Assembly (NCBI GenBank): GCA_902567495.1
Contig: CACFMO010000008.1
Span: forward strand, 1 to 56,450
DNA: 56,450 nt
Reading direction: 5' to 3'
Source of the DNA: an uncultured Pelagibacteraceae bacterium
Lineage (GTDB): Bacteria; Pseudomonadota; Alphaproteobacteria; Pelagibacterales; Pelagibacteraceae
The notes under the pieces: generated by a model
What the model was told of the DNA's origin: nothing
Seen by the model: only the letters and a program-made list of their open reading frames with translations
The model's database searches: none
Program-made: the position numbers and the translations under genes
Shown: positions 1-56,450 of the stretch, piece after piece
How the letters are laid out: every line of letters starts with the position of its first letter
Position numbering within the stretch: position 1 is the stretch's first letter

Positions 1-827
1 ACAACCAATTTTGAATTTTCTCCAATTCTCGTCAAAAACATTTTTATTTGGGTAAGTGTCGCATTTTGAGCCTCATCAAGAATGGCAAAAGAATTCTTTA
101 AAGTTCTTCCTCTCATGAATGCTAATGGAGCTATCTCTATAGAGCCATTGTCAATTTTTCTTTGGATTTGTTCAAATCCAAATAAATCATAAAGGGCATC
201 GTATAAAGGTCTTAAGTAGGGGTCTACTTTTTCTTTCATGTCACCAGGTAAAAAACCTAATCTTTCACCAGCCTCTACTGCTGGCCGTGATAAAATTACT
301 CGATCAATTTTTTTTTCCATTAGCATTGTAACTGCTACTGATACTGCTAAATAACTTTTTCCTGTACCAGCTGGACCTAGTGACATAACAATGTTTTCAC
401 TTTGTAATGCCTTTAAGTAGTCAGATTGTTTTTTTGACCTAGCTATAATTGATCTTCTGGGTGTTTTTATCACTTGATCAATAGATCTAATGTTATTCCT
501 ATTTTTTTTATCCAATTCATTTACCCCATGTTTTACCGAGTAAATTATATCATTATTTTCTATAGAATTGGTAACTAGAAATTTATTTACCAGAAACATT
601 AAAGAGTTAGAGGCATTCGAAATTGAGTTTCTGCTTCCTTTAACAGTGATTGAATTTCCCCTAAAATATAGCTTTGTTTTAGTAAGTTTTTCTATTTGAA
701 TTAGGTTCTTATTAAATTCACCAACAATAGACATTAAAATATCGTTATTGAAAATTTTAACGTTTACAGTCTCATTATCGATTTTCTTGACTGAAATTTC
801 TTTATCAAGATTCTTTGCTTCTAACAT
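1..827 (-). CDS. phoH: PhoH-like ATPase (3' end outside window)
   Basis: About 275 codons are visible; the gene runs off the left edge. Reading leftward from the ATG at 827, an N-terminal region of about 110 residues resembles the nucleic-acid-binding part of PhoH proteins. It is followed by the PhoH NTPase domain with Walker A GPAGTGKS (near 360-385) and the family signatures SRPAVEAGERLGFLPGD, AFMRGRT and a DEAQN Walker B. PhoH-family ATPases are linked to RNA metabolism, and in alphaproteobacteria the gene normally sits between miaB and ybeY, as expected here. Its ATG overlaps the miaB TAA by one base (TAATG), so it should be co-transcribed with and coupled to miaB. Identity is secure; the cellular substrate is not known from sequence. 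Confidence 0.95.
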   Translation of the reverse strand, partial: MLEAKNLDKEISVKKIDNETVNVKIFNNDILMSIVGEFNKNLIQIEKLTKTKLYFRGNSITVKGSRNSISNASNSLMFLVNKFLVTNSIENNDIIYSVKHGVNELDKKNRNNIRSIDQVIKTPRRSIIARSKKQSDYLKALQSENIVMSLGPAGTGKSYLAVSVAVTMLMEKKIDRVILSRPAVEAGERLGFLPGDMKEKVDPYLRPLYDALYDLFGFEQIQRKIDNGSIEIAPLAFMRGRTLKNSFAILDEAQNATLTQIKMFLTRIGENSKLV

Positions 828-2170
828 TATGCGGCAACTACACTTTCCATATTTTCTTTTACACCAAATAAATTATTTTTGTTAAAATCATTTATTCTCA
901 CACTAATAATTTTTCCTATATCGGAATCAATTACTTTTTCTATTATAACTGGCGTAAAATTTTCAAGTCTTCCAAAATAACTGGTTTGATTTTTCATTTT
1001 ATTTTCGATCAAAACTTTTTTTAATTTACCGATTTGATCACTATTTTCCTTGATTTGAATATCACTTAGTAAATTTTGTAAAATAATAAGTCTTTTTTTT
1101 TGAAGATGTTCGTTTATTGAAGTTTGTTTTGATGTTGGTGTTCCAGGTCTTTTATTATAAATAAATGAAAAAGAATTTAAAAATTTAATTTGTTTAACCA
1201 ATGAAATTGTATCGCTGAAATCTTTTTCAGTTTCACCAGGATAACCAACAATAAAATCACTTGAAAATCTTATTTCTGGTCTAGCAGAAATTAAATCATT
1301 TATTTTAGCCAAATATTCCTCTCTAGTATGTTTCCTGTTCATAGACTTTAATACTTTATTTGATCCGCTTTGAACTGGTAAGTGAATAAAAGGCATAAGT
1401 TTTTTCGATTTTTTATGACATTGAATTAAATCACGAGTCATGTCATTTGGATGGGAGGTTGTATATCTTATTCTAAGTAAATCTTTAATATTTTCTAATT
1501 CAAAAATTAAATCTGAGAGTTTAAAGACCTTACAATTATCTGTAAAAGAATATGCATTAACATTTTGACCCAAAAGGGTAATTTCTGAAACACCATTTGA
1601 TACTAATTCATTTGCCTCTTTAACAATTTCTTTAATTGATCTTGAATATTCTGGTCCTCTTGTGTAAGGAACAACACAAAAATTACAAAATTTATCACAA
1701 CCTTCTTGTATGGTTATAAAAGATGATGTTTTAGAACTAGAATTTTTAATATCATTTAATTTATCAAATTTTTTAATTACGTCGAAATTTGTCAAATTTA
1801 ATTTATTTTTTCTTTTTTTAATCTTTTGTAAAATTTGTGGAATATTTTGATAAGATTGTGGACCTATTACAGCATCTATATATGGTTCTCTATCAAGCAT
1901 TTCATTATTTTCTGCTTGTGCAACACAACCCGTTACAAAAACTGTAGGCTTTTTTTTATTTTTATAATTTTTTTTTAGACGCCCTATGTCGTGATATACT
2001 TTTTCAGTTGCTTTTTCTCTTATGTGGCAGGTATTAAGAATATAACAATCGATATTTTCTGGGTCTTCAGTTCTTTCATACCCAGTTTTTTTTAATAAAT
2101 CAGCCAAACGATTACTATCGTACTCGTTCATTTGACAGCCAAAAGTTTTAATATAAATTTTTTTAGACAA
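827..2170 (-). CDS. miaB: tRNA-2-methylthio-N6-isopentenyladenosine37 synthase MiaB
   Basis: This radical-SAM methylthiotransferase adds the methylthio group to i6A37 of tRNAs that read UNN codons. At 447 aa it is normal for MiaB. The N-terminal UPF0004 domain carries the auxiliary-cluster cysteines C12 (TFGCQMNEYDSNR), C48 (LNTCHIREKA) and C82. The radical SAM cluster motif is C158-x3-C162-x2-C165 in EGCDKFCNFCVVPYTRG. The last ~65 residues fit a TRAM RNA-binding domain. It lies 4 bp after fur and overlaps phoH by one base, the conserved fur-miaB-phoH order. No oddities were seen. Confidence 0.97.
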   Translation of the reverse strand: MSKKIYIKTFGCQMNEYDSNRLADLLKKTGYERTEDPENIDCYILNTCHIREKATEKVYHDIGRLKKNYKNKKKPTVFVTGCVAQAENNEMLDREPYIDAVIGPQSYQNIPQILQKIKKRKNKLNLTNFDVIKKFDKLNDIKNSSSKTSSFITIQEGCDKFCNFCVVPYTRGPEYSRSIKEIVKEANELVSNGVSEITLLGQNVNAYSFTDNCKVFKLSDLIFELENIKDLLRIRYTTSHPNDMTRDLIQCHKKSKKLMPFIHLPVQSGSNKVLKSMNRKHTREEYLAKINDLISARPEIRFSSDFIVGYPGETEKDFSDTISLVKQIKFLNSFSFIYNKRPGTPTSKQTSINEHLQKKRLIILQNLLSDIQIKENSDQIGKLKKVLIENKMKNQTSYFGRLENFTPVIIEKVIDSDIGKIISVRINDFNKNNLFGVKENMESVVAA

Positions 2171-2174
2171 GTTA

Positions 2175-2603
2175 TTAATTTTTTTTAATTTTTTGAGCGT
2201 ATAATTCTAGTTTATGATCTATAAGTTTGTAGCCTAATTTTTGGGCAACCTTTTTTTGGAGTTCTTCAATTTCTTTATCAACAAATTCTATTATTTCCCC
2301 TGTCTTTACATCGATTAAGTGATCGTGATGTTCTTCGGTCAGAGGTTCATATCTTGATTTACCCTCTTTAAAGTCATGTCTCTCAATTATTCCTGCCTCT
2401 TCAAAAAGTTTTACAGTTCTGTATACTGTAGCAATACTAATATTTTTATCTAATTCATTAACTCTTTTATGTAATTCATCTACATCAGGGTGATCCTTTG
2501 AGCCATATGTTTGTTTAGAGTCAGACATTACCTTTGCGATTAGTCTTCTTTGATCTGTTAATCTTACCCCTTTGTCTTTACATTTATCTTCAATTTTACT
2601 CAT
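2175..2603 (-). CDS. fur: Fur-family metal-responsive transcriptional regulator
   Basis: A 142-aa Fur-family repressor. The N-terminal winged helix contains the recognition-helix signature NISIATVYRTVKLFEEAG. The dimerisation and metal domain contains RHDF, RYEP and the histidine cluster HHDHLID, with acidic residues EFVDKEIE following. The CxxC structural zinc motifs of many Fur proteins are absent, as is common in alphaproteobacteria. It probably controls iron (or manganese) homeostasis, but sequence alone does not separate Fur from Mur or Irr type. It is 12 bp downstream of tsaB and just upstream of miaB on the same strand. The start at 2603 puts the first helix in the usual position (DKGVRLTDQRR). 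Confidence 0.9.
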   Translation of the reverse strand: MSKIEDKCKDKGVRLTDQRRLIAKVMSDSKQTYGSKDHPDVDELHKRVNELDKNISIATVYRTVKLFEEAGIIERHDFKEGKSRYEPLTEEHHDHLIDVKTGEIIEFVDKEIEELQKKVAQKLGYKLIDHKLELYAQKIKKN

Positions 2604-2614
2604 AAATTTATAAT

Positions 2615-2998
2615 TTAACTTAAGTAGACCGGTTTAATCAAATTATTTTGTATTAATTTATTTTTAATTAATAATTTGATATTTTTTGCGTTAAAATCAG
2701 CCAAATCTTGGTCTTTATAACCATATAATTTTGATCCTTTAGATATTTTGATGCCTTTAGCCACAGCAATAGAAATCCTTATTCCTGAAAAACTACCTGG
2801 CCCAACATTGACTATAATTGAGAAATCTTTGTCAATAATAGCTTTTTTTTGTTTAAGAAATTCAAATATATTGTTCACAAGTGTCTCGTTACTTCTTATA
2901 TTAGTTTGAAGTTTTTTAAGAAAAAAATTATTATTAATATTTAAAGCAATAACATTTTTTTTACCTGTGCAATTTATTATTAAAAAATCCTTTATCAT
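2615..2998 (-). CDS. tsaB: TsaB-like t6A biosynthesis protein, short form
   Basis: TsaB partners TsaD/TsaE in making N6-threonylcarbamoyladenosine at position 37 of ANN-decoding tRNAs. The diagnostic motif GPGSFSGIR is at residues 66-74, followed by the amphipathic helix ISIAVAKGIK. The protein is only 127 aa against about 200-230 aa for typical TsaB: it ends soon after the first ASKHA lobe. Only 11 bp separate its stop from fur, so there is no degraded C-terminal half, which argues against a recent frameshift. The rimI gene often found next to tsaB is missing here. Its first 32 bases overlap the start of the divergent deacetylase. TsaB identity is good; full activity is uncertain. Confidence 0.8.
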   Translation of the reverse strand: MIKDFLIINCTGKKNVIALNINNNFFLKKLQTNIRSNETLVNNIFEFLKQKKAIIDKDFSIIVNVGPGSFSGIRISIAVAKGIKISKGSKLYGYKDQDLADFNAKNIKLLIKNKLIQNNLIKPVYLS

Positions 2999-4016
2999 TT
3001 TATTTATAATAGTTTTAATATCTATTTTAAATAATTCAAACTCTTATGCAAAAAATATTGATGATTATGGTGTAATTTCATTAATGTACCATCGTTTTGA
3101 GGAAAATAAGTATCCATCTACAAACATTAAAATAAAAGATTTTAAAAGACATTTAGATTTAATTGAGCAAAATGACTTTAATTTCATTTCTCACAAAGAG
3201 TTTGTGCACGCAATAAATTCAAAAAATCTTGACAGGAAAATTTTACTTACCATAGACGATGGTTTTAAATCATTCTACGAAAATGCTTGGCCAATTTTAA
3301 AACAAAGAAAAATACCTTTTATTATTTTTATAAATACTGAGACTATTGGTTCTAATGGTTATATGGATTGGTCTGAAATAAAAGAAATATCATCATTCGA
3401 GTTTGTACATATAGGAAATCACAGTCATACGCATGATTATTTGGTAGATAAGTCTGATAAAGAAATAGAAGATGACCTAAAAACATCTATTAGTATATTT
3501 AAAGAGAAACTTAATCATGAAACTAAGTTTTTTGCATATCCATTTGGTGAGTATAAAAACTCCTATATAGAAATAGTTAAAAATTTAGGATTTGAGTATG
3601 GTTTTGGACAACATTCCGGAGTAATGGACACAACAAAAAGTAAATATGAATTGCCAAGATTTCCAATTAATGAGAAATATGGAAAAGAAAAAAGATTCAA
3701 AACTTTATTAAATACAATTCCGTTCCCATATTTAAAAATTTTACCTGAGGAAAAATATTTAAAACCAAAAAATAACCCCCCTAATGTAAAAATATTTTTT
3801 TTTGAAAATGGACCTAATTTAAAAAATATTAATTGTTTCTCGAATGAAGAGGATAAATGGAGAAATTCAAAGATTAATTTCATTTCCAAAAATGAAATGG
3901 AAATACTTTTAGAAGGAAAATTTGTGACAGAACGTGGTAGAATAAATTGTTCTTTAAGAGAAAATACAGGTGAATGGAGATGGCTTGGTATCCAGTTTGT
4001 TATCTCTAATCTTTAA
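2967..4016 (+). CDS. Exported polysaccharide deacetylase (NodB domain)
   Basis: A 349-aa protein with a signal peptide or N-terminal membrane anchor (residues 6-28, hydrophobic, ending NSYAKN). A carbohydrate-esterase-4/NodB domain follows. Visible metal and catalytic residues are the TIDDGF motif (D97, D98) and the HSHTH motif (H152 and H156). The segment AYPFGEY matches motif 3. The substrate could be peptidoglycan, an exopolysaccharide or another N-acetylated glycan; it is not determined. The C-terminal ~130 residues are outside the core domain and unrecognised. The start overlaps the tsaB start on the other strand by 32 bp, so each gene's promoter must lie in the other's coding region. 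It converges on bax with a 1-bp gap. Confidence 0.85.
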   Translation: MQFIIKKSFIILFIIVLISILNNSNSYAKNIDDYGVISLMYHRFEENKYPSTNIKIKDFKRHLDLIEQNDFNFISHKEFVHAINSKNLDRKILLTIDDGFKSFYENAWPILKQRKIPFIIFINTETIGSNGYMDWSEIKEISSFEFVHIGNHSHTHDYLVDKSDKEIEDDLKTSISIFKEKLNHETKFFAYPFGEYKNSYIEIVKNLGFEYGFGQHSGVMDTTKSKYELPRFPINEKYGKEKRFKTLLNTIPFPYLKILPEEKYLKPKNNPPNVKIFFFENGPNLKNINCFSNEEDKWRNSKINFISKNEMEILLEGKFVTERGRINCSLRENTGEWRWLGIQFVISNL

Positions 4017-4017
4017 A

Positions 4018-5196
4018 CTAGAGTGTTAAAGTCGATGATTGATTTGAATTCATCAAAACAGCATTATCAAAATCTGTAAGTTGGTTTTGATCAATTATTT
4101 TTTTTAAAACTTTTGTGTATTCTGAACCAGTGGCAGCGTAATTATGAAGATATTGGACCAGCTCAAGACCAGATATTTTTTTATTTAGTTTACGTAACTC
4201 AGCTCTTTTTTTTCTAAATTCTGAATATCCTTTGTGAGTATTTAAATTATTTTTGTAAGCCTGAACTGATGATCTTAAAATTGGAAATTTTAAAATTTTA
4301 TGTGCTTGGTTCTTATCTCTTTCTAATGGAGCGATACCTTTTTTTCCCCAGGTCCATTGACCAAACATTGCATTACCTTCCAACGCAAACCTTGAAGTTC
4401 CCCAACCACTTTCTTTGGCTGCTTGCGCTATAGCGATTGAGACAGGCACAATATCCATTCTTATCTTTAATTCTGTTATATCCTCGTTTTTAATACCGTA
4501 ATCCTCAAATCTTCTTTTTAACCAAACTTTCTCTCCCCGAGAATTGTTTGGTTTTGCTAAAATTTTAAAAAGTTTTTTTCTGTTTTCTAAAATTTTATTA
4601 TTTTCATCAATTATAAGTGGCATCACAATTTTGATGAAGGTATTTTTTTTTGTAGTTGTGCTTTTAATTTTTTTAAGGTCTTTTGGTAGTTTAGAAAGGT
4701 AGATGGGTTTAACCATTGCACCAGTCCTAATACTTTTTAAATCATATTTTAAATCCTCAAATAGATTTAGTGTAACCTTAGTATCTAAACTGATATCTTG
4801 ATCATTAGAATTTTGTTTTTTTTTGTTATCGAAATTTTTTGAAACTTTATTTTTAGTTCCAAAGTTAGATTTATACTCTTTGGCAACATGCGTAAATTTA
4901 ATTTCATCTGTGACAACTTTAATATAAGGCCTTATTCCAATTAAACTAGTTATAAAACCCAAAAGCACTAAAGTTAAAACTATATTTGTTAAAACTAGCT
5001 CTTGAAATTTTATTTTAGCGACCTGTTTTCTATTAAAACTGTGAGCTGGCAAAGGGATTTTATTTTTTAATAAAATTAGTTCTAGTTGTGAAGTTGTTAA
5101 ATTTTTTCTTGATCTTATATATGATTTTACTTCCGGTATTTTATAAAGTTTTGATAGTTCTAAAAGTTGATCTCTATAAGGGGTATCTTTTTTCAC
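4018..5196 (-). CDS. bax: Bax-like N-acetylglucosaminidase domain protein
   Basis: A 392-aa protein whose C-terminal ~150 residues match the Bax/FlgJ-type glucosaminidase family. SIAIAQAAKESGWGTSRFA contains the catalytic glutamate E262, followed by GNAMFGQWTW and a helical tail with YAATGSEYT. One transmembrane segment at about residues 69-88 anchors the enzyme with the hydrolase domain outside. The cytoplasmic ~65 residues and the ~140-residue linker are of unknown role. It likely trims peptidoglycan glycan strands. It is the last gene of the murJ-trpS-nfuA-bax run (4-bp gap after nfuA), and the company of murJ fits a cell-wall role. Confidence 0.85.
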   Translation of the reverse strand: MKKDTPYRDQLLELSKLYKIPEVKSYIRSRKNLTTSQLELILLKNKIPLPAHSFNRKQVAKIKFQELVLTNIVLTLVLLGFITSLIGIRPYIKVVTDEIKFTHVAKEYKSNFGTKNKVSKNFDNKKKQNSNDQDISLDTKVTLNLFEDLKYDLKSIRTGAMVKPIYLSKLPKDLKKIKSTTTKKNTFIKIVMPLIIDENNKILENRKKLFKILAKPNNSRGEKVWLKRRFEDYGIKNEDITELKIRMDIVPVSIAIAQAAKESGWGTSRFALEGNAMFGQWTWGKKGIAPLERDKNQAHKILKFPILRSSVQAYKNNLNTHKGYSEFRKKRAELRKLNKKISGLELVQYLHNYAATGSEYTKVLKKIIDQNQLTDFDNAVLMNSNQSSTLTL

Positions 5197-5200
5197 TTAA

Positions 5201-5752
5201 TTAACTTGCCTCTACAGATTTAACCTCTTTTACGTAATGACATAATAAATTCTGAACACCTTGTTTTAGTGTCATAACTGAACTTGGGCAACCTGAACAG
5301 CTTCCCTTTAGTGCAACCTTAACAACACCATTGTTAAATGAAATGAATTGTATATCTCCTCCATCTTTAGCAACAGCAGGTCTTACCTTTGTTTCAAGTA
5401 CATCTTTTATTTGTTGAATAGTCTCGCTCTCTTCTAAAGGTTTTTTTTGAGAGGTAGTATTTTTTTTCAAAATCATAGGTTGGTTATTTTTTTCAAAATA
5501 ATCATTTATAGATGAAATAATAGTGGGTTTAAGAGTTTCCCAGCTTGTTTTTTCGTCTTTTTTAACACTCATAAAATTTTTTGAAATTAAAACTAACTCC
5601 ACTCCGTCAAAATTTAGAATGTTTTTTACAAATTCATTTTTAATTTGACTTAAATCTTTTTTTTGAAATTCCTGAGTTTCAACTTCAGATAACTGTTTTT
5701 CTGACAGAAACTTCAACGCATTAGGGTTTGGAGTATTTTCTATTTGTATCAT
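5201..5752 (-). CDS. nfuA: NfuA-type Fe-S cluster scaffold/carrier
   Basis: A 183-aa two-domain protein. The N-terminal ~85 residues are the Nfu_N domain (IENTPNPNALKFL signature) and the C-terminal ~75 residues are the NifU-like domain. The cluster-binding CxxC is C152/C155 in KGSCSGCPSS. A Lys/Thr-rich linker joins the two. The family carries 4Fe-4S clusters to client apo-proteins; clients encoded in this window include MiaB and Nth. It sits between trpS and bax on the minus strand. Length and domain order match alphaproteobacterial and mitochondrial Nfu1. Confidence 0.95.
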   Translation of the reverse strand: MIQIENTPNPNALKFLSEKQLSEVETQEFQKKDLSQIKNEFVKNILNFDGVELVLISKNFMSVKKDEKTSWETLKPTIISSINDYFEKNNQPMILKKNTTSQKKPLEESETIQQIKDVLETKVRPAVAKDGGDIQFISFNNGVVKVALKGSCSGCPSSVMTLKQGVQNLLCHYVKEVKSVEAS

Positions 5753-5788
5753 ATTTTTAATTTAACACATTTTTACGAAAATTTGTTA

Positions 5789-6799
5789 TTAAATAAATCC
5801 AACAAGATCTTTTACTTTATTTATATTTGTTTTTGCAATTTTTTTTGCTCTATTTGACCCGTTTTTGAGAATCTCTATCAAATGCTTCTCGTCTTTTTTT
5901 AGTTCTTTAATTTTTTTTCCTATAGGACAAATTGTAGCTATTAAAGCATCTGAAAGTTCTTTTTTTAATTTAGAAAAATCTTTACCCCCCATACTTTCTA
6001 AAGTTTTTTCCAAAGTTTTATCTGTTATGAAAGAGTAGATATTTATCAAATTTAAAGCTTCAGGTCTATTTTTTAAATCTTCAATCTTAGATGGGATAGG
6101 TCGAGAATCAGTTTTTGCTTTTTTTACTTTTTTACTGATTTCATCTTCGCTATCTTGGAGATTAATTCTAGAATATTCAGACTCATCTGATTTACTCATC
6201 TTATTTTTTCCATCTCTTAAACTCATAACTCTTGAGAGTTTTTTTTGAATTAATGGTTCAGGAGTAGGAAAAAAATTTTCTGATTTAAAATCATTATTAA
6301 ATTTTTGGGCAATATCTCTTACAAGTTCTAAATGTTGTTTTTGGTCATCTCCAACGGGAACGTGTGTTGCCTTATATAATAAGATATCTGCAGCCATCAA
6401 ATTTGGATAAACATAAAGTCCAACACTTGCATTTTCTCTATTTTTTCCAGCCTTTTCCTTAAATTGTGTCATTCGATTCATCCAGCCAATTCTAGAAACA
6501 CAATTCAAGATCCATGCAAGTTCTGCATGTTCACTAACTGATGATTGATTAAATATAATACTTTTTTTAAAGTCTAAACCACATGCAATGAAAGTTGCGG
6601 TTGTTTCGAGCATGCTTTTTTTTAATGCTTTCGGATCCTGAAAGACAGTAATAGCGTGAAGGTCTACTACGCAATATATACATTCCATTTTCTTTTGAAG
6701 CTCTACAAAGTTTTTAATAGCCCCAAGATAATTGCCTAAATGCAAATTTCCGGTTGGCTGTACACCTGAAAAAGCTGTATGTTTGGAATTAGTACTCAT
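5789..6799 (-). CDS. trpS: Tryptophanyl-tRNA synthetase
   Basis: A class I aminoacyl-tRNA synthetase of 336 aa, normal for bacterial TrpRS. The HIGH-type motif appears as HLGN (residues 20-23) in [16 protein letters not shown], and the KMSKS loop is intact at residues 200-204. The segment [18 protein letters not shown] is the conserved tryptophan/adenylate pocket region. It overlaps the murJ stop by 4 bp (ATGA), so it is probably translationally coupled to murJ. No abnormality was seen. Confidence 0.97.
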
Positions 6800-8319
6800 T
6801 TTAATTTATAGTTCCTAAATTTTAATATTCCCAAAAAGTTAGTAGTAAATAGATAAATAGCTACTGATAAACCTACCATAATTAAAAGATAAATTAATTT
6901 AAATTTGTAAGTATATTCTAACTTATCCTCAAAATATTCTAAACCAAAATAAAGGAAAAAACACATTAATGCAGTTGTAAATAAAATTTTATAAATATTC
7001 ATTAGAATTTTATTTTCAAAAATTATAATTTTATTTTTGTTAAAAAAAATAAAATAAATTAATACTGATAACCAACTTGAAATAGTTGTAGCAATTGGAA
7101 TTATTATGAAACCATATTTTTTAAAAAAAACTAGGCTTATAAACACATTTGTAATCATACTAAAAAGAGAGATATAAAAAGGTGTTTTGGTATTATCTCT
7201 TGCAAAATAGAAACTAGAGAGAACTTTAATTAGTGCGAAAGCAGGCACACCTAAAGCAAAATACATTAGTGCTAAAGATGTATTTCCTACATCGTCTTGC
7301 GTGAAAGAACCATATCCAAATAGGCTACTAACGATTTCTTTAGATGCAATAAATAAACCAAATGCTGCAGGAAGTGATAGAGCGAGAGATAATTCTAAAG
7401 ACTTATTTTGTAAAATATTAATAGAATGTTTTTTATTTTCCTTAATTTTTTTTGATAGATTAGGTAATACTACAGTCCCGACAGCTATACCAGCAATAGC
7501 TAAATTAATTTGATAAATTCTATCTGCATAATAAAGATATGACACTGCCCCTGTTTGAAATGATGCTATAATAGTTCCTACTAGAATATTAATTTGCGTA
7601 ATTCCAGCAGAGAAAATACTTGGTAAAAGTTTTTGGAAGAAATTTTTAATATTTTTTTTAAATTTAAAAGATATTTTTAAAGACGGAAAATAGAATTTTT
7701 TAGTGAAGAGAATTAGTATAAAAAATTGAATGATTCCTGATAAAGTTACACCTACAGATAAACTTTTAGCTATATTTAATTCCAAATTAAATGCCAACAA
7801 TAAAGAAAAAATAAGCACTATATTTAGAACAATTGGTGCGGCGGCAGCTGCAGCAAATTTATTATTTGTATTTAAAATTCCTGAAAGCAAAGAGGATAAA
7901 CTCACGAACAACAAAAATGGGAAAGTTATTCTTGTAAATTCTACAGCTAAATTTAATTTTTCACTATCCCCATAAAAACCAGGTGCAATAAGATAGACAA
8001 CTGCTGGAGTAAAAATCTCTACTATAATTATAATAAATATTAATATGTAGAGTAATAAATTAAAAACTTCGTCAGCAAATCTTTTTCCTTCTTTTGCGTT
8101 TTTTTGTGCTTTGGCATAACTTGGTATGAATGCAGCATTAAACGTTCCCTCAGCGAACAGTCTTCTAAATGTATTTGGCAATCTAAAGGCTACAAAAAAA
8201 GCATCTGCATATATGGTCGTTCCAAGGAAAATTGCAATCAGAATATCTCTTAGATATCCTAAAACTCTGCTTATTAGAGTATAAAAACCGAATACAGACG
8301 TTGATGATAGTAAATTCAT
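6796..8319 (-). CDS. murJ: Lipid II flippase MurJ
   Basis: A 507-aa polytopic membrane protein with about 14 predicted hydrophobic segments. It has the MOP/MviN signatures [13 protein letters not shown] near the N-terminus, [20 protein letters not shown], and the later [14 protein letters not shown]. MurJ moves lipid-linked peptidoglycan precursor to the outer face of the inner membrane and is essential in most bacteria. It is first in the run murJ-trpS-nfuA-bax and divergent from maeB. Confidence 0.96.
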
Positions 8320-8376
8320 AATTAAGACAAAATTTTTAGTGATTTAATGTCATTTATATTACATACTCAAAATTTA

Positions 8377-10671
8377 ATGACAAAAAAATCAAAAATTGAT
8401 CACTACACGGACAAAGAAGCATTGGAGTTTCATAATAAAGGAAAGTCTGGCAAAATTGAGATTATATCATCAAAATCTCTAACTACTAAAAGAGACCTAT
8501 CTCTAGCTTATTCGCCCGGTGTTGCTGTTCCAGTAATGGAAATTTCGAAAAATCCAGATGCTGCTTACGAATACACAAGTAAAGGAAATCTTGTAGCAGT
8601 AATAAGTAACGGTTCAGCAATTTTAGGTTTAGGAAATTTAGGTGCTCTAGCATCTAAACCTGTTATGGAAGGGAAAGCCGTTTTGTTTAAAAGATTTGCA
8701 GACATAGATGCGATTGATATTGAAATTGATAATAAAAATTCAGATGAAATCATTAAATGCATTCAAAATATTGGAAATAGTTTTGGTGGGATAAACTTAG
8801 AGGATATTGCTGCACCTGATTGTTTCATTATAGAGAGTAAATTAAGAGAAACTTTAGATATTCCAATATTTCACGACGATCAACACGGTACTGCAATAAT
8901 TACTACCGCAGCTTTAATTAATGCACTAGATATATCGAAGAAAAAAGTTGGTGATGTAAGAATTGTAGTAAATGGAGCAGGGGCTTCAGCAATAGCATGC
9001 GCAAATCTTTTCAAAAAAATTGGTATTAAAAAAGAAAATATTATCATGCTAGATAGAAAAGGAGTTATTCGTAAGGGTAGAGATAATATTGACCAGTTTA
9101 AGTCTGCTTATGCTGTTGATACAAAACTACGAACACTTTCTGAAGCTATAGACGGAGCAGATATCTTTTTGGGTTTATCTGCCAAAAATGTTTTAACAAA
9201 AGAGATGATCAAGTCTATGTCTAAAAATCCAATAATTTTTGCATGTGCTAATCCAGATCCAGAGATAAAACCTGAACTAGTCGATGAAGTAAGATCTGAT
9301 GCAATAGTTGCGACTGGAAGATCCGATTATCCAAATCAAGTAAATAATCTAATTGGTTTTCCATATATTTTTAGAGGTGCTCTTGATGTAAGAGCAAAAG
9401 AAATAAATGACGAAATGAAGATTGCTGCAGCAAAAGCAATTGCTACACTTGCAAGGGAAGAGGTTCCAGATGAAGTGGTAAATGCATATGGCGGAGAAAG
9501 ACCTCACTATGGTAAAGAGTATATTATTCCATCAACTTTTGATCCTAGATTAATAAGCAGGATCCCTGCAGCGGTAGCTGAAGCAGCAATTAAATCAGGT
9601 GTAGCAAGAAAAAAAATTGCAGATATAGAAATTTACAAAGATCAATTAACAAATAGACTTGATCCATCAATGAGTATTATGCAGGGAATAAATGCTCAAA
9701 TAAAAAAAAGACCAAAAACTGTAGTTTTTGCTGAAGGTGAAGACCCAAGTATGCTCAAAGCTGCTGTAGCTTATAAAAGTAGTAAATTAGGTACTCCTGT
9801 TGTAATTGGAAATGAAAAAAGAGTTATGGAACAGTTAAAAGAAATTGGTTTAGATGAAAATTATAAAATTAAAATTGTAAATTCCACAGATAAAAACAAG
9901 AGAGAAATATATTCAAAAAAACTTTATTCTAAATTGCAAAGAAAAGGGTTATTAGAAAGGGATGTAGATAGACTAATTCGAAACGATAGAATTATTTGGG
10001 GAGCTTCAATGGTTGATTGCGGAGATGCAGATGCAATGGTAACAGGAAATATTAGACATTATGCTGCTTCTATAGAAAGTCTAAATAAAGTAGTTGATCC
10101 AAGACCGGGTGAAATTCTATTTGGTCTTAACATGCTCGTAACACCCAAAAAAACTATTTTTATTGCTGACACACAAGTAAATGATTTTCCATCTGCAGAT
10201 GATTTAGTAAAAATTTCTCTATCTAGTGTAAGAGTAGCAAAGTTATTCGGTTTTGAGCCAAAAGTGGCATTTTTATCTCATTCAACATTTGGAAAACCTT
10301 TATCAAGGAATACAAAACACGTAAGAGATGCGATAGAGCTTTTAAAAAGAAAAAAAGTAGATTTTGATTTTGATGGTGAAATGCAACCTGATGTAGCTCT
10401 TAACCCTAAATATAAAGAAACTTATCCTTTTTCAAAAATAGTTGGTAATGCAAATATCTTAATTATGCCAGCTCTTCACAGTGCTGCTATATCAACTAAA
10501 TTAATGAAAACAATTGGTGGTGCAAAAATTATAGGTCCATTGCTAGTTGGCTTAGGCTTACCTATTGAAATTGCTCCATTAAGATCCTCATCAAATGATA
10601 TATTAAATTTAGCTTCAGTGGCTGCATATTCTGCTGAAATTATTGATTATAAAAATAAAAAAAATAATTAG
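8377..10671 (+). CDS. maeB: NADP-type malic enzyme fused to a phosphotransacetylase-like domain
   Basis: A two-domain MaeB-type malic enzyme of about 764 aa. The N-terminal ~430 residues hold the malic enzyme domain (YSPGVAVPVMEI, IFHDDQHGTA, the NAD(P)-binding VVNGAGASAIACANLF, FACANPDPEIKPE). The C-terminal ~320 residues match the phosphate acetyl/butyryltransferase fold (FAEGEDPSMLKAA, LLVGLGLPIEIAPL). It decarboxylates malate to pyruvate; the PTA-like part is usually regulatory rather than catalytic. An upstream in-frame ATG at 8347 would add 10 residues (MSFILHTQNL), but the internal ATG at 8377 fits family N-termini better. Divergent from murJ; its stop overlaps the BON gene stop by 3 bp. 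Confidence 0.93.
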   Translation: MTKKSKIDHYTDKEALEFHNKGKSGKIEIISSKSLTTKRDLSLAYSPGVAVPVMEISKNPDAAYEYTSKGNLVAVISNGSAILGLGNLGALASKPVMEGKAVLFKRFADIDAIDIEIDNKNSDEIIKCIQNIGNSFGGINLEDIAAPDCFIIESKLRETLDIPIFHDDQHGTAIITTAALINALDISKKKVGDVRIVVNGAGASAIACANLFKKIGIKKENIIMLDRKGVIRKGRDNIDQFKSAYAVDTKLRTLSEAIDGADIFLGLSAKNVLTKEMIKSMSKNPIIFACANPDPEIKPELVDEVRSDAIVATGRSDYPNQVNNLIGFPYIFRGALDVRAKEINDEMKIAAAKAIATLAREEVPDEVVNAYGGERPHYGKEYIIPSTFDPRLISRIPAAVAEAAIKSGVARKKIADIEIYKDQLTNRLDPSMSIMQGINAQIKKRPKTVVFAEGEDPSMLKAAVAYKSSKLGTPVVIGNEKRVMEQLKEIGLDENYKIKIVNSTDKNKREIYSKKLYSKLQRKGLLERDVDRLIRNDRIIWGASMVDCGDADAMVTGNIRHYAASIESLNKVVDPRPGEILFGLNMLVTPKKTIFIADTQVNDFPSADDLVKISLSSVRVAKLFGFEPKVAFLSHSTFGKPLSRNTKHVRDAIELLKRKKVDFDFDGEMQPDVALNPKYKETYPFSKIVGNANILIMPALHSAAISTKLMKTIGGAKIIGPLLVGLGLPIEIAPLRSSSNDILNLASVAAYSAEIIDYKNKKNN

Positions 10672-11258
10672 TTTTTATTTCTACTTAATTCCTCTACCAA
10701 GTAAATACTAGGAATTACGTCTTTAACTCCGTGTATTTGATAGGCTTCTGAAATAACTTTTTCCTTTTCTTTTTTTGTCATAGCTATTCCAAAAATATAA
10801 ATTTTACCGTTTATTGTATCTATTGTGTAGTTTGTTGCTTTGGTTAATTTATTAAATATGAGCGCAGTTTTTAACTGCGAGGTTATGAGAATATCCTTTG
10901 CAGTGCTTTTAAAATTATTATTTCCCTTGATTGTGACTGTACTTTGGACTGATCTTGCTCCTTTAGTTTCCCAAGCCATTTTAATGATTTTTAATTTTTC
11001 CTCTGGTTCATCAACTTTTCCAGATAAGTAAATATTTCCATCTAATACTTTTACGCTTATACTAATAATATATTTTTTATCAGTTAATGTTAATCTTCCA
11101 ATTAAGTTTTTTTGCATTATCGAATCATCAATTTGCATGCCAACTGTTCTAGGGTCATAAGCTATACTTACACCTGATCCAAAAATTCCAACAGAGGATG
11201 TGCCAACACAAGAAAATGTTAGTAATGCTAAAAGTAAAATAAAAAAAATATTTTTCAT
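10668..11258 (-). CDS. BON-domain outer-membrane/periplasmic lipoprotein
   Basis: An OsmY/DolP-like lipoprotein of 196 aa. The N-terminal lipoprotein signal MKNIFFILLLALLTFSC places the lipidated cysteine at residue 17. Two BON domains follow (around residues 45-110 and 120-185), the second ending in GVKDVIP. The chosen start at 11258 makes an ATGA overlap with the rsmI stop. A frame-extended start at 11279 would add seven Lys/Asn-rich residues before the signal peptide and is less likely. BON proteins bind phospholipid or maintain envelope integrity (DolP in E. coli), which fits the rsmI/LpoA-like neighbourhood seen in other proteobacteria. Confidence 0.85.
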   Translation of the reverse strand: MKNIFFILLLALLTFSCVGTSSVGIFGSGVSIAYDPRTVGMQIDDSIMQKNLIGRLTLTDKKYIISISVKVLDGNIYLSGKVDEPEEKLKIIKMAWETKGARSVQSTVTIKGNNNFKSTAKDILITSQLKTALIFNKLTKATNYTIDTINGKIYIFGIAMTKKEKEKVISEAYQIHGVKDVIPSIYLVEELSRNKN

Positions 11259-12094
11259 GTTTTTTTTATTTTTAAACAAATATCATAAATTTTTTTTTTA
11301 GATAAATTATTTGTTTGTGAAATCAAGTTAACCACATCTTTCACGCTATACTTTTTCAAATATTGTTTAATTTCATTGTTCAATTGTTTTGTGTTGATAA
11401 CTGTTTTGTTATCGTAATTTTCACTTTTTCCAGAAATTACAACTGTAAGTTCGCCTTTTAGTTTTCCATTAAAACCTGAGAATTTATCTAAATCATCTCT
11501 ATAAAAAGTTTCATGAATTTTCGTCATTTCCCTTCCAATAAAAACTTTTCTTTCATGTAGGTATTTTTTGAAAAGTTTAATATAATAATTTATTTTAATT
11601 GCGGGTATAAAAAATACTAAATTGAACTTATATTCTTTTAATTTTTTTAGCTCTTTTTCAATTGTAGTCTGTTTTTTTGATAAAAAACCATAAAAAATAT
11701 ATTGATCTTGAAACCCTGATACTGACATGGCAGTTGTAGTTGCAGAGACTCCAGGAACTGGAAATATCTTTACTTTGTTTTTTATACATTCAGTTATTAA
11801 AACTAATCCTGGATCTGATATTGTTGGCGTACCAGCATCTGAAATCATCGAAACCACTTGGCCACTTTTTATATCTTGCACAATTTTTGAGGCCGTTTTT
11901 TTTTCATTAAACTTATGATTAGAAACTAATTGCTTACTTATTTTATAGTGATTAAGTAATTTGATAGATCTTCTTGTATCCTCACAAAGAATTTTATCTG
12001 AATTTTTTAACACATTTAATGCTCGTAAAGTTATATCCTCCAAGTTTCCTATTGGTGTTGAAACAATATATAAACCTGATAAAAAATTGTTCAT
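11255..12094 (-). CDS. rsmI: 16S rRNA (cytidine1402-2'-O)-methyltransferase
   Basis: An SAM-dependent methylase of the tetrapyrrole-methylase fold, 279 aa. Signatures are YIVSTPIGNLEDITLRA at the N-terminus, LCEDTR, MISDAGTPTISDPG and FPVPGVSATTTAMSVSG. RsmI methylates C1402 in the ribosomal decoding centre together with RsmH. The start codons of this gene and the divergent LpoA/LppC-like gene are only 5 bp apart. It overlaps the BON lipoprotein gene by 4 bp downstream. The rsmI/lppC/BON arrangement is conserved widely in proteobacteria. Confidence 0.96.
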   Translation of the reverse strand: MNNFLSGLYIVSTPIGNLEDITLRALNVLKNSDKILCEDTRRSIKLLNHYKISKQLVSNHKFNEKKTASKIVQDIKSGQVVSMISDAGTPTISDPGLVLITECIKNKVKIFPVPGVSATTTAMSVSGFQDQYIFYGFLSKKQTTIEKELKKLKEYKFNLVFFIPAIKINYYIKLFKKYLHERKVFIGREMTKIHETFYRDDLDKFSGFNGKLKGELTVVISGKSENYDNKTVINTKQLNNEIKQYLKKYSVKDVVNLISQTNNLSKKKIYDICLKIKKT

Positions 12095-12099
12095 AAAAT

Positions 12100-13263
12100 A
12101 TGAAAAAAACTTTAAGTATATTTTTATCTTATTTATTGATTACTTTTAATAGTTTTGTTTTTGCTAATGAGAACAATAATAAAGATATCCTTAAAATTGG
12201 AGTTCTGGCTCCTTTTTCTGGGGAACTTAAATTTATTGGTGAAACAATTCTTTACTCCATAAATTTAGCGCTACACGATTTAGACGATAATTCTATAAAA
12301 ATTTATCCAAAAGACTCTGGATCAAAAAAAGAAAAAATATTGAGTGCGTGTAAAGATTTTCAGAGTGAAGGTGTAAAAATTATAATTGGTCCCGTAGAGT
12401 CCAAATTTGTAAACGACTTAAAGGAATTTGATGATTTAGTTTTTCTATCATTATCAAACATGAATTCAATTATTGAAAAAAATGTTATCATGATGGGAAT
12501 AAATTTAGAATCTCAACTATTAGCTATAAAAAAATTTATCGAGAAACAAGAAAAAAACAAAACAGTTATTCTTTACCCTGATGATACGAAATCAAAACAT
12601 ATTGGAAAAAAAATTAAACAAATAGGTTTTAATAATTCTAGAGTTTTTAAATATAGTAAAGATTCTGAAGTTTTAACCGGGCAGATCGAGAAGCTTACGA
12701 ATTACAAACAAAGAAAAATAAACTTGGAATCAAGAATTAAAATACTTGAGAAATCTGATTTACCGAAAGATGTAAGAGAACTTAATCAATTAAAACAAAA
12801 ATATACCCTTGGAAATGTAAATTTTGATTCAGTGATTATAATTGATTTTGATGATGGATTAAAAAGTGTTTTAACATCTTTAGAATATACAGATGTAACA
12901 GAAAAAAACATTTTAATAATAACTGCAAATCAATGGTTTGATGACAGTATTTTTACTGAAACATCAATCAAAAAATTTTATTTTCCATCTATTAATTTAA
13001 AAAATTATAAATCATTTAATAAAAAATTCTTTAAAACTTATGGTTACTATCCAAATGAAATTTCAATTATATCCTACGACATTCTTGGTTTTATTTATTA
13101 TCTATGGAAAAATGAAAACCCTATAAGTTCTGTCAATGATTTTAAAATTAAAAATGAGATAAAAGGAAAAATTGGAAATTTTAAAATATTTGAGAATAAA
13201 GTTATTCAAACACTTGAAATATATACATTAGAGAAAAACAAATTTATCAAAAATAAACTTTAA
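12100..13263 (+). CDS. LpoA/LppC-like periplasmic penicillin-binding-protein activator
   Basis: A 387-aa secreted protein with signal peptide MKKTLSIFLSYLLITFNSFV (cleavage near residue 22). It then shows a periplasmic-binding-protein type I fold: ILKIGVLAPFSGELKFIGE, KIIIGPVESKFV, and a second lobe from about residue 240. This is the LppC/LpoA architecture, which in E. coli activates PBP1A. No lipobox cysteine is present in the signal peptide, so this version may be soluble rather than lipid-anchored. Position divergent to rsmI supports the assignment. An amino-acid ABC binding protein is the main alternative. It overlaps the convergent rdgB end by 17 bp. Confidence 0.75.
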   Translation: MKKTLSIFLSYLLITFNSFVFANENNNKDILKIGVLAPFSGELKFIGETILYSINLALHDLDDNSIKIYPKDSGSKKEKILSACKDFQSEGVKIIIGPVESKFVNDLKEFDDLVFLSLSNMNSIIEKNVIMMGINLESQLLAIKKFIEKQEKNKTVILYPDDTKSKHIGKKIKQIGFNNSRVFKYSKDSEVLTGQIEKLTNYKQRKINLESRIKILEKSDLPKDVRELNQLKQKYTLGNVNFDSVIIIDFDDGLKSVLTSLEYTDVTEKNILIITANQWFDDSIFTETSIKKFYFPSINLKNYKSFNKKFFKTYGYYPNEISIISYDILGFIYYLWKNENPISSVNDFKIKNEIKGKIGNFKIFENKVIQTLEIYTLEKNKFIKNKL

Positions 13264-13837
13264 TTTTATTATATAATTTTTTGTAGGCTATTTGTCTATG
13301 GTCAATTTTCAATTTTTCTTTATAGTCCATTTCAGCAAATGTTTTTGAATATCCCTCTGGTACAAAAATTGGATCATATCCAAATCCATTTTTTCCCCTT
13401 ATATCAGTTAAACTACCTTTAATGATACCTGTCTCAGTTATTTTTTTTCCATCTGGCCACTGAATTGTTAAACTACTAATAAATTGGGCTTTCGAGCCTT
13501 TATTAATTTTTTTAATTTTTTCTAAAATCTTTTTCATCGCATTTTGAAATCCACCTAATTCTTCTGCAAATCTAGATGAAAGAATTCCAGGTTCACCATT
13601 CAAAGCATCAACTTCAAGCCCAGAATCGTCTGATAAAGTTACTAAGTTTGAATTTTTACAAAAGAATTCGGCTTTGATCTCCGAATTATCCTCGAAAGTT
13701 TTACCATTTTCGATTGGGCTTTTAATACCTAAATCTATCGGAGATATTTTTTTAATTTTTTTTGGTAATAAATCGCTTATTTCAATAAATTTTCCTTTAT
13801 TATGTGTTCCTACCAGTATTTTATCAATTTTTTGCAT
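13247..13837 (-). CDS. rdgB: XTP/dITP diphosphatase (non-canonical purine NTP pyrophosphatase)
   Basis: A 196-aa HAM1/RdgB house-cleaning enzyme that hydrolyses dITP and XTP to keep deaminated purines out of nucleic acids. Signatures are VGTHNKGKFIEI at the N-terminus, LSDDSGLEVDAL, GILSSRFAEELGG and GFGYDPIFVPEG. Length is normal. It is divergent from grpE, an association common in alphaproteobacteria. The 3' end overlaps the LpoA-like gene. Confidence 0.95.
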   Translation of the reverse strand: MQKIDKILVGTHNKGKFIEISDLLPKKIKKISPIDLGIKSPIENGKTFEDNSEIKAEFFCKNSNLVTLSDDSGLEVDALNGEPGILSSRFAEELGGFQNAMKKILEKIKKINKGSKAQFISSLTIQWPDGKKITETGIIKGSLTDIRGKNGFGYDPIFVPEGYSKTFAEMDYKEKLKIDHRQIAYKKLYNKIKVYF

Positions 13838-13877
13838 ATGATCTGGAAATAAGATATTTCATTACTATATACAATTT

Positions 13878-14453
13878 ATGACCGATTTAAATAAGGAAGA
13901 TAATATAGAGAAGAAAAGCGATCCTGCTAAAAAAGATGAGAAAAAAGAATTAACTTTAGAAGAAAAGCTCAAAGATACAGAAGAAAAATTATTAAGGTCT
14001 TTAGCTGAAATAGATAATCAAAGAAAAAGATTTGAAAAAGATATCCAAGAAGCTTTGGAGTTTGGGGGTTTTAATTATGCTAAGGAAAATTTGGTTATAC
14101 TTGATAATTTACAAAGAGCATATATTTCAATTAAAAACGACACCAGTTTAAAAGATAATAAGGATCTAAATAAGTTTTTGGGTAATATTCAAATTATTGA
14201 AAAAGATTTAATTTCAATTTTTAAAAAGAACAAAATCGAAAAAATTGACACAAAAAACAAAAAATTTGATCCTAATTTTCACCAAGCAATGACTGAAATG
14301 GAAGATGACAAAGTCGAACCCGGTACTATTGTACAAGAAATACTTCCAGGTTACATGTTTGGTAAAAGGCTATTAAGGCCATCTTTAGTGGCTGTTTCCA
14401 AAAAAAAAGCTCAAAATGAGGAAAAAAAACCTGAAAATAGTGAAAAAAAATAA
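13878..14453 (+). CDS. grpE: Nucleotide exchange factor GrpE
   Basis: The 191-aa co-chaperone that releases ADP from DnaK. It has a charged, Lys/Glu-rich unstructured N-terminus (~40 residues), then a long coiled coil (LEEKLKDTEEKLLRSLAEIDNQRKR) and a C-terminal beta domain ending DPNFHQAMTEMED, EPGTIVQEILPGYMFGKRLLRPSLVAVS, the GrpE signature. The tail is again charged. It is first in the chaperone cluster grpE-dnaK-dnaJ. No RpoH-like promoter was found directly upstream; one lies between it and dnaK. Confidence 0.96.
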   Translation: MTDLNKEDNIEKKSDPAKKDEKKELTLEEKLKDTEEKLLRSLAEIDNQRKRFEKDIQEALEFGGFNYAKENLVILDNLQRAYISIKNDTSLKDNKDLNKFLGNIQIIEKDLISIFKKNKIEKIDTKNKKFDPNFHQAMTEMEDDKVEPGTIVQEILPGYMFGKRLLRPSLVAVSKKKAQNEEKKPENSEKK

Positions 14454-14463
14454 CAATTTTCAT

Positions 14464-14493
14464 CTTGTAGACTAAAAAAAAACACCCATATAA
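14464..14493 (+). promoter_or_regulatory. RpoH (sigma-32)-like heat-shock promoter of dnaK
   Basis: CTTGTAG (14464-14470) and CCCATATAA (14485-14493) are separated by 14 bases. This is close to the sigma-32 consensus CTTGAAA-N11-16-CCCATnTA. It occupies the short gap between grpE and dnaK. Initiation 6-8 bases downstream would fall almost at the dnaK ATG (14502), implying a nearly leaderless mRNA. Inferred from sequence only. Confidence 0.6.
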
Positions 14494-14501
14494 CAGTTAT
14501 T

Positions 14502-16427
14502 ATGAGCAGAGTAATAGGAATAGATTTAGGTACGACAAATTCTTGTGTTTCAATTATGGATGGCAAACAAGCTAAAGTAATTGAAAACGCTGAGGGTCAA
14601 AGAACAACTCCATCGGTTGTAGCTTTTCTTGAAAAAGATGAAAAACTTGTTGGACAACCTGCTAAGAGACAAGCCGTAACAAATCCAAATGACACAATCT
14701 TTGCAGCTAAGAGGTTAATTGGAAGAACTTTTGATGACGATTCTGTTAAAAAGGATGTTGAAAAAGTTCCTTTTAAAATTATTAAATCTGAAAAAAATGA
14801 TGCATGGATTGAAGCAAAGGGAAAGAAATATTCACCTTCACAAATATCAGCTTTTATTCTTCAAAAAATGAAGGAGACCGCAGAAAAACATTTAGGGCAA
14901 CCAGTAACAAAAGCAGTTATAACCGTTCCTGCATATTTTAATGATGCCCAAAGACAAGCAACGAAAGATGCGGGTAAGATAGCTGGCTTGGAGGTTTTGA
15001 GAATTATAAATGAACCAACTGCTGCATCTTTAGCTTATGGTTTAGATAAAAAAGGTGGAAAAAAAATTGCTGTTTATGATCTAGGAGGTGGTACCTTTGA
15101 TGTATCTATCTTAGAAATTGGTGACGGTGTATTTGAAGTAAAATCAACTAATGGTGATACATTTTTGGGTGGTGAAGATTTTGATGATACTATCGTGGAT
15201 TATCTAGTTTCTGAATTTAAAAAAGATAACGGAATTGATTTAAAAGGAGACAAATTAGCATTACAAAGATTAAAAGAAGCAGCTGAAAAAGCTAAAATAG
15301 AATTATCTTCTGCTACACAAACTGAAATTAATCTTCCTTTCATTACTGCTGATAAGACAGGTCCTAAACATATAAATTTGAAATTTACTAGAGCTAAACT
15401 TGAAGCCCTTGTTGAGAACTTAGTAGAAAGAACATTAGAACCTTGCAAGACTGCATTAAAGGACTCAGGTTTTTCTGCAGCTGAAATAGATGAAGTGGTT
15501 TTAGTCGGAGGTATGACTAGAATGCCTAAAATTGTTGAAACAGTTAAAAACTTTTTTGGAAAAGATCCAAATAAAAGTGTTAACCCAGACGAAGTAGTTG
15601 CAATGGGTGCTGCAATCCAAGCAGGAGTATTACAAGGCGATGTAAAAGATGTTCTGCTTTTAGACGTTACTCCATTATCTTTAGGAATAGAAACTTTGGG
15701 TGGTGTTTCAACAAAACTAATCGATAAAAATACAACAATACCAACCAAAAAAAGCCAGGTTTTCTCAACAGCGGAAGATAACCAGCCTGCAGTATCTATA
15801 AGAGTGCTTCAAGGTGAAAGAGAGATGGCGGCAGATAATAAAGTTCTTGGAAATTTTGAATTAGTTGGTATCGCACCAGCACCAAGGGGGGTTCCACAAA
15901 TTGAGGTGACTTTTGATATTGATGCAAATGGTATTGTAAGCGTATCTGCAAAAGATAAAGGAACTGGAAAAGAACAAAAAATCCAAATTCAAGCTTCAGG
16001 TGGTTTGTCTGATGAAGATATTAAAAATATGGTTAAAGACGCAGAAGCAAATAAAGAGTCAGACAAAAAGAAAAGAGATTCGGTCGACTCAAGGAATCAG
16101 GCTGATACTATAATCCATTCGACTGATAAGAATCTTAAGGAACATGGTAGTAAAATTTCTGATGCGGATAAAAAAGCTATCGAAACGGCTATATCAGATT
16201 TAAGAAATGCATTGAAAGGCACAGATACTGAAGAAGTAAAAAAGAAAACGCAGTCATTGATCCAGGCTTCAATGAAATTAGGTGAAGCAGTTTATAAAAG
16301 CCAACAAAAACCTACTGATAAAACTGGTGGAAATAGCGGTAACGATAAAAAAGATAATAAGGAAAAAGACAACGTCGTTGATGCAGAAGTTGTAGACTCA
16401 AAAGAAGATAAAGAAAAAAGAGCCTAA
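14502..16427 (+). CDS. dnaK: Chaperone DnaK (Hsp70)
   Basis: A full-length 641-aa Hsp70. The ATPase domain carries [27 protein letters not shown] and [13 protein letters not shown]. The linker [19 protein letters not shown] leads to the peptide-binding domain, followed by the alpha-helical lid and a charged tail ending in [12 protein letters not shown]. It works with GrpE and DnaJ in folding and stress protection. No Shine-Dalgarno sequence is evident before ATG 14502, consistent with the RpoH-like promoter sitting so close. Confidence 0.99.
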
Positions 16428-16453
16428 GACTAATAAACAGGAGAAATTTTCTC

Positions 16454-17587
16454 ATGGCAAAAAGAGATTATTATGAGGTCTTAGGTATTACAAAATCCGC
16501 AAGTAAAGAAGAAATAAAAAAAGCATACAGAAAATTAGCACTTAAATATCATCCAGATAAAAACAAAGGTGATAAAGCAGCAGAAGAGAAGTTTAAAGAA
16601 GGAAGTGAAGCATATCATGTTCTTTCAGATGATAAGAGAAAAGTAAATTATGACCAATTCGGTCATGCTGCTTTTCAAGGTGGGGGATCAGGTCAGAGTG
16701 GTTTTGGTAATTTTGATTTTTCTTCGTCATTTTCTGATATTTTTGAAGATGTTTTTAGTGATTTTGGATTTGGGAGTTCAGGACAATCAAGAAGGGGCAG
16801 AAGAAATTATAGAGGTAATGATCTAAGATATGACGTTTCCATAGATTTAAATGATGCTTTCACGGGCAAAGAAGAAAAAATAAATTATACAACTTACAAA
16901 AAATGTAAGACTTGTTCTGGTAGCGGTGCTAAACCAGGTTCCAAACCTTCTGCATGTAACTATTGCGGTGGACAAGGTAAAGTAAGATCTAACCAGGGTT
17001 TTTTTACTATACAACAAACTTGTCCTGAATGTAGTGGGGAAGGAGAAAAAATTGACAATCCATGTAATAATTGTGGAGGAGGAGGAAAAACACAATCTAA
17101 TGAGAATGTATCTGTTAAAATTCCTAAGGGGGTTGATGATGGAACAAGAATTAGAATTGCTGGAAAAGGTGAGGCAGGTACAAAAGGAGGATCAAATGGT
17201 GATTTGTATTTATTCGTTTCAGTGGAACCTCATGATATCTTTAAAAGATCTGAAGAAAATCTTTTTTATGAGCTGCCAGTCTCTTTTGCAGATGCAGCAT
17301 TAGGTACAACAGTAGAAGTGCCATCTATTGACGGAGGTAAGACTAAAATTAAAATTCCTTCTGGAACTCAAAGCGGAAAACAGTTAAGACTTAGAGGTAA
17401 AGGTATGCCTATACTTAAAAGAAATCTATTTGGAGATTTATATATTAGAGTTGTTACTGAGGTCCCAACATCTTTAACAAAAAGACAAAAGGAAATTCTT
17501 TCAGAATTTAAAAATTTGGAAGACAATAAGTCTAATCCTTTAATTAAAAATTTCTTCGATAAAGCAAAAAAATTTTGGAAACGGTAG
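16454..17587 (+). CDS. dnaJ: Chaperone DnaJ (Hsp40)
   Basis: A type I J-protein of 377 aa. The J domain has YHPDKNKG with the HPD triad near residue 33. A Gly/Phe-rich linker follows (residues ~75-115), then four zinc-finger repeats ([32 protein letters not shown]) and the C-terminal substrate-binding domains. It delivers clients to DnaK and stimulates its ATPase. AGGAGA nine bases before the ATG is a clear ribosome-binding site. dapB starts immediately after its stop. Confidence 0.98.
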
Positions 17588-18364
17588 ATGAAAAAAATTA
17601 ACTTATCAATAACCGGATGTCTGGGTAGAATGGGAAAACAACTTATTAAATCTTCAAAAATATCCCGAGAGTTTAAAATTGTTTCAATTACCGAAAATAA
17701 AAAAATAAATAAAAGAATATTTGGTCTTAAACCTTCACTTAACTCGAGGGATGCATTTAAAAAAACAAAGGTAATTATAGATTTTACAGTTCCTAAGTGT
17801 ACTTTAGAAGTTCTTAAAATTGCTTCAAAATTAAAAACAAGAGTTGTAATTGGTACAACTGGTTTTTCCAAAAAAGAGGAAATTTTAATAAAAAAATATT
17901 CTAAAAAAATACCTATACTTAAAGCAGGAAATATGAGTTTAGGTATAAATTTATTAGTTTATTTAACCGAAATTGCTTCGAGATCTCTAGGTAATAGATT
18001 TTTAAGTAAGATCAGCGAGATCCATCATAAACACAAAAGAGATCACCCCTCAGGAACTGCTTTAATGCTAGGGAAAGGAATAGCCGTTGGTAAAAATATT
18101 GATCTAAGCAAAAATATAGGAAAAAAATACTTTAATAAAAAGACTTTTCCATATTCTAAAAAAATTAATTTTAACTCTCTTAGAAAAGGGAAAGTTGTTG
18201 GCGAACATGAGGTGAAATTTTCTAGTGGAAAAGAGATTATCACTTTAAATCACGAAGCTTTTGACAGGGCCCTGTACTCTGAGGGTGCTCTTGCTGCAGC
18301 AAAATGGTTAATAAATAAAAAACCAGGTTTATACTCAATGAAAAATGTTTTAAATTTTAGTTAA
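17588..18364 (+). CDS. dapB: 4-hydroxy-tetrahydrodipicolinate reductase
   Basis: A lysine/diaminopimelate pathway reductase, 258 aa. The N-terminal NAD(P)-binding motif is TGCLGRMGKQLIK. The catalytic signature is EIHHKHKRDHPSGTAL, with the paired histidines and lysine of the DapB active site. EVKFSSGKEIITLNHEAFDR and the end GLYSMKNVL match the family C-terminus. It begins at the base after the dnaJ stop, so it is likely read from the heat-shock transcript; dnaJ-dapB-nth linkage also occurs in other alphaproteobacteria. Confidence 0.95.
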   Translation: MKKINLSITGCLGRMGKQLIKSSKISREFKIVSITENKKINKRIFGLKPSLNSRDAFKKTKVIIDFTVPKCTLEVLKIASKLKTRVVIGTTGFSKKEEILIKKYSKKIPILKAGNMSLGINLLVYLTEIASRSLGNRFLSKISEIHHKHKRDHPSGTALMLGKGIAVGKNIDLSKNIGKKYFNKKTFPYSKKINFNSLRKGKVVGEHEVKFSSGKEIITLNHEAFDRALYSEGALAAAKWLINKKPGLYSMKNVLNFS

Positions 18365-18374
18365 ATTTAAGACA

Positions 18375-19028
18375 ATGATTCAAAAGAATAGAGCAAAAAA
18401 AATTTTAAAAATTTTAAATAAAATTTACCCTAAAACACCAATTCCATTAAAACATAAAAACACTTTTACTCTTTTGATATCTGTTACTCTCTCTGCACAA
18501 ACAACAGATCTAAATGTTAATAATGTAACAAAAGAGATTTATAAAAAATATTATAAACCAGAACATTTTGTTAAATTGGGTAGAAAAAAAATCGAGAGAC
18601 TAATTAAAAGTATAGGACTTTTTAGAAATAAAGCTAAAAGCGTTTATTTTTTATCAAAACAATTAATTAATAAACATGGTGGAAAAGTACCTAAAAATTT
18701 TAAAGATTTAGAAAATCTTCATGGTGTTGGGCATAAAACTGCGAGTGTAATTATGTCCCAAAAATTTGGAGTACCAGCTTTTCCAGTCGATACACATATA
18801 CATCGATTAGCACAAAGATGGGGACTTACAAATGGAAAGAACGTAATTCAAACTGAAAAAGATCTAAAAAGACTTTTTCCTAAAAAATCATGGAGTAAAC
18901 TTCATCTTCAAATTATTTATTACGGAAGAGAATATTGTAAAGCTAGAGAGTGCTATGGTGTTACTTGTAAAATCTGTACCACTTGTTATCCTGGAAGGAA
19001 AGAACCAATAGAAACAAAAAAGGCATAA
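18375..19028 (+). CDS. nth: Endonuclease III (DNA glycosylase/AP lyase)
   Basis: A 217-aa base-excision repair enzyme removing oxidised pyrimidines. The helix-hairpin-helix LHGVGHKTASVI contains the catalytic lysine, and VDTHIHRLAQRWGL holds the catalytic aspartate. The C-terminal Fe-S loop reads YCKARECYGVTCKICTTC. It has five cysteines whose spacing (C-x4-C-x4-C-x2-C-x2-C) differs from the canonical C-x6-C-x2-C-x5-C. It overlaps the downstream kinase by one base (TAATG). Confidence 0.93.
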   Translation: MIQKNRAKKILKILNKIYPKTPIPLKHKNTFTLLISVTLSAQTTDLNVNNVTKEIYKKYYKPEHFVKLGRKKIERLIKSIGLFRNKAKSVYFLSKQLINKHGGKVPKNFKDLENLHGVGHKTASVIMSQKFGVPAFPVDTHIHRLAQRWGLTNGKNVIQTEKDLKRLFPKKSWSKLHLQIIYYGREYCKARECYGVTCKICTTCYPGRKEPIETKKA

Positions 19029-19957
19029 TGAGAGTTTTAGGAATAGGAAATGCAATTATAGATGTGATTTGTAAAGTTGATGATGATTTTTTAAAAAAAA
19101 ATAACCTTACAAAAAGCACTATGAAATTAGTTGATGAAAATGAGTTTAGAATTCTTACTTCAAAATTAAATATTGACCAAACAATATCTGGGGGGTCAGT
19201 TGCTAATTCAATTGTTGGTCTCTCACAATTAAAGAATAGTGTTGGGTTTATTGGAAAAATTAATAATGATGATTTTGGAAAAAAATATGAAGATGGTTTA
19301 AAAAAAGAGAGAGTAAAATTTTTTTATTCAAAAAAAAATGAAACGATACCTACTGGAACATGTTTGATTTTAATTACCCCAGACTCTGAAAGGACAATGT
19401 GTACTTTTTTAGGAATAGCAGGAAGAATTAATGATAAAGATATAGATTTAAACGCGATTAAAAGTAGTGATATCACTTTTTTTGAGGGCTATCTTTGGGA
19501 TGAGGGGCATCCCAAAAAAGCTTTTGAAAAAGCTATAAAAAATTCAAATAAAACAGCTATGTCACTTTCAGACAAATTTTGCGTTGATAGACATAAGTTA
19601 AGTTTTCTAAATTTAGTAAAAAGTTATTTGGATATTACGTTCGCTAATGAACAGGAAATTTTATCTTTAATTGATGCTAAAAATTTCGAGGATGTGATTA
19701 CTTTTGGAAAAAGCATAGGAAAACTAATGGTGATTACACGTGGTGAGAAAGGGAGTATTGCAATTAGAGGTGATGACGTTGTTGAGTATGGCATCTTAAA
19801 AAATTTAAATATTGTAGATTTAACAGGAGCCGGTGATCTTTTTGCTGCTGGATTTTTACACGGTCAAATTAACAATTTATCACTCAAGGAAAGTTTACAA
19901 AAAGGAACAGAGATGTCCTCAAAAATTATACAAAAAATTGGTGCTAGACTTTCTTAA
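19028..19957 (+). CDS. PfkB-family sugar/nucleoside kinase (probably adenosine kinase)
   Basis: A ribokinase-fold kinase of 309 aa. It has the N-terminal GIGNAIIDVICKVDDDFL, the glycine-rich GGSVANSIVGLSQL, and the PfkB signature DLTGAGDLFAAGFLHG with the catalytic aspartate. The N-terminus and overall pattern are those of alphaproteobacterial proteins annotated as adenosine kinase; ribokinase or fructokinase activity cannot be excluded. The ATG at 19028 (TAATG overlap with nth) is preferred over an upstream in-frame ATG at 18983, which would bury 45 bases in nth. The 3' end overlaps the ArfA-like gene. Confidence 0.85.
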   Translation: MRVLGIGNAIIDVICKVDDDFLKKNNLTKSTMKLVDENEFRILTSKLNIDQTISGGSVANSIVGLSQLKNSVGFIGKINNDDFGKKYEDGLKKERVKFFYSKKNETIPTGTCLILITPDSERTMCTFLGIAGRINDKDIDLNAIKSSDITFFEGYLWDEGHPKKAFEKAIKNSNKTAMSLSDKFCVDRHKLSFLNLVKSYLDITFANEQEILSLIDAKNFEDVITFGKSIGKLMVITRGEKGSIAIRGDDVVEYGILKNLNIVDLTGAGDLFAAGFLHGQINNLSLKESLQKGTEMSSKIIQKIGARLS

Positions 19958-20060
19958 GTCTTTTTCTACTATAACTTCCTTTTCCTTTTTTAGGCTTTAC
20001 TACACGCTTAGAATATTTTTTAGAAAATAAATCTTTCGCAAATAAATTTCTTTTTTTCAC
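19944..20060 (-). CDS. arfA: Small ArfA-like alternative ribosome-rescue factor
   Basis: A 38-codon gene starting with GTG at 20060 and ending with TAG at 19944-19946. The C-terminal part RVVKPKKGKGSYSRKR closely resembles the ArfA core of E. coli (RVEKNKKGKGSYMRKG), preceded by a matching NLFAKDLFSKKYSK helix region. ArfA recruits RF2 to ribosomes stalled on non-stop mRNAs when trans-translation fails. The GTG overlaps the response-regulator TGA as GTGA, indicating translational coupling. A 6-bp hairpin spans the last codons and stop, reminiscent of the 3' hairpins that make other arfA mRNAs non-stop. The family call rests on motif resemblance; non-ATG start and tiny size keep confidence moderate. 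Confidence 0.7.
   Translation of the reverse strand: MKKRNLFAKDLFSKKYSKRVVKPKKGKGSYSRKRLKKV
19946..19965 (+). terminator. Weak intrinsic terminator after the PfkB kinase
   Basis: A 6-bp stem AGACTT / AAGTCT with loop TCTT (19946-19961) is followed by TTTT. It overlaps the last codons of the kinase and, read on the minus strand, the last codons and stop of the ArfA-like gene. The stem is short, so efficiency is uncertain. Confidence 0.45.
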
Positions 20061-20683
20061 AATGAGTAACCTTTTTTTGAATTTTTTATAAAATTACTAT
20101 CTTCGAACTTGTCTTTAATTTTTTGTCTAAGCCTATATATATGTGTTTCTACAGTATGGGTATCTGTATCAGTAGAGTAATTCCAAATATTCTTTAATAT
20201 AAATTCTCTACTTAATGGTCTTGTTGATAAATTTAGAATTTCAATAAAATTAATTTCTTTCTCAGTAATTTTTAAAAATATATTGTTTTTTTTTAAAACT
20301 CTCTCATTTTTATCTAATATATAATTTTTAATATTTATTAGAGAATTATTATTAAACTCAAATTTTTTACAAACATTTATAATTTCCTGATTAAATTGTA
20401 ATATGTTTAAGGGAAGCTTTATTGTTGCTTCGGGTTTTTTTTCAATATTAATTTTATTTTTTTCCTGAATGTATATTTTGGGCTTGTTGATATTTAAAGA
20501 TGAAATTTTTTTAATATTTTCGTTATCAAATATTACTGCATTAATATTTTTATTTTTAAATTCTTTTAAATTTTCAGATAAGATTAAATTAAAGCCAAGA
20601 AAGGTCTTGAGTTCGATAAGAGCATTAGTAAAGTTTTCATTGCAAAAACATGCTATATTAATATTGTAATTTTCTTTATGCAT
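20057..20683 (-). CDS. OmpR-type DNA-binding response-regulator-like protein with degenerate receiver
   Basis: A 208-aa protein. The C-terminal ~75 residues form an OmpR/PhoB winged helix (ITEKEINFIEIL, then SREFILKNIW, then HTVETHIYRLRQKI, ending KKGYSL). The N-terminal ~110 residues have receiver-like spacing with AVIFDNENI (D53) and IKLP (K89). The acidic pair normally after beta-1 is replaced by CFCNEN, so phosphorylation is doubtful. No histidine kinase is nearby. It may be a phosphorylation-independent regulator. It shares the palindrome ATGCAT with the divergent L,D-transpeptidase start (6-bp overlap) and is coupled to the ArfA-like gene downstream. Targets are unknown. Confidence 0.8.
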   Translation of the reverse strand: MHKENYNINIACFCNENFTNALIELKTFLGFNLILSENLKEFKNKNINAVIFDNENIKKISSLNINKPKIYIQEKNKINIEKKPEATIKLPLNILQFNQEIINVCKKFEFNNNSLINIKNYILDKNERVLKKNNIFLKITEKEINFIEILNLSTRPLSREFILKNIWNYSTDTDTHTVETHIYRLRQKIKDKFEDSNFIKNSKKGYSL

Positions 20684-21169
20684 TTATATTTAAAAGATAA
20701 ATTTATTCATTTTAAAGACTATAAGATAAAATGCTCTATAGGTAAAATGGGTTTAGCTAAAAAAAAAGTTGAGGGTGACCTCAAAACTCCCAGGGGTAGT
20801 TTCAATTTCAGATATCTAATGTACAGGTCTGATAGAATAAGTAATATTCACACAAAATTAAAAAAAATTAAAATAGAAAGAAAATTTGGGTGGTGTGATG
20901 ACACTAGTTCAAATGATTATAATAAATTAATTCAATTCCCTTTTAAAAAAAAAGCAGAGAGATTGTATTTAAAAGAAAACATTTATGATTTAGTTTTGGT
21001 TATGAACTACAACCTAAATCCAATTTTAAAAAATAAAGGAAGTGCAATTTTTTTACATTTAGCAAATAAAAAATTTAGTTCCACAAAAGGATGTATAGCA
21101 ATTAAAAAGAATGATTTTTTAAAAATTTTACCCTCAATAAATAGAAAAACGAAAATTGTTATTTTTTGA
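20678..21169 (+). CDS. L,D-transpeptidase (YkuD) family protein
   Basis: A 163-aa YkuD-domain protein. Active-site elements are the N-terminal GDLKTPRGSFNF and the catalytic motif IFLHLANKKFSSTKGCIAI, with H127 and nucleophile C139. Family members form 3-3 peptidoglycan cross-links or attach proteins to the wall. No signal peptide is visible (start MHLYLKDKF), which is odd for a periplasmic enzyme; a cytoplasmic role or alternative secretion is possible. It is divergent from the response-regulator-like gene and convergent with yggS (11-bp overlap). Confidence 0.85.
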   Translation: MHLYLKDKFIHFKDYKIKCSIGKMGLAKKKVEGDLKTPRGSFNFRYLMYRSDRISNIHTKLKKIKIERKFGWCDDTSSNDYNKLIQFPFKKKAERLYLKENIYDLVLVMNYNLNPILKNKGSAIFLHLANKKFSSTKGCIAIKKNDFLKILPSINRKTKIVIF

Positions 21170-21818
21170 GCCTGGGACCTAAAATAGCTGATCCTATTCT
21201 TAAAAATGTTGATTTGTATTTTATCGCAATTTTATAGTCTGATGACATTCCCATACTAAGATCATTTAATCCTAATTCATAATTTAATTGAGAAACATTT
21301 CTAAAATGTTTTTCTGTATTATCATCATTAGGTGGTAAAACCATTAAGCCAATAATATTTAATTTAATTTCATCTTTGCAATACTTTAAAAAACTTTTAA
21401 CATCTTTTGATTGGACACCAGATTTTTGTATTTCGTTACCTATATTAACTTGAATAAAGTATGAAATTTTTCTGTTTAAATCGTTTTCACTTTTTTTACA
21501 TATATCTGCCAATTTATGATTGTCCAAAGAATGAATAAAGTCAAAGATCTTTACAGCTTTTCTAGCTTTATTAGATTGTAATTTTCCAACCATGTGAATT
21601 TTTAAATTTGGTTCTGTTTTTAGTTTTTCTGACCATTTTTCTTCAGCCTCCTGAACCTTGTTCTCACCATAATGATAATGCCCAAATTTAATAAGAGATT
21701 CAAGAGATAGCAAAGGGAAAGTTTTCGATACACAAATTATAATAGGTTTACTATCACTAGTAAAATTTTCTATACTATCGTTAATTGCTTTTAAATTATT
21801 TACAGTTTGGTCACTCAT
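21159..21818 (-). CDS. yggS: PLP homeostasis protein YggS/PLPBP
   Basis: A 219-aa single-domain alanine-racemase-fold PLP-binding protein. Signatures are ICVSKTFPL with the PLP-binding lysine, FGHYHYGENKVQEAEEKW, KIHMVGKLQSNKARK, and the C-terminal LSMGMSSDYKIAIKYKSTFLRIGSAILG. It maintains the vitamin B6 pool rather than catalysing a reaction. Its start codon overlaps the divergent ThiE-like start inside the tetranucleotide CATG. Confidence 0.95.
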   Translation of the reverse strand: MSDQTVNNLKAINDSIENFTSDSKPIIICVSKTFPLLSLESLIKFGHYHYGENKVQEAEEKWSEKLKTEPNLKIHMVGKLQSNKARKAVKIFDFIHSLDNHKLADICKKSENDLNRKISYFIQVNIGNEIQKSGVQSKDVKSFLKYCKDEIKLNIIGLMVLPPNDDNTEKHFRNVSQLNYELGLNDLSMGMSSDYKIAIKYKSTFLRIGSAILGPRLKK

Positions 21819-22398
21819 GATTAAAAAAAACTTTAAACTTTTTTTCTTTATAGAAAAATTAAATGAACTTAACCTAGATTATGTTAAAAAAATAGGTGCA
21901 ATTTTAATTTTAAGAAACCCAGAAAAAGTCGATCTTGAAGATCTAAAGAAATTTAATAAAAGATGTATTGGTAAAAAAATTACTTTGTTTGTCCAAAATA
22001 GCGTAAAAATTTTGTTTTTATTAAGAACAAACAATTTTTATATATCTGCGTATAATAAAAATCAATTTAAGCAACTCAGAAAAATAAACCGTAAAGTCAA
22101 AATAATTGGTAGTGCTCACAATATTCCTGAAATTTATGAAAAACTGATGCAAGGTTGTGATTATATTATTTTATCTAGAATTTTTAAAACATCTAATAAG
22201 TTCAAAAAAGGATTTCTAGGCACAACTAAATTTAATTTATTAACTAAAAATTTTTCTAATAAATTTGTAGCTTTAGGTGGGATAAATGAAAAAAATTTTA
22301 GATCATTAAATCTGCTTAATATCTATGGTTGTGCGATATCTGGGGATAAAAAAAAAGCCGGCAAATATATGCCGGCTTTTTTAAAAAATAATTTTTAA
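21817..22398 (+). CDS. ThiE/TenI-like thiamine phosphate synthase family protein, divergent
   Basis: A 193-aa TIM-barrel protein resembling thiamine-phosphate synthase. Visible elements are ILILRNPEK, IIGSAHNIPEI (ThiE has GxSxHN), GCDYIILSRIFKTSNK (ThiE has GADYIGVGPVF.T.TK), VALGGINEKN and YGCAISG. Several catalytic positions are altered: the GP pair is SR, and the conserved serine spacing in GxSxH is compressed. It may therefore be a TenI-like or otherwise repurposed member. Linkage with yggS occurs in other alphaproteobacteria. The last codons contain a strong bidirectional terminator. Confidence 0.7.
   Translation: MIKKNFKLFFFIEKLNELNLDYVKKIGAILILRNPEKVDLEDLKKFNKRCIGKKITLFVQNSVKILFLLRTNNFYISAYNKNQFKQLRKINRKVKIIGSAHNIPEIYEKLMQGCDYIILSRIFKTSNKFKKGFLGTTKFNLLTKNFSNKFVALGGINEKNFRSLNLLNIYGCAISGDKKKAGKYMPAFLKNNF
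22348..22382. terminator. Strong bidirectional intrinsic terminator inside the ThiE-like 3' end
   Basis: A run of A (22348-22356), a 7-bp GC-rich stem GCCGGCA / TGCCGGC (22357-22363 / 22370-22376) with loop AATATA, then a T run (22377-22382). It works in both directions: 22 bases past the porin stop on the minus strand, and within the final codons of the ThiE-like gene on the plus strand. Confidence 0.9.
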
Positions 22399-22403
22399 AT
22401 TAC

Positions 22404-23408
22404 TTAAAACGCAATAGCTAATGAAACAGATGTTGCATCAACTCCTCTACCTACATTGTAAGCAGAGTTTGATACGTCTGAGTCAGCTATGTTTAACGTC
22501 ATACCGCCCATAGAGTAAGATAATGAAATTGAATCAAAATCTTGGTCAACGTCGGTTGAGTTATTGCTTTTTCTAGACTCCATCTCGTTGTAAGAAACTG
22601 ACAAATCATCACTGATTTTGTATGAAATACCAATGTATTCATTAGTATAGTTAGTTTCTTCAGAGCCTCCTTGTGTAGCTACAGCACCTTTTTGGTAACC
22701 AACAGATATTGGACCAGTTGAGTACTTAATGTAAGCAGTACCTTCTTGTTGTCCGTATCCACCTGTAGTACTTGCAGAGTCTGATTCTTGGTCATAGTAA
22801 CCAACACCAACGCTTAAACCTTCAAGCATTGGAACTGAACCCGTAATAGCTACTTCAAGACCTTTGTCAGATGTACCACCTGTTTCACCAGATGTTCCAT
22901 TATCTGCTTGAGCGTCTCCTGAACCAACATCAGTTGTGTACATACCATCTATTTTAAAACCAGAACCCATTACGTCCGCCATAGTAACTCTGATACCGTA
23001 AGTACCATCCATACCATTAACGTCATCTATTGAACCTAGTAATGCGTTTGCTTCTTCAAAAGCAGTCGGCGTTACATCGTCAATAGCTGAAATTGGAGAA
23101 CCAGTTGAAGTTAAAGCAACGTCAGCCATACCCATTACGTTTCCGAATACGATTTCAGAGTCGTTAAATCCAAAAGAATCGCCTACTGTTTGCTTATAAC
23201 TTACTGTAGTTCCGTTATCTAATTCACCAGAACCAGTAATAGATAATTCTTTATCCATTCCTAAAGGATTTCCAGTTGTTACATAACCACTACCTTTTGT
23301 GTAAGATGCCTCCATGCTACCAGACATTGACATTTCACCTGCGTTTGCAGATGTAACAGCCAAAGCTCCAGCTAGTGCAGACAAACCTACTTTAGTTATA
23401 TTTTTCAT
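22404..23408 (-). CDS. Major outer-membrane porin
   Basis: A 334-aa exported beta-barrel protein. The signal peptide (MKNITKVGLSALAGALAVTS, cleavage after ANA) precedes GEMSMSGSMEASYTKG, and the chain shows alternating polar/nonpolar strands rich in Gly, Ser, Thr and Asp. It ends in VSLAIAF, with the terminal Phe typical of BAM substrates. The look is that of Gram-negative general porins of alphaproteobacteria. Composition is GC-richer and codon use appears more selective than neighbours, and a near-perfect AAGGAG ribosome-binding site (23415-23420) precedes the ATG, both suggesting very high expression. It ends at the strong terminator. Confidence 0.88.
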   Translation of the reverse strand: MKNITKVGLSALAGALAVTSANAGEMSMSGSMEASYTKGSGYVTTGNPLGMDKELSITGSGELDNGTTVSYKQTVGDSFGFNDSEIVFGNVMGMADVALTSTGSPISAIDDVTPTAFEEANALLGSIDDVNGMDGTYGIRVTMADVMGSGFKIDGMYTTDVGSGDAQADNGTSGETGGTSDKGLEVAITGSVPMLEGLSVGVGYYDQESDSASTTGGYGQQEGTAYIKYSTGPISVGYQKGAVATQGGSEETNYTNEYIGISYKISDDLSVSYNEMESRKSNNSTDVDQDFDSISLSYSMGGMTLNIADSDVSNSAYNVGRGVDATSVSLAIAF

Positions 23409-23426
23409 GTTTATCTCCTTGTTATT

Positions 23427-23442
23427 GTTTATTTAAATAAAC
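23427..23442. promoter_or_regulatory. 16-bp perfect palindrome in the porin 5' region
   Basis: GTTTATTTAAATAAAC is a perfect palindrome located 6 bp upstream of the porin Shine-Dalgarno. It could be an operator or an mRNA hairpin that protects or regulates the transcript. The rest of the 185-bp porin/DUF3576 divergent gap (23409-23593) is AT-rich and must hold both promoters; I could not assign -35/-10 boxes confidently. Confidence 0.4.
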
Positions 23443-23593
23443 GCCAAAAAATAACTTATTTTAGACTTTCATGCACAATAATCCCCAAAATATATGTATT
23501 TTTTAGGTATATGTTGTATAAATATCACACAGAAAATGGGACTTTTTGATGTTTATAGGTGTTTATCGATAAAGTATGCGATAATAAATTAAT

Positions 23594-24133
23594 ATGTCTA
23601 AATTTTTCTCAAAAAAAACAATTTTAATTTTCATCAGTATGCTACTTATTTCTTGTGGAGATCCTCTTAAAAATTTACCTGGAGGAAGCAGAGAAACACC
23701 GGATAGTGGTAAAGAAAGAGCTTTAAAAAATTTAAAAGAAGGTAAAGGCATGACCCTCGGTAAAGCTCTAGGTGACCGTAAAACTACTTACGAATTTAGC
23801 TCATCTAATCCAATGTGGAGAGCAACTTTTGATGTGATTGATTTTATGCCATTGGTGACTGTAGATTATTCAGGTGGTATGATTATAACAGATTGGTATA
23901 CAGACGCAAATACCACTGAAGAATCATTAAAATTCACAATAAGATTTTTATCAAACGAAGTAAGATCCGATAGTTTGAAAATTATTATTCATAAAAAAAC
24001 ATGTAAATCAACAGGGGAAAATTGTATAGTTCAGAAAATTTCATCTCCTAAGCTTGAACAAACTATAAGAGCAGATATTATTAAAAAAGCTGCACTTTTA
24101 GTTGAAAATGCTAAAAATAAGAAAAAGAAATAA
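23594..24133 (+). CDS. DUF3576-type lipoprotein
   Basis: A 179-aa lipoprotein. The signal with lipobox (LLISC, lipidated cysteine at residue 21) is followed by GDPLKNLPGG. A globular domain follows, with NPMWRATFDVIDFMPLVTVDYSGGMIITDWY, the hallmark of DUF3576 proteins found next to leuS-lptE-holA in alphaproteobacteria. Function is unknown; location upstream of lptE hints at outer-membrane biogenesis. It is divergent from the porin and 28 bp before leuS. Confidence 0.85.
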   Translation: MSKFFSKKTILIFISMLLISCGDPLKNLPGGSRETPDSGKERALKNLKEGKGMTLGKALGDRKTTYEFSSSNPMWRATFDVIDFMPLVTVDYSGGMIITDWYTDANTTEESLKFTIRFLSNEVRSDSLKIIIHKKTCKSTGENCIVQKISSPKLEQTIRADIIKKAALLVENAKNKKKK

Positions 24134-24145
24134 ACAAATTCTGCT

Positions 24146-24167
24146 AATACATGAATAATACATGAAT
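24146..24167 (+). repeat. 11-bp tandem duplication across the leuS start
   Basis: AATACATGAAT occurs twice without a gap (24146-24156 and 24157-24167). The second copy supplies the leuS ATG (24162). The first supplies an ATG (24151) that opens a 4-codon mini-ORF whose TGA overlaps the leuS ATG as ATGA. Confidence 0.8.
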
Positions 24168-26672
24168 AAGGTTGATGTAAAAGACATAGATAAAAAATGG
24201 CAAGACTTTTGGTCAAGTAATAAAAACTCATTCAAAAACACCGACAAAAAAAAGAAATTCTATTGCCTGGAAATGTTTCCTTATCCTTCAGGAAAAATTC
24301 ACATGGGCCACGTTAGAAACTACGCTATAGGTGATGTGCTTGCGAGGTATAAAACAATGCAAGGTTTTAATGTTCTCCATCCTATGGGGTGGGACTCATT
24401 TGGCATGCCAGCCGAAAATGCTGCTAGAGAAAATAATTTAGACCCTAAAGAATGGACACAAAAAAATATTGCAACTATGAAAAGACAGCTCTATTCTTTA
24501 GGACTTTCAATTGATTGGGATTTAGAAATTTCAACGTGTGATCCAAATTACTATAAGCATCAACAATCACTTTTTATAGATTTATATAACAAAGGATTAG
24601 TCGTCAGAAAGGAAACTTACGTAAATTGGGATCCTATTGAACAAACAGTTTTAGCTAATGAACAAGTAATTAATGGTAAAGGCTGGAGATCAAACGCTAT
24701 TGTAGAAAGAAAAAAACTATCCCAGTGGTTTTTTAATATATCTAAGTTCTCAGAAGAACTATTAGAAGATTTAAATTCACTCACAGAATGGCCAGAAAAA
24801 GTAAAGTTGATGCAAAAAAATTGGATTGGAAAATCTGTTGGATGTGAGATTGATTTTGAAATAGATGGACAAGAAAAAGTAAAAATTTTTACAACACGTC
24901 CAGATACTATATTTGGTGCTACTTTTTTAGCGGTTTCAGTTGATCATCCAATTTGTAAAAATTTTAGTACTAAAGATAATTTTCTTGAATTTAAAAATAA
25001 AGCTTCTCAAGTAGGGACTACTGAAGAGGCCATAGCAAATGCGGAAAAAATTGGATACGACACAGGATATAGAGCTAAGCATCCTTTTATAAAAAATAAA
25101 AGTATACCTGTTTATGTTGCAAACTTTATTTTAATGGATTATGGGACTGGTGCTATTTTTGGATGTCCCGCTCACGACCAGAGAGACTATGACTTTGCTA
25201 AAAAGTATAAAATTGAAATTATAAAAGTAGTCAAACCAAGAGAAAATCACGAAATTGTTAAAGATAATAAGGCCTTTGATGGAGATGGAAGTATAATTAA
25301 TTCTGAATTTTTAAATGGCCTAAATATTTCTGATGCTAAAGATAAGATAATCAGTGAAATAGAGAAGAAGAAAATAGGTAAAAGGAAAATATCTTACAGA
25401 CTAAAAGATTGGGGAATTTCTAGACAAAGATATTGGGGTTGTCCAATACCAATGATTTATTTAAAAAATGGCAAAGTTGTACCTGTCGATAAAAGTGAAT
25501 TACCAATAACGTTACCTGAAGACGCAGATTTAAATTCAAAAGGTAATCCACTAGAAAAACATCCTAATTGGAAAAAAACTAAATATAAAAAAACAGGCGA
25601 AGATGCAGTTAGAGAAACCGATACTCTAGACACATTTGTGGACTCTTCATGGTATTTTATTAGATTTTGCTCTCCAAAATTGAAGGACAAACCCTTTGAT
25701 GAAAAGTCTCTAAGTTACTGGATGCCAGTAGATCAATACATTGGTGGGGTAGAACATGCAATATTACATTTGCTCTATTCAAGATTTTTTATGAGAGCAA
25801 TTAAATTAAATGATAAAAAAATAAAAATTAAAGAACCTTTTAAAGGTCTTTTTACGCAAGGAATGGTCTGTCATGAAACGTACAAAAATAAAAAAGGAAA
25901 TTGGCTGAGTCCTGAAGAAACAAAAAATTTTAATAAATCTGAAATCATAGTTGGGCCTCCTGAAGCTATGTCTAAATCAAAAAAAAATGTTATAGATCCT
26001 GAAAGCATGATAAAAATTTATGGCGCTGATGCAATTAGATGGTTTATGCTTTCGGATAGCCCACCAGATAGAGATATTCAATGGTCAAATGATGGAGTTG
26101 CTGCAGCACATAAGTTTGTTCAAAGAGTCTGGTCTTTAAATGAAAAGGCTATGAATAGAAAAAACGTAAAATCTTTGGAAGAAGAAAGAAAGAAATTTTT
26201 AACAGCTATAAATAAATATTTGTTTAAGATTACAAGTTTTATAGAAAAATTTCAGTTAAATGTAGCTATAGCTTCTTTTTATGAAGCGATAAGATTGATG
26301 GAGGAATATGTCAATAAACCGGTTGAAAACAAGGATTTTTTGCGCTCACAAGCAAGTTTGATGAAAGCTATAATGCCTTTTATTCCTCACATATCCTGTG
26401 AGTGCTTATCTAAACTTGAAGGCAAAGGTTTTTACTCAAAAATTGAATGGCCGAGGATTGAGAAAAGTTTATTAAAAGATGAAAATGTTGTTATTGTAGT
26501 TCAAGTAAATGGTAAAAAGAGGGGTCTTATTTCAGCGAAGAAAGATATTTCTGAAGTTGATGCTACAAAAAAAGCACAAAAAATCGACAATGTAAAAAAA
26601 AATCTTAGAAATAAAAAAATAATTAAAAAAATATTTGTGAAAAATAAAATTATAAACTTTATTATTGCATGA
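24162..26672 (+). CDS. leuS: Leucyl-tRNA synthetase
   Basis: A class I synthetase of 836 aa. The HIGH-type motif is [15 protein letters not shown] and the KMSKS motif is MSKSKKN around residue 606. The CP1 editing domain shows [12 protein letters not shown] and [20 protein letters not shown]. The C-terminal anticodon and LeuRS-specific regions are complete. It leads the leuS-lptE-holA operon (ATGA overlap with lptE). No Shine-Dalgarno is seen; the start lies in a tandem duplication. Confidence 0.98.
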
Positions 26673-27136
26673 AAAATTTAAAATTAAATAAAATATTTTT
26701 TTTTGCAATAAGTATTAATTTGCTACTGAGTTGTGGTTATCAGCCTATTTTAAATAAAGATAACCAATATTTCTCGATTTCTAAATTTAATTTTGAGGGA
26801 AATAAGAGTATTGGTGGACTTTTAAAAAATAATTTAATTAGCAGCAAACAGGCAGCAAATATAATTGAATTAAATATAAAATCAGAAAAGAAAACAGCTG
26901 TTTCTAATAAGAGTGAGACAGGTAAAATATTGACTTACTCAGTAACATTAACTTTTGAAATTACTGCGAGTGATAATAAAAATATTTTATTTACCAAAGT
27001 TTTCACTAAGTCGCAAAATTATTCAGCATCCGATCTGTATTCAGATACATTGAATAACGAAAAAAAAGTTGTAGAGAGTCTAGTTGAGACTATTGCAAGT
27101 GAATTGCAAATTGAGCTAAACTCCATTTTTAAATGA
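26669..27136 (+). CDS. lptE: LPS-assembly lipoprotein LptE
   Basis: A 155-aa lipoprotein with lipobox NLLLSC (lipid cysteine at residue 22) followed by GYQPIL, the typical LptE opening. The body has alternating strands and helices as in the small LptE fold. LptE plugs the LptD barrel that inserts LPS into the outer membrane. Position between leuS and holA, with 4-bp overlaps on both sides, is the conserved proteobacterial arrangement and carries much of the assignment, since LptE diverges fast. Confidence 0.85.
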
Positions 27137-28137
27137 TTTTAAAAAGCTATTTAGTAGAACAAAATATTTCTTTGATAGACAAATATTTTATTAACCTTAT
27201 CTATGGTGAAAATATAGGTATGAAGGATGATATTAAAGACCAAATTAAATTTTATTTTAAAAACCATGACAAAATCATTTTAACTCAGGATGAAATATTA
27301 AAAAAAAAAAGTATTCTCCACGAACAAGTTGAAAATACCTCTTTGTTTAGCAGTAAAAAAATTATCTTAATAAACGAAGTTACAGATAAAATTAAAGATA
27401 TAATTTATGATGTCGGACAAAAACCAAAGGAAGACCTAAAAATATTTTTATTTGCACAAAACTTAGAAAAAAAATCTACACTTAGAAAAGATTTTGAAAA
27501 AGAGAATACACAAGGAATTATTGCATGTTACCAAGATAATGAAAGAACACTTGGGGAGTATACAAGAAGGAAACTTGAAAATTATTCTGGTGTAACTCAA
27601 CAGATGATCAATTTTTTAACTAAAAATTGCAACCTTGATAGAAAAACTCTTTCAAATGAGATTGATAAGATTAAATGTCTTTTTATTGATAAGAAAATTA
27701 ATCCTGACAAACTTCCAGAATTGTTGAATAACAACAATAATTTGGATTTTAACAGTATAAGAGACGCTTGTCTCAGCGCAGATAAAGTCCATTTGAATGA
27801 AAATCTTGGAAATATCGTTCTTCAAAACGAAAATGCTTATTTTTACCTAAGTATATTAAGCAATAGAATAGAAAAGCTTATAAATCTAAATAATGAACTA
27901 AAAAAAGAAAAAAATATTGAGAAAGCTATTGATAGGATGAAGCCACCAATATTTTGGAAAGACAAACCAAAATTTATTAGGCAAATTGGTAAATGGAATT
28001 CAGAAAAACTTGAACAAGCAAGAAAAATTCTTTTTGATGCAGAAATTCAACTCAAAATTAATACAAATTTAAATAATAATATTTTAATTAAAAACTTAAT
28101 AGTTGATCTTTATCAAAAAGCTTCGTCTACTTCCTGA
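27133..28137 (+). CDS. holA: DNA polymerase III delta subunit
   Basis: A 334-aa clamp-loader subunit that opens the beta clamp. Recognisable features are the N-terminal LVYGENIG-like segment (FINLIYGENIGMKDD), NTSLFSSKKIILINEV (the LFxxKKLV motif), and FLTKNCNLDRKTLSNEIDKIKCL. It starts ATGA-overlapped with lptE. The 3' end overlaps the convergent parB end by 11 bp. Confidence 0.93.
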   Translation: MILKSYLVEQNISLIDKYFINLIYGENIGMKDDIKDQIKFYFKNHDKIILTQDEILKKKSILHEQVENTSLFSSKKIILINEVTDKIKDIIYDVGQKPKEDLKIFLFAQNLEKKSTLRKDFEKENTQGIIACYQDNERTLGEYTRRKLENYSGVTQQMINFLTKNCNLDRKTLSNEIDKIKCLFIDKKINPDKLPELLNNNNNLDFNSIRDACLSADKVHLNENLGNIVLQNENAYFYLSILSNRIEKLINLNNELKKEKNIEKAIDRMKPPIFWKDKPKFIRQIGKWNSEKLEQARKILFDAEIQLKINTNLNNNILIKNLIVDLYQKASSTS

Positions 28138-28972
28138 GTTTTTTAGATATTAAATCAAATTGATCTAAAGATTTATATTCAATAATAACTTTACCAGAAT
28201 TATTTTTTTTATTTATTATCTTAACGTTTAATCCAAGTTTGCTCTCAATTTCGTTTCTAACAAATTGAATATTAGGATCTTCATCATTATATTTTGAAGG
28301 TTTTTTTTTGCCCTTAATAAAAGTTTCTATCTCCCTTGCAGCGAGTTTTTTTTTAACAATATTTTCTGCTATTTCAGATGCGTTTGGCATACCAATTAGT
28401 GGTCTAGCCTGACCTGCTGTTAGCTTTTCCTCTTCTAAAAGTCCAATGATATCATTCGGTAAGGTTAGTAATCTTAAGGTATTACTCACATGGCTTCTGC
28501 TTTTTGACATGAATTTTGCAATTGTTTCATGATCATAACCGAACTCTTTAATTAATCTTTCGTACCCTTTTGCTTCCTCGATAATGTTTAGATCTTGTCT
28601 TTGAATATTTTCGACTATCGCTATTTCTAGACTTTTTTGATCATCTACATCAAGTATTATGACAGGGACTTTGTTTAATCCAGCCCTTTGTGCAGCTAGC
28701 CATCTTCTCTCACCAGCTACAATCTCATATTTTCCTTTTTCATACTTGTTTGGTCTAACCGCTATTGGCTGTATTACTCCATTTTCATTGATTGATTTTG
28801 ATAACTCGCTTAATTTCTCTTCATCAAAAATGGTTCTAGGTTGATACTTGTTTCGTGATAAATCAGCGATAGGAATAGTATTTGAAACTTTATCACTCGA
28901 GATTGATTTATTATCAATATCTCCGAACAGTGCTGAAAGGCCTCTGCCAAGCCCTTTTTTTGCAGGGTTCAT
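28127..28972 (-). CDS. parB: Chromosome partitioning protein ParB
   Basis: A 281-aa CTPase/DNA-binding partition protein. The N-terminal GLGRGLSALFGD is the typical ParA-interacting opening. The ParB/Srx domain holds NKYQPRT, NGVIQPIAVRP, and YEIVAGERRWLAAQRAGL (the CTP-binding GERR box). A helix-turn-helix (ETIAKFMSKSRSHVSNTLRLL) reads parS. Two parS-like sites lie about 1 kb upstream, inside rsmG. ATGA overlap with parA indicates a parAB operon. Confidence 0.97.
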   Translation of the reverse strand: MNPAKKGLGRGLSALFGDIDNKSISSDKVSNTIPIADLSRNKYQPRTIFDEEKLSELSKSINENGVIQPIAVRPNKYEKGKYEIVAGERRWLAAQRAGLNKVPVIILDVDDQKSLEIAIVENIQRQDLNIIEEAKGYERLIKEFGYDHETIAKFMSKSRSHVSNTLRLLTLPNDIIGLLEEEKLTAGQARPLIGMPNASEIAENIVKKKLAAREIETFIKGKKKPSKYNDEDPNIQFVRNEIESKLGLNVKIINKKNNSGKVIIEYKSLDQFDLISKKLRK

Positions 28973-29769
28973 GCTGCGCTCCCTAATGATTGATTTTCCT
29001 GATTAATAAACTCTTCTGCCAAATTTATATATGATTTACTTCCTGCACATTTTTTATCATAAATTAAACAGGGCATGCCATGTGAAGGAGCTTCGGATAA
29101 CCTCACGTTTCTTGGAACGACAGTTTTGTAAACCTTATTTTTAAAATGATTTCTTGCTTCAGAGTCTACTTGGGCAGATAATTTGTTTCTTTTATCAAAC
29201 ATCGTTAAAAGTACTCCTCTTATCCCTAAGTCAGGATTTAGATTTATTTTTATCCTGTCAATTGTTTTTACTAATTGAGTTATTCCCTCTAAAGCAAAAA
29301 ATTCTGTTTGAAGAGGTATTAATAATTCATTGGCTGTCACTAAAGACATCACTGTTAGTAAACTTAAAGAGGGAGGGCAATCAATAAAAATGTTTTCGTA
29401 TCTTTTTAGATAACCATCTACATCTTTTTTGAGAATCTCTTTAAGCAAAAAAGCTCTGTTAGCATCATTAGCTGTTTCAACTTCGAGACCTGAAAGATTG
29501 ACGTTAGATCCTATTAAATCTAAACCTGGAACGCTACTCTGTTGAACCACCTTCTTAATTGAAGTTTTTCCGATTAGTAAATTATAAATGCTTTTATCCT
29601 CATCATTATTTGATCTACCCAATCCGGTAGTTGCGTTACCTTGGGGATCGAGATCAATAACTAAAGTCTTTTTTCCTTTTATCGCTAGTGCAGTTGCTAA
29701 GTTTATTACGGTGGTAGTTTTTCCAACCCCACCCTTTTGATTTATTACAGATATTATCGATCTAGCCAC
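28969..29769 (-). CDS. parA: Chromosome partitioning ATPase ParA/Soj
   Basis: A 266-aa Walker-type ATPase with the deviant P-loop NQKGGVGKTTTVINLA at the N-terminus, LVIDLDPQGNATTGLG, and FIDCPPSLSLLT (Walker B region). With ParB and parS it segregates replicated origins. It overlaps parB by 4 bp and starts 3 bp after the rsmG stop. Confidence 0.97.
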   Translation of the reverse strand: MARSIISVINQKGGVGKTTTVINLATALAIKGKKTLVIDLDPQGNATTGLGRSNNDEDKSIYNLLIGKTSIKKVVQQSSVPGLDLIGSNVNLSGLEVETANDANRAFLLKEILKKDVDGYLKRYENIFIDCPPSLSLLTVMSLVTANELLIPLQTEFFALEGITQLVKTIDRIKINLNPDLGIRGVLLTMFDKRNKLSAQVDSEARNHFKNKVYKTVVPRNVRLSEAPSHGMPCLIYDKKCAGSKSYINLAEEFINQENQSLGSAA

Positions 29770-29772
29770 AAT

Positions 29773-30399
29773 TTATTTTTTAGCATCAATTATTATTATT
29801 TTTGAATCACTTGCTGTGATGCTAGGTACTAGCTTATACTTATAAATTAGCCCCTTTGAAGCTTTTTTTAGTTCTTCCTGTGCACTCTTTCCAAGCATTA
29901 CAATGAGTTTGTGTGATTTCTTAGAGGTTTCACGTGAAATTCTTAATATTTCAGGCAATTTTTTAAAAGCCCTACAAATAATATAGTCTGTTTCTATTAT
30001 ATGAGATTGATAATCATTATCATATATATATGTTCTTTCAAGGTTAAGTTTTTGTATTATGGATTTTATAAAACCAACTTTTACTTTTGATTTTTCATAA
30101 AGTTTCACGTGAAACGTGAGAATATCACTATAAAAAATAGATAGAATAATTCCTGGGAAACCCGCTCCAGTTCCTAAATCAGCTAAGCTATTAAAATTCT
30201 TATGATCAATATGATTAACAAGCTGAGCAGAATCAAGAACATGTCGGTTCCAAATCTCTTTTTCGGAGTTTTTAGAGATTAAATTATACTTTTGATTATA
30301 ATTTAAAACCTCCTGAACAAATAATTCAATAAGTTCTAGTTTTTTTGGGTTAAAATTTAGATCTTTAGTTAAAATAAGCTTAGATTCACTAAGACTCAT
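29773..30399 (-). CDS. rsmG: 16S rRNA (guanine527-N7)-methyltransferase
   Basis: A 208-aa GidB/RsmG methyltransferase. It has NLISKNSEKEIWNRHVLDSAQL near the N-terminus and the SAM-binding motif LADLGTGAGFPGIILSI. The segment IICRAFKKLPEIL matches the family's conserved late motif. It methylates G527 of 16S rRNA. Its coding sequence contains two parS-like palindromes, so part of its codon choice is constrained by ParB binding. Order mnmG-rsmG-parA-parB is conserved in bacteria. Confidence 0.95.
   Translation of the reverse strand: MSLSESKLILTKDLNFNPKKLELIELFVQEVLNYNQKYNLISKNSEKEIWNRHVLDSAQLVNHIDHKNFNSLADLGTGAGFPGIILSIFYSDILTFHVKLYEKSKVKVGFIKSIIQKLNLERTYIYDNDYQSHIIETDYIICRAFKKLPEILRISRETSKKSHKLIVMLGKSAQEELKKASKGLIYKYKLVPSITASDSKIIIIDAKK
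29926..29941. promoter_or_regulatory. parS-like ParB-binding site 1
   Basis: GGTTTCACGTGAAATT matches 13 of 16 positions of the widely conserved parS (TGTTTCACGTGAAACA), with the central TTTCACGTGAAA intact. It lies inside rsmG, immediately upstream of parAB. Confidence 0.75.
30101..30116. promoter_or_regulatory. parS ParB-binding site 2
   Basis: AGTTTCACGTGAAACG carries the complete 14-bp inner palindrome GTTTCACGTGAAAC and differs from consensus parS only at the outermost bases. It is 175 bp from site 1, inside rsmG. Confidence 0.9.
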
Positions 30400-30406
30400 A
30401 GGGATT

Positions 30407-32278
30407 CTAGGCTGGAACCCTGTTTTTTACCTTTTTAATAGCTCCCAATAAAATAATTGCAGCCGCTGGAGTGACTCCATCAATCCTGAGAGCCTGCCCT
30501 AAAGTTTTTGGTCTGATTAATTTTAGTTTAGACTTAACTTCATTAGAGAGTCCACTGAAAGAGTCATAGTCAATCTCTCTAGGTATCAGCAGACCTTCGT
30601 CTTTTCTAAAAGTTTTAATATCACTTTCTTGTTTAGGCAAATAGCCTGAATAGTGGGCGTTTATTTCAACCTGTTCATCAACAGAGGGTTCATAATGGGG
30701 TACGTCAGCCCAAATTGTTCTTATTTGATTTAAGTTAACATTTTTTATACCTAAGATATCTAATCCAGATCTTTTTACTCCATCCATAGCAATCTTGATT
30801 GAATGTTTTGCGGCAGCATTTGGTGTAATAAATTTTTTGGATAAAGAAGTTTCCAAACTTTTTATTTTTTTTTGTTTATCATTAAATATTTTTTTTCTGT
30901 GATCTTTTATTAAATTAATTTTAATACCCATAGGTGTAAGTCTTTTATCTGCATTATCAGCTCTTAGTGACAATCGGTATTCAGCTCGAGAGGTAAACAT
31001 TCTGTACGGCTCAGAAACACCCTTTGTAATTAAATCGTCAATCATCACTCCAATGTATGAATTAGATCTGTCTAAAATAAACTCACCTTTTTTTTTAACT
31101 TTTAAAGCAGCATTAATTCCAGCTATCAATCCTTGAGCTGCTGCTTCCTCGTAGCCTGTCGTCCCATTAATTTGACCAGCCAAAAAAAGAGACCCTATTT
31201 TCTTGGCTTCTAGACTCGCTTTTAGCTCCCTTGGGTCAACATAATCATACTCAATTGCATACCCTGCTCTTACCATTTTAACCTCTTCTAGGCCCTTAAT
31301 TTTGGCTAATATTTTGAGTTGAACATCCTCAGGTAATGAGGTCGAAATACCGTTAGGGTAAACTGTATGATCATCTAATCCTTCTGGCTCTAAAAAAATT
31401 TGGTGTTTTTGTTTTTCTTTAAACTTAACAACTTTGTCCTCAATGGATGGACAGTATCTTGGGCCCACACCTTTAATGTTACCAGAGTACATCGCGCTTC
31501 TTGAAATATTGTCACTTATAATTTTATGAACAGTGTCGTTAGTATAAGTCATCCCGCAACTGATTTGTTTATTAATTGCTTTAGTAGTTAAGAATGAAAA
31601 AAAGTATGGTTCATTATCTGCTGGTTGCATTTCTAAATTGTCATAATTAATAGTTCTTCCATCTAAACGTGGAGGTGTACCTGTTTTGAGTCTTCCAATT
31701 TTAATATTAAATTTTTCTAATTGTTCGCTTAGCCCTGTAGATGGTTTTTCATCATATCTCCCTGCTGGTATCTGTTTTTCTCCAATATGTATTAAACCAT
31801 TTAAAAAAGTTCCCGTGGTAAGAATTAGCTGACTACATTCTACTTCTTTTCCACTTTGACAAATAAAGCCTTTTATTTTGTCTTTCTCAAAGATGAATTT
31901 CACAACAGGATCGGCTATCACTTCTAAATTTTCATAATTAAGTAATAACTCCTTCATATATTTTTTATAGAGCTTTCTGTCTGTTTGAGTTCGTGGTCCT
32001 CTGACAGCTGGACCTCTACTTCTATTTAATAATCTGAACTGAATTCCTGATTTATCAGCTACATCACCCATGACACCATCCAAGGCATCAATTTCTCGGA
32101 CCAAGTGACCCTTGCCTAGCCCTCCGATGGCCGGATTGCACGACATTTCACCTATAGTGTCTATTTTATGTGTAAAAAGACCAGTATTTACGCCCATTCT
32201 GGCCGATGCTGCTGCTGCTTCACATCCAGCGTGTCCACCGCCTATTACAGCCACGTCAAAGGTCATTTTATTGCTCAT
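30407..32278 (-). CDS. mnmG: tRNA uridine-34 5-carboxymethylaminomethylation enzyme MnmG (GidA)
   Basis: A 623-aa FAD enzyme that with MnmE makes cmnm5U34 in tRNA. The FAD motif [17 protein letters not shown] is at the N-terminus. [33 protein letters not shown], and [18 protein letters not shown] are all typical. The frame stays open upstream to an ATG at 32350, but that would place the start in the 3' hairpin of the accessory cassette; the ATG at 32278 (or 32266, MTFDVAVIG) fits the family. Its partner mnmE is separated from it here by the 2.8-kb accessory cassette. Confidence 0.97.
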
Positions 32279-32330
32279 AATAAGAATGTATCGATGAAAA
32301 ACGGATTTACAAGCTGTATTTTTGATTTCA

Positions 32331-32349
32331 TGGGGGCATAAAGCCCCCA
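32331..32349 (-). terminator. GC-rich hairpin at the 3' end of the accessory cassette
   Basis: A 7-bp stem TGGGGGC / GCCCCCA with loop ATAAA lies 11 bp past the GIY-YIG-like gene stop and upstream of mnmG. On the minus strand it is not followed by a clear T run, so it may act as a pause, partial terminator or 3' stabiliser rather than a full terminator. Confidence 0.6.
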
Positions 32350-32359
32350 CGAATTTTTA

Positions 32360-33079
32360 CTAGTCGGATTGTCGACCAAGTTGATGGTTATGGGGAGGTA
32401 GCGATCCGTGAAGATTGACATAGTTATCAATGTGCCAACTCTCCCAAGACCTACGCTCCTCGTCGCTCATCGTGTTCATTGGAGAATAGAAAACTTGGTG
32501 CATCACAACCCCTTTTTCTTTTTTCTCCTTAAGCCTTCGAGCTAGATTGTTGGTCTCTCCAATATTCAAAATGTTGCCATTAAAGAGTATCTTATAAATG
32601 GCAGCATCCTTTGGAGGATTTTCTAGATCCTTAAGCTCAACCTCAAATTCAGGTGCGATAGGTATATAGTATAGACCTGTATCTTTGCATATCCTGAGTT
32701 CGGTTTTTCTGTCCTTAAGAGGCTTCTTTACAATTGCAGCAAATCTAGGAACTTTTCTGACTACTGTAGTAGTCCCAGAAATAGTTGCCCCAGATCTTAC
32801 TGATGTATCTTTAGGTTTTAATAGCTTAAAATTGTTTCTAGCTACTTCACCCTTATTAAACCTTAGATACAGCCTGGTTGTTTCAGCAAGCTCTGTTAAG
32901 GAAGAAATATGACAGTGAGTATAATCATCAACATTCATTGCCCGACATGCACTAACACTTAATCCAATAGTTTGCTCTTTTGGAGTAACTGTTGGTCTCT
33001 TAGCTACAAATCCAGACTCTTTCTCAATATCGATGAAATTATGCTTATTTTCACTTTCAATGAGTTTTAAATCTGTCAT
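32360..33079 (-). CDS. GIY-YIG-like nuclease-domain protein, accessory
   Basis: A 239-aa protein in the cassette between mnmG and mnmE. The C-terminal ~80 residues look like a GIY-YIG domain: AIYKILFNGNILNIGETNNLARRLKEK, split as IYK (161-163), NIGET (172-176) and RR (181-182), then E213 in WESWHIDNY and N231 in LPPHNH. The arginine, glutamate and asparagine of the active site are present; the second tyrosine (YIG) is asparagine (NIG). The N-terminal ~150 residues are unrecognised. Parts are GC-richer than neighbouring genes. It starts one base after the 107-aa gene (TAA-T-ATG), so the two are coupled. Possible roles are homing, phage-derived or defence nuclease; none is proven. Confidence 0.6.
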   Translation of the reverse strand: MTDLKLIESENKHNFIDIEKESGFVAKRPTVTPKEQTIGLSVSACRAMNVDDYTHCHISSLTELAETTRLYLRFNKGEVARNNFKLLKPKDTSVRSGATISGTTTVVRKVPRFAAIVKKPLKDRKTELRICKDTGLYYIPIAPEFEVELKDLENPPKDAAIYKILFNGNILNIGETNNLARRLKEKKEKGVVMHQVFYSPMNTMSDEERRSWESWHIDNYVNLHGSLPPHNHQLGRQSD

Positions 33080-33080
33080 A

Positions 33081-33404
33081 TTAATTTAGCTCCTTTCCGC
33101 CTTTGATTTTTCCAGAAAACACGACCATCGACTGATCGTATAAACTGTTGTGATTTACAATTGGTTCAGTCCTTGGATCTAGAATTTCATGAGGGTAGTC
33201 TATACTGCCGTCATTACCTTTTAGATCGCTTAACTGCTTGTAAAAGATATCAAGAAAATCACACATTTTTTGTGATCTCCAAAGAGGATTATCGATGTCA
33301 ACGTCGTCCGCAATGAACGATCTAACGATAATAATATCTGCCTCTTTTTTTACTTCGGGTGTGTACTTAATTAAAGACACACCTTTCCTGTTACCATTAT
33401 TCAT
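33081..33404 (-). CDS. Hypothetical 107-aa protein of the accessory cassette
   Basis: I recognise no family. The protein is soluble-looking, with an acidic middle (FIADDVDIDNP) and a basic start (NNGNRKGVSLIKYTPEVKK); no signal peptide or membrane segment is seen. A purine-rich ribosome-binding region (AGGAAAGGAAAG) precedes the ATG and is partly held in the 3' strand of the structured leader. It is tightly coupled to the GIY-YIG-like gene. The pairing of a small protein upstream of a nuclease-like gene allows the guess of a regulator or inhibitor, but this is inference from layout only. Confidence 0.65.
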   Translation of the reverse strand: MNNGNRKGVSLIKYTPEVKKEADIIIVRSFIADDVDIDNPLWRSQKMCDFLDIFYKQLSDLKGNDGSIDYPHEILDPRTEPIVNHNSLYDQSMVVFSGKIKGGKELN

Positions 33405-33419
33405 AGTTTGCTTTCCTTT

Positions 33420-33495
33420 CCTGAGGGCTTGTTTGTTAAAAGATTGTGGTATACAAAATACCTGGATAACAATCTATTCGGCTGGTGCCCTCAGG
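33420..33495 (-). ncRNA. Candidate structured 5' leader (cis-regulatory RNA) of the accessory operon
   Basis: On the minus strand a 9-bp closing stem CCTGAGGGC (33495-33487) / GCCCTCAGG (33428-33420) encloses an inner arm. That arm has a 7-bp stem AGATTGT (33475-33469) / ACAATCT (33447-33441) with a stacked 5-bp stem GGTAT / ATACC (33462-33458 / 33452-33448), a six-base bulge, and a 5-base loop. The end of the closing stem touches the ribosome-binding region of the 107-aa gene. It matches no riboswitch or tRNA I can recall. Confidence 0.5.
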
Positions 33496-33512
33496 GGTAC
33501 CCGCCCGAATTT

Positions 33513-34982
33513 TTAAATATCTTCTACCGTTATTGGTTTCGACTTTTTGAGTTCTACATCCAATTTTTTTCCTCCATTTAAAATTGTCTCTATAGTTTTT
33601 TTTACGTTATAGTCGTAATAAGGTAATAGTTTAGAGACGTATTCTTCTAATACTATTTTATAATTTTTTTTCTTAATCCATGCCTCACGACTTTTTTGAT
33701 CTAAATTATCATCTAACGTAAATGATTTCGATAAAGAAGCCCAATCATCAAATTTAACAACATTATAAAATCTAGAGTCGTTGGTAATTATTTCATAACA
33801 TTTGTCTTGTCTTATTTGAGTTTCTGCGAGCCAATCATCTGGATCTTTTGGCATACCATTATCAAAATTCAATTTATCTTCAGATCCATAAATAAAATTA
33901 AAATCTTTTAAAATATTATTTGGTAACTCACTTCTTAAACCCTCTGAAATAGTTTTCAGCATGGCTTTAAATGTTGAAGCTGTATAACTTTTTCCAATAA
34001 TTTTTGTTCCAAGATTTTTAAAACTAAAATCTCCGTTTTGTTGTTTTTTATAGACAATATCCATGTCCTCTAAGACTGTTTTGCTTACTTGATTGTTGTA
34101 GGTGATCTTTTCTAATTTGGGGTGTCTACATAAGACAAAGAAGGAGTATAAATTACTTACAGGGGCTAAAATATACTCGTTAGGTTTATTTGGATTAAAT
34201 GTGCTTGAGGAGTCCTCTCCGTCAAAATATTCTGTGAACTGACCAAGTGGAGTATTGTCTTTCCACCAGCTTTTAGGGTAAGGCCAATATGTTGTAAAAG
34301 GATGCAAGCCATAATAAATATATATAGGATTTAATTTTTTACCTCTTTGACTTTGTGCGTAAACTATTGGATTTGAATCATAACTATCTTGACTTGACTC
34401 AAATTCATAACCTTCAACTAAAGCATCTATCAGTTCTTGAATATCATCTTCTAAATCAAACATCTTTTTTAATTCCTCTTGCGAACCAAAGTTATCAGAT
34501 TTAACTTCATTAATTGGATCTGCTTTTATTTTTGAGTAATTATCAATCAAGCTCATAAATTGTTTTGTAGCACGATGCTGTCCCCAATTATCTGCCCTTC
34601 CAACGTCTATAATAAATTTTCTTTTAGTAGATACTGAAATATTTTTATTAAAAAAAGGAGATTTTATCGTTCTTAAAGGTATAAGGTTTATTTCGCTGAA
34701 TCTTTCTAACGGTATATCTTCTGTTCTAGGTAATTTTTTTCTAGTTTTATTTATTTTTAAATCCTCTGGGGAAACATTGAGAACATTGGCAACAATATTA
34801 ATTGTTTTGTCTGATGCTATCAGTTCATTTTCCATTCTTTGCAATGTTTTATCTCCAAATGCTTTTAAATTATTTGATCTACAATATTCCTCCACGCTTC
34901 TCATCAAAACATCTTTTGTTTTGAATCCTTTGTTTTTTCTAAATTCTGCAATATCTGATCTAATATTTTTTATATTGTTCAT
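33513..34982 (-). CDS. XRE-type helix-turn-helix protein with large unknown C-terminal domain, accessory
   Basis: A 489-aa protein, first of the accessory cassette. Residues 4-77 look like an XRE helix-turn-helix with an enlarged loop: IRSDIAEFRKNKGFKTKDVL, then KTLQRMENELIASDKTIN and VANVLNVSPEDL. The remaining ~410 residues match nothing I know; they are rich in Trp/Tyr in the centre (LHPFTTYWPYPKSWWKD) and acidic elsewhere, with no membrane segment. Upstream are four copies of GTCCAA/TTGGAC flanking a TATAAT box, suggesting autoregulation. A regulator of the two downstream genes, or a sensor-effector in a defence-type module, are both plausible. It sits between mnmE and the 107-aa gene. 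Confidence 0.7.
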   Translation of the reverse strand: MNNIKNIRSDIAEFRKNKGFKTKDVLMRSVEEYCRSNNLKAFGDKTLQRMENELIASDKTINIVANVLNVSPEDLKINKTRKKLPRTEDIPLERFSEINLIPLRTIKSPFFNKNISVSTKRKFIIDVGRADNWGQHRATKQFMSLIDNYSKIKADPINEVKSDNFGSQEELKKMFDLEDDIQELIDALVEGYEFESSQDSYDSNPIVYAQSQRGKKLNPIYIYYGLHPFTTYWPYPKSWWKDNTPLGQFTEYFDGEDSSSTFNPNKPNEYILAPVSNLYSFFVLCRHPKLEKITYNNQVSKTVLEDMDIVYKKQQNGDFSFKNLGTKIIGKSYTASTFKAMLKTISEGLRSELPNNILKDFNFIYGSEDKLNFDNGMPKDPDDWLAETQIRQDKCYEIITNDSRFYNVVKFDDWASLSKSFTLDDNLDQKSREAWIKKKNYKIVLEEYVSKLLPYYDYNVKKTIETILNGGKKLDVELKKSKPITVEDI

Positions 34983-35025
34983 ACTTAGAAGATAAGAACT
35001 CTATAAGAAATAACAAGATAATTAG

Positions 35026-35105
35026 TTGGACATTAATTGGACATTATAAATGTCTACTCGTTAAGAATATTGTCCAAATTTGATTTGAAACGTCCAAAAG
35101 GGACG
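35026..35105 (-). promoter_or_regulatory. Promoter/operator region of the XRE-type gene with repeated TTGGAC motifs
   Basis: Read on the plus strand: TTGGAC at 35026 and 35037 (11 bp apart, one helical turn) and the inverse GTCCAA at 35072 and 35092 (20 bp apart). The last sits in the palindrome CGTCC-AAAAG-GGACG (35091-35105). A perfect minus-strand TATAAT lies at 35048-35043 between the two pairs, directly abutting a GTCCAA. This layout is typical of repressor sites straddling an autoregulated promoter. Confidence 0.6.
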
Positions 35106-35131
35106 TAGAGTTAGTCATAAGTGGTACTTAA

Positions 35132-36466
35132 TTACTTACCTATACAGAAATCCTTGAAAATGGCCCCTAGGATCTCCTCTACATCGACCTTTCCTACGAT
35201 ACTGCCTAGATGCCTAGTAGCTAATCTTAGATCTTCTGCTGCTGTTTCAATCTCTTTGGATTGATCCTTCTTTAGAAACTTTTCAATTTCTTTGAGAGCT
35301 GCATTTAACTTGGTTCTATGCCTTTCTCTGGTTACTAAAACGTTATTTGATCTAATAAATTTTTTAGATAATTTTTGCTTAATAATTTTGATGAGCTTAT
35401 CGATATTTTTATTTTTTTTAGCTGATATTAAAATTTGATCATTTTTCTTAAATTCATTTTTTGGAGTTTTTTTACTTAAATCAGATTTATTAAAAACTAA
35501 TATACAGTCTTTATTAATTAATTTCTTAACATCTTTATTAATTGTTTTTTTTGATACATCAATCATGACCAAAGTTAAATCAGCTTCTTTTGCCTTTTTA
35601 ATAGCTCTTTTAATACCCTCTTTTTCGACCTTATTTTTAGCTTTTCTTATTCCCGCAGTATCGGCCAAAATAACAGGATATCCATCTATATTTAAATATG
35701 TCTCTACCACATCTCTTGTGGTGCCCTCCTCCTCCGAGACGATTGCAGCATCTCTTTTTGCAAGAAGATTTAATAAAGATGACTTCCCAGCATTAACGTC
35801 TCCTATGATAGATATTCTAAAACCATCTCTAATTTTTTCCCCGACTTTTTGATCCTCTAGAATTTGTTTAATATCAGTGTGGACTTGTTTAATTGACTCT
35901 TGAACACCCTTTAAAACATTCCCGGGAAGATCATCTTCTGCAAAGTCTATTTGAGCCTCTATATACGATAATGATTTAACCAATTTTTCTCTTAAGTTTT
36001 CATAATATTTGGATGCATATCCTTGAACTAAATTTGCCGCTTGTTCCCTTTGAAGCTCAGTTTCAGCGTGTATTAAATCTCCAATACTTTCTGCTTTAAT
36101 AAGATCTATCTTATTATTCTGAAAGGCAATCTTAGTGAATTCTCCTGGTTCAGCTAATCGACAATTTTTTTGGTCTGATAGAACCTTTAAAAGATAGCTT
36201 ATTACAGCATTACTTCCATGAATATGAAGTTCAGCTAAATCATCCCCTGTGAAACTATGGGGTTTGGGAAACCACAAGAGTAGTGCCTCGGGATCAATAA
36301 TTTTTTTATTTTTTGGGTCTATAAATTTACATAAATTTATCTCATTGGATTTAATATTTTTTTCATTAGTTAAAGACTTACAAATATCAAGTGTCTGCGG
36401 ACCAGATATTCTTACTATAGCTATACCGCTTGGGCCTTTTCCTGAGGATAATGCAAATATATTCAT
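35132..36466 (-). CDS. mnmE: tRNA modification GTPase MnmE (TrmE)
   Basis: A 444-aa GTPase partner of MnmG in cmnm5U34 synthesis. The N-terminal folate-binding domain starts IFALSSGKGPSGIAIVRISG. The G domain carries GDVNAGKSSLLN (P-loop), DTAGIRK (G3) and NKSD (G4). The protein ends in the conserved FCIGK, whose cysteine is essential. The complete C-terminus shows that the cassette did not disrupt the gene. It is 10 bp from the divergent ogt start. Confidence 0.97.
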   Translation of the reverse strand: MNIFALSSGKGPSGIAIVRISGPQTLDICKSLTNEKNIKSNEINLCKFIDPKNKKIIDPEALLLWFPKPHSFTGDDLAELHIHGSNAVISYLLKVLSDQKNCRLAEPGEFTKIAFQNNKIDLIKAESIGDLIHAETELQREQAANLVQGYASKYYENLREKLVKSLSYIEAQIDFAEDDLPGNVLKGVQESIKQVHTDIKQILEDQKVGEKIRDGFRISIIGDVNAGKSSLLNLLAKRDAAIVSEEEGTTRDVVETYLNIDGYPVILADTAGIRKAKNKVEKEGIKRAIKKAKEADLTLVMIDVSKKTINKDVKKLINKDCILVFNKSDLSKKTPKNEFKKNDQILISAKKNKNIDKLIKIIKQKLSKKFIRSNNVLVTRERHRTKLNAALKEIEKFLKKDQSKEIETAAEDLRLATRHLGSIVGKVDVEEILGAIFKDFCIGK

Positions 36467-36476
36467 TTATTAAATT

Positions 36477-36953
36477 TTGTTTTTTATTAACATAGAATAT
36501 ATGCAAAATGCCATTTGTTTTAGTACTAAGTTTGGCTGGATTACGGCTACAGAGCAAAAAAACAAAGTAACCTCTATTCGTTTTAGAAAGTCATCAAAAC
36601 AAAGGAAAACTTCATTTTTATTAAATAAACTTAAAAATAATATTAATTTATTTTTTAAAGGTGAGACGAGACTTATAAATCTTCCATTAAAAATTGAGGG
36701 TACCTCAATCCAAAAAAAAGTGTGGAAGGAACTTAGAAAAATTAAAAAAGGTAAAACCAAAAGTTATGGAGAGATTGCTAAAAAATTTAAATTATCACCA
36801 AGATATGTTGGAAAGATTTGCGGTAAAAATCAACATATTTTAGCTATACCATGTCATAGAGTCATAAGATCTGACGGATCATTGGCTGGATTTTCTACAA
36901 CAGGAGGTAAAAATCTTAAAAGAAAACTTTTAGAATTTGAAAAAAATAAATAA
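36477..36953 (+). CDS. ogt: Methylated-DNA-[protein]-cysteine S-methyltransferase
   Basis: A 158-aa suicidal DNA repair protein removing alkyl groups from O6-methylguanine. The active-site motif is IPCHRVI with the acceptor C126, followed by GSLAGFSTTGGKNLKRKLLEFE. The winged helix SYGEIAKKFKLSPRYVGKICGKN precedes it. The actual start might be the second Met (residue 9). It is divergent from mnmE and convergent with the ubiH-type gene. Confidence 0.92.
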   Translation: MFFINIEYMQNAICFSTKFGWITATEQKNKVTSIRFRKSSKQRKTSFLLNKLKNNINLFFKGETRLINLPLKIEGTSIQKKVWKELRKIKKGKTKSYGEIAKKFKLSPRYVGKICGKNQHILAIPCHRVIRSDGSLAGFSTTGGKNLKRKLLEFEKNK

Positions 36954-36958
36954 TTTTT

Positions 36959-38080
36959 TTATTTTAAGGATTGAAAAATCCCTTTATCAGAAATTTTAAT
37001 ACTCATTTCCTTTAAAAAATTAAACTTATTAATATCACTTAAAATGAAGTCCTTTATCGGAGAAGTGATTTTATTTTGTTTAAAAAAACTATTTGTTAAA
37101 TTTATTCCCAAACCAAAAAGTAGGTTTTCTGGTTTTCTTGAACTTACAAACTTTTTAATAATCTCAGAGTCCTTGATTGGCAAACCTAAAGACTGGTTAT
37201 ATTCGATGAATTGAAATAATTTCATAATATCTCTTATTATCAAATTGAAACCTTGGCCAGCTACTGGATGAACATTATAAGAGCCATCACCTAAAACTAG
37301 TGAGTTATTTTTAGAAAAAATAGAATTGAATTTAAAAGAAATTGGATAAGTAATAATTTTATTAATATTTATATTTGTTTTATTACCTAATATTTTTTTT
37401 AATTTATTATAAACAAGATCATTTATATTTCTATTTTTAAGTTTATTTGAAACACTCCAAACAAAGGAAAAGTTTTTTTCATTAATTGGTAAAATTGCAA
37501 GTGGGCCCTCTTTTAAAAAGTACTGTCTTGGGTCACTAATGTTAATATTGTGGCATACCATCGATGTTAAGGCAATTTCTTTATCATCTTTTTGGATAAA
37601 TCTTTTTCCAACAAACTCTGAAATTATTTTTGAACTTCTTCCAACACATAATAATATCAAATCATAAGCATAACTTTTTTTTCCAAATAGAATACAAGAA
37701 TTTTTAGTATCAACTTTTTTTACTTCATTACTTATAATTTTTTTTAATAAAACTTTTTTAAGATCATTATTTTTTATTATATATAAAAGATTTTTTTGAT
37801 CCTCAGAAAAATTAATAAAATTATAAAATTGATTTATTTTTTCGTAAAATAAATTAATTTTTTTGCACGGCCAAAATAGTTTAGTATCCTTTTTGTCTAA
37901 ATATTTATTAAGAAATTTAAAATTAGTTGGGGAAATAGCAGTAATTCTTGGGTCATTTATTTTTTTTTCTTGTTTATTTTTAGTAATAAAATCTACATCA
38001 ATATCTAAATTACTAAGCACCAGGGCTGCTGTTAAACCCGATAATCCATCTCCAATAACGCAAATTTTTTGTTTTTTCAT
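36959..38080 (-). CDS. UbiH/UbiF/COQ6-family FAD-dependent ubiquinone-biosynthesis hydroxylase
   Basis: A flavin monooxygenase of 373 aa. It has the N-terminal dinucleotide motif ICVIGDGLSGLTAALVLS, the mid-chain LILLCVGRSSKI (DG-type motif), and LVLGDGSYNVHPVAGQGFNL, the second FAD motif of the UbiH family. It hydroxylates the ubiquinone ring precursor; which position (UbiH, UbiF or UbiL type) cannot be told. The ATG at 38080 is chosen because the upstream 13 residues of the longer frame (to 38119) are not family-like. Divergent from ftsK. Confidence 0.85.
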   Translation of the reverse strand: MKKQKICVIGDGLSGLTAALVLSNLDIDVDFITKNKQEKKINDPRITAISPTNFKFLNKYLDKKDTKLFWPCKKINLFYEKINQFYNFINFSEDQKNLLYIIKNNDLKKVLLKKIISNEVKKVDTKNSCILFGKKSYAYDLILLCVGRSSKIISEFVGKRFIQKDDKEIALTSMVCHNINISDPRQYFLKEGPLAILPINEKNFSFVWSVSNKLKNRNINDLVYNKLKKILGNKTNININKIITYPISFKFNSIFSKNNSLVLGDGSYNVHPVAGQGFNLIIRDIMKLFQFIEYNQSLGLPIKDSEIIKKFVSSRKPENLLFGLGINLTNSFFKQNKITSPIKDFILSDINKFNFLKEMSIKISDKGIFQSLK

Positions 38081-38129
38081 ATTTTTATGAATTTTATCAA
38101 TTTTATTTAAATGATACAAAGTAAACTAG

Positions 38130-40211
38130 GTGATTCGAGAAATGCAATTAAATATTTTACTAAGTAATGTCGCAAGTTTTATGAAAAGACGTCTAATCGA
38201 GTTATTTGGACTAATTTTAATTGCATTATGTTTCTTATTTACATTCACTTTAGCTTTTTATTCTCCAGAAAACACAACATTAATTTATAGAGCAGAAGGT
38301 GCTCAGGCTGTAAATATTTTCTATTATTATTCAAATGTAACGGCTGATTTTTTTCTTCAAAGTTTTGGATTAATGTCATTTGTAATTGGTATTTGTATTT
38401 TATCTTGGGGAATAAACTTAATTATAAATAAAAAAATTGAGAACTTATTAGCTAAATCTTTTTATCTTTGTGCAAGTCTATTCTTTGGTTGTCTGTTTGT
38501 TTACTCAAGTTTTAATAATTCATTTTGGTTGATTGATAATGGTAATTCTGGATTTGTAGGGGAAAGAAGCTATAGTTTCTTTATTAGTTTTTTTCCAATT
38601 ATTGAGAATGAATATTTTAAAATTAGTTTTCTTATTTTAACACTAGCTTTTTTTATTTTAAGTTCATCAATTAACTTTATAAAAATTTTTAAATTTTTTA
38701 CGAAAAAAAGTGATCAAGTTGATGATGGCAAAACGAATATTGTAGATGAGTCGGAAGAAAAGATACAGAACGATATAAATTTAGGTCAAGAAAAACAGCA
38801 ATCCTTCAGTTTTAAAATTAAAAATACTGAAAATAAAACCAATAAATATATATTGCCAACTCTTTCCCTTTTAGAAAAAAACAAAGGTTTATTAATTTCA
38901 AAACCGGGTAACAAAAATATTGGGCCAGATTTTTTAGAAAAAATACTTCTAGATTTTGGTGTTCAGGGTAAAATAAAAAAAATTAGTAATGGTCCTGTAG
39001 TGACTTTATACGAATTTGAACCAGCGCCAGGAGTAAAAGTTTCAAAGATCATTAATTTATCTGACGATATTGCTCGGCATACAAGCTCTGTATCCACAAG
39101 AGTATCCGTAATACCTGGTAAAAATACTGTTGGTATAGAAATCCCAAACACACGGAGAGATGATGTATATCTTTCAGAGATAATATCTTCGGATAGTTTT
39201 GGTAAAAGAGAAAATAGTTTGCCTATTGCTCTTGGAAAAACTATTTCGGGAACTCCTATAACTGTCGACTTAACATCAATGCCACATCTTTTGGTGGCTG
39301 GTACCACTGGTTCAGGTAAATCAGTTTGTATTAATAGTATAATTATGTCTCTGTTGTACAAGCACGGTCCCGATAATTGTAAATTTATTCTAATTGATCC
39401 AAAAATGTTAGAACTGTCATCTTACGAAGGAATTCCTCATTTATTAACTTCTGTGATCACAGATGCAAAAAAAGCTACCTCTGCATTAAGTTGGACTGTT
39501 AAAGAAATGGAGAGCAGATATAGGTTAATGAGTTCTGAAGGTGTTAAAAATATTGATGGATATAATCAAAAACACAAACTTAAAATGCCATACATTGTTG
39601 TTGTTGTAGATGAAATGTCAGATTTAATGTTAGTTTCTGGTAAAGAAATCGAGGGATATGTTCAAAAGTTATCGGCAATGGCAAGAGCAGCTGGTATCCA
39701 CATTATAATGGCTACTCAAAGACCTAGTGTAGATGTAATAACCGGAACAATCAAAGCAAATTTTCCTACTAGAATATCTTTTCAAGTAAGTTCAAAAATT
39801 GACAGTAAAACAATTTTAGGGGAACAAGGAGCAGAGCAACTTTTAGGGAAAGGTGATATGTTATTTATGTCATCAGCCAATAAAATATTTAGAATTCACG
39901 GTCCATATGTTTCTGAAAGTGAAATAGAAAAAGTTAATAGTTTTTTAAGATCGCAAGGTGAACCAGATTATATTGACGAGATAACTGCAATTAATGTAGG
40001 TGAGAAAACTGATAGTTTATCATTTGATGGAAATGATGAATTATATGACTCTGCAATCAAAATTGTACAAACTGAAAAAAAAGCCTCAACAAGTTTTTTA
40101 CAAAGAAAACTTCAAATAGGCTATAACCGTGCAGCTAGAATAATTGACCAAATGGAAGATAATGGGATAGTTAGCAAAGCAAACCATGTTGGTAAAAGAG
40201 AGGTTTTATAG
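38130..40211 (+). CDS. ftsK: DNA translocase FtsK
   Basis: A 693-aa SpoIIIE/FtsK translocase coordinating chromosome segregation with division. Four transmembrane segments occupy about residues 20-185. A short charged linker and the alpha/beta motor follow, with Walker A GTTGSGKS at residues 391-398, Walker B VVVVDEMSDLML and TQRPSVDVITG. The C-terminal gamma winged helix (ASTSFLQRKLQIGYNRAARIIDQME) reads KOPS-type sites. The linker is short relative to E. coli FtsK, as usual for streamlined genomes. It overlaps lolA by 26 bp. Confidence 0.97.
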   Translation: MIREMQLNILLSNVASFMKRRLIELFGLILIALCFLFTFTLAFYSPENTTLIYRAEGAQAVNIFYYYSNVTADFFLQSFGLMSFVIGICILSWGINLIINKKIENLLAKSFYLCASLFFGCLFVYSSFNNSFWLIDNGNSGFVGERSYSFFISFFPIIENEYFKISFLILTLAFFILSSSINFIKIFKFFTKKSDQVDDGKTNIVDESEEKIQNDINLGQEKQQSFSFKIKNTENKTNKYILPTLSLLEKNKGLLISKPGNKNIGPDFLEKILLDFGVQGKIKKISNGPVVTLYEFEPAPGVKVSKIINLSDDIARHTSSVSTRVSVIPGKNTVGIEIPNTRRDDVYLSEIISSDSFGKRENSLPIALGKTISGTPITVDLTSMPHLLVAGTTGSGKSVCINSIIMSLLYKHGPDNCKFILIDPKMLELSSYEGIPHLLTSVITDAKKATSALSWTVKEMESRYRLMSSEGVKNIDGYNQKHKLKMPYIVVVVDEMSDLMLVSGKEIEGYVQKLSAMARAAGIHIIMATQRPSVDVITGTIKANFPTRISFQVSSKIDSKTILGEQGAEQLLGKGDMLFMSSANKIFRIHGPYVSESEIEKVNSFLRSQGEPDYIDEITAINVGEKTDSLSFDGNDELYDSAIKIVQTEKKASTSFLQRKLQIGYNRAARIIDQMEDNGIVSKANHVGKREVL

Positions 40212-40788
40212 TTTTTTGTTAAAAAAAAATATAACAATAATTTTTATTACAGTCATTTTTATAGGCTACTTTGGTTCATTAAAAGCTAATGAAAAAATAA
40301 GTATTATTAATAATTTTAATGCTTCAGAGACTCTTAAATTTGATTTTACTCAAAAATCATTTGATAAAAATGAAAAAGGAGTTTGTTTTTTAAAGAGGCC
40401 TTATTTCTTAAGGTGTCAATATAAAGACAAACATCAAAAAGAGCTTATTATAAACAATAGAGTTTTAGTTATTTATCACAAAAGATATAATAAAACTTAT
40501 AGATATCCAGTATCGAAATCTTTTTTCATAGATATTCTAAATAAAGAAAAATTTTCTGAATTAATTTCAAGCGGAGAGAGCTTGCCAAATTCAAATTTTA
40601 TTGAAATTAAATATTTGAATAAAAATAAAGGGGAGATAACATTATTCTTCAGTAAGAAAAACTATAATTTAAATGGTTGGAGGCTAGTTGATATTAACAA
40701 CAATATCACATTATTAAAAATTGAGAATTTAATTAAAAATTCTGATATTAAAAATAGTTTATTTTTAATCCCAGAAGAAAATCAATAA
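40186..40788 (+). CDS. lolA: Outer-membrane lipoprotein carrier LolA-like protein
   Basis: A 200-aa periplasmic chaperone of lipoprotein traffic. It has an N-terminal signal segment (residues ~14-34, ending SLKAN). The LolA pattern LKFDFTQKSFDKNEKGVCFLKRP is followed by FLRCQY and LVIYHKRYNKTYRYPVSKS. LolA moves lipoproteins from LolCDE to the outer membrane. Location directly after ftsK, as in many proteobacteria, supports the call despite sequence divergence. The start overlaps the ftsK end by 26 bp. Confidence 0.85.
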   Translation: MLVKERFYSFLLKKNITIIFITVIFIGYFGSLKANEKISIINNFNASETLKFDFTQKSFDKNEKGVCFLKRPYFLRCQYKDKHQKELIINNRVLVIYHKRYNKTYRYPVSKSFFIDILNKEKFSELISSGESLPNSNFIEIKYLNKNKGEITLFFSKKNYNLNGWRLVDINNNITLLKIENLIKNSDIKNSLFLIPEENQ

Positions 40789-40789
40789 G

Positions 40790-41146
40790 TTAAGGAACCA
40801 TTTTACCTATTTTTTCACCTGCGAATATGTGAAAATGTAAGTGGGGAACTTCTTGACCCCCATCACTTCCTATATTTGTTAAAGCTCTATAACCCTTTAT
40901 ATTTGCACTTACCAAGCTTGATACATGAGTTATCGCTTTGTTTAATTCAATTATTTCTTTGTCTGAAGCCTTTTTATTGAAATCATCTAAATCAACATAC
41001 TCACCTTTTGGAATTACAAGAACATGTATTTTTTTTTGGGGATTAATGTCGTGAAAAGCTAAAACGTGATCATTTTCATAAACTTTCTTACAAGGTATTT
41101 CTCCCCTAAGGATTTTTGCAAATATATTGTTTTTATCGTAACTCAT
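40790..41146 (-). CDS. hinT: HIT-family nucleotide-binding hydrolase (HinT type)
   Basis: A 118-aa histidine-triad protein hydrolysing purine nucleoside phosphoramidates. Signature HLHFHIFAG (HxHxH core) at the C-terminus, preceded by TNIGSDGGQEVP. N-terminal IFAKILRGEIPCKKVYEND is typical. It overlaps hisE by 4 bp and continues the minus-strand his operon, a linkage common in alphaproteobacteria. Confidence 0.95.
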   Translation of the reverse strand: MSYDKNNIFAKILRGEIPCKKVYENDHVLAFHDINPQKKIHVLVIPKGEYVDLDDFNKKASDKEIIELNKAITHVSSLVSANIKGYRALTNIGSDGGQEVPHLHFHIFAGEKIGKMVP

Positions 41147-41415
41147 TTTTGTCTTTTCTTAAGTTCGATCATTATATCTTCAATTTTTATTTTATTGGCC
41201 TCTAAATAAACCATCAAATGATAAAGCACATCAGCGGCCTCATGTATTTTGTTTGAATTTTTCTCCACAGATTCAATTAATTCTCCTATTTCTTCTTTTA
41301 CTTTAGCAACACTTAAACTCTTATCATTTAGAAGTTTATTTGTATAAGATTTATCAAGAGGAGAGTTTTTTCTTTCTCTTATTGTTTTTATCAATTGTTC
41401 TAAGTTTTCAAACAT
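41143..41415 (-). CDS. hisE: Phosphoribosyl-ATP pyrophosphatase
   Basis: A 90-aa helical MazG-superfamily enzyme carrying out the second step of histidine synthesis. Signature KVKEEIGELIESVEK (metal-binding glutamates) and HEAADVLYHLMVYLEA. The HisI cyclohydrolase partner is not fused and not in the window. It is linked to hisF and hinT on the minus strand. Confidence 0.95.
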   Translation of the reverse strand: MFENLEQLIKTIRERKNSPLDKSYTNKLLNDKSLSVAKVKEEIGELIESVEKNSNKIHEAADVLYHLMVYLEANKIKIEDIMIELKKRQK

Positions 41416-41416
41416 T

Positions 41417-42175
41417 TTATAACCTTACTGATACATTCTTAGAATTCAAATATTCTTTAGCATCTTTAATTTTGAATTCACCGTAGTGGAAAATAGAAGC
41501 AGCTAGAACTGCACTTGCACCCCCTTTGACAATACCATCATACAAGTGGTCTAATGTTCCTACACCTCCAGAGGCAATGACAGGAATATTTGTGCTTTTT
41601 GTAATTGCTTTTAATAGATCAACATCATAACCAGATTTAGTTCCATCTTTATCCATTGAGGTTAATAAAATTTCACCAGCTCCATTGACTTCTACTTGCT
41701 TAGCAAACTTCACAGCATCAATACCAGTTTTGTTTCTTCCCCCGTGTGTAAAGACTTCCCACTTATTATTAGAAACATTTTTAGCATCAATTGCTACTAC
41801 AATACATTGGGACCCGAATTTTTTAGAAGCTTCTTTCACAAAGCCTACGTTTTTTACAGCTGCTGTATTGATAGAAACTTTATCCGCTCCAGCTAGTAAT
41901 AAATCGGTAATGTTTTGAATAGTTCTTACACCACCCCCAACAGTTAGTGGCACAAAGCATTCTTTCGCAGTTTTTTTAACAATATCAATGATTGTGTCCC
42001 TATATTCATTTGATGCAGTAATATCTAAAAAACAAATCTCATCAGCTCCCCCATCACTATAAATCTTAGCCTGTTCAACTGGATCACCGGCATCTTTTAA
42101 TTCAACAAAGTTAATACCTTTAACCACTCTTCCATTTTTTACATCTAAACAAGGAATAATTCTATTTTTTAACAT
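41417..42175 (-). CDS. hisF: Imidazole glycerol phosphate synthase subunit HisF
   Basis: The cyclase subunit of IGP synthase, a TIM barrel of 252 aa. [16 protein letters not shown] is the N-terminal catalytic aspartate motif. [15 protein letters not shown] and [15 protein letters not shown] hold the second catalytic aspartate. The ATG at 42175 starts the family-typical [11 protein letters not shown]; the open frame extends to 42256, but that stretch is not HisF-like and is occupied by a small ORF in another frame. HisF acts with HisH encoded two genes upstream. Confidence 0.96.
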
Positions 42176-42296
42176 TTTTTCTCTTTTTCGATTTACTCGG
42201 TAATAAGCCTTTGTTAACTGCTCTTGCTCTTTCAGAAAACCCGAGCTTCTCCCCATTTCTAATTTTTCTTCTTATTGTAGATAATTTTGCAACCAT
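42162..42296 (-). CDS. Small basic protein between hisA and hisF
   Basis: A 44-aa ORF with ATG at 42296, only 3 bp after the hisA stop, and TAG at 42162, overlapping hisF by 14 bp. Sequence opens [20 protein letters not shown] and ends [11 protein letters not shown]: strongly basic, without hydrophobic segments. The operon-like spacing and the absence of any other content in the 124-bp gap support a real gene. I recognise no family; a nucleic-acid- or ribosome-associated peptide is a guess from charge. Confidence 0.5.
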
Positions 42297-42299
42297 AAT

Positions 42300-43022
42300 T
42301 TAATCTAACTCTTTAACTAACTCATCAAGTTTAATATCGCCATCATAGATAGCTTTACCAACGATTATACCTTCAATTTTTTTATTATTTAGCTCTTTCG
42401 CTTTTTGAATATCATTTATTGATGAAACTCCGCCTGAAATAACAACTGGACAATTAGAGATTTCAGCTATTTTAATTGTTGCCTCATAGTTGGGGCTAGT
42501 TTTCATGCCATCTCTATTTATATCTGTAAAAATAATTCTGCTGACACCAAAATCATTTATTTCTTTAAGGAAATCTGTGGCTTTAATATTTAAGCTTTCT
42601 TTCCAACCTGTTACAAATAAATTTCCATCTTTTGTATCTAATCCTAAGGCAATTTTATTTTTAAATTTATCACAAGCTTTTCTTAAAAATTCTTTATTTT
42701 TAATAGCACCAGTTCCTAAAATAACTTTCTCAACGCCTGTATCAATATATTTTTTAATACTATCTATAGTTCTAATTCCACCACCTATTTCAATTTTTAA
42801 ATCATATTTGTTTGAAATTTCTTTAATTATATCTAGGTTTGCTGTATTTCCTGTAAAGGCTCCGTCTAAATCAACTATATGTAAATTTTTGAAACCATAA
42901 TCTTTATATTTACCTGCTTGATCAATCGGTGAAATCTCATATTCAGTTTTATTATCGAAATTGCCCTTGATAAGTCTCACACATTTTTTTTCTTTTATAT
43001 CTATAGCAGGAAAAATCTTCAT
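42300..43022 (-). CDS. hisA: ProFAR isomerase HisA
   Basis: A 240-aa TIM-barrel isomerase acting between HisI and HisFH. FPAIDIKEKKCVRLIKG is the N-terminal catalytic motif; LKIEIGGGIRTIDSI and IFTDINRDGMKTSPN complete the phosphate sites and the second aspartate. Its ATG shares one base with the hisH stop at 43022. Confidence 0.96.
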   Translation of the reverse strand: MKIFPAIDIKEKKCVRLIKGNFDNKTEYEISPIDQAGKYKDYGFKNLHIVDLDGAFTGNTANLDIIKEISNKYDLKIEIGGGIRTIDSIKKYIDTGVEKVILGTGAIKNKEFLRKACDKFKNKIALGLDTKDGNLFVTGWKESLNIKATDFLKEINDFGVSRIIFTDINRDGMKTSPNYEATIKIAEISNCPVVISGGVSSINDIQKAKELNNKKIEGIIVGKAIYDGDIKLDELVKELD

Positions 43023-43648
43023 TATAACTTTATAAAATTTTCAATTATTTTTAATCCAGTTTTATCACTCTTTTCTGGGTGAAATTGTGTTCCGAATAAA
43101 TTATGTCTTTCAATTGAACAGACAATCTTTGATGAATAATCTGTTGTAGCTGAAATGACTGATTTATCTTCAGGAATAAATTCATAACTATGCACAAAAT
43201 ACATATGAGATTTATTTTTTATATCTCTAAATATTTTACTTTCTTTTTGTATTTCGATTTCATTCCAGCCAATGTGTGGAAGTTTAAATTTTCCATTCTG
43301 ATTATCAATTTTAGAGACTTTTCCTGAGATCCAACCTAGTCCTTTTGTTTCTGCCTCTTCATAACCTATATCTGCAAACATTTGTAAACCAACACAAATT
43401 CCAAGTAGTGGTTTCTGATTGGTAATGGCAAATTCTTTCAACGTATCTGCAAGTCCATTTATACCATTTAGAGAGTCTACGCAGCTTTTGAAGGATCCTT
43501 GACCAGGTAGAACAATCTTGTCACTAAGTTTTATTTTTTTTATATCTGAAGTTACCTCTATATTGACTTTGTCTTTAGCTACCTCTGTAAAAGAGTTAAT
43601 AACTGAGCTTATATTGCCCGATTGGTAGTCAACAATAGTGACGTTCAT
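43022..43648 (-). CDS. hisH: Imidazole glycerol phosphate synthase glutamine amidotransferase HisH
   Basis: A 208-aa class I glutaminase subunit. The nucleophile cysteine is in LLGICVGLQMF, and the His/Glu of the triad lie in GTQFHPEKSD. It supplies ammonia to HisF. It lies 5 bp downstream of hisB in the his operon. Confidence 0.96.
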   Translation of the reverse strand: MNVTIVDYQSGNISSVINSFTEVAKDKVNIEVTSDIKKIKLSDKIVLPGQGSFKSCVDSLNGINGLADTLKEFAITNQKPLLGICVGLQMFADIGYEEAETKGLGWISGKVSKIDNQNGKFKLPHIGWNEIEIQKESKIFRDIKNKSHMYFVHSYEFIPEDKSVISATTDYSSKIVCSIERHNLFGTQFHPEKSDKTGLKIIENFIKL

Positions 43649-43653
43649 TTATT

Positions 43654-44244
43654 TTAAATAGTGCCCTTAGTAGATGGTATTGAATTTTTAATTCTTTTAT
43701 CAATTTCCAGAGCTTCTTTAAGAGATCTTGCTAGGGCTTTAAAACAAGACTCAATTTTATGATGACTATTTTCACCGTAAATATTTTCTACATGTAGCGT
43801 TATGCCTGCTGACTGTGCAAAAGCTTGAAACCATTCTTTAAAAAGTTCTGTATCCATTTCGCCAAGTTTTTCTACTTTAAGATCAACGTTCCAAATTAAA
43901 TATGGTCTATTTGATATATCCAAAGAAACACGGGTTAAAGTTTCATCCATTGGGATGTTTGTAGTAGCGTACCTTTTAATTCCTTTTCGATTTCCAGCCG
44001 CCTTTTTTATAGCCTCTCCAATAGCAATACCTGTGTCTTCAGTTGTGTGATGAAGATCGATATGAGTATCCCCTTTAGCGTTTATTTTCATATCAATGAG
44101 AGAGTGCTTAGCAAGTTGCTCTAGCATATGATCCAAGAAACCTATTTTGGTCTTTATTTGATATTTGCCTTTTCCGTCTAAATTCACCTCAACGGAAATA
44201 TTTGTTTCTTTTGTTTTTCTTAAAATTTTAGCTTTTCTAGACAT
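43654..44244 (-). CDS. hisB: Imidazoleglycerol-phosphate dehydratase
   Basis: A 196-aa monofunctional HisB dehydratase (no HAD phosphatase fusion). Signatures are [34 protein letters not shown] and the second metal motif [15 protein letters not shown]. First gene of the minus-strand run hisB-H-A-[small ORF]-F-E-hinT. Confidence 0.96.
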
Positions 44245-44263
44245 AAATTAGAAATTTAACTTA

Positions 44264-44292
44264 GATATATAGTGTAATTTATCATTTATCAA
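44264..44292 (-). promoter_or_regulatory. Candidate sigma-70 promoter of the his operon
   Basis: On the minus strand, TTGATA (44292-44287) and TATATC (44269-44264) are separated by 17 bp in the short hisB/hslV divergent gap. It points at hisB about 20 bp downstream. AT-rich DNA gives such matches often, so confidence is limited. Confidence 0.35.
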
Positions 44293-44308
44293 TAAATGAC
44301 CGCAGGGT

Positions 44309-44338
44309 CTTGAAGATTCAAAATGAGTAGCTACATAT
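44309..44338 (+). promoter_or_regulatory. Candidate RpoH-like promoter of hslVU
   Basis: CTTGAAG (44309-44315) and TACATAT (44332-44338) are 16 bp apart, resembling the sigma-32 pattern. It overlaps the first possible hslV ATG (44323). If real, transcription would start close to the ATG at 44344 and support that start. Confidence 0.35.
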
Positions 44339-44343
44339 TAGCT

Positions 44344-44883
44344 ATGACCGCAAACCAAAATTGGCACGGAACTACAATAGTCCTTATTAGGAAGGGAAAT
44401 CAAACTATTGTGGCTGGCGATGGACAAGTTAGCTTAGGAAATACAGTGCTGAAAAGTAAGGCTAAAAAAGTTCGAAAGATTGAGAAAAGAAATGTGATTG
44501 CTGGATTTGCTGGATCAACTGCAGATGCCTTAACTCTTTTTGAAAGACTAGAGGCTAAATTAGAAAAGCATGCAGGTAATCTTACAAGAGCAGCTGTTGA
44601 ACTTGCTAAAGACTGGAGGACGGATAAGTACCTTAGGAGACTAGAAGCATTAATGGCAGTGGCGGATAAAGAAAAAAGTTTTATTATTTCAGGAACTGGA
44701 GATGTTTTGGAGCCAGAGGATGGTATAATTGGAATAGGTTCTGGAGGAAATTATGCACTAGCTGCTGCAAAAGTTTTAATGGATAGTGAAATGTCAGCAG
44801 AAGAAATAGCAAAAAAATCATTGAAAGTAGCATCAGAAATTTGCGTATTCACAAATGGCAATGTTACTACGGAAAAAGTTTAA
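44344..44883 (+). CDS. hslV: ATP-dependent protease peptidase subunit HslV
   Basis: An N-terminal-threonine peptidase of the HslVU (ClpQY) protease. [21 protein letters not shown] shows the Gly-Thr junction, so the catalytic threonine is exposed after removing a short propeptide. [20 protein letters not shown] and [16 protein letters not shown] are family signatures. The ATG at 44344 gives a 9-residue propeptide; the upstream ATG at 44323 would give 16 residues and overlaps a heat-shock-like promoter. Followed by hslU 2 bp later. Confidence 0.95.
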
Positions 44884-44885
44884 CT

Positions 44886-46256
44886 ATGACACAAAAAGCA
44901 CCAAATTTAAAAATTGTTAAAGAATCTTCAAATAAAGATAGTTCAAAAGTAAGTGCATTATCTCCAAGAGAAATAGTTTCAGAATTAGACAGGTATGTGA
45001 TCGGACAACATCAGGCTAAAAGAGCGGTAGCGGTAGCGTTAAGAAATAGATGGAGAAGGCAAGCTCTTTCTGATGATATGAAAGATGAAGTTTTACCAAA
45101 AAATATTTTGATGATCGGCCCTACTGGTGTTGGTAAAACAGAAATCTCAAGAAGATTATCAAAGTTAGCTCAAGCACCTTTTATAAAAGTAGAGGCAACT
45201 CGTTTTACTGAAGTAGGTTATGTTGGTAAAGATGTAGAACAAATTATTAGGGATCTAATTGAAATAGCTATTGCGATGGAAAAAGAAAAACGAAGAAAAG
45301 AAGTTTATGCAAAAGCTCAATTGGCTGCAGAAGATAAAGTTTTAGACGCTCTTGTGGGAAAAAAAGCTAGCTTAGCTACAAGAGAAAGCTTTAGAAAAAG
45401 ATTACGTTCTGGTGATCTAGATAAAAATGAAATCGAGATTGAGGTAAATGACACCTCATCTGGGATGCCGAGCTTCGAAATTCCTGGAATGCCTGGAGCT
45501 AATATCGGTATGGTTAATATTGGTGAGATATTAGGTAAGTCTGGAGTTTCTAAAGGTAAAAAAAAGAAAATGAATGTTAAGGAGTCACACGAAATATTAA
45601 TTGCGCAAGAGTCAGACAAGATGATCGAACAAGATAAAATAATTAAACAGGCAAAGGATTCAACAGAAAATAATGGTATCGTATTTTTAGACGAAATTGA
45701 TAAAGTTTCAGCTAGAGGAGATAGAATTGGTGGAGATGTCTCTAGGGAAGGCGTACAAAGAGATTTACTTCCTTTAATAGAAGGAACAACTGTGAATACT
45801 AAATATGGACCAGTTAAAACAGATCACATTTTATTTATTGCTTCTGGTGCATTTCAACTAGCAAAACCTTCGGATCTACTTCCAGAATTACAAGGACGTT
45901 TGCCAATAAGAGTTGAATTAAATGCTTTGACTGAAGATGATTTTAAAAGGATCCTTAAAGAGCCTGATAATAGTTTGATAAAACAATATAAAGCTTTATT
46001 GAAAACCGAAGACGTTGAACTTGATTTTTCTGATGACGGTATAGATATGCTAGCAAAACTGTCCACTGAAATTAACGCTACAGTAGAAAATATAGGAGCA
46101 AGGAGATTACACACAATAATAGAAAAAGTTTTAGATGAGGTAAGTTTTACCGCTTCAGACAAAACTGGACAAACTATTAAGGTTAATAAAGAATTTGTCA
46201 GTAAAAATTTAGGGGATCTTGTAAAAAATACAGATCTTTCAAAGTTTATACTTTAA
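44886..46256 (+). CDS. hslU: ATP-dependent protease ATPase subunit HslU
   Basis: A 456-aa AAA+ unfoldase. [35 protein letters not shown] is split here as [20 protein letters not shown], the standard HslU opening. Walker A is [19 protein letters not shown] and Walker B is [12 protein letters not shown]. The end of the protein reads TDLSKFIL, the C-terminal tail that docks into HslV. The ATG at 44886 is used; an in-frame ATG at 44841 lies inside hslV. The 3' end overlaps the smr-type gene by 11 bp. Confidence 0.97.
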
Positions 46257-46668
46257 ATTTTTTTAATCTTATAATTAAAGCTCCCTTGCCACCCTCTTTT
46301 GAGGAAGCATTTTCAATTTTTATAATTTTTGAACTTAAGGCTGAATTATTTTTAATGAACTCAGGTATCGTTCCTTTCAAGGTACTATGATCCTTAGAAA
46401 CGTAAACATTTTTATCTAAATTTGAGTGATGACCCTGACCAGTTATAAGTAGAATTTCTTTAAAACCTTTTTCATAAGAGCTTTCAATAATTTCAGTCAC
46501 TTTTGTGTTTGCTTCATCTAAAGAAAATCCATGAAGGTCAAATTTAAATCTAGAAAACTTTTTAATTTCTGATTTGCTTTCTTCTTTGTCCATAAGATTT
46601 AATGGGGTTTTAAGAAAATCTTCCCAACTTTTTTTATCTTTTTCAGATAATTTTAATTTTTTTTTCAA
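46246..46668 (-). CDS. Smr-domain protein
   Basis: A 140-aa protein with a C-terminal Smr (MutS2-related) domain: [15 protein letters not shown] contains the LDLHG-type motif, LLITGQGHH matches the GxG (T-G-x-G) motif, and [12 protein letters not shown] ends the domain. Smr domains can have endonuclease activity and bind nucleic acids. This stand-alone proteobacterial form is of unclear role. It overlaps the Tim44-like gene by 4 bp. Confidence 0.88.
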
Positions 46669-47270
46669 CTGTTTTTTATTTCAGAAAGGTACCAATTTGG
46701 GCTTGAACTTGAGGTTTGACGAGTAAATTTCCACTTGTCTATTACAGTTTTGATTTTATCAGGATCGCCTTCTACAACGTTGTTATTTTTGTCTCTTTTT
46801 ACTGAAATTATTTCGCTAACAAATTTAACCGTAAAAAATAAAGCTGTTGCAGTTTTTTCAAAATTTTCGACTACGGAAGATTTTACACCTATAAATGTTA
46901 ACTCAGATTTTATGTTATTTTTATCTCTTTCCTCAATCGCAGACTCAAAATTTTCTCTCATTTCTTTAGTTAACAGATCTTTTAAAGTTTTCTTATCGCC
47001 TTTAGCAAATGAATTTATAATTGTTTCATAAGCAATTTCCGCGCCTTTTAAAAATTCTTTTCTTTGTTCTTTGTCAAACTCAGTTTGTGATTTCTTGGTT
47101 TTCGATTTAATTTTTTCTTTAAACTTATCAAATTCTTTTTCCGAAAATCCTCCATAAACTTTATTTTGATGGCCAGTCCTTCTTCCAAGAATGTTTCTCA
47201 ATCTTAGAATAATAAATCCAGCGATCATTGCTAAAAGAATTATATCTAAATATCCAAAGTTATTACTCAT
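46665..47270 (-). CDS. Tim44-like domain inner-membrane protein
   Basis: A 201-aa protein with one N-terminal transmembrane helix (YLDIILLAMIAGFIILRL), then a basic linker and a Tim44-like domain (KGAEIAYETIINSFAKGDKK, TFIGVKSSVVENFEKTATAL, DKWKFTRQTSS). Alphaproteobacterial members (TimA) are relatives of mitochondrial Tim44. The start MSNNFGYLDI at 47270 is chosen; the open frame to 47324 would overlap the divergent fxsA. Pairing with fxsA and secB is conserved in alphaproteobacteria. Confidence 0.88.
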   Translation of the reverse strand: MSNNFGYLDIILLAMIAGFIILRLRNILGRRTGHQNKVYGGFSEKEFDKFKEKIKSKTKKSQTEFDKEQRKEFLKGAEIAYETIINSFAKGDKKTLKDLLTKEMRENFESAIEERDKNNIKSELTFIGVKSSVVENFEKTATALFFTVKFVSEIISVKRDKNNNVVEGDPDKIKTVIDKWKFTRQTSSSSPNWYLSEIKNS

Positions 47271-47314
47271 TGTTTGATAAATATACATTAATAATATAAT
47301 TTGGAAACGGACAA

Positions 47315-47737
47315 ATGAACACAATTTTCTTATTTATAGTCGCTATTCCAGCTATTGAAATATTCTTAATGATCAAAATTGGCCAAAATATTGGTGCATT
47401 TAATACTATTTTGTTAATTTTTAGTACAGCAGTGATTGGTATTTATTTTGCTAAGATGCAAGGTCTAAGCACTTTGAGATCAAGTGTATTAAGTATGTAC
47501 AAAAATCAATTGCCTCTTTTTGAAATGATATCCGGGGCATCTATAGCTTTTGCAGCATGTCTGTTGATTTTTCCTGGTTTTGTCACAGACACAATAGGAT
47601 TTTTTCTTTTAATACCTTGGACCAGAAAGTATTTCATAACATTTTTTTTAAAAAAGAGGAATGCTTATAGTAAAACAAAAGATTATATTGAGGGTGAAAT
47701 AGTAGATAAAAAAGACAAAGGAGAAAGCGATGTATAA
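47315..47737 (+). CDS. fxsA: FxsA-family membrane protein
   Basis: A 140-aa small membrane protein with three or four hydrophobic segments. FLFIVAIPAIEIFLMIKIGQ and LLIFSTAVIGIYFAKMQG are the first two, then LLIFPGFVTDTIGFFLLIP, the FxsA signature. The FxsA family in E. coli affects phage T7 exclusion; general function is unknown. Its end overlaps secB by 8 bp. Confidence 0.9.
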   Translation: MNTIFLFIVAIPAIEIFLMIKIGQNIGAFNTILLIFSTAVIGIYFAKMQGLSTLRSSVLSMYKNQLPLFEMISGASIAFAACLLIFPGFVTDTIGFFLLIPWTRKYFITFFLKKRNAYSKTKDYIEGEIVDKKDKGESDV

Positions 47738-48140
47738 AATAGTATCTAAATACATTAAAGATTTGTCATTTGAAATTGCTAGCGCCAAAACCTACTTTCT
47801 TTTACAAAAAGATATTAAAGATTTTTTAGTAAACTTTGATATTCAAAGTAAGAAAATAAATCAGAATGTTATAGAGATTGACACTACATTATATCTTGTT
47901 TCAAAAAAGGATTCTAAAACAAGCCCTATTTCAATTTGTTTTTCAACTTTAGTGAATTTTGAAAAAAAAATTGAAAAGTCTCAAATGGAAAAAATTATTT
48001 TAGCAGAAGTTCCTAAAACAGTATATCCAGAGATAAGAAATACATTAATCTTTTTGTTTGAAAAGTCAGGATTTAAAGACGTAAACTTAGAAAAGGAAAT
48101 AGATTTTGAAAAACTTTATTTGAGTAAAAAATCTCAATAA
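47730..48140 (+). CDS. secB: Protein-export chaperone SecB
   Basis: A 136-aa SecB-like protein. YIKDLSFEIASAKTYFLL matches the YIKDLSFE-P opening, VNFDIQSKKINQNVIEIDTTLYLVSKKD fits the beta core, and VPKTVYPEIRNTLIFLFEKSGF fits the PFAR...GGFPP region, though much altered. SecB keeps preproteins unfolded for SecA. Ribosome-binding site AAAGGAG precedes the ATG inside fxsA. Overlaps dnaQ by 7 bp. Confidence 0.85.
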   Translation: MYKIVSKYIKDLSFEIASAKTYFLLQKDIKDFLVNFDIQSKKINQNVIEIDTTLYLVSKKDSKTSPISICFSTLVNFEKKIEKSQMEKIILAEVPKTVYPEIRNTLIFLFEKSGFKDVNLEKEIDFEKLYLSKKSQ

Positions 48141-48805
48141 AAATTTTTTTTTAACTCATTTTTAAGAAATTCGACATGTTTTTTTGACTCTTCTGGTTTA
48201 ATTTTAACAATAATTTTTTCACGGTTTTTACTGCTTCTGTCAATTTCAAAATTTGTTATCTGATCTTCTTTTTGTTGAAAAGATAATGATGGTTCTTTCT
48301 GGTCTACTAGGTTTATATACACCTCTCTTAAAAGTTCACAATCAAGGAGAGCATTATGTTTAGTTCTTCTAGAAAGATCTATGTTGAATCTTTTACACAG
48401 ATTATCTAAAGAATTTGATGATCCAGGAAATCTCGATCGCGCCAAACTAAGAGAGTCCTCAACATTTTTCAAATCTAAAATTTTTTTGTTTGCTCTTCTG
48501 AGCTCAGTATTTAAAAAACCTACATCAAAAGGGGCATTATGGATTATTAATTTTTTATCTTTTATAAATTCTAGAAAGTCTTCTACAACTTCATCAAACT
48601 TTTCTTTTCCTTTTAAAAACTCATCTGAGAAACCATGGACTTTAAAAGCTTCCGAAGAAACTTTTTTTTGCGGGTTTAATAACTTGTGAAATACTCTATT
48701 TGTTGGAATTAAATCTTTGGTTTCTATACAAGCTATCTCAACAATTCTATCACCGTCTTTGGCTGACAAACCTGTTGTTTCAGTATCCAAAAAAATTTCA
48801 TTCAT
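48134..48805 (-). CDS. dnaQ: DNA polymerase III epsilon subunit (3'-5' exonuclease)
   Basis: A 223-aa proofreading subunit. Exonuclease motifs: EIFLDTETTGLSAKDGDRIVE is ExoI (DxE), IIHNAPFDVGFLN is ExoII, and HNALLDCELLREVY is ExoIII (HxxxxD). It ends with the C-terminal segment that binds the polymerase. It overlaps coaE by 4 bp. Closest to the probable oriC are coaE-aroE-maf-ppsR, the usual alphaproteobacterial set. Confidence 0.96.
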   Translation of the reverse strand: MNEIFLDTETTGLSAKDGDRIVEIACIETKDLIPTNRVFHKLLNPQKKVSSEAFKVHGFSDEFLKGKEKFDEVVEDFLEFIKDKKLIIHNAPFDVGFLNTELRRANKKILDLKNVEDSLSLARSRFPGSSNSLDNLCKRFNIDLSRRTKHNALLDCELLREVYINLVDQKEPSLSFQQKEDQITNFEIDRSSKNREKIIVKIKPEESKKHVEFLKNELKKNFY

Positions 48806-49365
48806 AATTTTAACATTATATTTTTAATATTTTTTTTTAAAAGTTTAATAGATCCATTATTGTTGATAACATAATCACAAAATTTGATTTTCTTTGCAGG
48901 TGAAAGTTGTCTATTATTTAAGAGGTCAAAAAATCTTTTATTTTTTGCTCTTTTAAGGTATCTTTTTAATCTTAAATCTTTTCTTGAATTTACAAATATA
49001 ATCTTATCGTAATTTTTCATCTGTTTACTTTCAATAAGAAGTGGTATTTCAAAAATTATAAATTTTTTTCTGCTGTTTTTTTTCGTAAATTTTCTTATTT
49101 GTTCTCTCACAAGAGGGTGAATTATTTTTTCCAAAATTTTCAAAAATTTTTTGTCTGAAGATATTATCTTTTTTATTTTATTTTTTATATTTTTTTTATT
49201 TTTAAGCTTAAATTTTTTAAAAGCTTTAGCTCGAAATATATTTGTTTGATAGATTTTCTTAACAGCTTTATCAGCGTTATAAAGGGGATACTTCCCAGAG
49301 GAAATTATTTTTGCTACCGTAGATTTGCCAGATGCTAGTGAACCTGTAATACCTATTTTAATCAT
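48802..49365 (-). CDS. coaE: Dephospho-CoA kinase
   Basis: A 187-aa P-loop kinase for the last step of CoA synthesis. GITGSLASGKSTVAKII is the P-loop; NADKAVKKIY and IIHPLVREQIRKF are typical, and IIFEIPLLIE is the CoaE lid-region signature. It starts inside the aroE stop (4-bp overlap). The C-terminal ~25 residues are Lys/Asn rich. Confidence 0.95.
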   Translation of the reverse strand: MIKIGITGSLASGKSTVAKIISSGKYPLYNADKAVKKIYQTNIFRAKAFKKFKLKNKKNIKNKIKKIISSDKKFLKILEKIIHPLVREQIRKFTKKNSRKKFIIFEIPLLIESKQMKNYDKIIFVNSRKDLRLKRYLKRAKNKRFFDLLNNRQLSPAKKIKFCDYVINNNGSIKLLKKNIKNIMLKL

Positions 49366-50150
49366 TTAATTAAATCACGAACCTCTTCGTTGATTTCTGG
49401 CCTAATACCATGCCAAGTCTGAAATGCCTTCATGGCTTGGTAAATAAACATATTTTTCCCATTTTCCGTTTTTTTACCAGATTTTTTTGCATTTTCTAAA
49501 AATTTAGTTTTAGGTGGATTATAAATTACATCATAAAACAGCTTGCCATCTAATTTAGTATAATCTAATTTAATTTCTTCATTCTGTTTAATGCCTATAC
49601 TTGTTGCGTTAATTATTAAATCAGATTTTATTGTTTCACCCCAATTAATTACCTTTAGAAATGGAAAACTTTTTTTAATATTAATCGCTTTTTCTTTAGT
49701 TCGATTTGATAATGTTATTTGATCAACTCCCATTTTTCTTAATGCCAAGAGGACTGAAGGAACGACACCGCCAGCACCTAAAATTAATGCTTTTTTGTTT
49801 ACTGGATTAAAATTAGTTAATTTAATAGCCTCTGAGAAACCATAAACGTCAGTGTTGTCACCAACTAACTTATTTTGACTTTTAAAAATTGTATTTACCG
49901 ATTGAGTCTCTTGAGCAGTATCCGACAACTTGTCTAAGAATGGAATTACGGTATTCTTAAAAGGCACTGTAACATTTATACCGTGAAGCTTACTTGCCCT
50001 AACTTCACTAATAACTTTTTCAACATCATTTTTTTCTAATAACTGTTTTTTATATAAAGCATTTATATTGTATTTTTTAATCCAAAAGTTATGTAATAAT
50101 GGAGATAATGAATGCTCTATCGGATTTCCAATTACTAAATATTTTCTCAT
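49362..50150 (-). CDS. aroE: Shikimate dehydrogenase
   Basis: A 262-aa NADPH enzyme of aromatic amino acid synthesis. VIGNPIEHSLSPLLHN is the shikimate-binding opening, HGINVTVPFKNTVIPFLD holds the catalytic lysine, GDNTDVYGF the aspartate, and ALILGAGGVVPSVLLAL the NADP site. It overlaps coaE and the upstream 50-aa membrane ORF by 4 bp each. Confidence 0.96.
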   Translation of the reverse strand: MRKYLVIGNPIEHSLSPLLHNFWIKKYNINALYKKQLLEKNDVEKVISEVRASKLHGINVTVPFKNTVIPFLDKLSDTAQETQSVNTIFKSQNKLVGDNTDVYGFSEAIKLTNFNPVNKKALILGAGGVVPSVLLALRKMGVDQITLSNRTKEKAINIKKSFPFLKVINWGETIKSDLIINATSIGIKQNEEIKLDYTKLDGKLFYDVIYNPPKTKFLENAKKSGKKTENGKNMFIYQAMKAFQTWHGIRPEINEEVRDLIK

Positions 50151-50299
50151 TTTTTTTCTTTTTTACTTAATCTATCGATAAAAAATAATACCAGAGCAGT
50201 CACCAAAGCAAATACCTCTAGTGCGTGTCCAGAGTTACCAAGAATTTTATGAACTAAATAAAAAATAATACAAACAACAAACCAAATTAAAATAAGCAT
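50147..50299 (-). CDS. Small 50-aa membrane protein between maf and aroE
   Basis: The ORF starts at ATG 50299, sharing one base with the maf TAA (TAATG), and its TGA overlaps the aroE ATG as ATGA. The product MLILIWFVVCIIFYLVHKIL begins with one transmembrane helix; a short loop (GNSGHALEVF) and a second helix (ALVTALVLFFI) follow, then a basic tail DRLSKKEKK. It fills the only gap in this operon, with coupling at both ends, which strongly supports a real gene. The family is unknown to me; role unknown. Confidence 0.75.
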   Translation of the reverse strand: MLILIWFVVCIIFYLVHKILGNSGHALEVFALVTALVLFFIDRLSKKEKK

Positions 50300-50877
50300 T
50301 ATATATTATTTAAATACTCCTTTATTTTTTTAACGGGAAGACCCATAATTGTGTCTTCATCTCCTTCAATTTTTACAAACAAGTCTCTTCCGCCTTCTTC
50401 TATTTGATAAACTCCATAAGCATATAGCTTTTCATCATCCACCTTTTTTAAATACAACTTGATTTCATCCAAATTAAGTTCTTTCATGGTTAACGAAGAG
50501 GCATCCGTATAATTCCAAATCATTGAGCCATTTTTAGATATACAAACTGAACTTATCAACTGATGTTTCTTTCCATTTAATTTTTTAAGTATTTCAAAGG
50601 CTTCTTGCCTTGATTTTGGTTTTGATATTAATTCACCTTCAAGATCGATAACGCTATCCGCGCCTAATACAATTTTGTCAGGGTTTTTATTACTTACCTT
50701 GTTGGCTTTTAATTCTGCTAAATTTTTTGAAATTAGCTTTGGTGTTGCTTCTTCATTTATCATTGATATTTTCACTTCGTCCTCGTCAACATTTGATGGC
50801 TCAACATCGCAATCTATTTTATTTTTCTTCAAAATCTCTTTTCTAACACCACTTTTAGAGGCCAATATTATTTTCAT
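50299..50877 (-). CDS. Maf-like nucleotide pyrophosphatase
   Basis: A 192-aa Maf/YhdE/YceF-family house-cleaning pyrophosphatase acting on non-canonical nucleoside triphosphates. IILASKSGVRKEIL is the N-terminal motif (SxSxxR), with VDEDEVK, IVLGADSVIDLEG (catalytic Asp) and KPKSRQEAFEIL following. Conserved near the alphaproteobacterial origin. Overlaps ppsR by 4 bp. Confidence 0.93.
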   Translation of the reverse strand: MKIILASKSGVRKEILKKNKIDCDVEPSNVDEDEVKISMINEEATPKLISKNLAELKANKVSNKNPDKIVLGADSVIDLEGELISKPKSRQEAFEILKKLNGKKHQLISSVCISKNGSMIWNYTDASSLTMKELNLDEIKLYLKKVDDEKLYAYGVYQIEEGGRDLFVKIEGDEDTIMGLPVKKIKEYLNNI

Positions 50878-51689
50878 TTATTTTTTTTTATCTCATAAAT
50901 TTTGATTATAGAGGCAGCCGTTTCTTCAACAGATCTACGCGTAACATCTATTGTGGGCCAATTAAATTTTTTAAACATAATTTTAGAACTGTCTACCTCC
51001 TCTTTGATTTTTTCAACATTTGTATAGAGTTTTAGATCAATGTTATTATTTGTATTGGCTCTAGTTTTTCTAATTTCCGCTAATCTTTCAGGGTCTGCTG
51101 TTAAACCAACTACACAAAGATTATTGTTGGTCTTTAAAAAGTCTGGTATTTTTTGATCCAAAACTAATGGAATATTAAGTGTTTTGAAGCCCCTGTTCGC
51201 CAAATATATTGATGTTGGGGTTTTGCTTGTTCTGCTAACGCCTAAAAGAATTATATCTGCCTTTTCAACATCCTCATTTTTTTTCCCATCATCATGAGTC
51301 ATTGTAAATTGTATTGCCTCAATTCTTTTATAGTAATCTTCGTCCAATACATGTTGTGCGCTAGGCTTGTGTGTTGCTTTTTGGTTTAAAAGCTTTGAAA
51401 AACTTAAAATTAAATTTCCTAAAACACCAAAACATGGGATATTATTTTTTAAACATTGTGCTGCCAAGTGTTTAGCAAGGCCAGTATCAACTATAGTATA
51501 TAAAATAACCGAATTTGATTTTTCTTTACATTCTTTTAATATTTTAGAGATTTGTTGTTCGGTTCTTATAAAAACAAATTCCTTTTTTTCATAATTAAAA
51601 TCAGTAAACTGAGATTGTAAAGCTAAGAATATTCTATCAAGTGTTTCTCCAGTTGAATCCGATATTAAAAATACTTGGTATTTGTTCAT
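50874..51689 (-). CDS. ppsR: PpsR/PDRP-type kinase-pyrophosphorylase
   Basis: A 271-aa DUF299 protein regulating PEP synthase or pyruvate phosphate dikinase by ADP-dependent phosphorylation and Pi-dependent dephosphorylation. FLISDSTGETLDRI is the N-terminal motif; ILLGVSRTSKTPTSIYLA is the P-loop-like motif; the end WPTIDVTRRSVEETAASII matches the family C-terminus. The first minus-strand gene left of the probable origin. Confidence 0.93.
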   Translation of the reverse strand: MNKYQVFLISDSTGETLDRIFLALQSQFTDFNYEKKEFVFIRTEQQISKILKECKEKSNSVILYTIVDTGLAKHLAAQCLKNNIPCFGVLGNLILSFSKLLNQKATHKPSAQHVLDEDYYKRIEAIQFTMTHDDGKKNEDVEKADIILLGVSRTSKTPTSIYLANRGFKTLNIPLVLDQKIPDFLKTNNNLCVVGLTADPERLAEIRKTRANTNNNIDLKLYTNVEKIKEEVDSSKIMFKKFNWPTIDVTRRSVEETAASIIKIYEIKKNK

Positions 51690-51965
51690 ATTGTATTGTG
51701 GATAATATTAGTACAATTACTTTATATTAACAGTATATCTAAAAATAAAAGATTTAATAACAGAAGTTAACAAAGTTTACACAACTTTAATCGTGTTATC
51801 AATTTATCAACTAGTAATTCACAATGTTAATAATATAAACAAATCATTGATAAAGCTTATTTTTTTATCAAGAACTGATGTCAATTAAAGAGGAAATATC
51901 CCTATTTTACTAACTAACATGACCTATTACATTAAATATAATTTATAACTATATTATTAATTATA
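51690..51965. other. oriC: Probable chromosomal replication origin (oriC)
   Basis: A 276-bp gap between divergently oriented ppsR and hemE, the largest gene-free stretch in the window. It contains a perfect DnaA box (TTATCCACA on the minus strand, 51697-51705) and four TTATCA-type near boxes: 51796 (+), 51804 (+), 51845-51853 (-) and 51865 (+). The last ~65 bp before hemE are almost pure A/T and could unwind. Genes read away from it on both sides. The alphaproteobacterial origin classically lies beside hemE. Confidence 0.75.
51697..51705 (-). promoter_or_regulatory. Consensus DnaA box
   Basis: TGTGGATAA on the plus strand reads TTATCCACA on the minus strand, the exact DnaA consensus, near the ppsR side of the probable origin. 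Confidence 0.8.
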
Positions 51966-52973
51966 ATGAACAGACTTATTGATTGTATTACTAATAACAA
52001 TTCTGGAAATACTCCAGTATGGTTTATGAGACAAGCAGGAAGATATTTGCCTGAATTCATGAAAATAAGAAAACAAAATTCAGATTTTATTAAATTGTGT
52101 TTAGATAGTGAGTTAGCGAAAGAAATTACAATACAACCTGTAAAAAGGTTTGATATAGACGCAGCAATAATATTTTCCGATATTTTAATGGTACCGTATG
52201 GTCTCGGTCAAAATGTAAAGTTCAAAAAGGGATATGGTCCTTTGCTGGAAAACATAAACCCAAAGAAAATAATAGAGATTGACAACACAGAATTTACAAA
52301 AAAACTCAAACCTGTTTATGTGGCAATACAAAAAGTAAAAAAGGAGATTAAAGATAAAAGTTTGATCGGATTTGTTGGGGCGCCTTGGACATTACTTTTA
52401 TATATGTTCAACCTTGAGTCACCAAAAAGAGGTTTTAATTTTGATAAAATAACAAATAAAAAAGACTTAAATGATGATTTAATTGAAAAACTGATTAACG
52501 TGATTTGCTTACATATTAAAAACCAAGTTGAGGCCGGCGCAAATGTAATACAAATTTTTGATTCGTGGGCTGGTCTTCTTCCCCAGGAACAGCTCGAAAA
52601 GTTTTGTTATGGGCCAACAAAAAAAATCGTTAATTTTACAAAGTCACTTAATATTCCAGTAATATGTTTTCCTAGAGGCATTAAAAAAAAATATGCTGAG
52701 TTCTCAAACAAAATTAAGCCCGATTGTTTAAGTATAGATTATGAAGTTGATCCTTTATGGGTAAAAGAAGAGATCAATTCAGTTGCGATTCAGGGAGGAT
52801 TAGATCCAAAAACTCTCCTGGAAAAAGATGAATTTATTGAAAAAGAAGTTAAAAAATATTTGGATATTTTCCGTGATCGACCATACGTATTTAATTTAGG
52901 TCATGGTGTTTTGCCTGAAACAAACCCAGAAAAAATAAAATTTGTTACTAATTTAGTGAGAGATTTTAAATGA
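51966..52973 (+). CDS. hemE: Uroporphyrinogen decarboxylase
   Basis: A 335-aa TIM-barrel enzyme of heme synthesis. PVWFMRQAGRYLPEF is the family signature with the catalytic arginine pair. FSDILMVPYGLG and GFVGAPWTLLLYM follow, and IFDSWAGLLP and FNLGHGVLPETNPE are also conserved. First gene right of the probable origin; ATGA overlap with hemH suggests a heme operon (hemE-hemH-hemJ). Confidence 0.96.
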   Translation: MNRLIDCITNNNSGNTPVWFMRQAGRYLPEFMKIRKQNSDFIKLCLDSELAKEITIQPVKRFDIDAAIIFSDILMVPYGLGQNVKFKKGYGPLLENINPKKIIEIDNTEFTKKLKPVYVAIQKVKKEIKDKSLIGFVGAPWTLLLYMFNLESPKRGFNFDKITNKKDLNDDLIEKLINVICLHIKNQVEAGANVIQIFDSWAGLLPQEQLEKFCYGPTKKIVNFTKSLNIPVICFPRGIKKKYAEFSNKIKPDCLSIDYEVDPLWVKEEINSVAIQGGLDPKTLLEKDEFIEKEVKKYLDIFRDRPYVFNLGHGVLPETNPEKIKFVTNLVRDFK

Positions 52974-53962
52974 AATCAGATCATCCGACCGTAAAATTTG
53001 GAAAAACAGGATTGCTATTAGTTAATCTTGGGACACCAGACTCAACCAATTGGTTTGACATAAGAAAATATTTAAAAGAATTTTTATCTGACCGAAGAGT
53101 TATAGAAGTTAATCCAATTTTGTGGCAAATAATACTGAATTTATTCATTTTAAACTTAAGACCATCTAAAACTGCTAAAGCCTATAAAGAAATCTGGATG
53201 CAAAAAGAAAACATGTCACCGCTAAGATATTACACAATCATGCAAACAAAAAAACTATCAGAAAAAATGGGAAACGAAAATCTAATTGTAGACTTTGCTA
53301 TGAGATACGGTAATCCCAGCATTAAAAGTAAACTGCAAAATTTACAAAAATCCGGATGTGAGAATATTGTAGTTTTACCTTTATATCCCCAGTATGCTGC
53401 AGCCACAACAGCTACAGTTTGTGACGAAGTTTATAAAACTCTTATGGGAATGAGATGGCAGCCTAGTCTACAAATTATACCTCATTATGAATCCGAACCT
53501 TTATATATTAATTCTTTAAAAAATAGTCTTGAAAAAAAAATATCAGAATTAGGTTGGGAACCGGATCTTGTTGTAGCATCGTACCATGGAATACCAAAAA
53601 AATATTTTAGCAAAGGTGACCCTTACCATTGCTACTGTCAAAAAACCTCAAGGTTGTTATCTGAAAAATTTAAGAAAATTCCAATTAAAACTACATTTCA
53701 ATCAAGATTTGGTCCCCAAGAATGGCTTCAACCGTATACCGATAAAACATTAGAAAATTTACCAAAAGAGGGTAAAAAAAATATATTAGTGATTTGTCCT
53801 GGGTTTTCATCGGATTGTGTCGAAACTCTAGAAGAAATTTCTATCCAAGGTAAAGAAAGTTTTATAAAAAATGGTGGAAAAAATTTTGATGTTGTGCCCT
53901 GTTTAAACGACAACGATGATCATATAGTTTTGTTACAGCATTTGGCAGAGAAATTTATCTAA
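52970..53962 (+). CDS. hemH: Ferrochelatase
   Basis: A 330-aa enzyme inserting iron into protoporphyrin IX. GLLLVNLGTPDS is the N-terminal signature. YASYHGIP-type motif appears as VVASYHGIPKKYF with the active-site histidine; TTFQSRFGPQEWLQPYTDKT and VICPGFSSDCVETLEEI complete it. DPYHCYCQKTSRLL contributes cysteines. It overlaps hemE by 4 bp and is 1 bp from hemJ. Confidence 0.97.
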   Translation: MKSDHPTVKFGKTGLLLVNLGTPDSTNWFDIRKYLKEFLSDRRVIEVNPILWQIILNLFILNLRPSKTAKAYKEIWMQKENMSPLRYYTIMQTKKLSEKMGNENLIVDFAMRYGNPSIKSKLQNLQKSGCENIVVLPLYPQYAAATTATVCDEVYKTLMGMRWQPSLQIIPHYESEPLYINSLKNSLEKKISELGWEPDLVVASYHGIPKKYFSKGDPYHCYCQKTSRLLSEKFKKIPIKTTFQSRFGPQEWLQPYTDKTLENLPKEGKKNILVICPGFSSDCVETLEEISIQGKESFIKNGGKNFDVVPCLNDNDDHIVLLQHLAEKFI

Positions 53963-53963
53963 A

Positions 53964-54395
53964 ATGAATTTTTATTTACTTTTTAAATCTTTGCATTTAA
54001 TTGCTATTATATCTTGGATGGCAGGTTTATTATATTTACCAAGAATCTTTGTTTATCATTCAGAAAGCAAAAGCGATGAAGTGAAAAACACCTTTAAGAT
54101 TATGGAAAGAAGATTATTTGTTTACATAATGAATCCAGCAATGATTTTATCGTGGTTATTTGGTTTAATATTAATTCATTCGATAGGCTTGCAGTCTTTT
54201 GGGGAGCTTTGGTTAATAGCTAAAATGTTGCTCGTGTTATCACTTACTTTTTATCACTTTTTTTTATTTAATTGTTTGAAGAATTTTAGCTTCGATAGAA
54301 ACGAGCATTCACCTAAATTTTTTAGAATTATTAATGAAGTTCCTACAATCTTGCTAATAATCATTATATTTTTAGTGGTTTTTAAGCCTATTTAG
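53964..54395 (+). CDS. hemJ: Protoporphyrinogen oxidase HemJ
   Basis: A 143-aa UPF0093/HemJ membrane protein with four hydrophobic segments. LFKSLHLIAIISWMAGLLYLPR holds the conserved histidine and LPR motif; ERRLFVYIMNPAMILSWLFG and LWLIAKMLLVLSLTFYHFF the second conserved histidine region. HemJ oxidises protoporphyrinogen IX, the step before ferrochelatase, fitting its position right after hemH. Confidence 0.93.
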   Translation: MNFYLLFKSLHLIAIISWMAGLLYLPRIFVYHSESKSDEVKNTFKIMERRLFVYIMNPAMILSWLFGLILIHSIGLQSFGELWLIAKMLLVLSLTFYHFFLFNCLKNFSFDRNEHSPKFFRIINEVPTILLIIIIFLVVFKPI

Positions 54396-54455
54396 ACTTG
54401 AAAAAATCATTTAATTAACTATATTTAAAATACTTACCTCAAAAAAATAATCACT

Positions 54456-55727
54456 ATGAACTTACAAGAACTAAAAAAAAAGACGCCATCAGAACTTATT
54501 TCTCAAGCCGAAAAACTTGGAATTGAGAATCCAAGTACATTGAGAAAACAAGAGATTTTATTTTCTATTCTAAAAAAGCTTGCCGATAAAAATGAACAAA
54601 TAACAGGAGGCGGTGTGTTAGAAGTATTACAGGATGGTTTTGGTTTTCTAAGAGCTATAGAGTCAAATTATCTACCTGGTCCAGATGATATTTATGTAAG
54701 CCCCAGTCAAATAAGAAGATTTGGTCTTAGAACGGGAGACTCTGTTGAAGGAGAAATCAGAGCACCAAAGGACGCAGAAAGATATTTTGCCTTATTAAAA
54801 GTAAATCAGATAAATTTTGAAGATCCAGATAAGGGACGTAACAAAATTGCATTTGATAACCTCACACCTCTTTATCCTAATCAACAATTAAAAATGGAAG
54901 TCGAAAAAAATGTAGCAGAAAAAAAACCAGATCCAACTGCAAGACTTATAGATCTTGTTAGTCCAATCGGCAAAGGACAAAGGTCATTAATTATTTCTCC
55001 CCCAAAAGCAGGAAAGACTATAATTTTACAAAATATAGCTCATTCTTTAGCAGCTAATCATCCCGAATGTTATCTAATGGTATTGCTAATCGATGAAAGA
55101 CCTGAAGAGGTCACAGATATGCAAAGAACTGTAAAAGGTGAAGTTATTAGTTCTACATTTGATGAACCAGCCTCAAGACATGTTGCGGTAGCTGAAATGG
55201 TAATAGAAAAAGCCAAAAGATTAGTGGAGCATAAAAAAGATGTCGTTATCCTTTTAGATTCGATTACGAGATTAGGAAGAGCTTACAACGCTGTGGTGCC
55301 AAGTTCTGGTAAAGTTTTAACTGGTGGTGTTGATGCAAATGCTCTGCAAAGACCAAAAAGATTTTTTGGTGCAGCCAGAAATGTGGAGCAAGGTGGTTCG
55401 TTAACAATCATATCAACGGCTTTGGTTGATACTGGTAGTAGAATGGATGAAGTTATATTTGAAGAATTTAAAGGCACAGGTAACTCAGAACTTATATTAG
55501 ATAGAAAAGTTGCTGACAAAAGAATTTATCCAGCATTAGACATCACAAGATCAGGAACAAGAAGAGAGGAATTGTTATTCAAAAAAGAAGATCTCACAAA
55601 AATGAATGTGCTTAGAAGAATAATAAGCCCAATGGGCACAATGGACGGTATAGAATTTCTGATATCTAAGCTTAAAAATACAAAAAATAACGCAGATTTT
55701 TTCATTTCAATGAATAAGCCAAATTAG
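54456..55727 (+). CDS. rho: Transcription termination factor Rho
   Basis: A 423-aa hexameric RNA helicase. The N-terminal Rho-N helix bundle ([19 protein letters not shown]) is followed by the cold-shock-like RNA-binding domain ([34 protein letters not shown]). The ATPase domain has [37 protein letters not shown] and [16 protein letters not shown]. Length matches the usual Rho without insertions. The hemJ-rho gap (60 bp) is AT-rich and presumably holds its promoter. Confidence 0.98.
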
Positions 55728-55731
55728 TTCA

Positions 55732-55761
55732 TTGACCCGAAGAAAATTATTGTAATATAAT
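55732..55761 (+). promoter_or_regulatory. Sigma-70 promoter of tRNA-Gly
   Basis: TTGACC (55732-55737) and a perfect TATAAT (55756-55761) with an 18-bp spacer. Initiation would fall about 7 bp downstream, immediately before the mature tRNA 5' end at 55771, giving almost no 5' leader. Confidence 0.75.
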
Positions 55762-55770
55762 GCCTAATGT

Positions 55771-55845
55771 GCGGGAGTAGCTCAGTGGTAGAGCGAAACG
55801 TTGCCAACGTTTAGGCCGAGGGTTCAATTCCCTTCTCCCGCTCCA
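55771..55845 (+). tRNA. tRNA-Gly (anticodon GCC)
   Basis: A 75-nt cloverleaf with encoded CCA. The acceptor stem GCGGGAG pairs with CTCCCGC (55835-55841), discriminator T, then CCA (55843-55845). The D arm GCTC-AGTGGTA-GAGC, anticodon stem AAACG/CGTTT with loop TTGCCAA (anticodon GCC at 55803-55805), and T arm GAGGG-TTCAATT-CCCTT are all well formed. Confidence 0.97.
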
Positions 55846-55856
55846 TACTGATAATT

Positions 55857-56195
55857 ATGACTGATTTAGCAGACAAAAAATGTATTCCTTGTGAGGGAGG
55901 TATCCCAAGTTTTGATACTAATGAAATTCACAAGTATCTAAAAAAAGTAGATGGATGGGACGTAAAGGCTGATGATGATAAAACTTATTACTTAATCAAA
56001 GAGTTTAAATTTAAAAATTTTCTGGAGAGTCAGAACTTTGTTAATAAAGTAAGTCAGATTGCCGAAACAGAGGGACATCACCCAGATATCTGGTTTGGAT
56101 GGGGTTATGCTAAAATTAAAATTTTCACTCATGCCATTAAAGGTTTGCATGAAAGTGACTTCGTGTTAGCGGCTAAAGTAGATAGAATTTCTTAA
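55857..56195 (+). CDS. phhB: 4a-hydroxytetrahydrobiopterin dehydratase (PCD/DCoH)
   Basis: A 112-aa pterin-4a-carbinolamine dehydratase. Conserved EGGIPSF at the N-terminus, [18 protein letters not shown], and the catalytic [33 protein letters not shown] with its histidine pair, given here in parts as [20 protein letters not shown]. It recycles pterin cofactors of aromatic hydroxylases or acts elsewhere in pterin metabolism. It starts 12 bp after the tRNA; its stop overlaps the convergent purH stop by 3 bp. Confidence 0.93.
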
Positions 56196-56450
56196 TGATT
56201 GAAGTGTCTTGTTCCAGTAAAAACCATCTTTACTTTTGCTTTATCGGCAACAAGAATTGATTCTTTATCTCTAATTGAGCCTCCAGGCTGAATTATTAAT
56301 TTTACACCAGATTTAATTAGTTTTTTTATACCATCAGGGAAAGGGAAAAAAGCATCCGACGCTGCTATAGAATTTCTTATTTTTTTAGGCTGAAAAGTTC
56401 TGGCCTTTTCTACTGCAATTTTACAACTATCTACTCTGCTTGGCTGTCCA
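56192..56450 (-). CDS. purH: Bifunctional AICAR transformylase/IMP cyclohydrolase PurH, C-terminal end only
   Basis: About 86 C-terminal codons are visible; the gene enters from the right edge. The sequence [16 protein letters not shown], then [11 protein letters not shown], then [12 protein letters not shown] and finally [11 protein letters not shown] matches the end of PurH, with the transformylase substrate-binding motifs. It carries out the last two steps of IMP synthesis. TAA at 56192-56194 overlaps the phhB stop on the other strand. Confidence 0.95.

Follow-up and report, generated by a model that had tools for sequence, protein, structure and literature searches.

A spacer on the minus strand of this DNA, at positions 33405-33512, carries a perfect G+C-rich pairing that ends at the ribosome-binding region of a small gene, which raises the question of what this element is, on which strand it acts and what it controls. 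The window, i.e. the whole stretch of 56,450 nt analysed here, is among the 25 contigs of a 0.97-Mb SAR11 (Pelagibacterales) draft genome, and named SAR11 records contain close homologues. On balance, we lean towards a cis-acting leader that controls the translation of a 107-aa protein and the adjoining GIY-YIG protein within a swappable three-gene cassette. The motif and the cassette appear to be undescribed, while the architectural principle is known; literature searches found no description of this cassette, and the text of PMC2704228, searched for gidA, trmE and GIY-YIG, gave nothing. The features of the locus are as follows.

33513..34982, minus strand: 489-aa protein, hypervariable first cassette gene with an HTH-like N-terminus (diverged family alignment A10; low identity between cassettes)
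33505..33510, minus strand: H1 5' arm, lower part ATTCGG, pairing with 33476-33481; 2 nt 3' of the stop of the 489-aa gene
33499..33501, minus strand: upper H1 pairs, GGT with ACC at 33484-33486
33487..33495, minus strand: S2 5' arm CCTGAGGGC, within the H1 loop; perfect complement of 33420-33428
33476..33486, minus strand: H1 3' arm ACC..CCGAAT, the 'linker' of an earlier note on this DNA; no gap after the S2 5' arm
33475..33516, plus strand: H1 read on the opposite strand, ATTCGGC..CGCCCGAAT then TTTTT; candidate antisense RNA with terminator (plus-strand fold, A·C/G·U asymmetry)
33441..33475, minus strand: inserted hairpin hp3, AGATTGT / bulge TATCCA / GGTAT-TTTGT-ATACC / ACAATCT; the inner stem covaries
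33428..33431, minus strand: CAAG motif, just before or within the S2 3' arm; kept in 13 of 14 clade-1 leaders
33420..33428, minus strand: S2 3' arm GCCCTCAGG; 15 nt lie between its end and the 107-aa ATG
33413..33419, minus strand: AAAGGAA, ribosome-binding site for the 107-aa gene, directly adjoining S2 (from the sequence)
33081..33404, minus strand: 107-aa protein, first of the putatively controlled pair; predicted bbabb fold, no known family
32360..33079, minus strand: 239-aa GIY-YIG-domain protein with an unnamed N-terminal domain (Foldseek; Pfam in homologues)

The cassette and its genes

The cassette lies on the minus strand between mnmE (35132-36466) and mnmG, in the order 489-aa gene, leader (33405-33512), 107-aa gene and 239-aa gene, the G+C content being 44 % in the leader and 30 % in the window as a whole. 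Of the cassette genes, the first varies most, and one member of its family gave a weak match to HTH_3 (0.0013). The 107-aa protein was modelled as a bbabb fold with moderate confidence (pLDDT 76) and has no convincing structural relative, the best PDB fold match, i.e. to phage neck/tail-terminator proteins, being weak (Z 6.4). The 239-aa gene starts 1 nt after the stop of the 107-aa gene. The GIY-YIG domain of its product was modelled with a pLDDT of 86 and matched UvrC domains in Foldseek with a probability of 1.00 and an E value of only 0.018, and Pfam GIY-YIG matches reached 3.9e-8 in homologues. Judged by its predicted fold and by conserved Tyr, Arg, Glu and Asn residues (Y162, R182, E213 and N231, invariant in 18 homologues), the protein can be assigned to the GIY-YIG nuclease superfamily. 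Its nuclease activity is uncertain, since the second tyrosine (that of YIG) is replaced by N in the window's protein. None of the three window proteins matched a known anti-phage defence model in PADLOC, and protein searches of viral contigs returned no relative, so that no phage source was found. These combinations of an HTH-like, a small and a GIY-YIG protein have the look of a conflict or nuclease system not described so far.

By profile search, the cassette family was detected in 18 of 397 family genomes, and two genus searches brought in further relatives. The order-wide profile search added no strong new cassettes except one distant match, most of its weak matches resembling uvrC; likewise, the ~616-aa ORFs that the family profile weakly matches in most genomes are probably uvrC. 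The closest cassette is that of SAR11 strain PRT-SC02 (L015), which occupies the same site and shows 64 % and 44 % identity for the 239-aa and the 107-aa protein, respectively. The mnmE-mnmG site holds the cassettes of the window, L015, L158, L159, L160 and L162, three others (L156, L157 and L163) are adjacent to recA, and the rest are found at further sites. As a rule, an HTH-like first gene of ~280-490 aa is followed by the leader, then by a protein of 103-124 aa and last by a GIY-YIG protein of 230-250 aa. A divergent clade (L166, L184, L167, L186, L170, L185, L009 and L010) has an extra Cas4-like PD-(D/E)XK protein, located for instance at L010:6132-6842 and L166:5917-6624, whereas L008 and L171 adjoin ExoI-like genes instead, and L008 also rmuC.

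Shortly 3' of the 239-aa gene, the window contains a strong hairpin, GGGGGC-TTTAT-GCCCCC (32325-32345), of which L015 has a counterpart conserved in kind (GGGGCTC..GAGCCCC); this is possibly the end of the cassette transcript.

Pseudoknot architecture and covariation of the leader

On the minus strand, the element at 33420-33510 corresponds to an H-type pseudoknot with an inserted hairpin. The earlier note had described a 9-bp stem closing around a two-part inner arm and ending at the ribosome-binding region. The perfect pairing is indeed present on the minus strand, and the stem is real; its enclosing role is not, as it represents S2 of the pseudoknot in an element that reaches 33510. The linker ACCAGCCGAAT, formerly regarded as single-stranded, contains the 3' arm of H1, the other arm lying just beyond the segment then described. 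As in classical H-type pseudoknots, the S2 5' arm of the window is followed directly by the H1 3' arm. An apical CCC/GGG extension of H1 competes with S2, i.e. upper H1 and S2 in the window compete for the same bases. Between H1 and the S2 3' arm, the leaders of the window's clade carry hp3, whose lower stem is conserved and whose tip covaries (inner stems GGTAT/ATACC, GATAT/ATATC, AGTGT/ACACT and TGATA/TATCA). A pattern scan across the 397 family genomes located genuine hp3 copies in this cassette only, and the pattern matches outside cassettes, which lacked the partner strands, were rejected as copies. The hp3 bulge ATCCA (33463-33468) is kept in sequence in all mnmE-site leaders, and no pairing accounts for its conservation.

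The rarity that had been claimed for such long perfect pairing was confirmed: in a scan for perfect 9-bp repeats with at least six G/C and a spacer of 20-80 nt, CCTGAGGGC/GCCCTCAGG was the only one of its class in the whole 56-kb window, and none occurred in 20 local shuffles. When the minus strand was folded by itself for minimum energy, the result was not exceptional (z -1.8, 12 of 200 shuffles being as good), and the plus strand gave z -2.8. The modest minus-strand value arises because the minimum-energy programme cannot draw the pseudoknot, in which H1 overlaps S2; scored as a pair in the window, H1 and S2 reached z -3.5, a value that none of 200 shuffles equalled.

Comparison of homologous leaders, which the earlier note had named as the check, revealed strong covariation: the arms of H1 and S2 are nearly all different between leaders yet complementary, the stems being kept via compensatory changes. 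The S2 arms are, for instance, GGCTGCAGAC/GTCTGCAGCC in L163 and GCAACTTAA/TTAAGTTGC in L181, and GCAACACCCAGA/TCTGGGTGTTGC and TGGTAAGCTCGGA/TCCGAGCTTACCA in L166 and L184 of the divergent clade. In this last sub-clade H1 and S2 are kept in unrelated sequence, with an S2 of 12-13 bp (z -7.8 and -7.9). As MAFFT shifts S2 by one column in some rows, the main evidence is an alignment-free test, in which the H1-loop region of each of 18 leaders was paired with every leader's tail, thereby avoiding alignment bias. The duplex with the leader's own tail averaged -18.1 kcal/mol as against -10.4 kcal/mol with other tails (0/20000 permutations) and -10.0 +/- 0.6 kcal/mol with shuffled tails. The corresponding values for the H1 arms of 16 leaders, with segments anchored on hand-chosen S2 arms, were -11.5 and -6.3 kcal/mol (0/20000 permutations). 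In an alignment of seven leaders (A11), both sides had changed in 11 of 30 pairs (0/500 shuffles), including 7 of 12 pairs of helix 1, and 83 % of the cells were paired, compared to 28-45 % for slid structures. The topology is weak in L009 and L010, and H1 is poor in L156 and L182. S2 could be drawn in 20 leaders, and in 16 of these its 3' arm stops 12-18 nt short of the ATG.

Compensatory change in both stems and the pairing of the loop with a downstream segment thus place the leader, as far as sequence comparison goes, among the H-type pseudoknots. This near-full sequence turnover, with topology and start-codon distance nearly fixed, amounts to an unusually clean natural covariation experiment, and the leader would represent a previously undescribed pseudoknot motif, missed by Rfam and by pseudoknot-free folding, in a bacterial group that ranks among the most abundant on Earth.

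Strand, control of translation and comparison with known leaders

The proposal of a candidate cis-regulatory RNA therefore holds for a conserved structured leader; the cis-regulatory part of it is what we infer, and the functional RNA may come from either strand, given the wobble pattern of the window's clade. Counted on the gene strand as Watson-Crick, G·U and A·C pairs, H1 gave 181/3/18, S2 169/1/1 and hp3 129/1/7, with hand-picked arms, G·U and A·C scored alike, and cells that are not independent, as several leaders share columns. An RNA of the gene strand should show more G·U than A·C, so the asymmetry, as seen in the clade of the window, suggests the opposite strand. The 26 A·C as against just 5 G·U in the hand-drawn stems argue against a purely gene-strand RNA. 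The window's clade accounts for all 26. The divergent clade has a single G·U and lacks A·C, and for H1 of its member L166 the gene strand gives the more stable hairpin (-17.0 vs -11.4).

We give a minor though real chance to antisense control of the IncB/IncI-alpha rep-leader type, in which a short plus-strand RNA, consisting of H1 and a U tail, would bind the H1 loop of the mRNA and block S2. The H1 mismatches of the window's clade, nearly all of which are A·C on the gene strand and therefore G·U on the opposite one (18 vs 3, all H1 arms), fit such an RNA, as do an opposite-strand H1 that is 3-7 kcal/mol more stable in L015, L158, L159, L162 and L163, a T run after H1 on the plus strand in the window and several relatives, and promoter-like hexamers ending just before H1, e.g. 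TTGTGA-17-TACAAT in L015. However, the promoter signal is weak (summed score 107 vs 100.8 +/- 3.3 in shuffles), about half of the leaders have no T run, and the pair asymmetry is absent from the divergent clade. Scores for an antisense promoter upstream of S2, from which a full-length antisense RNA would start, were not above those of shuffles. A stand-alone, pseudoknotted plus-strand RNA of ~95 nt, e.g. an RNA antitoxin or guide with H1 as its terminator, is unlikely: read on the opposite strand, H1, S2 and hp3 would indeed hold 26 G·U and 5 A·C, but there is no promoter signal upstream on the plus strand (129 vs 131 +/- 3.8), and such an RNA would leave unexplained why, on the gene strand, S2 keeps a near-fixed distance from the start codon.

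We return to the cis-acting leader as the preferred reading. Pairing potential, covariation, topology across clades and a near-constant position before the start codon are evident in the leaders compared, and we infer from there to an action on translation, a coupling of the two genes, a sign of control and an input. The spacer 33405-33512 would be the leader of the 107-aa/GIY-YIG gene pair, and its mRNA would fold into an H-type pseudoknot in which S2 joins the H1 loop to the stretch immediately preceding the Shine-Dalgarno sequence and hp3 is inserted in between. Formation or melting of S2, which abuts rather than covers the Shine-Dalgarno sequence, would then set translation initiation of the small protein, and control would pass to the GIY-YIG gene through the 1-nt-spaced junction, thereby holding tightly in check an operon whose nuclease could be harmful. 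The input could be a protein of the cassette or an antisense RNA, or else the ribosomes arriving from the gene upstream. Regarding the sign, the same architecture activates in repZ. In SAM-V, it represses (PMC6061858).

The closest parallels include the repZ leader of IncI-alpha ColIb-P9 and the repA leaders of IncB and IncL/M plasmids (cited in PMC10724649), where a hairpin loop likewise pairs just upstream of the Shine-Dalgarno sequence of the controlled gene and an antisense RNA, here only a candidate, may lie opposite the hairpin. In the IncB/IncI rep leaders, RNAI acts on stem-loop I (PMC10724649), and competition with pseudoknot formation is named in the titles of works cited there. In contrast, the SAR11 cassette has neither a replication gene nor a plasmid, no leader peptide was identified, and S2 is hypervariable, at 6-13 bp. 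The replication initiator typical of IncB/IncI is replaced downstream by the 107-aa protein of no known family and the GIY-YIG protein.

Small-molecule control was one reading of the earlier note, which had seen candidate ligand or protein contacts in linker and bulge. A metabolite riboswitch with the conserved CAAG and ATCCA segments as its pocket is very unlikely. SAM-II and SAM-V are H-type pseudoknots beside the ribosome-binding site or near the start codon, and SAM-V is known from SAR11 (PMC6061858, PMC2704228); the SAR11 leader, however, has much longer stems, an extra hairpin and nuclease-type rather than metabolic genes downstream, and the divergent clade keeps the topology without the putative contact sequences, i.e. 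there is no clade-wide ligand pocket. As the earlier note had surmised, no known class was matched: with the Rfam covariance models, including SAM-II, SAM-V and preQ1, the leader did not exceed a gathering threshold, its best sub-threshold matches were unrelated and the window yielded only a tRNA, on which basis a known riboswitch class was rejected. An HDV-like ribozyme, similar in strand order, was considered and set aside, as there was no Rfam match and no such core was noticed. Programmed stop readthrough or frameshifting of the first gene was discarded as well, the distance from its stop to H1 varying from 2 nt to ~100 nt and the frame in the window closing again at a TAG within the leader.

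In type III toxin-antitoxin loci (ToxIN), a pseudoknotted RNA is also found upstream of a small gene. Unlike these, the SAR11 leader has no tandem RNA repeats, and the predicted bbabb fold of the small protein has no confident structural match. A survey of structured RNAs in Pelagibacter lists a pseudoknotted rpsB leader together with the motif later called SAM-V (PMC2704228). Like such autoregulatory leaders of ribosomal-protein genes, which are thought to control the downstream operon, our element is a pseudoknotted mRNA leader; its topology and genes are different, and binding of a cassette protein is a candidate.

Exchange of cassette modules

The leader marks exchangeable HTH/small-protein/GIY-YIG cassettes at fixed sites of the SAR11 chromosome. 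In L156 and L157, which share the recA-side site in a near-identical locus, the GIY-YIG proteins are 100 % identical, while first gene, leader and small protein are dissimilar, which at the sequence level is module exchange in an otherwise near-identical locus. The small and GIY-YIG proteins of L180 and L181 are 90-92 % identical, with first genes and leaders that are not common to both, and L170 and L185 differ in leader and first gene despite a GIY-YIG identity of ~99 % (tblastn match). L167 and L186, on the other hand, share their leader but have different first genes. Together, these patterns indicate that a leader is swapped along with genes next to it, although its link to the first gene is not strict.

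Such exchange of first gene, leader and sometimes small gene between cassettes with identical GIY-YIG genes might also be expected if the hairpin acted as DNA, i.e. as a site of recombination or insertion that separates the exchangeable first gene from the remainder of the cassette. We consider this very unlikely, given that the cassette has no integrase or transposase, that S2 is nearly always perfectly Watson-Crick paired and sited at the ribosome-binding site, and that L167 and L186 combine a common leader with different first genes. More speculatively, and with rather low probability, the exchangeable HTH-like gene, small protein and GIY-YIG nuclease may form a mobile, modular conflict cassette, kept in check by a hypervariable pseudoknot RNA that serves as its specificity lock; only the regulator or antisense RNA of the same cassette would recognise a given leader, and this would drive the near-complete sequence turnover under constant topology.

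In L164 (1365-1520) and L165 (410-565), all that the mnmE-mnmG site retains is 52 codons, with 69 % identity to the C-terminal end of the GIY-YIG protein of PRT-SC02; this remnant suggests decay or deletion of a cassette. In the window, a 16-nt near-identical direct repeat (TAAAAATTCGGGCGGG / TAAAAATTCGTGGGGG, minus strand; 33500-33515 and 32344-32359) flanks the unit of leader, 107-aa and 239-aa genes at both ends, exactly at stop codons, and may mark a boundary or an insertion scar.
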